Below are positions 1 to 13,137 of a stretch of 13,137 nt of DNA, one piece after another. Numbering within the stretch: position 1 is the first letter of the stretch; the number at the start of each line of letters is the position of its first letter. The position numbers and the translations under genes are program-made. Origin of the DNA: Oscillospiraceae bacterium. Its GTDB lineage: Bacteria; Bacillota_A; Clostridia; Oscillospirales; Oscillospiraceae. Where the stretch lies: positions 1-13,137 of the forward strand of contig JAFQDR010000058.1 of assembly GCA_017415945.1 (NCBI GenBank), written 5' to 3'. The notes under the pieces were generated by a model. The model saw only the letters and a list, made by a program, of their open reading frames with translations, was not told the origin of the DNA and searched no databases.

Positions 1-617
1 GCGGATTCTCTTTCGCCTTCCGCGATGAGTATGGCGGACTTCTTTTCGCCTTCTGCCTTCAGAATGGCTTCACGGCGTTCACGTTCTGCCTTCATCTGCT
101 TTTCTATCGCATCCTGAATTTCACGAGGAGGCACGATGTTCTTCAGCTCCACGCGGTTGACCTTGATGCCCCAGGGGTCGGTGGCCTCGTCCAGAATGGA
201 GCGCATCTTGCTGTTGATGATATCGCGGCTGGTCAGGCACTGGTCCAGCTCCAGATCGCCGATGATGTTACGCAGGGTGGTGGCGGTGAGGTTTTCAATT
301 GCCATCATGGGCTGTTCAATGCCGTAGGTGTACAGCTTGGGGTCGGTGATCTGGAAGTACACAACGGTGTCGATGGACATGGTGACGTTGTCTTTGGTGA
401 TAACGGGCTGGGGCAGGAAGTCCGCAACCTGTTCCTTCAGGGTGACCACCTTGGCAACACGTTCAATGAAGGGGATCTTCACATGTAGACCTACGGTCCA
501 TGTGGTGGAGTATGCGCCCAGACGTTCGATGACGTAGGCGTTTGCTTGCTGGACGACGCGGATGTTGCGTACAACAACCAGCAGCACGATAACGATAAGA
601 GCGATAATATAGGGCAT
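1..617 (-). CDS. SPFH/band-7 (stomatin/paraslipin-type) membrane protein, C-terminus cut off by the window edge
   Basis: The open frame runs from an ATG at 617 to the left edge without a stop, giving about 205 residues. It starts MPYIIALIVIVLLVVV, a single N-terminal membrane anchor, followed by RNIRVVQQANAYVIERLGAYS, the entry into an SPFH domain. Conserved SPFH features follow: LHVKIPFIERVAKVV, VITKDNVTMSIDTVVYFQITDP, a LRNIIGDLELDQ segment and KVNRVELKNIVPP. From about residue 170 the chain becomes charged and helical (KQMKAERERREAILKAEGEK), the coiled-coil part used for oligomer formation. The family forms membrane-associated rings linked to microdomains and membrane protein quality control. 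An AGGAGG ribosome binding site lies 8 nt upstream, inside the end of the preceding nfeD-like gene, which stops only 3 nt before this start; translational coupling is likely. NfeD-SPFH pairing is a known conserved gene neighbourhood. The missing C-terminus prevents assigning a subfamily. Confidence 0.93.
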   Translation of the reverse strand, partial: MPYIIALIVIVLLVVVRNIRVVQQANAYVIERLGAYSTTWTVGLHVKIPFIERVAKVVTLKEQVADFLPQPVITKDNVTMSIDTVVYFQITDPKLYTYGIEQPMMAIENLTATTLRNIIGDLELDQCLTSRDIINSKMRSILDEATDPWGIKVNRVELKNIVPPREIQDAIEKQMKAERERREAILKAEGEKKSAILIAEGERES

Positions 618-620
618 AGA

Positions 621-1103
621 TTATACCTCCTGTGTAATATTGTTGGGGGAAGTCACGATGAGCTTCACACCCTCGATTCGAACCGCTATCACCTTTTCAC
701 CGGGGGCGAATACGGTTCCGTCCTCACTTCTTGCGGTCCAGACCTTGCCGCCGATCTTCACGGCACCGGTCTCGGACAGGTTGCTGATGGGCTCTGTGAC
801 CACGCAGGTCTGCCCCATGAGCATATCGGCGTTGGTGGGGGTTGTTTTTCCGTTGATGTACTTTTTCACCAGAGGTCTGGTGGCGATCAGTGCCAGAACG
901 GAAACCACAAGGAACCATACCACCTGCAGCCAAATGGGAGCACCGCACAGGGCTGCGATCAGAGCAGCCAGTGCACCCAGCGCGAACCAGATGCTGGTCA
1001 GGCTGACGGTTGCAAGCTCTACACCGAGCATGGCAACCATAGCGATGAACCACATGATATTCACGCTGTTACCCATGATCTGCTGCCATAATGCCATAGA
1101 CAT
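621..1103 (-). CDS. NfeD-like membrane protein (short form, OB-fold C-terminus)
   Basis: About 160 residues. Three hydrophobic segments are visible (roughly 14-34, 38-55 and 57-75), then a soluble C-terminal part (about 90-158) with the NfeD OB-fold pattern: MGQTCVVTEPISN, GAVKIGGKVWTARSED, a FAPGEKVIAVRIEG turn and KLIVTSP. There is no ClpP-like serine protease domain, so this is the short NfeD type that works with a neighbouring SPFH protein; the partner is encoded 3 nt downstream. In this family NfeD is thought to stabilise or cap the SPFH assembly at the membrane. Start choice: a GTG at 1106 would leave almost no space after the AAAGGA-like ribosome binding site, so ATG at 1103 is preferred; ATG at 1097 is an equally acceptable alternative. 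It is the first gene of a two-gene operon with an extended -10 promoter about 30 nt upstream. Confidence 0.88.
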   Translation of the reverse strand: MSMALWQQIMGNSVNIMWFIAMVAMLGVELATVSLTSIWFALGALAALIAALCGAPIWLQVVWFLVVSVLALIATRPLVKKYINGKTTPTNADMLMGQTCVVTEPISNLSETGAVKIGGKVWTARSEDGTVFAPGEKVIAVRIEGVKLIVTSPNNITQEV

Positions 1104-1133
1104 CACTTCCTTTCATCTACTGTATTTGTCTGT

Positions 1134-1162
1134 ATTATATCAGCAGCAGCGTACAAATGCAA
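1134..1162 (-). promoter_or_regulatory. Extended -10 promoter for the nfeD-SPFH operon
   Basis: On the minus strand a perfect TATAAT (1134-1139) is preceded by TGA, making an extended -10 (TGnTATAAT). Seventeen bases upstream lies TTGCAT (1157-1162), which matches the -35 consensus only in TTG, as is usual for extended -10 promoters. The implied start site is about 25 nt before the ATG at 1103. Confidence 0.7.
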
Positions 1163-1413
1163 CGCACAGACACACTGTTCACAAAATATTCATTTCGACT
1201 TTTCGGCTCGTACCGACTTTCGTCATATGGAAGCACGGCAGCGGCTGTGCAGCAGTGGCCGAGCAATACGAGAACGAACGGTGTGTCCCTTGCTTTCTTG
1301 ACTATATTGTATTCCCTATTGCACGAAAAAAACATGGCCGCCGCGACGAAATAAAGGGTGCTAATTCCGCAAAAACAGCGGGAATGGGGATTGTGGGGAC
1401 GCCCCTTGCTGCG
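1163..1413. other. Intergenic stretch with no supported gene
   Basis: Open frames crossing this stretch on both strands give low-complexity or incoherent proteins with no ribosome binding site and no recognisable family. No tRNA-like or other known RNA fold was seen. It lies between the promoter of the nfeD operon and the terminator of the large surface-protein transcript. Confidence 0.5.
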
Positions 1414-1449
1414 AAAGAAAAGGGCGTGCTGCAAATTTGCAACACGCCC
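1414..1449 (-). terminator. Intrinsic terminator ending the surface-protein transcript
   Basis: A 28-bp near-perfect palindrome (1422-1449; arms of 14 with one mismatch, centre GCAAATTTGC) is followed on the minus strand by the T-rich tract TTTTCTTT (1414-1421). This is the first good minus-strand terminator after the stop codon at 1732, so the large surface-protein mRNA probably carries a 3' untranslated region of about 300 nt that includes the folding element at 1451-1683. Confidence 0.6.
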
Positions 1450-1450
1450 A

Positions 1451-1683
1451 ATGATATATTTCCTTACGGAAATATGATGTATACTTTGTAAATGATGTAT
1501 TGCTTGCGCAATATGATGTTTGCTACGCAAATTGTGGTATCCCTACGGGATGATTCAAATTGAACCCCCAAATTCACGCAGTGAATTTGGGGGTTACCAC
1601 AATTGTTTTCGAAGAAAACACATCATTGGCGGAGCCAACATCATTCCGCCTTAGCGGAACATAATTGATTTGCCGTGCAAATC
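1451..1683. repeat. Multi-hairpin folding element 1 (ATGATGT/ACATCAT ladder)
   Basis: A dense series of short perfect hairpins with 3-4 nt loops: 1456-1475 (8 bp), 1499-1512 (5 bp), 1519-1531 (5 bp), 1539-1551 (5 bp), 1563-1595 (15 bp, loop GCA), 1605-1619 (6 bp), 1626-1638 (5 bp), 1644-1659 (6 bp) and 1667-1683 (7 bp). On the left side they are separated by ATGATGT (1474-1480, 1492-1498, 1513-1519). On the right side they are separated by ACATCAT (1620-1626, 1638-1644) and a degenerate ACATAAT (1659-1665). A 10-bp stem (1530-1539 with 1595-1604) encloses the central two hairpins. Left and right spacers are complementary and properly nested, so the whole stretch can fold into a ladder of four-way junctions. 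It lies in the 3' untranslated region of the surface-protein gene. Function unknown. Confidence 0.85.
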
Positions 1684-1690
1684 TACCTCA

Positions 1691-1720
1691 TGGAGCTGTT
1701 GTAATTCTGCAACAGCTCCA
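1691..1720. other. Strong hairpin just after the surface-protein stop codon
   Basis: An 11-bp perfect inverted repeat (1691-1701 with 1710-1720, arm TGGAGCTGTTG) with an 8-nt loop. On the minus strand, the strand of the gene ending at 1732, it is followed by ATGAGGTAG and not by a T tract, so it is a poor intrinsic terminator in that direction. On the plus strand it is followed by AGCTTTTGTTG, a weak tract. It could be a 3'-end stabilising structure or a weak plus-strand terminator. Confidence 0.6.
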
Positions 1721-1731
1721 GCTTTTGTTGA

Positions 1732-4700
1732 TTATCCTATTGCTTTGTACAGGAAGGTAGCGATCTGTGCACGAGTGCAGGTCTGGTCGGGACCAAACAT
1801 ACCGGGTGCAACACCGCCTGTCACTTCGTTCTGCTTTGCCCACAGCACGGGCATCAGATACCATGCAGTGCCGGGAACATCCTCAAACTCATTGACGATT
1901 GCCTGTACGGGAGGCTTGCCCTGTGCGGCGTACAGGAAGGTGACCACCTGTGCACGGGTGCAGGGATTGTCGGGAGAGAAGGTGTTGGCAGATGTACCGC
2001 CGGTCACACCGTTCTCAACTGCCCACATAACTGCCTTGAAGTACCAGTCGGCTTCGCTGACATCGGTGAAGGGATTGTCAGCATCCTTGGGCTCGGGCTT
2101 GCCGTTTGCTGCCCACAGGAAGGTGACCACCTGGGCACGAGTACAGGAATTGTTGGGGGAGAAGGTGGTAGCGGAGGTACCGCCGGTTACGTTGTTCTGT
2201 ACCGCCCACATGACGGGAGCATAGAACCAGTCACCGGACACAACGTCGGTAAAGGGATTTTTGAATTCCTCTGCGGGAGGAGTGGGCGTGGGCTTCGCCG
2301 TGGGAGTGGGTGTAGGCTTCGCCGTGGGAGTGGGCGTAGGCTTCGCCGTGGGAGTGGGCGTGGGCTTCACCGTGGGAGTGGGCGTGGGTTTCGCCGTGGG
2401 AGTGGGCGTGGGCTTCGCCGTGGGAGTGGGCGTGGGCTTCGCCGTGGGAGTGGGCGTAGGCTTCGCCGTGGGAGTGGGCGTAGGCTTCGCCGTGGGAGTG
2501 GGCGTAGGCTTCACCGTGGGAGTGGGTGTAGGTGCCACGTAGTCGGGATCACGATAACCGCAAACCGTGCACTTGCCATCGGTGAACTTGTGCTCGGTTC
2601 TGGGAATGCTTTCCTGCTTCTTCAGCACTTCGCCGCAGACAGAGCACTTGGTGCCGTCGGTCTTGCCCTCAGCGGTGCAGGATGCATCAAAACCGGGGAT
2701 GGTCTGTTCCTTATGTCCCGTTGCGGGAACAATTTCCTGCTTCTCGGTTACTGCATTGCAGCGTTCGCAGTGCTTGCCTGCGGTCAAGCCGGTTTCGGTG
2801 CAGTTGGGAGAAACAGCCTTGTCGGTCACTTCCTTGTGCCCCAGTTCCTTGATTTCGCGGGTCTCCGCTTCGGGGCAGAGTTCGCAGGTACGGGTTTCAG
2901 TGCCCTTTTCGGTACAGGTAGCCTCGGTGGTCACGACCCATTCACCGAACTTGTGGTCGTGGGTGGCTTCGAGCTTAGTGACCTTGAAGCCCCAGGCGGT
3001 GCCTGCATCGTCGGTGCTGAGCTTAATGATCATGGTGTCGCCGTCAATGATGATGGTCTGACCTGCAAGGGCTGTGCCGGTGTACTTGCCCACTTCCTTG
3101 CCTGCTGCGTTGTAGATGTACAGGTAGTCAAAGCCGTCTTCCATTTCGGTCTTCTCGTCAAAGGTGACAGACAGCTTTTCGGAATCGGGAATGGAATATT
3201 TCCAGCTGTCGGTGCAGTTCAGAGGATAATCGTGGGGGCTTTCCATGCCGTCCACGGTTTCGGGGGTGTATTGGGTGTTCTTGACGGTAACCGCACAGGT
3301 GTTGGAAATACCGCCGTCAACCAGCGTGACGGTGATCTCTGCGGTGCCTGCGGTGAGAGCGGTGACCAGACCGGTTTCATCGACGGATGCCACAGCCTCA
3401 TCGGAGGATTTCCAGACAACCTCCTTGTTAATGGCGTTGTCGGGCTGTACGGTGGCCTTCAGCTGATAGGTGCTGCCGCCGTCCAGACTGAGCTTGGTCT
3501 GGTTCAGGCGAATGTTGTTTGCAGGCTGAATGACCGTCAGCTTGATGCTTTCGGTGAGGCGGCCAACAGTGACGCGGACAGTGGCTTCGCCCACACCAAC
3601 CGCCTTCACATTGCCTCTGTCGTCTACCTTGATGACCTTTTCATCGGAGCTCTTCCAGCTGATGGCATCGGTGAAGTCCGCGGGGGTAACGGTCAGCTTC
3701 AAAGTCTGGCTTGCGGAATTGTTCATGGTGGTGTTCTCTGCTTCCAGCTTTACAGCGGTGGCGGGAACATCGTTGGCTACGAACTTGTAGCCGTTATCGC
3801 TTGCCCATGTTTCCGCATAGGTGCCGGGAACACCGTGAACGACCATGCGGTCGGGATAGGAAAATGCCAGATTGCCGATCTCTGTCACACCGCGGGGCAT
3901 GACTGCCTTCAGCAGCTTGGGACAGGAGTTGAAGGCACTCGCTTCGACCTTAGTCACATAGTAGGGAATGGTGATCTCTTCCAGCTCCACACATTCGTAG
4001 AATGCCTTGGAGGGAATGGTGCTGAGGTTGCGGCTGAGCTTCACATTCTTCAGCTTGTCGCAGTGGTAGAATGCTTCAGCACCGAGCGCGGTGACTGCAT
4101 CCGCCATGGTCACATCGGTCAATACGTCGCAGTCGTAGAAGCATCTGGTGCCGATGCTTTGCACGGCATTACCCAGTGTTACGGTGGTCAGTGCATCACA
4201 GTCGTAGAATACATCTCCGCCCAGCTTTGTTACCTTGTTGGGGATGGTGACTGTCTTCAATACATCACAGTTTTTGAATGCATACGTGCCGATAGTTACC
4301 AGAGCTTCGTTCAGCTGAATGGATTCCAGACCTGCGCACTCATAGAATGCACTGTTTTCCAGCTTGGTGACCGATGCGGGGAGCTTGAAATTAACCAGTG
4401 CGTCACAATTGCTGAATGCGGAGTCGCCGATGACTTCCAAACCTTCGGGCAGACCGGGGTCAATCAAGGCGGTGCAGCCTTGGAAAGTATATTTGGGCAG
4501 AGCCTTCCAATGGTCGGGCCACTTTGCCTTGGTCAGAGAAGTGCAGCCTTGGAACACGTGTTCACCCATCTCGGTGATCTTTTCGTGAATAACGATTTCC
4601 TTCAGAGCGGTACAGTGATAGAACGCATAGGAACCTACGGAAGTGACAGATTCGGGAATGGTAATGGTTTCAATACCTTCGCAGCCTCTGAGCAAACGAG

Positions 4701-7440
4701 GAGGCACAGAGGTAATGCCGTCTTCCAGTGTAACCTTTTTCAGATTGGGGCACAGATTGAAAATACCGTTATAGATGTCGGAGTCTCCTAAGCCGGAAGG
4801 ACCGGCAACACAGGTTTCCAGAGATTTGGGAATAAAGATTTCGGGCAGAGCGGAGCAGTTTCTGAATACTCTGATACCCATTTCCTCCAGATTGTTGGAC
4901 AGCCCTACGGAAGTCAGAGCAGTGCAGTTTTCAAAAGCACTGGAGTTCACTTTGGTAACGCTGTCGGGGAGCTCAATTTTGGTCAGTGCGGAGCAACCAT
5001 TAAAAGCAGAACTGTCGATTGAGGTAATATTCTTGGAGAAGCTGACCTCTTTCAGATTTTCACAGTGGTAGAATGCATATTCGCCGATAAAAGTAACGGT
5101 ATCGGGAATGGTAATGGTTTCAATGCCTTCGCAGCCTCTGAGCAAACGAGGAGGCACAGAGGTAATGCCGTCTTCCAGTGTAACCTTTTTCAGATTAGGG
5201 CACAGATTGAAAATACCGTTATAGATGTCGGAGTCTCCTAAGCCGGAAGGACCGGCAACACAGGTTTCCAGAGATTTGGGAATAAAGATTTCGGGCAGAG
5301 CGGAGCAGTTTCTGAATACTCTGATACCCATTTCCTTCAGATTGTTGGACAGTCTTACCGATTTTAGTGAGGTGCAGTTCTCAAAAGCGCTTGCGTCTAC
5401 CTTAGTAACACTGTCGGGAATATCCACACGCACCAGAGCGCTGCAGCCGTAGAAGGCAGAGGATCTGATAGTGGTCAGCTTTTCGGGGAAGGTCACGGAA
5501 ATCAGATTGGTGCAGCCGTTGAATGCATTTTGACCGATGTCGGTGACATTGGCGGGAATGGATACGCTGCGCAGAGCGGTTTGCTCCTTAAACGCATCAT
5601 TGCCGATGGCCACAACGGTGTGGCCGTCGATGGTGTTGGGAATCGCAAGTGCGCTGACACCGCCGCTGTAGGAGGTAATGGTTGCATTGCCGTCATCATC
5701 CAGAGAGTATTTGTAGGAGGGGGGCTTCACCATAGCGGAAGACCCACCGTTGCGGTAGCGAGAGGTGGAGGATGTGGTGTAGTAGTGATGATAGCCGTTA
5801 AATTCGGAATCACCATAGGTGCAGCTGCTTACAAACTCACCATCCTCATTGTGGGAAATGGAGCGGCAGGGAGAGTTGTTTCTGTCCCAAATGGTATATG
5901 TATAGGGGAATTCCTGATATAGCTTTTCCGCACCGGGAATCTTAGACTTAATGCCTACGGACATGAAGAAATTCACATGGGCATACAGCCAGCTGTCGGT
6001 ATGGAAGCAGCGCTGAGGGGTCTTGTCATTGCCGCGGAAAACAACCTGCATATAAGATTTAAAGCCAACCTTGGCCTCTACGCGCCCTGACATAAAGGGC
6101 ATCTTCTCCAGATAGAAGCCCGCGGTAACGCCCATATCCAGTGTTGCTTCAATGGTCAGAGAGAAATGGGTCTTCTTAAAGCTGTGCACTGCGCGGAAGC
6201 CACCGTAATAGTCATACTCCACGCCCACATCAAACTTGGCGCGGTAGTCCAGCGTGATGGTGCCGTCCAGAGAGATATCAGCCTCGATTTTCACATCGCC
6301 GATGCCTGCAACGGGGTAGTAGCCCAGCAGAATGCTCTTGTCCATCTTGGACAGAGAGGTGCCGAAGCTGACGGAGGGGTTCATGTGTAGGTTACCACTG
6401 AGGACAGCGGAGCAGTCAATGGAGCGCTTGTCAAACACATTGCCGTTGGCGTGCCACTTGAGCTTCATGTTTTCCAAGGTGAATACAACGTTCACGCTGC
6501 CGAACTTCTGATTGAAGTAAATGGATTTGATTTTCTGTGTACCTGCAAGTCTGGCATCACGAACCTCGGTGCCGTCCTCCAGCACGTAAATGGGCTCAAT
6601 GCCCTCTGCGGGACGGAACGCAGCCAGGTCGCCTTCGGAAACGCCCTGTGCGTCAACGCTGACCAGATACTCATTTTCATCCAGTACGGTGCCCTTTACG
6701 GTGTAAACGGTACCATTAACGGTAACGGAATCGGCTTGATACAGATAAGGCAGACCTTGGAAGTACACAACAAACAGTGTTCCCTGTTCAATGGGCTTAT
6801 CGGTACCGATGACAGAAATACTGCCGTCATCGTTCTTCTGCGCTGCGGCATTTTCCAGATTCAAAACCTCATCCGCAAAAACATACTTGTTTTCATAGAA
6901 TGCATCATAGGTCTGACCGAAGTACACTTCCTTTGCGTCCTTCAGCATGGCATCCATTTCGGCCTTGGTAATGAGCTGATCGGGCTTGAACGCACCGTCA
7001 ACCAATGCAAACCAGCCGCGGTTGACCGCAACCTGCGCATCCATGGGGGATGCCACATCAGCACTGTCGGAGAAGGTGTATTCGGTGCTCTCCAATTGGA
7101 AGCCCAGACAATAGTTCAGCGTTTGGGCCGCAAACGCACGGGTCACCGCACCCTCGGGGTTAAAGGGCAGACCCGCTTCAATGTCGATAACACCGAATTC
7201 CGTAGCAACCAGAATATCGCGATAGTATTCCTCTTCGCCTGTCAGGTCGCTGAAATAGTTGTCGGGATAGTTGTCCTCTTCGACGGTCATCTCAAAGGTG
7301 CTGACCAGCTGTTGGACCCACGCACTGCGGGTCACCTCGCCCGTTTCGTCCGCAGCCCTTGCGCTCATAGGCAGTGCGGCGGGCAGAAGGGTCGCTGTCA
7401 GAGCGATCAGCAGGACAAAAAGAATCATCCGTTTCTTCAT
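1732..7440 (-). CDS. Giant secreted SLH-anchored protein with BspA-type LRRs, Ig-like, CUB-like and CxxC repeats
   Basis: 1902 residues, start [20 protein letters not shown] with a signal peptide ending near ARA-AD (residue 29-30). Order of parts: two degenerate SLH-like segments (about 37-180); a beta-rich region of unknown family (about 180-575); BspA-type leucine-rich repeats of roughly 23 residues with the SAFxxCxxLxxVxIPxxVxxIG pattern (about 575-1225); two Big_2 Ig-like domains (about 1226-1305 and 1306-1388, each with SWKSSDEKV or VWKSSDEAV); a CUB-like domain (about 1389-1493, [21 protein letters not shown]); four CxxC knuckle repeats (about 1494-1630); a Pro-Thr linker (about 1636-1725); and three SLH domains, each with a CTRAQ motif, to the C-terminus. 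SLH domains bind pyruvylated secondary wall polymers, so the protein should sit on the cell surface; LRR and Ig-like parts suggest adhesion or binding, ligand unknown. A GAGGT ribosome binding site (7448-7452) lies 7 nt before the ATG, and a strong promoter precedes it. Monocistronic. Confidence 0.93.
2279..2537 (-). repeat. 24-bp minisatellite encoding the Pro-Thr linker
   Basis: Ten tandem 24-nt units, each coding PTPTPTAK or PTPTPTVK, followed by a partial unit (PTPTPPAEE). The unit length is a multiple of three, so copy-number change keeps the frame. Units differ only at a few third positions and at the Ala/Val codon. The linker sits between the CxxC repeats and the three C-terminal SLH domains and would act as an extended spacer through the cell wall. 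Confidence 0.95.
4652..4902 (-). repeat. Intragenic LRR duplication, copy 1
   Basis: This 251-nt block matches 5102-5352 at a constant offset of 450 nt (150 codons) with only three differences that I can find (4675, 4747 and 4887). Both code the same run, from [20 protein letters not shown] through to [14 protein letters not shown]. The flanking repeat units are much more diverged, so this block was duplicated or gene-converted recently. Confidence 0.92.
5102..5352 (-). repeat. Intragenic LRR duplication, copy 2
   Basis: Partner of the block at 4652-4902; see there for the comparison. The block carries the atypical insert [18 protein letters not shown], which interrupts the regular LRR rhythm identically in both copies. 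Confidence 0.92.
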
Positions 7441-7498
7441 ATCTCGTACCTCATTTCCGTACAGTTGTCAAAAACTGTAAACAAATGTAATCACTGCC

Positions 7499-7527
7499 AT
7501 CATACAATTCTTGGTGCTAACTGTCAA
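7499..7527 (-). promoter_or_regulatory. Sigma-A promoter of the giant surface-protein gene
   Basis: On the minus strand a perfect -35 TTGACA (7522-7527), a 17-nt spacer and a -10 TATGAT (7499-7504). The start site would fall near 7492, leaving a leader of about 50 nt before the ATG at 7440. The leader contains a 6-bp inverted repeat (ACAGTT...AACTGT, 7461-7478), which is too weak to call an operator. Confidence 0.85.
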
Positions 7528-7618
7528 TGAAAGGAAGATAAAAACATAAATAACTGTTTATTTTGCTGAAATAGAATGGAACAGAATTGTAAATATTTTG
7601 GATGAGTCAAAAAAACAG

Positions 7619-7647
7619 TTGTAAATCTTAGCGCTTTAGTGTATGAT
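7619..7647 (+). promoter_or_regulatory. Sigma-A promoter of the yerC-like operon
   Basis: TTGTAA (7619-7624, four of six matches to -35), a 17-nt spacer and TATGAT (7642-7647). Transcription would start near 7654, about 60 nt before the yerC-like ATG. The -10 lies within a cluster of repeated TTTAGTG/ACTAAAG motifs. Confidence 0.7.
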
Positions 7648-7683
7648 AGTGTCATGCGTTAAAGTGTCACGCACTAAAGCGTG
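7631..7683 (+). promoter_or_regulatory. Candidate operator array at the yerC-like promoter
   Basis: GCGCTTTAGTG (7631-7641) is repeated in inverted form at 7673-7682 (arms CGCTTTAGTG and CACTAAAGCG, a perfect 10-nt match). Between them GCGTTAAAGTG (7656-7666) is a variant. The stretch from 7649 also reads as a direct repeat of period about 15: AGTGTCATGC, AGTGTCACGC, AGCGTGA. The array overlaps the spacer, the -10 and the start site of the promoter. The first gene codes a TrpR-superfamily DNA-binding protein, so autoregulation is a natural guess, but no binding site for this family is proven here. Confidence 0.5.
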
Positions 7684-7713
7684 AAAAAATGAGAATCCAT
7701 TTGGAGGCAAAAC

Positions 7714-8013
7714 ATGAACAAACAGAACAAAAAGCCCCGCAGCGACGAACTGTACAAGGCCATTTTGAAGCTGGAAACCTTGGAGGAATGCAAGCATTTC
7801 TTCGATGACCTGTGCACCGTCACCGAGCTGCAGGCTTTGGAACAGCGCTATCAGGTGGCGACCTACCTGAGCAAGGGCATGATCTACAACGAGATTCTGG
7901 AAAAGACCGGGGCATCCAGTGCCACCATCAGCCGTGTCAACCGCTCCCTGCAGTACGGCAAGGGGGGCTATGCGGTGGTCTTTGAGCGTCTGGCAGAGGA
8001 CGAAGGCAAATGA
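7714..8013 (+). CDS. yerC: YerC/YecD-family TrpR-like DNA-binding regulator
   Basis: 99 residues, the usual length for the YerC/YecD group of the TrpR superfamily. The helix-turn-helix is clear: ELQALEQRYQVATYLSKGMIYNEILEKTGASSATISRVNRSLQYGKGGY (about residues 44-88), with the recognition helix at ASSATISRVNRSL. Members lack the tryptophan-repressor operon context, and their effector, if any, is unknown; the true target genes cannot be read from the sequence. A GGAGG ribosome binding site sits 6 nt before the ATG. The stop codon overlaps the start of the methyltransferase gene by 4 nt (ATGA), so the two are co-translated. The promoter region carries a repeated TTTAGTG/ACTAAAG motif that may be its own operator. 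The symbol is given for family membership, not proven orthology. Confidence 0.88.
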   Translation: MNKQNKKPRSDELYKAILKLETLEECKHFFDDLCTVTELQALEQRYQVATYLSKGMIYNEILEKTGASSATISRVNRSLQYGKGGYAVVFERLAEDEGK

Positions 8014-8753
8014 TGAACGCGTATATGGGGCTGGCCCGTTTTTACGATGACCTGACCGGGGACGTTCCATACGAAAGCTTTGCCGACTACTATGAAAATA
8101 AGTTCCGTGAGCGGGGCAAGTCCGTGCAAACGCTGCTGGACTTCGCCTGCGGGACGGGGACGCTGACCTGCATCATGGCCCAAAGAGGCTATGAGATGAT
8201 CGCGGCGGATCCCTCTCCCGATATGCTCATGGAGCTGATGGATAAGGCATACACCATGGAGGACATAGAGCCTCCATTGGTTTTGTGTCAGGATGCGGTG
8301 TCACTGGACTTGAACGACGTGGTGGATGCCTGTTACAGCTCTCTGGACGGCATCAACTATATCCACCCCGAGGATCTGACGGAGCTGTTTCGTCTGCTGC
8401 ATCTGTTCGTTGCCCCCCATGGGCTGCTGGTGTTCGACGTGAACAGTCCCGAACGCTTCCGCAGTCTGGACGGGCAGGTGTTCGTGGACGAGACCGACGA
8501 GGTGCTGTGCCTGTGGCGTGCGGACTTCGACGAGGAGGAAAACGCACTGATCTACGGTATGGATCTGTTCACCCGCACAGAGGATGACCTCTGGGAGCGT
8601 GAGGTGGAGGAGCATATCGAGTATGCACACAACCTTGATTGGCTGGTGCATGAACTGACCAAGGCGGGCTTTGTCAACATCGAGGTGGACGAGCACGGCC
8701 CCCAGAGCGAGCACGGCAGAGTGTTCATCACTGCGGAAAATACGCCGCACTAA
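8010..8753 (+). CDS. Class I SAM-dependent methyltransferase
   Basis: 247 residues. Motif I of the Rossmann-like fold is clear: LLDFACGTGTLT (about residues 42-53), followed by the acidic residue that binds the SAM ribose (IAADPS, Asp67), then LVLCQDAVSLDL and a post-motif region CYSSLDGINYI and LLVFDVNSPERF. The C-terminal half (ENALIYGMDLFTR, VEEHIEYAHNLDWLVHELTKAGF) resembles small-molecule methyltransferases of the methyltransf_11/25 type; substrate unknown. The ATG at 8010 overlaps the yerC-like stop; ATG at 8013 is an equally possible start, and a GGACGAAGG-like ribosome binding site lies just upstream. It sits between a regulator and hslO, and no terminator with a T tract separates it from hslO, so read-through into hslO is likely. 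Confidence 0.88.
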   Translation: MMNAYMGLARFYDDLTGDVPYESFADYYENKFRERGKSVQTLLDFACGTGTLTCIMAQRGYEMIAADPSPDMLMELMDKAYTMEDIEPPLVLCQDAVSLDLNDVVDACYSSLDGINYIHPEDLTELFRLLHLFVAPHGLLVFDVNSPERFRSLDGQVFVDETDEVLCLWRADFDEEENALIYGMDLFTRTEDDLWEREVEEHIEYAHNLDWLVHELTKAGFVNIEVDEHGPQSEHGRVFITAENTPH

Positions 8754-8757
8754 ATAT

Positions 8758-8905
8758 GCCTCCCCTTCGATAAGGGGAGGTGGCATTTTCGAGGAACGAG
8801 AAAATGACGGAGAGGTCGAAGAAATAAGCAGCAATCCAGGTTGCCAAAACCTCTCAGTCAGCCGCTCGTACCTCGCGTCTGACAGCTCCCCTTAAAAGGG
8901 GAGCC
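8758..8905. repeat. 148-bp dispersed foldable repeat, copy A
   Basis: Starts GCCTCCCC and ends GGGGAGCC. It has a 9-bp hairpin at each end (8759-8780 and 8885-8904), an inner hairpin with CATTTTC/GAAAATG arms, and a longer stem (TGACGGAGAGGT with ACCTCTCAGTCA) around a variable centre. A second copy of exactly the same length is at 11245-11392. It fills the methyltransferase-hslO gap; neither end hairpin is followed by a T tract on the plus strand, so it should not block transcription into hslO. It codes for no recognisable protein and is best described as a MITE-like or REP-like element. Confidence 0.9.
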
Positions 8906-8932
8906 TCATAAAGTATAAGGAGATATTATAAT

Positions 8933-9826
8933 ATGGGTAAAATCGTGCGTGCCATGACCCGTGACGGCTGGGTGAAGATCGCGGCGGTCAACGGACGTGA
9001 CATGGTGCAGCGGGCAAAGGACATCCACAACACCTCTCCCACAGCCACTGCGGCTCTGGGCAGAATGCTGTGTGCTGCCAGCCTGCTGGGGAATATGATG
9101 AAGGAAGAAAACGGTGCGCTGACCATGCGCATTGACGGCGGCGGCCCCATCGAGGGTGTGCTGGTGGTGTCCGACACCACGGGCAACGTCCGCGGCTATG
9201 TGGGCAACCCCTACGTGGATCTGCCTCTGCGGGGGGACGGTCATCTGAATGTGGGCGGCGCGGTAGGCGTTGATGGTCTGCTGACGGTCATCCGTGACAT
9301 CGGCCTCCGTGAGCCTTATATCGGCAGCACCGAGATCCTCAGCGGTGAGATCGGGGACGACGTAGCCAAGTACATGACCGAGTCCGAGCAGATCCCCGCG
9401 GCGGTTGGTCTGGGGGTTCTGGTGGAAACCGACCTGTCCGTGGCACAGGCGGGGGGCTTCATCGTGCAGCTGCTGCCCGGTGCCCCCGACGGCATCATCG
9501 AAAAGCTGGAGGATAACATCTTCTGGATGGACAGCGTCACCATGCAGCTCCATGACGGGGGCGACCTCGGTGCGGAGGAGCTCATCAAGAACGTGCTGAA
9601 GGACATGGCGTATGACATTGTGGAGGAGACCCCCGTGGAATACCGCTGCAACTGCAGCCGTGACCGTGTAGCGGATGTGCTGGGCACCATCGGCGAAGCA
9701 GAGCTGAAGGACATGATCGCCGCAGGGGAGGACATCAGCGTCACCTGCCAGTTCTGCGATGCGGTGTATACCTTCACCCCCGCTGATTTGGGCGGAATTT
9801 TGGCAGAGAAAACCGCCGAAGAATAA
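8933..9826 (+). CDS. hslO: Hsp33 redox-regulated molecular chaperone
   Basis: 297 residues, the normal length of Hsp33. The N-terminal part shows the family pattern (ATAALGRMLCAASLLGNMMK, MRIDGGGPIEGVLVVSDTTGNVRGYV, and GAVGVDGLLTVIRDIGL followed by a SGEIGDDVAKYMTESEQIPAAVGLGV block). The zinc-binding redox switch is intact: CNC at Cys239/Cys241 and CQFC at Cys272/Cys275. In the reduced form these four cysteines hold zinc; oxidation with partial unfolding turns the cytosolic protein into an ATP-independent holdase. A ribosome binding site AAGGAG lies about 10 nt before the ATG. The upstream gap is filled by repeat copy A; no clear promoter was seen just before the gene, so it may be transcribed with the methyltransferase. 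Followed by the tRNA operon on the same strand with no T-tract terminator between. Confidence 0.97.
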   Translation: MGKIVRAMTRDGWVKIAAVNGRDMVQRAKDIHNTSPTATAALGRMLCAASLLGNMMKEENGALTMRIDGGGPIEGVLVVSDTTGNVRGYVGNPYVDLPLRGDGHLNVGGAVGVDGLLTVIRDIGLREPYIGSTEILSGEIGDDVAKYMTESEQIPAAVGLGVLVETDLSVAQAGGFIVQLLPGAPDGIIEKLEDNIFWMDSVTMQLHDGGDLGAEELIKNVLKDMAYDIVEETPVEYRCNCSRDRVADVLGTIGEAELKDMIAAGEDISVTCQFCDAVYTFTPADLGGILAEKTAEE

Positions 9827-9851
9827 AATTGCAATTTTTTGAAAAAAGGTG

Positions 9852-9880
9852 TTGACAATTCTGTTGCACCGTGCTATTAT
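9852..9880 (+). promoter_or_regulatory. Promoter of the tRNA operon
   Basis: Perfect -35 TTGACA (9852-9857), 17-nt spacer and -10 TATTAT (9875-9880), ending 22 nt before the first tRNA. It lies directly after the hslO stop codon. Confidence 0.85.
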
Positions 9881-9902
9881 AACTAAGCTGTCGCTGACCC
9901 AT

Positions 9903-9978
9903 GGGAGCATAGCTCAGCTGGGAGAGCATCTGCCTTACAAGCAGAGGGTCACAGGTTCGAGCCCTGTTGTTCCCACCA
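9903..9978 (+). tRNA. tRNA-Val (anticodon TAC)
   Basis: 76 nt with encoded CCA. Acceptor GGGAGCA pairs with TGTTCCC, D-arm AGCTCAGCTGGGAGAGC, anticodon loop CTTACAA with TAC at 9936-9938, T-arm containing GGTTCGAGCCC. First of four tRNA genes in a row. Confidence 0.97.
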
Positions 9979-9997
9979 GAAGTCAGTGACAGCACTT

Positions 9998-10073
9998 GCC
10001 CCTGTAGCTCAGTTGGTAGAGCAGCGGATTGAAAATCCGCGTGTCGTTGGTTCGACTCCGACCGGGGGCACCA
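9998..10073 (+). tRNA. tRNA-Phe (anticodon GAA)
   Basis: 76 nt with encoded CCA. Acceptor GCCCCTG pairs with CGGGGGC, anticodon stem GCGGA/TCCGC around TTGAAAA with GAA at 10031-10033, T-arm with GGTTCGACTCC. Confidence 0.97.
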
Positions 10074-10078
10074 CAATT

Positions 10079-10154
10079 GCGGGCGTAGCTCATCCGGTAG
10101 AGCGCCACCTTGCCAAGGTGGAGGTAGCGAGTTCGAGCCTCGTCGCCCGCTCCA
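10079..10154 (+). tRNA. tRNA-Gly (anticodon GCC)
   Basis: 76 nt with encoded CCA. Acceptor GCGGGCG pairs with CGCCCGC, anticodon stem CCACC/GGTGG around TTGCCAA with GCC at 10112-10114. Only 5 nt separate it from the tRNA-Phe gene. Confidence 0.97.
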
Positions 10155-10158
10155 ATAT

Positions 10159-10233
10159 GGCGCCATAGCCAAGTGGTAAGGCAGTGGACTGCAAATCCGC
10201 GATTCCCCGGTTCAAATCCGGGTGGCGCCTCCA
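10159..10233 (+). tRNA. tRNA-Cys (anticodon GCA)
   Basis: 75 nt with encoded CCA. Acceptor GGCGCCA pairs with TGGCGCC, anticodon loop CTGCAAA with GCA at 10191-10193, T-arm GGTTCAAATCC. Last gene of the operon, directly followed by a terminator. Confidence 0.97.
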
Positions 10234-10234
10234 G

Positions 10235-10269
10235 AAAAAACCTCCGATGCTTTGCATCGGAGGTTTTTT
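10235..10269 (+). terminator. Bidirectional intrinsic terminator of the tRNA operon
   Basis: A6 then CCTCCGATGC, loop TTT, GCATCGGAGG, then T6: a perfect 16-bp inverted repeat starting one base after the tRNA-Cys CCA end. The flanking A6 and T6 make it work in both directions. Confidence 0.95.
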
Positions 10270-10270
10270 A

Positions 10271-10410
10271 ATGATGTCCGTTTCGCTTCGCTCACGGATG
10301 ATGTTGCTGCTGCAATGATGTCTGCTTCGCAGATGATGTGCGCTTACGCGCATGAACGAAACGGACATTGCATCATATCGGAGATACATCATGTGCGAAG
10401 CACACATCAT
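10271..10410. repeat. Multi-hairpin folding element 2 (ATGATGT/ACATCAT ladder)
   Basis: Left-side spacers ATGATGT at 10271-10277, 10298-10304, 10315-10321 and 10333-10339; right-side spacers ACATCAT at 10386-10392 and 10404-10410, plus an interrupted ACAT-TG-CATCAT at 10364-10375. Between them sit short hairpins: 10304-10315, 10321-10333, 10339-10352, 10376-10386 and 10392-10404, with 3-4 nt loops. A 10-bp stem (10276-10285 with 10357-10366) encloses the left hairpins. An alternative 5-bp hairpin (10277-10298) competes with that stem. The hairpin sequences differ from those of element 1; only spacers and design are shared. It follows the tRNA operon terminator. Confidence 0.85.
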
Positions 10411-10439
10411 AACGAAGTGACAGTATTCCAACCACGCAC

Positions 10440-10467
10440 CGCCTAAGGTCAATCCTTAGGCGTTTTT
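10440..10467 (+). terminator. Plus-strand terminator overlapping the end of the XRE-type gene
   Basis: A 9-bp stem (arm CGCCTAAGG at 10440-10448) with loop TCAAT and then TTTTT (10463-10467) on the plus strand. It overlaps the last codons of the minus-strand gene, and that gene's stop codon (TGA, 10449-10451 on the minus strand) lies in the hairpin loop. No T tract follows on the minus strand, so it points towards plus-strand transcripts arriving from the tRNA side. Confidence 0.75.
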
Positions 10468-11156
10468 GCTTTTGTAATGGCGATCCCACCGCCGCAGAGG
10501 GTGCAGACCGTGTACCATACCTTTGGATACCGAGCGATGAACCAAAAATGATAGGCCGGTGTAATATTGCACACGGGCAGCTTCCCGTCTATGGGCAGCA
10601 TACCTGCAAGCCGCAGCAGCTCGGCTCCGCACCATATGACCTGTGGGAGATAGAGACAAAGGTTGAGGATGAGAAGGCCCCACAGCACACGGTTGATTGG
10701 CCCATATGCTTTGCTTGGTTCCGGGAATTTGGCGAACTGCTGCAGGGTGTAAATCACCGTATAGCCCAGCAGTGCTAAAAATATGGGGTAAAAGAATCCC
10801 GCAACGGCAATGCCGAAGGAAAAATTATAATGCCATTGTCCGTAATGATTTGCCCATTGCGCCATATGGTGAGAGAGGATAAAGGCTGCGATGGTTGCAA
10901 TGACCAACACAGCTGCTTTGCCCCAATGCTTGGGGGCATTATCCTCTGTGAGGACTGCGGGGCTGTTGACCAGACTGTTTACATCCGTGTCAAATACTTC
11001 CGCAATACGCACCAGTGTTTCAATGTCGGGCTCGGACTTGCCGTTTTCGTAATTGGATACAGTCTGCCGTGTGACGTGCAGCAGCTCCGCCAGCTCGTCC
11101 TGGGTCATGTGTTGCTGCTTCCGCAAAGCCTTGATGGAGCTTGCAAGCTCGGACAT
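10449..11156 (-). CDS. XRE-family HTH regulator fused to a membrane domain
   Basis: 235 residues from the ATG at 11156. The N-terminal HTH_3 domain is typical: ASSIKALRKQQHMTQDELAE, then LLHVTRQTVSNYENGKSEPD and IETLVRIAEVFDTDVNSLVN (about residues 4-63). After a short link come about four hydrophobic segments (GKAAVLVIATIAAFILSHHM; FGIAVAGFFYPIFLALLGYT; INRVLWGLLILNLCLYLPQV; and a C-terminal VWYTVCTLCGGGIAI), so it is a membrane-tethered one-component regulator of a type common in Firmicutes. The open frame extends upstream to 11273, but that extension runs through the promoter region into repeat copy B, and a GGTGA-type ribosome binding site fits the 11156 start. A small palindrome (GCAAAG-TTT-CTTTGC, 11210-11224) upstream may be its operator. 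Target genes unknown. Confidence 0.88.
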   Translation of the reverse strand: MSELASSIKALRKQQHMTQDELAELLHVTRQTVSNYENGKSEPDIETLVRIAEVFDTDVNSLVNSPAVLTEDNAPKHWGKAAVLVIATIAAFILSHHMAQWANHYGQWHYNFSFGIAVAGFFYPIFLALLGYTVIYTLQQFAKFPEPSKAYGPINRVLWGLLILNLCLYLPQVIWCGAELLRLAGMLPIDGKLPVCNITPAYHFWFIARYPKVWYTVCTLCGGGIAITKAKTPKD

Positions 11157-11209
11157 AAACTCACCGCCTTTCATAGGTTCAGTGTAGCATAAACCACCCA
11201 AATCGTCAC

Positions 11210-11224
11210 GCAAAGTTTCTTTGC
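11210..11224. promoter_or_regulatory. Small palindrome upstream of the XRE-type gene
   Basis: A perfect 6-bp inverted repeat with a 3-nt centre, about 55 nt upstream of the XRE-type start, next to a weak minus-strand -10-like TATGCT. Position and symmetry fit an autoregulatory operator; nothing else supports it. Confidence 0.3.
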
Positions 11225-11238
11225 ATATCTGATTTAAT

Positions 11239-11266
11239 AAAAAAGCCTCCCCGACCATAAGGGGAG
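11239..11266 (-). terminator. Terminator for the symporter gene, formed by the edge of repeat copy B
   Basis: On the minus strand CCTCCCC, an 8-nt loop and GGGGAGG are followed by C and T6 (A6 at 11239-11244 on the plus strand). The hairpin is the outer hairpin of the 148-bp repeat; the T tract lies in flanking DNA. It is the best terminator after the symporter stop at 11401, so the symporter mRNA would carry the repeat as its 3' end. Confidence 0.75.
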
Positions 11267-11392
11267 GTGGCATTTTCGAGGTACGAGAAAATGACGGAGA
11301 GGTCGATAAAATGGGGAATCGTATAACCGATTTTAACCTCTCAGTCAGTCGCGCGTTCCTTGCTCCTGACAGCTCCCCTTAAAAGGGGAGCC
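11245..11392. repeat. 148-bp dispersed foldable repeat, copy B
   Basis: Same length as the copy at 8758-8905. The first 62 nt differ at about four or five positions, all in or near loops; the last 58 nt are also closely similar, with differences limited to the GTCAG/CTGAC hairpin interior. About 28 central nt are unrelated. Stem positions are conserved while loops vary, as expected for an element selected for its fold. It lies between the symporter stop and the XRE-type promoter region. Confidence 0.9.
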
Positions 11393-11400
11393 ATATATTG

Positions 11401-12738
11401 TTATGCGTTGTACAGTTCGGTGTTCAGCTTGCCTTCGCTCTTGGCAACAGCGATTGCAGCAACTGCGTCACCTGTGACGTTCAGAGAGGTGACCAGCATT
11501 TCGATGGGACGGTTGATGGCCAGGATCAGTGCGTATGCCACCATAGCCGCATCGTTGGTGAAGCCCACGCCGCTGAGGATGGTGAACAGAATGACCGCAC
11601 CTGCGCCGGGAGCGGCGGGAGTGCCCATGGAAGCGATCAGAGCCAGAACCATAATGACGAACAGCTGGAATACGCTGACGTCGAAGCCGCCGCAGCCCGC
11701 GACGAACAGGGTAGCGATGACCTGCATGATGGCGGTGCCGTCCATGTTGATGGTCATGCCCAGAGGCAGTACGAAGGATGCGATCTGACCGTCAGCACCC
11801 AGCTCGGAGGTGGTGGTCTCCAGATTCAGAGGCAGGGTGGCTGCACTGGAGGAGGTAGAGAAGCCGAACACGATGACCTTGAAGATTTTCTTCACGAACT
11901 TGAAGGGGTTCTCACGAACCAGCAGTGCCATGAACAGGGGGTAGCCGATGAACAGGTAAGCCAGCAGCAGTGCCACGCAGATGACCATGTAGCTCACAGC
12001 GGGCTTCAGATAGTGGATGCCGTAGGTTGCGAAGGTGCGGCACAGCAGCATGAAGATGGCAGCGGGGCCGAACTTGTTCACGGCGAAGTTCAGGAACACC
12101 ACGATGATGTTGCTGATCTCCTCGCACAGACGGTAGATGACGCTGTCCTTGCCCATATTGAGGTGGTTCATGCCCAGACCCACGGCCACAGCCAGGAATA
12201 CGATGGACAAAACGGCATTGTTTACGCTCATGGTTGCGCCGATGTTGCTGGGGATAATGTCCAGAATGACCTTCAAGGGGTTGGAGCCGGTCTTGCCGCC
12301 CGCAGCCTCCAGACCTTCGATGGCGGTATTGAAGATGCCTGCCTTAAAGAATGCCAGACCAATGAAGCCTGCCAGCACCAGTGCGATGGTGGTGGTCATC
12401 AGGAAAAAGCCGATGGTCTTGCCTGCCACACGGCCCAGCGTGGATGCCTCGCGGATCTCGCCGATTGCCATGACGATGGAAGTGAATACCATGGGTACGA
12501 TGACCAGCTGCAGGGCACGAATAAACATCTGACCCAGAATGTAGAACAGACCCAGTGCCTGCTCGCCGCCTGCTGCGGTGATGTCCTGGAACAGCAGGGA
12601 GTTGATGGTCTGCCAGGTGCTGCTGTCGGCACCGACCTTTTCGCGGATCATCATGAATACCAGACCTGCCAGAATGCCTGTGACCATTGCGATCAGCATC
12701 TTCACGGCAAGCTTGTTGTTGTCGCTCATTTTACTCAT
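11401..12738 (-). CDS. Sodium/dicarboxylate-amino acid symporter (DAACS family)
   Basis: 445 residues from ATG at 12738; AGGAGG lies 6 nt upstream, so the in-frame TTG at 12753, which overlaps that site, is not the start. The family signature is intact: the serine-rich hairpin FGFSTSSSAATLPLNLE (about residues 289-305), the NMDGT motif within GMTINMDGTAIMQ (about 327-339) that forms part of the sodium and substrate site, and a late GTPAAPGAG loop. The chain holds the expected eight or so hydrophobic segments plus two re-entrant loops. Such carriers import glutamate, aspartate, serine/threonine or C4-dicarboxylates with sodium or protons; the exact substrate cannot be read here. Single gene. 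Its upstream region is occupied by a 275-bp MITE-like element, and no ordinary promoter was seen between the element and the gene. Confidence 0.95.
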   Translation of the reverse strand: MSKMSDNNKLAVKMLIAMVTGILAGLVFMMIREKVGADSSTWQTINSLLFQDITAAGGEQALGLFYILGQMFIRALQLVIVPMVFTSIVMAIGEIREASTLGRVAGKTIGFFLMTTTIALVLAGFIGLAFFKAGIFNTAIEGLEAAGGKTGSNPLKVILDIIPSNIGATMSVNNAVLSIVFLAVAVGLGMNHLNMGKDSVIYRLCEEISNIIVVFLNFAVNKFGPAAIFMLLCRTFATYGIHYLKPAVSYMVICVALLLAYLFIGYPLFMALLVRENPFKFVKKIFKVIVFGFSTSSSAATLPLNLETTTSELGADGQIASFVLPLGMTINMDGTAIMQVIATLFVAGCGGFDVSVFQLFVIMVLALIASMGTPAAPGAGAVILFTILSGVGFTNDAAMVAYALILAINRPIEMLVTSLNVTGDAVAAIAVAKSEGKLNTELYNA

Positions 12739-12771
12739 AAACTGCCTCCTCAAATTCTCTTTATTTTTACG

Positions 12772-13046
12772 TTAGCCTGACAAATTTAATCCGTACTCGT
12801 TTCTGAGTGTGTAGGCTAAGCCATTGCGGCGTACTCGTCTTTTGAAAGGCGACAGCCTTTCTGCAAGACGACGCCTTGCCCTGACTCAGCCTACGCACTC
12901 AGAAATCTTCGACACCACAGGCGTAGATTTTTGTGTCAGACGAAATTTTATGATGCCGACGGGCTGGCGCCCTTCAAAAAATAAAATGATGTATGGCGCA
13001 AAAAGATGCCCTGTGGTGCGGGTTCGGATTATATTTGTCAGGCTAA
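12772..13046. mobile_element. 275-bp MITE-like element with 22-bp terminal inverted repeats
   Basis: Terminal inverted repeats 12772-12793 and 13025-13046 begin TTAGCCTGACAAA and match at 21 of 22 positions. The trinucleotide ACG flanks both ends (12769-12771 and 13047-13049), a possible target duplication. Inside are nested inverted repeats: 12800-12817 with 12888-12905 (one mismatch in 18), a hairpin 12836-12870, and 12913-12921 with 13010-13018. No open frame in it resembles a transposase, so it would depend on an enzyme encoded elsewhere. It begins 33 bp upstream of the symporter start. Confidence 0.85.
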
Positions 13047-13064
13047 ACGGCCTAAGTATAAAGG

Positions 13065-13094
13065 AAAAACTCCCACTGTGCGAGTGGGAGTTTT
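13065..13094. terminator. Bidirectional intrinsic terminator
   Basis: A 9-bp perfect stem (ACTCCCACT, loop GTGCG, AGTGGGAGT; 13069-13091) flanked by A5 on the left and T4 on the right. It isolates the symporter region from whatever lies to the right of the window; the gene it serves is not visible. Confidence 0.85.
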
Positions 13095-13137
13095 GTGGGA
13101 ATTGTTGGGGGTTTGTAAGCGTTGTTTGTGCAAAAAA

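What the first reader, a model, noticed from the sequence alone, without database searches (positions are those of the whole stretch)
1451..1683. A 230-bp ladder of four-way junctions encoded by opposed ATGATGT and ACATCAT spacers
The element has about nine short hairpins. Every spacer on the left reads ATGATGT and every spacer on the right reads ACATCAT (one is degenerate), in properly nested order around a 10-bp central stem (1530-1539 with 1595-1604). Each spacer pair can form a 7-bp rung, with one hairpin sticking out on each side of each junction, so the strand can fold as a repeated four-way junction. Two of the central hairpins sit inside the inner stem, one of them with 15 bp. I do not recognise this as a named element. 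As RNA it would be in the 3' end of the giant surface-protein mRNA; as DNA it could extrude as a branched cruciform. The pairing is seen in the sequence; any role is inference.
Basis: partly seen in the sequence, partly recalled or inferred. Interest (0 to 1): 0.85.

Follow-up and report, generated by a model that had tools for sequence, protein, structure and literature searches.

The report
Hairpin ladders of a mobile element
A stretch of DNA that can fold into a ladder of hairpins appears to belong to a scattered, probably mobile gene unit of gut bacteria linked to a small protein gene of unknown function, and it contains an RNA family catalogued in 2010 without a function.

Summary
The pairing is real (0 of 200 shuffles fold as well on either strand), with corrections: one left and two right spacers are degenerate, and the full ladder is not the lowest-energy fold of this copy. 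It is a diverged relative of a large family. Canonical copies (one at window 10271-10410) have about four spacers ATGATGT, about four opposed ACATCAT, a cap hairpin and a long-range A:P stem; the consensus fold of 35 copies is a four-rung ladder. In other families both halves change together (GTGAAAT/ATTTCAC, TGATAT/ATATCA and more). Rfam's Gut-1 RNA is one half of such ladders. Ladders sit co-directionally behind tRNA genes (24 of 64) and other T-tracts; in many loci a PF05635/TIGR02436 four-helix-bundle gene starts about 50 nt downstream, and spacer family follows the protein tree. Best reading: cis-acting folded module of a PF05635-linked mobile gene unit; the window holds two copies without the protein gene. 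How it moves is unknown; Y1 transposases and reverse transcriptases do not track it. Folding in the cell and protein binding are inferred.

The parts
1451..1691 (.). Element 1 (the finding): diverged ladder without a protein gene; four outer rungs, central stem, hairpins; no A:P stem (longest complement 7 or 5 nt), so orientation unknown
1449..1524 (+). Sub-threshold match to Rfam RF01706 Gut-1 (43.1 bits; gathering 50), three hairpins of the left half
1451..1457 (+). left spacer 1, ATGATAT (degenerate)
1474..1480 (+). left spacer 2, ATGATGT
1492..1498 (+). left spacer 3, ATGATGT
1513..1519 (+). left spacer 4, ATGATGT
1530..1539 (+). 5' side of the central stem (pairs with 1595-1604; its first base is shared with the neighbouring hairpin)
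1539..1551 (+). inner hairpin 1
1563..1595 (+). inner hairpin 2, 15 bp
1595..1604 (+). 3' side of the central stem
1620..1626 (+). right spacer 4', ACATCAT
1638..1644 (+). right spacer 3', ACATCAT
1659..1665 (+). right spacer 2', ACATAAT (degenerate)
1685..1691 (+). right spacer 1', ACCTCAT (degenerate, 5 of 7 pairs)
10271..10410 (+). Element 2: canonical ladder without a protein gene, forward orientation (4 left + 3 right exact spacers)
10274..10285 (+). A segment (end of spacer 1 plus 5' arm of hairpin 1), 12 nt complementary to P
10357..10368 (+). P segment behind the cap hairpin
10241..10269 (+). terminator-like hairpin with T-tract behind tRNA-Cys, ending directly before element 2 (by eye)
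   Evidence: same spacing in relatives
10159..10233 (+). tRNA-Cys gene, co-directional, directly upstream of element 2

Best explanation
The ladder is the cis-acting, strand-specific folding module of a small mobile gene unit of gut bacteria built around PF05635/TIGR02436 four-helix-bundle proteins (the family of 23S-rRNA intervening-sequence proteins, related to Avd of diversity-generating retroelements). Anatomy (seen in sequences): terminator-like hairpin with T-tract - ladder - in part of the copies a promoter and RBS - then either a four-helix-bundle gene, sometimes overlapping the next gene by ATGA, or another gene; directly behind tRNA genes and other T-tracts, in the same direction. 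Left and right heptamers are complementary and can fold, with hairpins between them, into a four-rung ladder; one hairpin arm (A) has a second possible partner (P), so the module may switch shape (complementarity shown, switching inferred). Working model (inferred): the folded single strand, more likely RNA from read-through of the upstream gene than single-stranded DNA, is bound through its heptamers by the four-helix-bundle protein, and this complex is what is copied or inserted behind terminators. The two window ladders are copies without the protein gene; element 1 is a diverged relic. The enzyme that cuts or copies is unknown.
For: Architecture: 125 ladders (at least 3+3 opposed 6-mers) in 877 kb of fetched loci, 0 in one shuffled copy of each locus; of 109 distinct elements 65 have equal left and right numbers, 38 differ by one; consensus fold of 35 copies has four nested rungs. 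Spacer families: 75 of 90 adjacent array pairs are reverse complements, shuffled mean 36.9, max 47. A:P complement of 8 nt or more in 91 of 109 elements in the better orientation against 4 of 109 in the worse. Protein link: in 21 of 32 tblastn hits the match starts 20-60 nt after a ladder in the same direction; 85 of 100 Gut-1-positive genomes have TIGR02436 against 24 of 145 negative ones, odds ratio 28.6; spacer family changes 8 times on the protein tree, the minimum for nine families, shuffled mean 14.5, min 12. Mobility: 24 of 64 behind a tRNA, 24 of 24 co-directional; behind one homologous tRNA-Tyr stretch three related genomes carry three different ladder types, by eye; ladder behind Mrp in 1 of 27 genomes of one genus; tRNA-Ala site without ladder in two relatives; an Endomicrobium MAG has a protein 70% identical to Clostridia ones and an ATGATGT ladder.
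Against: No experiment; mostly MAGs. The nested ladder is not the MFE of element 1, the automatic test misses it and it has no A:P stem; rung 4 is weak even in canonical copies (0.36). Position 7 of rungs 2 and 3 does not covary (7 and 16 of 36 mismatched), so the matched halves could also be two inverted protein-binding arrays. In hairpins A.C mismatches are not rare (43 against 75 G.U of 1214 cells). Taken by best score in genomes of one order, only 5 of 27 TIGR02436 genes have a ladder upstream by the automatic test (1 downstream); most others have plain heptamer repeats. 15 of 100 Gut-1-positive genomes lack TIGR02436 and 24 of 109 TIGR02436 genomes lack Gut-1. A promoter-like TTGA-TATAAT directly behind the ladder is found in only 19 of 87 elements. 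The window has no PF05635 gene. Genomes are related, so association tests are not independent. No recombinase identified; the boundaries of the unit are unresolved.
Confidence: 0.65

Rival explanations
1. Stand-alone structured noncoding RNA gene or regulatory RNA (Gut-1 as published), repeated in the genome but not part of a PF05635 unit.
For: Gut-1 was judged certainly RNA and not cis-regulatory (PMC2864571, passages); the forward strand folds better than the reverse in 66 of 95 elements; compensatory changes in hairpins.
Against: The element starts right behind a T-tract (T5 within 14 nt upstream in 64 of 92), though no promoter scan was run upstream. Many dispersed copies per genome, variable loci, and linkage to TIGR02436.
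Confidence: 0.13
2. Host-beneficial transcription barrier or insulator between a terminator and the next gene, kept by selection and spread by ordinary recombination.
For: Recurrent place behind a T-tract of a co-directional gene, mostly between genes in the regions mapped (by eye).
Against: Presence/absence within a genus (1 of 27 behind Mrp), different ladder types at one tRNA-Tyr site, co-segregation with a protein gene.
Confidence: 0.1
3. REP/BIME-like palindromic repeats moved by a Y1 (RAYT/IS200-type) transposase.
For: Hairpin units with a short conserved word, opposed arrangement, strand-specific folding.
Against: Y1_Tnp genes do not track Gut-1 in 245 genomes (both 32, Y1 only 32, Gut-1 only 68, neither 113; odds ratio 1.66, p 0.10), whereas TIGR02436 does (28.6).
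Confidence: 0.05
4. Retro-element mobilised in trans by a reverse transcriptase (DGR or group II type), with the Avd-like protein as accessory.
For: PF05635 proteins are related to DGR Avd (PMC10053308 passage); insertion behind terminators resembles group IIC introns (recalled).
Against: RVT_1 genes are not enriched with Gut-1 (both 20, RT only 46, Gut-1 only 80, neither 99; odds ratio 0.54, p 0.056).
Confidence: 0.05

Closest known systems
Gut-1 RNA (Rfam RF01706; PMC2864571)
   Same: Three hairpins separated by a constant spacer (GUGAAAU in the consensus); both halves of ladders match it: 20 convergent and 0 divergent pairs among 83 matches.
   Different: Gut-1 describes one half, as a free noncoding RNA listed as human gut only; here it is half of an opposed ladder, found in 100 of 245 genomes of one order at E 1e-5, with a linked gene.
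23S rRNA intervening sequence (IVS) with S23p/IVP (PF05635), e.g. PMC4990558
   Same: Same protein family (96.7 bits, cut-off 33.8); selfish-element reading; tandem heptamers before the ORF are reported in the Coxiella IVS (passages).
   Different: Contexts found here are tRNA and protein genes; the ladder lies upstream of the gene; variable genes follow.
DGR accessory protein Avd
   Same: Homology of PF05635 to Avd is noted in print (passage).
   Different: Reverse transcriptases are not associated; template/variable repeats were not searched for.
REP/BIME elements with RAYT (recalled)
   Same: Inverted hairpin units with a short conserved word, many copies.
   Different: Y1 transposase not associated; fixed order with a P stem; heptamers change in families.
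Integron cassettes with attC sites (recalled)
   Same: Strand-specific folding site next to small variable genes.
   Different: The module precedes the gene instead of following it; an integrase was not searched for.

Membership tests
Gut-1 RNA RF01706 | score above the family's gathering cut-off | tested here: not met
   window 43.1 of 50 bits; in five host genomes 29 of 83 matches are over the cut-off
Gut-1 RNA RF01706 | three hairpins with a constant spacer | tested here: met
   alignment
Gut-1 RNA RF01706 | independent noncoding transcript | not testable with these tools
   no RNA-seq
23S rRNA IVS | PF05635 ORF in the element | tested here: not met
   no tblastn hit in the window; present next to many relatives
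23S rRNA IVS | located inside a 23S rRNA gene | tested here: not met
   no rRNA match in the window up to E 1; relatives were not scanned for rRNA
23S rRNA IVS | excised by RNase III | not testable with these tools
   experiment needed
REP/BIME with RAYT | partner Y1 transposase | tested here: not met
   odds ratio 1.66, p 0.10 in 245 genomes; a single-genome test was not possible for the window
DGR | reverse transcriptase linked | tested here: not met
   odds ratio 0.54 in 245 genomes
MITE | terminal inverted repeats and target-site duplication | tested here: inconclusive
   short inverted heptamer ends; duplications not testable, no empty site with an alignable right flank
Ladder family defined here | opposed heptamer arrays with hairpins between | tested here: met
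   element 2 by the automatic test; element 1 by inspection only, the automatic test misses it
Ladder family defined here | A:P long-range stem | tested here: not met
   element 1: longest complement 7 or 5 nt, within background; element 2 has it, 12 nt

The most novel reading that the evidence does not exclude
A new kind of mobile gene unit: PF05635 proteins are partners of heptamer arrays, either plain tandem heptamers or hairpin-interleaved ladders. Each protein clade recognises its own heptamer in a folded single strand and inserts units, some carrying a promoter and RBS and exchangeable genes coupled by ATGA, behind tRNA terminators, without any known transposase, integrase or reverse transcriptase. 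23S rRNA intervening sequences would be one branch of this superfamily.
Probability: 0.38. Interest if true: 0.95.

Novelty: categorically new. Interest (0 to 1): 0.85.

Why it matters
It gives Gut-1 RNA an anatomy and a likely partner, gives the widespread PF05635/TIGR02436 family, whose function is called unknown in the 2016 paper read in passages, a testable nucleic-acid substrate, and suggests a mobile-gene platform behind tRNA genes in gut Clostridia for which no transposase was recognised. The spacer families are ready-made specificity controls for a binding test.

Tried and rejected
Rfam matches PK-repBA, Plastid-ycf2 and Ms_IGR-8 in the window are sub-threshold and were taken as chance. 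The first loose viral pattern gave unrelated repeats where looked at (L044); loci L001-L120 were not used in counts. A strict hairpin criterion found only 15 array pairs (12 matched) and was relaxed to the 90; with no hairpin criterion it is 82 of 134 matched (shuffled mean 37.5, max 50; outside the ATGATGT family 12 of 39, shuffled mean 4.7, max 10). Orientation by a copy of hairpin 1 alone left 37 of 109 undecided and was replaced by the A:P complement (12 undecided). Of 97 oriented elements one (a re-reading of a neighbouring ladder, L200) was dropped before, 27 were too close to a contig edge and 5 had no neighbour, leaving 64.

The TTTGTCTACC terminator as part of the unit: 8 of 10 occurrences are followed by a ladder by eye, suggestive but not decisive. 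A search for the window's right-hand neighbour found nothing in 396 genomes, so there is no empty site for the window itself. A covariance model of the ladder, AlphaFold, a promoter scan and a search for integrases were not run.

Literature (open-access PMC text only): 'Gut-1 RNA' phrase 0 papers (one search listed only Faecalibacterium papers); combinations of TIGR02436, IVS, S23, four-helix bundle, heptamer and tRNA listed no title or abstract describing such ladders; the heptamer note in the Coxiella IVS paper is the only related statement I saw. PMC2864571, PMC4990558 and PMC10053308 were seen as passages only, the rest as listings.

Full report
1. The observation. The spacers and hairpins described at 1451-1683 are present. 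One of four left spacers (ATGATAT) and two of four right spacers (ACATAAT, ACCTCAT) are degenerate, and the last right spacer ends at 1691. Both strands fold far better than dinucleotide shuffles (z -6.9 and -7.5, 0 of 200). With RNA parameters the complete nested ladder lies 15.7 kcal/mol above the MFE (-74.0 against -89.7), and three of four outer rungs have pair probabilities below 0.02. So the complementarity is real and the ladder is one possible fold of this copy, not its predicted best.

2. A second copy. The opposed array at 10271-10410 begins at the T-tract behind tRNA-Cys. It has the canonical anatomy described below, with a 12-nt A:P complement; its MFE (-55.1) is likewise lower than the ladder (-34.0) or A:P form (-32.8) written by hand.

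3. Relatives. In 153 loci (877 kb) 125 opposed arrays of at least 3+3 copies of any 6-mer were found, 0 in one dinucleotide-shuffled copy of each locus. Most loci were chosen through one half (ATGATGT), so the frequency is biased; the second half and the other spacer families were not selected for. There are 109 distinct elements: 65 with equal numbers left and right, 38 differing by one, 6 by more. Element 1 of the window is not among them, because only two of its right spacers are exact.

4. Canonical structure. Forward: s1 - h1 - s2 - h2 - s3 - h3 - s4 - cap hairpin - P - s5 - h5 - s6 - h6 - s7 - h7 - s8. P can pair with s1 plus the 5' arm of h1; this A:P complement is 8 nt or more in 91 of 109 elements in the better orientation, against 4 of 109 in the worse one (taking the better of two favours it somewhat), with 47 different P words in 97 oriented elements. 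The RNAalifold consensus of 35 aligned ATGATG elements has four nested rungs and hairpins h1, h2, h3 and h5 (energy -27.65, covariation term -2.18); nine pairs, all in hairpins, show changes on both sides. Rung cores are invariant there because the elements were selected for them. Folded singly, 39 four-plus-four elements of several families give mean rung probabilities 0.93, 0.76, 0.61 and 0.36; 25 of 39 have at least three rungs above 0.5, 13 all four.

5. Spacers across families. Without presupposing complementarity, 90 adjacent hairpin-array pairs were collected; in 75 the second word is the reverse complement of the first at 5 of 6 letters or more (shuffled mean 36.9, max 47 of 1000), in 2 it is the same word; outside the ATGATGT family 15 of 20 (shuffled mean 9.8, max 14). 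By eye most of the 15 unmatched pairs are the same families in another register or belong to two neighbouring elements. Families include TGATGT/ACATCA, GTGAAAT/ATTTCAC, TGATAT/ATATCA, ATGAAGC/GCTTCAT, TCGATA/TATCGA and a swapped ACATCAT/ATGATGT form. Against strict rung pairing: position 7 of rung 2 is mismatched in 7 of 36 and of rung 3 in 16 of 36 elements. Matched halves are shown; rung formation in the cell is not.

6. One strand folds. In 36 four-plus-four elements the right-hand hairpins h5 and h6 carry many GA and AG mismatches (52 and 43 cells), and s5 and s8 often make G.U pairs with the left side; on the other strand these would be CT/TC and A.C mismatches. Overall the hairpins show 75 G.U and 43 A.C among 1214 cells, the A.C mainly in h2, h3 and h7, where my symmetric pairing does not fit bulged hairpins well. 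The forward strand is predicted more stable than the reverse in 66 of 95 elements (RNA) and 63 of 95 (DNA parameters); the elements are related, so the p-values are nominal.

7. Gut-1. Window 1449-1524 is a sub-threshold Gut-1 match. In six host records RF01706 gave 83 matches in five of them, 29 over the cut-off; 40 lie in convergent +/- pairs within 60 nt (20 pairs), none in divergent pairs, and there is one same-strand pair. The 2010 paper lists Gut-1 as certainly RNA, not cis-regulatory, human gut only (PMC2864571, passages). Of 245 genomes drawn from one order, 100 have Gut-1 at E 1e-5 and 86 over the cut-off, with filters that lose weak matches.

8. Place. Of 64 oriented elements with enough flank, 24 follow a tRNA gene, all 24 co-directional, 22 of them at 33-49 nt; 28 follow a co-directional ORF and 12 an opposed one, by a simple ORF finder. 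A T5 tract lies within 14 nt upstream in 64 of 92 elements, an A5 tract within 14 nt downstream in 10. TTGACA lies within 12 nt of the right end in 18 of 87, and a TTGA-TATAAT pair in 19 of 87. Among 27 tRNA-Cys genes in 30 loci of one family (25 with at least 150 nt behind them) one, L339, besides the window has a ladder behind the terminator. In one genus a ladder stands behind Mrp in 1 of 27 genomes. With the tRNA-Ala locus of G005 as query (tRNA 587-662, ladder to about 887, next start codon at 940), three relatives match only to 662-672; two of them show no ladder in 200 nt, the third is cut at 50 nt by the contig end. Of the listed dispersed matches, 14 end at 888-889, just behind the last spacer, and 10 at 933-935, five to seven nt before the start codon: so some copies share ladder only and others ladder, promoter and RBS. 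Behind a homologous stretch ending in tRNA-Tyr, three related genomes carry an ATGATGT ladder, a GATATACA-type ladder and a 27-nt remnant of a GTGAAA-type unit, by eye.

9. Partner protein. The gene downstream is PF05635 23S_rRNA_IVP / TIGR02436 (one solved relative, 2rld). In 21 of 32 tblastn hits the match starts 20-60 nt after a ladder in the same direction (two of them, L188 and L209, partial), one more with unknown orientation. Independent direction: of 30 such genes from ten genomes, most of them chosen as ladder hosts, 25 were parsed (three without upstream sequence); 13 have a ladder upstream and 4 downstream at the lenient setting, 11 and 1 at the strict one. Of 27 best-scoring genes in genomes of one order it is 5 upstream and 1 downstream. 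Those without ladders mostly carry plain 7-nt tandem repeats: among 73 genes, lag-7 repeats occur upstream in 20 and downstream in 15 of 70, while lags 3-6 and 8-12 give 0; 35 are ladder, 19 heptamer, 19 neither at that threshold. Where heptamers stand on both sides, 8 of 14 are reverse complements and 4 of 14 the same word (shuffled mean for the former 2.1, max 7). Ladder or heptamer type follows the protein tree (11 changes, shuffled mean 30.9, min 23), and so does spacer family (8 changes, the minimum for nine families among 35; shuffled min 12; six of the nine families are single genes, and the grouping of close words is mine). Co-occurrence with Gut-1 in 245 genomes: 85 both, 24 protein only, 15 Gut-1 only, 121 neither (odds ratio 28.6); reverse transcriptases (0.54) and Y1 transposases (1.66) do not track it. 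In the Endomicrobium MAG the protein (L285) is 70% identical to Clostridia ones; MAG contamination is not excluded.

10. Following genes. In 14 of 49 such genes with enough downstream sequence (56 distinct, 7 at an edge) the stop codon overlaps the start of a following ORF as ATGA; the 14 ORFs differ. Among those scanned are a NUDIX (L156), a nucleotidyltransferase (L305) and a DUF5381-like protein (L172); a glyoxalase and a second NUDIX lie 26-27 nt behind others; two of seven had no match over a cut-off.

11. Mechanism. Shown: anatomy, matched spacer families, strand asymmetry in sequence, site preference, protein linkage and co-segregation. Inferred: that the protein binds the heptamers, that the ladder or the A:P form is the active shape, that the moving form is a folded strand, and that the window's ladders arrived as copies without the gene. 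The host of the window is an uncultured Oscillospiraceae relative by one protein (85% to a named MAG protein). Element 1 is placed in the family by its spacers, hairpins and Gut-1 match only; it lacks the A:P stem and a T-tract on its left, so it is a diverged member at best.

Noticed in passing
window 8751-8910 and 11238-11397: Two copies (87-89% identical in the parts compared) of a ~160-bp palindromic repeat in direct orientation, probably an unrelated miniature repeat.
   Followed up: no
window 12772-12905 and 13019-13046: Further imperfect inverted repeats (24- and 28-nt arms) upstream of the symporter gene.
   Followed up: no
window 1732-7440 (-): 1902-aa surface protein with BspA-type LRRs, Big_2, CUB, a [13 protein letters not shown] repeat linker and SLH domains; a 300-nt direct repeat 450 nt apart.
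   Followed up: partly
L426 and L428, behind tRNA-Ala: A second copy of the tRNA-Ala 3' end lies further downstream of the terminator, followed in L426 by another terminator-like hairpin: perhaps another small element at the same place.
   Followed up: no
L226, L303, L311: Ladders of two different families stand before and behind one four-helix-bundle gene or its neighbour.
   Followed up: partly
upstream regions of L355-L382: Plain 7-nt tandem repeats flank PF05635 genes that lack hairpin ladders; period 7 and no other tested period.
   Followed up: yes
L275 (F. prausnitzii CNCM I 4541 genome): The four-helix-bundle gene's upstream region holds a degenerate ATGATGT array (by eye).
   Followed up: no
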